From contig JAFROA010000435.1 in assembly GCA_017429885.1 (NCBI GenBank), positions 1-8,330 of the forward strand: a stretch of DNA of 8,330 nucleotides, given 5' to 3'. A program made the translations under genes and the position numbers. Every line of letters starts with the position of its first letter. Within the stretch, counting starts at the first letter, position 1. The notes beneath the pieces are model-generated. The model searched no databases. It was not told the DNA's origin and was given only the letters and a program-made list of their open reading frames with translations. Source of the DNA: Bacteroidales bacterium (GTDB taxonomy: Bacteria; Bacteroidota; Bacteroidia; Bacteroidales; UBA932). Positions 1 through 8,330 of this stretch are shown piece after piece.

Positions 1-647
1 AGATGTTCGCTACCGGATTCGTGACTAAGCCTGGGGCTGTCTCCGAAGTCTCCGGACGTGAGGGCCTGGACTGGATGAGGGATTATGCTGTCAGAAATGG
101 AAGGGCGGTGGCTGGAAGCCTTTCCACAACGTCTCTCGAGGGGTTCCGTAACAGGTTCTATTTCGTGTTCCCCGACGGAGCGGTGTCTTATTACGACAAG
201 CGGCACTTATTCACCTATTCGGGGGAACATAAGCGATATGTCCCCGGAAAAGAACGTGTTATTGTCGAGTATAAGGGTTTCAGAATCCTGCTCCAGGTTT
301 GTTATGACCTGCGTTTCCCGGCATTCGCAAGGAACCGTCTTGTGGATGGGCGTCCTGAATATGACCTCATCCTTTATGTGGCTAGTTGGCCGGAGTCGAG
401 GATTGCCGCATGGGACGCCTTGCTCAAAGCCAGAGCTATTGAGAACGCTTGTTATGTGGCTGGAGTGAACCGTGTCGGTTCAGATCCAAAGAATATATAT
501 CCCGGACATACTACTTTAATTAATCCTTTGGGTGAAGTGCTTTCAATTTGTAAGCAAAATGCGGTTGACTCTATAATTTGTGAAGTTTCAATGGAGTTTC
601 TGGATGCTTACAGGCAAGGGTTCCCGGTTTTGGCTGACGCTGATTAG
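1..647 (+). CDS. Nitrilase-superfamily amidohydrolase (omega-amidase/YafV type), 5'-truncated by window edge
   Basis: This is the C-terminal part (about 214 residues) of a carbon-nitrogen hydrolase. The nitrilase superfamily uses a Glu-Lys-Cys triad. The Lys is seen in YDKRHLF (visible residue 66) and the nucleophilic Cys in LQVCYDLRFP (visible residue 100). The ATG at position 3 is not the true start. It encodes the Met of the internal family motif PEMFxTGF, and bases 1-2 (ag) fit the end of a GAG codon for the catalytic Glu, so roughly 40 residues lie upstream. The best match by motif is the YafV/NIT2-like group, cytosolic omega-amidases acting on 2-oxoglutaramate or 2-oxosuccinamate left by glutamine or asparagine transaminases. 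That substrate is family knowledge and is not proven here. The gene ends in TAG at 645-647, 78 nt before the leu leader ORF. I see no convincing terminator after it. Family call is firm; exact substrate is uncertain. Confidence 0.88.
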   Translation, partial: MFATGFVTKPGAVSEVSGREGLDWMRDYAVRNGRAVAGSLSTTSLEGFRNRFYFVFPDGAVSYYDKRHLFTYSGEHKRYVPGKERVIVEYKGFRILLQVCYDLRFPAFARNRLVDGRPEYDLILYVASWPESRIAAWDALLKARAIENACYVAGVNRVGSDPKNIYPGHTTLINPLGEVLSICKQNAVDSIICEVSMEFLDAYRQGFPVLADAD

Positions 648-670
648 AAACGATTTATATTATTATTTCC

Positions 671-701
671 TTGATTATTTGAACTTGTTTTCTTTTATTT
701 G
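671..701 (+). promoter_or_regulatory. Candidate promoter of the leu operon
   Basis: A TTG at 671-673 is followed after 20 nt by TTTATTTG at 694-701. This resembles the Bacteroidetes -33 TTTG / -7 TAnnTTTG arrangement, with one mismatch in the -7 box (TT instead of TA). It would start transcription near 707-709, about 18 nt before the leader ORF. An alternative weak -7 box is TATAGTTT at 710-717. The region is AT-rich, so chance matches are easy; the location is supported mainly by the leader that follows. Confidence 0.35.
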
Positions 702-707
702 TGTCAG

Positions 708-722
708 GTTATAGTTTATAAC
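708..722 (+). repeat. Perfect 6-bp inverted repeat upstream of leader ORF
   Basis: GTTATA at 708-713 and TATAAC at 717-722 are perfect reverse complements around a 3-nt centre (GTT). The repeat sits between the candidate promoter and the leader ATG at 726. It could be an operator half-site pair or a weak 5'-end RNA hairpin. The arms are AT-rich and short, so it may also be a coincidence. Confidence 0.4.
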
Positions 723-725
723 AAC

Positions 726-779
726 ATGAGTATTTTATCAATTCTCGCTCTCTCCCTTCTTATCCTCGCCCTTCCATAG
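726..779 (+). CDS. leuL: Leucine-rich leader peptide of the leu operon
   Basis: A 17-codon ORF, ATG to TAG, encodes MSILSILALSLLILALP. Seven residues are Leu (positions 4, 7, 9, 11, 12, 14, 16) and three are Ile. The Leu codons are one TTA, three CTC and three CTT. It lies upstream of a strong intrinsic terminator, which is in turn directly upstream of leuA. This is the arrangement expected of an attenuator leader peptide: slow translation when Leu-tRNA is scarce would stall a ribosome over the 3' half of the ORF. Its last codons (CCTTCCA, 770-776) are also strand 1 of the RNA fold. There is no obvious Shine-Dalgarno sequence, as for the other genes here. The symbol is given by analogy with enterobacterial leuL, with no sequence homology implied. 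A short hydrophobic peptide without regulatory role is the alternative, but the context argues against it. Confidence 0.8.
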   Translation: MSILSILALSLLILALP

Positions 780-835
780 GCGCGGACTGAAAGGTGTGTT
801 TGAAATTGTAAAGATATTCCTACTCCTTCCAGTCC
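770..835 (+). promoter_or_regulatory. Attenuator strands 1-3: anti-antiterminator and antiterminator pairings
   Basis: Strand 2 (GGACTGAAAGG, 784-794) can pair with strand 3 (CCTTCCAGTCC, 825-835) in 10 of 11 positions. Extending to 784-798 with 821-835 gives 13 pairs including one G-U, with a 22-nt loop. Strand 3 is also the 5' arm of the terminator, so this fold and termination exclude each other. Strand 1 (CCTTCCA, 770-776, the end of the leader ORF) is identical to the first 7 nt of strand 3 and can pair with 788-794 (6 of 7). A second small stem, CGCC 767-770 with GGCG 779-782, is also possible. A ribosome stalled on the late Leu codons would cover strand 1 and free strand 2. One at the stop codon would cover part of strand 2. 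Pairings were found by eye; folding energies were not calculated. Confidence 0.7.
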
Positions 836-861
836 AAGACTGAGAAGGAGTTTTCTTTTTT
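822..861 (+). terminator. Intrinsic terminator of the leu attenuator (strands 3:4)
   Basis: The 5' arm ACTCCTTCCAGTC (822-834) pairs with GACTG (838-842) and GAAGGAGT (844-851), giving 13 base pairs with one bulged A at 843 and a 3-nt loop (CAA). It is followed at once by a U-tract, TTTTCTTTTTT (851-861). This is a strong factor-independent terminator. It lies 20 nt before the leuA ATG and well after the upstream amidohydrolase, so it would stop transcripts that are about to enter leuA. Its AAGGAG could mimic a ribosome binding site but is over 30 nt from the ATG, too far to act as one. Confidence 0.9.
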
Positions 862-881
862 AGGGTTATTATATCGTGTAT

Positions 882-2372
882 ATGAACGGACAAGTGTATA
901 TTTTCGACACCACTCTCAGGGACGGCGAGCAGGTCCCGGGTTGTCAGCTCAACACCGTTGAGAAGATTCAGGTGGCCAAGGCTCTGGAGCAGTTGGGTGT
1001 GGATATCATTGAGGCGGGATTCCCCATTTCCAGTCCCGGAGATTTCAATTCGGTAGTTGAGATTTCTAAAGCCGTGACCTGGCCTGTCATCTGTGCCCTT
1101 TCGAGGGCGGTGGAGAAAGACATAGATATGGCTGCGGATGCCTTGAAGTACGCGAAGCGCAAGCGGATCCACACTGGAATAGGCACCTCGGATGAGCATA
1201 TCCGTTATAAGTTCAACTCCAATAGGGAGGAAATCCTTGAACGTGCGGTCCGGGCTGTAAAATACGCCAAGAAATATGTGGAGGATGTCGAGTTCTATGC
1301 GGAGGATGCCGGACGTACAGACAATGAGTATCTCGCCCGTGTCGTGGAAGCAGCGATCAAGGCTGGAGCGACAGTTGTGAATATTCCTGACACGACAGGT
1401 TACTGCTTGCCGGAAGAGTATGGGGCGAAGATAAAATATCTTGTTGAACATGTGGATGGGATCGAGAAAGCGGTCATATCGACCCACTGCCATAACGATC
1501 TCGGGATGGCTACCGCCAACACTATGGCGGGGCTGCTCAATGGGGCCCGGCAGTGCGAGGTCACGATCAATGGAATAGGGGAGAGGGCCGGGAACACTGC
1601 TCTGGAAGAGATAGCCATGATTTTGAAGGCCCATAAGGGTATTCCCCTGGAAACTAACATTAACACCAAGAGGATCTACCCTACTAGCAGGATGGTATCA
1701 TCTCTCATGAATATGCCCGTCCAGCCAAACAAGGCGATTGTCGGCAAAAACGCTTTCGCACACTCGTCCGGGATACATCAAGACGGGGTTTTGAAGAATG
1801 CGGGGACTTATGAGATCATTGACCCTAATGACGTCGGAATTGACACGAACGCCATAGTTCTGACCGCGAGGAGCGGTAGGGCTGCCTTGAAATACCGTCT
1901 CGAGGTGAACGGTGTCAAACTGGATGACCCTAAACTGGACGAAGTGTACAAGGCTTTCTTGAAACTCGCTGACAGCAAGAAAGAAATCCATGACGATGAC
2001 ATCCTGATGTTGGCGGGAGCTGACAGGGCCCATGGCCGGCGGATCAAGGTCGATTGGTTACAGGCCACCAGTGGGATTGGCATGAAGCCTGTCGCTTCTA
2101 TCGGGCTTGACATCGCCGGTGAGAAATTTGAGGCTGCTGCAACCGGGAACGGTCCTGTGGACGCTTCCATTAACGCTCTTCGCCAGATAGTTCATAGACC
2201 CATGACTATCAATGAGTTCACTATCCAGGGCATCACAAAGGGCTCGGATGACTCCTGTAAAGTCCATATGCAGGTCGAGAGTGAGGGCAGGGTTTATTAT
2301 GGTTTCGGTGCCAGCACGGACATCGTCTCGGCCTCAGTCGAGGCTTATGTGGATTGCATCAATAAGATCTGA
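882..2372 (+). CDS. leuA: 2-isopropylmalate synthase
   Basis: LeuA condenses acetyl-CoA with 2-ketoisovalerate to give 2-isopropylmalate, the first committed step of leucine synthesis, in the cytosol. The 496-residue protein opens with the HMGL-like TIM barrel: [10 protein letters not shown] (residues 8-17, with Arg13 and metal ligand Asp14), HCHNDLG (His202 and His204, metal ligands) and [11 protein letters not shown] (Asn238, metal ligand). HSSGIHQDG follows at about 295-302. The C-terminal part, from about residue 390, is a complete LeuA allosteric domain with [12 protein letters not shown], so leucine feedback inhibition is expected. Length is normal for the Bacteroidetes enzyme. The ATG at 882 is preferred; a GTG at 876 would add only two residues. 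Citramalate synthase and homocitrate synthase are related alternatives, but the overall sequence and the leuCDB neighbours favour LeuA. It is the first gene of the operon and lies 20 nt behind the attenuator terminator. Confidence 0.96.
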
Positions 2373-2377
2373 TTCTG

Positions 2378-3745
2378 ATGAACACGCTTTTTGACAAGAT
2401 TTGGGATTCTCATGTGGTTCAGAGGGTCGATGGAGGGCTGGAACAGCTTTATATTGACCGGCTTTACTGCCATGAGGTGACAAGTCCACAGGCTTTCGAC
2501 GGCCTCCGTTCCCGTGGAGTAGGCTGCTTCAGGCCGGAGCGGATAATATGTATGCCTGACCATAACATCCCCACCGTCGGTCAGGAATCTCCGATTCAGG
2601 ATCCAGTCTCACGTAAGCAGGTGGACACGCTCAGCGCCAACGCCGCCGAATTCGGCCTGACTCATTTCGGAGTGATGCATAAAGACAACGGAATTGTCCA
2701 CGTGGTAGGGCCGGAGAAGGGCCTTTCCCTGCCCGGAATGACCATTGTTTGCGGTGATTCCCATACTTCGACCCATGGGGCGGTTGGAGCTGTGGCTTTC
2801 GGCATTGGAACCAGTGAGGTCGAGATGGTCCTGGCCTCTCAATGCGTACTCCAGCAAAAGCCTAAGTCAATGAGAATCACAGTCGAAGGCCCTCTTGCCA
2901 AAGGAGTGACCGCCAAAGACATCGCCTTGTTTCTGATGAGCGAGATATCCACAAGCGGGGCGACTGGTTACTTTGTCGAGTATTCAGGATCCACTGTGAG
3001 ATCTCTTTCCATGGAGGGGCGCCTGACATTGTGCAACCTTTCGATAGAGATGGGTGCCAGGGGTGGTTTCGTTGCCCCAGATGAGATCACGTTCAATTAC
3101 CTGAAGGGGAAGGAATATGCCCCTAAAGGGGAAGCTTGGGATAAGGCGGTTGCCCAATGGAGTACTCTCAAGAGCGATGAGGATGCGGTATTTGATAAAG
3201 AGTTATTCTTTGACGCTACTTTGATAGAGCCTATGGTAACGTTCGGGACCAATCCCGGGGCGGGGGTTCCGATAACCGGGAGCATACCTCGGGGATACCC
3301 GGCTAAATCATTGGCATACATGAACTTCCATGAAGGTGATAGGATGATTGGTAAGCCTGTTGACTATGTTTTCCTCGGAGCCTGTACAAATGGCAGGATC
3401 GAGGATTTCAGAAACTTCGCGTCAATTGTGAAAGGTCGCCATAAGGCTCCCGGAGTTATCGCGTGGCTGGTTCCCGGTTCATGGGCGGTTCGTCGTCAGA
3501 TTGAGGAGGAGGGTTTGGATAGGGTGCTTAAAGATGCCGGGTTTGAGATCCGACAGCCAGGATGCTCCGCCTGCCTAGCCATGAACGAGGACAAGGTGCC
3601 GCCGGGAAAGTATTGTGTGTCAACAAGTAACCGTAACTTTGAAGGGCGTCAGGGGCCAGGCTCAAGGACTATCCTGGCAAGCCCGCTGACAGCAGCGGCG
3701 GCCGCTGTGACTGGAGTTGTGACAGATCCGAGGGAATTATTATGA
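2378..3745 (+). CDS. leuC: 3-isopropylmalate dehydratase large subunit
   Basis: LeuC is the iron-sulfur catalytic subunit of isopropylmalate isomerase. With LeuD it converts 2-isopropylmalate to 3-isopropylmalate through dehydration and rehydration. The 455-residue protein belongs to the aconitase family. The three Cys ligands of the [4Fe-4S] cluster are visible as Cys336 in GACTNG and Cys396 and Cys399 in [18 protein letters not shown] at residues 126-134 is another family motif, and the N-terminus [14 protein letters not shown] is typical for LeuC. Length is close to the usual 460-470. The ORF starts 5 nt after the leuA stop and its stop overlaps the leuD start by 4 nt (ATGA), so it is cotranscribed and probably translationally coupled. 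No lesion is seen. Confidence 0.96.
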
Positions 3746-4353
3746 AACAGAGATTTGATATTGTTGAGAGCACATGCGTGCCTCTCCCGATAGATAACAT
3801 AGATACAGACCAGATCATTCCGGCCCGTTTCCTCAAAGCGACAACCAGGGATGAGAGGTTTTTTGGCGAGAATCTGTTCAGGGACTGGCGTTTCCGACCT
3901 GACGGATCGCCTGATCCATCTTTTGTGATGAATGATCCTCGCTTCAAAGGCGATATTCTGGTGGCGGGAAAGAATTTCGGATGTGGATCCAGTCGTGAGC
4001 ACGCAGCGTGGGCGATAGCCGGATTCGGATTCAAGGTGGTGATATCCAGCTCATTCGCTGACATTCATAAGAACAATGAGCTTAATAACTTTGTGTTGCC
4101 GGTTGTTGTGTCGGAGGCTTTTCTGTCTGGTTTGTTCAGGTCTATAGCTGATGGTCCTTCCACTAAAGTGAGGGTCGATGTCCCTTCGCAGACCGTGACC
4201 AATCTCGCCACTGGCGCATGCGAGTCTTTCGATCTGAATCCCTACAAGAAATATTGCTTGATGAACGCTCTGGATGACATTGATTTCCTTCTTCTGCAGA
4301 GTGATAAGATAGAAACTTTTGAAAAAGACAGATATGAGATTATCAATCGCTAA
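3742..4353 (+). CDS. leuD: 3-isopropylmalate dehydratase small subunit
   Basis: LeuD is the swivel-domain subunit of isopropylmalate isomerase and works as a complex with LeuC. The 203-residue protein carries the expected motifs [15 protein letters not shown] (residues 18-32) and [13 protein letters not shown] (76-88), which form the substrate-recognition region and the loop facing the LeuC active site. The length fits the bacterial LeuD family at about 200 residues. The start codon is inside the ATGA overlap with leuC, preceded by a GAGGGA stretch about 7 nt upstream that could be a weak ribosome binding site, one of few in this window. The 3' end overlaps leuB by 20 nt in another frame. Confidence 0.95.
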
Positions 4354-5392
4354 ACTACCTGGAGACGGCATAGGTCCTGAGGTGGTGGAACAAGCTGTAA
4401 AGGCCGTGGAAGCGGTTTGTGACAGATTCGGCCATGAGGCGGTATTCACTTTCGGTTATATGGGAGCCGCTGCAATTGATCGTTTCGGTGACCCATACCC
4501 CGAGGAAACCCACAAGCTCTGTCTCGAAAGTGACGCTGTCCTCTTCGGTGCTGTAGGTGACCCGAGATATGACAATGATCCGAACTCTAAGATACGTCCT
4601 GAACAGGGGCTTTTGGCTATTCGGAAACAACTGGGTCTTTACGCCAATCTCCGTCCTGTCGAGACATTCAAGTCCCTCGTGAACAAATCACCGTTGCGCG
4701 CTGAGCTGGTTGATGGAGCTGATTTCCTTTGTGTGAGAGAGCTCACCGGAGGGATGTATTTCGGTGAGAGAGGCAGGAAAGATGGTGGGGACACGGCTTA
4801 CGACACCTGCGTGTATAGCCGCTTCGAGGTTGATCGCATCCTCCGTCTCGCTTTCGGATATGCCAGAAGGCGCCGTAAACATCTGACAGTGGTGGACAAA
4901 GCCAATATTATGGAGACGTCGAGACTATGGCGGGCCATAGCTAAGGAAATGGAGCCGGAATATCCTGACGTGGTGGTGGATTACATGTTTGTGGACAACG
5001 CCGCGATGCAGCTCATCCGCTGTCCCAAGTTCTTCGATGTCATTGTCACAGAGAACACTTTCGGTGATATTCTGACAGATGAGGCTAGTTGCGTGTCGGG
5101 ATCGATGGGGTTGCTGGCCTCCGCCTCGATAGGAAAACACACGTCATTGTTCGAGCCGATTCATGGATCGTATCCACAGGCGGCGGGGAAGAATATCGCC
5201 AACCCAGTGGCGTCTATCCTTTCCGCGGCTATGATGTTCGAATACTCCTTCGGGCTTATGGAGGAGGGACGGATTATACGTGAGGCGGTGTCCGCTTCCA
5301 TTGAGGAAGGTGTTGTTACTGAGGATCTTGGAGGTAATAAATCTACCTCTGAGGTCGGTGATTGGATTGCTGATAAAATCTATAAACTATGA
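4334..5392 (+). CDS. leuB: 3-isopropylmalate dehydrogenase
   Basis: LeuB oxidises 3-isopropylmalate with NAD+ and decarboxylates it to 2-ketoisocaproate. The 352-residue protein is a canonical beta-decarboxylating dehydrogenase. It begins [17 protein letters not shown]. Substrate-binding Arg97, Arg107 and Arg135, catalytic Tyr142 (TGGMYFG) and Lys189 ([13 protein letters not shown]), and metal ligands Asp221, Asp245 and Asp249 ([12 protein letters not shown]) are all present. The NAD-binding stretch [13 protein letters not shown] is near residues 274-286. The ATG at 4334 is chosen because the family starts right before this first beta strand. A TTG at 4319 in the same frame would add five charged residues and seems unlikely. 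The ATG lies 20 nt inside leuD, and the stop overlaps ilvE by 4 nt (ATGA), so it is part of one transcription unit. Confidence 0.96.
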
Positions 5393-6423
5393 CACAGATT
5401 GATTGGAAAAACCTAGGCTTTGACGCCTATCGCACAAGGACTGTTGTGCGCGCATTCTACAGGGAAGGGGAATGGAGCTCTCCTGAATCGACAGAGGAAT
5501 TCTCTTTCACATTCGACCCTTTTTCTCAAGTCCTTCATTACGCCATCTCTTGTTTTGAGGGTCTGAAAGCTTTCCGGCGCAAAAACGGGAGCGTTGCCTT
5601 GTTCCGCCCGGACCGGAACGCGGCCAGGATGAAGATGATCGCCAATTATCTAGGTATGCCTTGCCCGGATGAGTCGGTGTTCATCCAGATGTGTGAGGAA
5701 TGTGTCAAACAGAACCTTGAGTTTCTTCCGCCGTACGGTTACGGCGCGTCGATGTATGTCCGTCCTCTATTGATTGGTATTCATCCACAGATGCAGTTGG
5801 TTCCGTACCCGGAGGCCATGTTCGCCGTAATGTGCGCTCCTGTGGGATCATATTATGGGGAAAGTATGAAATCGTGTGCCGCCGTGATACCTGGAAACTA
5901 CGACCGGGCTGCCCCCAAGGGCTCTGGAAGGTACAAGATAGGAGCTAATTACGCCGCCACGTTTATGCCATACAAGATCGCGCACGAGCAAGGTTACACT
6001 GAGCTCTTGTACTTGAATTCTTCCACGAGGGAGTTCATTGATGAGTTCGGGTCATCCAATTTCTTCGCTATTCAGGGGAATAAATATATCACTCCTCTAT
6101 CCGACAGCGTCCTGCCATCCATCACCAACATGACTCTCCAGGAGGTCGCAAAGGACTTGGGAATGGCTGTCGAGAAGAGGCCTGTTCCTCTTGAGGAACT
6201 CTCTTCCTTTGAAGAAGCCGCGGGGTGCGGGACAGCGGTCGTGATAACGCCACTTTCGCACATCGACGTCAAACCGGTCTTGGAGGAATCCTTTGTGGAG
6301 AAATCCTTCCGTTTCTTCCCTGATGGCGCGGTGGGTCCTGTCTCACGGAAACTATACGGGATGATAACGTCGATCCAGAACGGAGAGGCTGAAGACACAC
6401 ATGGTTGGTGCCATGTTATTTAG
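5389..6423 (+). CDS. ilvE: Branched-chain amino acid aminotransferase
   Basis: This PLP enzyme (fold type IV, class IV aminotransferase) transfers an amino group from glutamate to 2-ketoisocaproate, giving leucine; the family also makes isoleucine and valine. The 344-residue length and sequence match the larger BCAT2-like group found in Bacteroidetes and eukaryotes. [10 protein letters not shown] lies at residues 54-63, and the PLP-binding Lys is Lys183 in [23 protein letters not shown] (215-226) and [12 protein letters not shown] (279-290) match the cofactor-phosphate and substrate regions of the family. The start codon overlaps the leuB stop (ATGA) and the gene closes the operon, completing the route from isopropylmalate to leucine. 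A small hairpin at its 3' end (6399-6416) is too weak to call a terminator. Confidence 0.94.
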
Positions 6424-6435
6424 GTCATAAATAGT

Positions 6436-6443
6436 TATCTTCG
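6436..6443 (+). promoter_or_regulatory. Candidate -7 promoter element for the GH51 gene
   Basis: TATCTTCG matches the Bacteroidetes -7 consensus TAnnTTTG with one mismatch. It sits 15 nt before the GH51 ATG in the 35-nt gap after ilvE. It would place the transcription start near 6450, leaving a 5' leader of about 10 nt. No clear -33 TTTG is seen at the expected distance, so the promoter is tentative. If real, it separates the arabinofuranosidase from the leucine operon. Confidence 0.4.
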
Positions 6444-6458
6444 CGCAAAGTGAACGAT

Positions 6459-8330
6459 ATGCGTCAAAGATACCTTTTATCCCTATTATTAGCCTTTTTT
6501 GCCCAAATAGTTCTTCCCGCTCAAACTTACAGACTTGATGTAGGTCTCGGTAAGACAGGGGTGCCGATCAGTTCTACCCAGTACGGGATATTCTTCGAGG
6601 ACATCAATTTCGCGGCTGACGGCGGACTATACGCCGAGCTCGTGAAGAACCGCTCTTTCGAGTTTCCTTCCAATCCTCTTCAGGGTTGGAAGGTTTTCGG
6701 GAAAGTGGAGGTCTTCAATGATGGACCGTTCGACCGGAATCCTCATTATGTCAGGCTTTCTGACCCTGGCCATCCGCACAGGTGGACCGGGATTGAGAAT
6801 GATGGATTCTTCGGGATCGGGGTCCATGGAGGTGAGGAATACCGGTTCAGCGTATGGGCGAGAGTCCCAGAGGGAGGCTCCTCTAAACTTAATGTTGAGT
6901 TGTCTGACCCTGCGTCGATGGAAGAGGATCATGCTCTTTGTGACGCGGAATTGGCTGTCTCAGGAACTGAGTGGAAACAATACGAATTGATCCTAAAGCC
7001 TTCCAAAACACTAGACAAGGCCGTTTTGCGATTATTCCTTGATGGTGGCAGGCTTGCCACGGACCTTGAGCATGTGTCACTCTTCCCGGTTGACACATGG
7101 AATGGGCATCGCAACGGCATGAGAAAGGATCTGGCGCAGGCTTTGGCCGATCTCCATCCAGGAATATTCCGTTTCCCCGGAGGCTGCATAGTGGAGGGAA
7201 CAGAGGTCTCCAGCCGCTACAATTGGAAGAACTCGGTCGGCCCTGTTGAGAACCGTCCCCTCAACTCCAACCGTTGGCAGTATTGTTTCCCTTATCGCCT
7301 TTACCCGGATTATCACCAGAGCTACGGACTCGGTTTTTATGAGTTCTTCCTCCTCTCTGAGGAGATCGGTAGTGAGCCATTGCCTGTTTTGAGTTGTGGT
7401 CTGGCCTGCCAGTTCCAGAATGACGGTGATGACGCCCATATTCCCGTGGATCGCCTTCAGCCGTACATTCAGGACGCTCTTGACTTGATTGAGTTCGCCA
7501 ATGGGCCGGCCACTTCGGAATGGGGGAGTGTCAGGGCTGGAATGGGACATCCGAAGCCGTTCAATCTCAAATATATAGCCATCGGTAATGAGCAATGGGG
7601 GGAATTGTACACCCAGAGGTTGGAACCGTTTGTGAAGGCTATCCGGGCGGCATATCCTGAGATAAAGATAATCGGCTCCAGCGGTCCTGGTTCGGAGGGA
7701 GAGCAGTTTGATTTCCTATGGCCTGAGATGAGGCGCATTGGGGTGGATCTGGTTGACGAGCATTTCTACCGTCCATACGAGTGGTTCCTTTCCCAGGGAG
7801 CGCGCTATGACAACTATGACCGCAAAGGCCCGAAGGTGTTTGCCGGTGAGTATGCGTGCCATGCGAGAGGAGCGAAATGGAACCATGCCTACGCAGCCCT
7901 TCTGGAGGCCGCTTTCATGACTGGAATAGAGCGTAACGCCGATGTTGTCCAGATGGCCACATACGCCCCGTTGTTCGCTCATGTTGAGGGTTGGCAGTGG
8001 AGGCCGGACCTTATCTGGTTTGACAATCTTCGTTCTTTCAGGACCGTCAGTTGGCAGGTTCAGAGCCTATATGGACGTTTTAAGGGACGGAACACATTGT
8101 CTTTGAAGATGTCAGACGCTAATGTGACTGGTGCCGATGGTCAAGGGGGACTTTTCGCCAGTGCCGTTTCAGATGGCTCCAAGATCTATGTCAAGGTGGC
8201 CAACACGTCTGAGGAACCGCGGGAAGTTGTCCTTAATTTCACTGGTCTTAAGAAGAAAGATCTAGTGAAAGCTGTCGAGGGTGTCCGGTTGGACTGCTCG
8301 GACAGGATGGTGGAGAACAGCCTGGATGAT
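6459..8330 (+). CDS. Secreted GH51 alpha-L-arabinofuranosidase, 3'-truncated by window edge
   Basis: The frame is open for 624 codons from ATG 6459 to the last base with no stop, so the gene continues beyond the window. The product removes arabinofuranosyl side groups from arabinan, arabinoxylan or similar glycans by a retaining mechanism. An N-terminal Sec signal peptide is clear (RQR, then a hydrophobic stretch, probable cleavage near residues 21-22). There is no lipobox Cys, so a periplasmic location is likely. FFEDINFAADGGLYAELVKNR (from about 50) starts the GH51 barrel. Residues of about 70-210 form a beta-rich segment resembling a CBM4/9-type module. FRFPGGC (238-243), GNEQWG with acid/base Glu378 and FAGEYAC with nucleophile Glu464 are present. 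The C-terminal beta domain begins near 510. Family members of this type are usually about 640-660 residues, so little is missing. Its neighbours are biosynthetic, so the polysaccharide target cannot be read from context. Confidence 0.92.
   Translation, partial: MRQRYLLSLLLAFFAQIVLPAQTYRLDVGLGKTGVPISSTQYGIFFEDINFAADGGLYAELVKNRSFEFPSNPLQGWKVFGKVEVFNDGPFDRNPHYVRLSDPGHPHRWTGIENDGFFGIGVHGGEEYRFSVWARVPEGGSSKLNVELSDPASMEEDHALCDAELAVSGTEWKQYELILKPSKTLDKAVLRLFLDGGRLATDLEHVSLFPVDTWNGHRNGMRKDLAQALADLHPGIFRFPGGCIVEGTEVSSRYNWKNSVGPVENRPLNSNRWQYCFPYRLYPDYHQSYGLGFYEFFLLSEEIGSEPLPVLSCGLACQFQNDGDDAHIPVDRLQPYIQDALDLIEFANGPATSEWGSVRAGMGHPKPFNLKYIAIGNEQWGELYTQRLEPFVKAIRAAYPEIKIIGSSGPGSEGEQFDFLWPEMRRIGVDLVDEHFYRPYEWFLSQGARYDNYDRKGPKVFAGEYACHARGAKWNHAYAALLEAAFMTGIERNADVVQMATYAPLFAHVEGWQWRPDLIWFDNLRSFRTVSWQVQSLYGRFKGRNTLSLKMSDANVTGADGQGGLFASAVSDGSKIYVKVANTSEEPREVVLNFTGLKKKDLVKAVEGVRLDCSDRMVENSLDD

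Follow-up and report, generated by a model that had tools for sequence, protein, structure and literature searches.

The sequence between positions 726 and 861 of the window, as we call the whole stretch of 8,330 nucleotides analysed here (from the Bacteroidales genome G000), is laid out like a ribosome-mediated transcription attenuator of the leuACDB-ilvE operon, and very probably serves to sense the supply of charged leucyl-tRNA. Elements of this kind stand before many ilv and leu operons of the Bacteroidales, and their leader codons largely match the product of the operon. The features on which this reading is based are the following.

3-647, + strand: nitrilase/amidohydrolase-like gene, truncated by the window start; best match PRK10438, 211 bits, below the cut-off of 249
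671..701, + strand: promoter of Bacteroidetes type (putative), with TTG at 671-673 and, at 694-701, TTTATTTG, which differs from TAnnTTTG at one position
726..779, + strand: leader ORF MSILSILALSLLILALP (predicted translation), ATG at 726, TAG at 777-779; 17 codons, 7 Leu and 3 Ile
763..786, + strand: protector (1:2) hairpin predicted by folding, 763-765 pairing with 784-786 and 767-770 with 779-782
784..794, + strand: 5' arm of the antiterminator (segment 2), GGACTGAAAGG, complementary to 825-835
825..835, + strand: segment 3, CCTTCCAGTCC, the 5' half of the terminator, common to antiterminator and terminator
822..861, + strand: terminator-like hairpin and T-tract (segments 3:4), hairpin 822-851, T-tract TTTCTTTTTT at 852-861
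882..2372, + strand: leuA, first structural gene; NCBIfam NF002086, 726 bits (cut-off 532), and TIGR00973, 662 bits (cut-off 598.7)
2378..3745, + strand: leuC; TIGR00170, 596 bits, above cut-off
3742..4353, + strand: leuD; TIGR00171, 180 bits, above cut-off
4334..5392, + strand: leuB; TIGR00169, 442 bits, above cut-off
5389..6423, + strand: ilvE (branched-chain aminotransferase); TIGR01123, 304 bits, above cut-off

Direct reading of 726-779 bears out the 17-codon ORF with 7 Leu and 3 Ile codons that the sequence-only reading had described, and the same is true of its 13-bp terminator hairpin (with a single bulged A and a CAA loop) and T-tract, with the leuA ATG 20 nt past the T-tract and 102 nt past the leader stop. 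The gene names leuACDB-ilvE given there are upheld by NCBIfam, each gene passing the curated cut-off for one or more families. A pattern-based terminator scan of the window did not list the hairpin at 822-851, in our reading because the pattern is one uninterrupted stem and this hairpin is bulged. The predicted protector hairpin overlaps the final Leu codons and the stop codon of the leader ORF. The TTG at 671-673 we take to be the -33 element of a Bacteroidetes-type promoter; the TAnnTTTG consensus is that given in a passage of PMC9723704. Past ilvE, an ORF at 6450-8330 runs off the window end; it starts, by eye, with a signal-like N-terminal stretch, has only a weak NCBIfam match (arabinosylfuranosidase, 54 bits versus a cut-off of 625) and has a homologue after ilvE in genome G213.

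For the hairpin region (820-862) the predicted folding energy is -18.3 kcal/mol, where shuffled sequences average -7.7 (z = -4.55), and the entire leader (726-862) folds with a z of -5.96, none of 200 shuffles being as good in either case. The antiterminator duplex of 784-794 with 825-835 is predicted at -17.1 kcal/mol, and the fold of 782-840 has a z of -3.12. As to the ORF, dinucleotide shuffles of 648-881 produced one of 10-40 codons (ATG, GTG or TTG start) with a Leu content of at least 7/17 in 164 of 5000 cases, and one of the same length range with Leu plus Ile of at least 10/17 in 62 of 5000. Taken alone, the Leu-rich ORF is weak evidence, only modestly unusual, and conviction comes from comparison.

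The four-segment scheme predicted for the window leader is the classical one, and its operation assumes that transcription and translation are coupled in the Bacteroidota. A ribosome would translate the Leu-rich ORF while RNA polymerase transcribes the leader. When leucine is plentiful, that ribosome would arrive at the stop codon (777-779) and, if its footprint resembles that of E. coli, would mask the 5' half of arm 784-794, whereupon segment 3 would join the terminator (822-851) and transcription would stop near 861. When leucine is scarce, a ribosome would stall at one of the Leu codons; stalling even at the final one (771-773) would leave 784-794 free to pair with 825-835, the terminator would be blocked and leuACDB-ilvE transcribed. 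If the leader were not translated at all, the protector hairpin (763-786) would hold the arm and the terminator would form. The footprint values used here are generally known E. coli numbers; on that assumption a ribosome with the stop codon of the window leader in its A site would cover 6 nt of the arm, and a ribosome on any of the 10 Leu/Ile codons would leave the arm uncovered. A geometry in which stalling frees the arm and the stop masks it fits 83 of 83 leaders, again with an E. coli footprint assumed, a count biased by the preselection of ORFs for a stop near the arm. At many other leuA-type loci (L014, L037 and L044 for example) the leader ORF crosses the antiterminator arm and stops 16-31 nt past the arm start, so that masking there would occur during elongation.

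The sequence-only reading had proposed a comparison of the regions upstream of leuA in relatives, and the Leu-rich ORF and the terminator do recur in them. The leuA relatives, Bacteroidales and near relatives by title, came from 61 genomes and from named contigs (the best 80 of 595), two collections that may share species; leuA fragments with no usable start, remote homologues and copies of the window (L026-L028, L030, L031, L109) were kept outside the upstream comparison. Among the resulting 105 upstream regions L021 was misplaced, and although by eye it has an Ile/Leu-rich leader followed by a hairpin and T-tract, it was excluded from the counts of leuA loci that follow, which refer to 104. 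A hairpin with a T-rich tail (-12.5 kcal/mol or better, within 150 nt) occurs at 55 leuA loci, from which L035, L047, L051 and L016 were dropped for having no matching leader ORF, L016 being retained in the arm-coevolution test and in the Leu/Ile/Val shuffle test described below. The 51 that are left, the window, L002 and L011 included, have the full layout of leader, antiterminator and terminator; all lie among the 86 loci at which no ilvC-like gene is directly upstream (the layout is incomplete in the other 35), and the full layout was seen in 0 of the 18 loci at which such a gene is. Upstream of ilvD the same full layout is present at 29 of 31 loci, the set having comprised 33 strong-match loci before L115 and L171, in which no start could be placed, were set aside. 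A form that recurs at many leuA loci has LLSGIIILL ahead of GGAAGTGAG and a terminator resembling AGCCTTTCTCACTTCC..GTGTGAAAGGCT. No attenuator was seen at three loci of the window's genus, L125 and L126 (both ilvD) and L152 (the leuA of G098, with no ilvC upstream), and the control may be dispensable in some lineages.

Leaders in which at least 40% of the codons are Leu, Ile or Val account for 82 of the 84 observed, as compared with 75 of 1680 shuffled. In 61 of 83 leaders the TAnnTTTG motif occurs in the 70 nt that precede the leader ATG, at a median distance of 32 nt, whereas mononucleotide shuffles give about 4 of 83; an exact copy is absent upstream of the other 22, among them the window, where the motif has one mismatch. 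Register shifts in the alignment (A1) made column-wise covariation unusable, and coevolution was therefore assessed by the pairing of matched versus permuted arms. The antiterminator and terminator arms paired better with their own partners than with permuted ones, none of 2000 permutations being as good within the genus (n = 30), in other genera (n = 49) or in the pooled set (n = 84), kinship being ignored throughout. Row by row, the matched antiterminator exceeded the median in 20 of 30 rows for the genus, 40 of 49 for other genera and 75 of 84 for the pooled set, and the genus-level result, with only 20 of 30 above the median, counts against the attenuator reading. For the protector arms, 1 of 5000 permutations was as good as the matched pairing among the 19 genus leaders that have their stop before the arm, and 55 of 5000 were as good when all 30 genus leaders were taken. 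The leucine-sensing attenuator of the sequence-only reading has in this way gained strong comparative support, from the antiterminator, the protector, the coevolving arms and the conserved Leu codons of the window's clade, while the regulation itself, namely translation of the ORF, ribosome stalling, termination and a response to leucine, is something that we infer.

Leader codons were counted before the arm and the counts repeated on uncut peptides for both classes of leader. All 29 of the ilvD leaders have at least two Val codons (mean 3.4), as compared with 5 of the 54 leuA leaders, 38 of which have none (mean 0.46); the Mann-Whitney p is 5e-14 for peptides cut at the arm and 1e-10 for whole peptides, with kinship ignored. 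The mean number of Ile codons is higher in the leuA leaders (4.1) than in the ilvD leaders (2.8). Citramalate synthase leads to isoleucine, and many leuA operons outside the genus carry, after leuD, a second LeuA-like gene that is cimA-like where tested, which makes Ile codons reasonable in the leaders of those operons. The second LeuA-like protein of G003 has its best match to the CimA model NF042433 at 628 bits, below the cut-off of 950, and is therefore named only "cimA-like". Within the window's clade, the four leaders counted have 6-7 Leu, 0-3 Ile and 0-3 Val codons, Val remaining in two of them (2 in G017 and 3 in G213). Elsewhere in the genus, the separate leuACDB operon of G142 has the leader MNTLSLTLSILALIES, with 5 Leu, 2 Ile and no Val, and the leader of a third such operon, in G013, is Ile-rich, with 5 Ile and 4 Leu, contrary to a simple codon rule; this leader and the Val codons of G017 and G213 mean that codon matching is imperfect. 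With that qualification, these leaders probably make up an uncatalogued and widespread family of Bacteroidales attenuators with a codon barcode, of Val, Ile and Leu before ilvDBNC, Ile and Leu before leuACD-cimA-leuB and Leu before leuACDB, in which the clade of the window would have been re-tuned from Val/Ile/Leu to leucine after the loss of ilvDBNC and cimA.

The comparative evidence bears on other ways of reading the leader. The hairpin might be the terminator, perhaps a leaky one, of the nitrilase gene, with the Leu-rich ORF a product of chance or signal-peptide-like; that gene does end at 647 on the same strand, and the shuffles that matched the ORF (164 of the 5000) speak for it, but this account is very improbable since it leaves unexplained the leaders before leuA or ilvD at many other loci, the way in which leader codons track operon content and the coevolving antiterminator arm, and a chance ORF combined with a nitrilase terminator was rejected with those coevolving arms unaccounted for. 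It seems to us just as improbable that control is translational, the ribosome on the upstream ORF permitting reinitiation at, or unmasking, the leuA start with no termination of transcription. Reinitiation after upstream ORFs has been proposed for Bacteroidetes, in a passage of PMC4833913, with leader-to-gene distances of 11-14 bp, but in the window 102 nt separate the leader stop from the leuA start, and a strong hairpin and a T-tract lie between them. Control of the terminator by a metabolite-binding riboswitch or a T-box, with the ORF incidental, is the least probable account and was rejected, for although mutually exclusive antiterminator and terminator pairs are generally known from such elements too, no Rfam family reached threshold in the window, in 16 relatives (barring two 5S rRNAs) or at 8 further loci, the weak matches within 640-900 fall far below their thresholds, and what lies between promoter and terminator is the ORF plus a short linker, in which the genus alignment shows no obvious conserved core resembling an aptamer.

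The attenuator of the window can be placed in the history of its genus by gene order. In G003 and G389 the order is nitrilase, attenuator, ilvD, ilvB, ilvN (named by position only), ilvC, leuA, leuC, leuD, the cimA-like gene, leuB and ilvE; in G000, G017, G213 and G096 it is nitrilase, attenuator, leuA, leuC, leuD, leuB and ilvE. G236 has the nitrilase gene, the leader and leuA before its contig ends, with a stretch of N present, and its leader peptide, translated by eye, is identical to that of the window; other homologues of the peptide in the clade are MRFSSVLVLSLLILALP, MRSSSVLVLSLLVLALP and MSFSSVLALSLLILALP. The five clade assemblies, four of which are at least 95% complete (G000 is 68% complete), gave no ilvD (PF00920; present in 17 of 17 others), no ilvC (PF01450; present in 5 of 5 others) and no ilvB match over cut-off (TIGR00118; G017 has a weak one of 28.8 bits, and each of 5 others has one over cut-off), and they have no second citramalate/isopropylmalate synthase, the single match in each being leuA. 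Two further members of the genus, G014 (70% complete) and G024 (58%), likewise gave no ilvD, and neither has a leuA match; leuA is patchy in the genus at large, with a match in 157 of 400 genomes. Since leuACDB-ilvE is kept (only leuA is seen in G236) without ilvD, ilvC or an over-cut-off ilvB, either 2-ketoisovalerate would come from elsewhere or valine and isoleucine would be supplied in these five genomes; uptake of valine or of branched fatty acids as the source of 2-ketoisovalerate is a guess.

A LeuA tree of 44 rows, built without L108, L109 and L025 and, by design, without most other genera, unites the four clade members that have a full LeuA with support of 100/99 and nests the clade in a larger group, also supported at 100/99, in which the 14 remaining members all have ilvC upstream. 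This nesting makes gene loss the simpler reading. From the synteny and the tree, the attenuator would descend from that of an operon with the order ilvDBNC-leuACD-cimA-leuB-ilvE, which would later have lost its ilv and cimA-like genes, and the leader would have retained its Leu codons as its Val codons were thinned. Comparison by eye of MSILSILALSLLILALP with the sister ilvD leader MNSILVLVLSLIILVLP (L162) shows that every Leu from position 7 onward is kept; in the presumed direction of change, Val8 and Val15 have become Ala, Val6 has become Ile and Ile12 has become Leu, and the V-to-A change near the leader end may have been partly for the sake of the protector stem. The element of the window therefore appears to be inherited and apparently re-tuned, with an order of events and a selection on codons that we infer. 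The suggestion in the sequence-only reading of an independent instance is not borne out, given the synteny with nitrilase and the commonness of related attenuators in the Bacteroidales; an independent origin was rejected, as relatives have the attenuator of their ilv-leu superoperon in the corresponding position, likewise behind the nitrilase gene.

Other amino acid operons of these bacteria carry comparable leaders. In the window's own genome MKSFASYFHHHHLAI, a leader with HHHH, precedes hisG (L187, on contig G000:C150) and is followed by a T-tailed hairpin of -14.9 kcal/mol; it is likely a his attenuator, and 11 of 12 hisG loci have an upstream ORF with at least three His codons, the same 11 having a hairpin with a T-rich tail. 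In two related genomes, L192 and L193 match the Bacteroid-trp RNA (RF01692; L193 just below threshold) and contain ORFs with WWW upstream of a T-rich end. From the his leaders and these WWW-containing ORFs, attenuation by leader peptides looks like a general habit of the window's relatives. The Bacteroidales are a major order of the gut, and by this comparison classical ribosome-mediated attenuation would be a regular form of amino acid operon control in them; such elements were found to be barely catalogued there. The comparison also suggests that many small ORFs are unannotated. The clade of the window, whose operon is without the Val and Ile genes and whose leaders keep Leu codons with fewer Val, offers a way to test the sensing hypothesis on evolutionary grounds, and, if the barcode and the re-tuning are correctly read, a natural experiment that followed the loss of ilvDBNC and cimA.

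That such an element would be little described, as the sequence-only reading had supposed, holds within the literature searched, in which, with Lopatovskaya et al. 2010 (of possible Bacteroidetes coverage) outside its scope, the passages available mention such attenuation in the Bacteroidota only in passing, and there is no Rfam match. General remarks on leader-peptide attenuation occur in passages on Flavobacterium psychrophilum (PMC9723704, where no leu element is named), a member of a different class of the Bacteroidota, and on small ORFs of B. thetaiotaomicron (PMC7366714). Bacteroid-trp is listed as a cis-regulatory motif of the Bacteroidetes in a table of PMC2864571; unlike the element of the window it concerns trp and not leu, and it has matches in 2 of 13 genomes, with none among the 9 genus members searched, G000 included. 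Rfam covariance models gave no match in the window to a T-box, a riboswitch or Leu_leader, the Rfam name for the enterobacterial leu attenuator (leuL). leuL and the element of the window are alike in having a Leu-rich ORF, a protector, an antiterminator and a terminator directly before leuA; unlike the leuL model, the window element, which has no Rfam match, has mixed CTC, CTT and TTA codons, a leader of 17 codons, the operon leuACDB-ilvE and a history in an ilv-leu superoperon. The attenuators of the ilv type (ilvGMEDA, ilvBN and the ilvBNC of C. glutamicum) have Val/Ile/Leu leaders before ilv genes, as do the ilvD leaders of the genus, whereas the operon of the window is without ilvD, ilvB and ilvC and its leader is dominated by Leu. 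The mechanism itself is classical, and what seems new is a Bacteroidales member of this class with an apparent evolutionary re-tuning.
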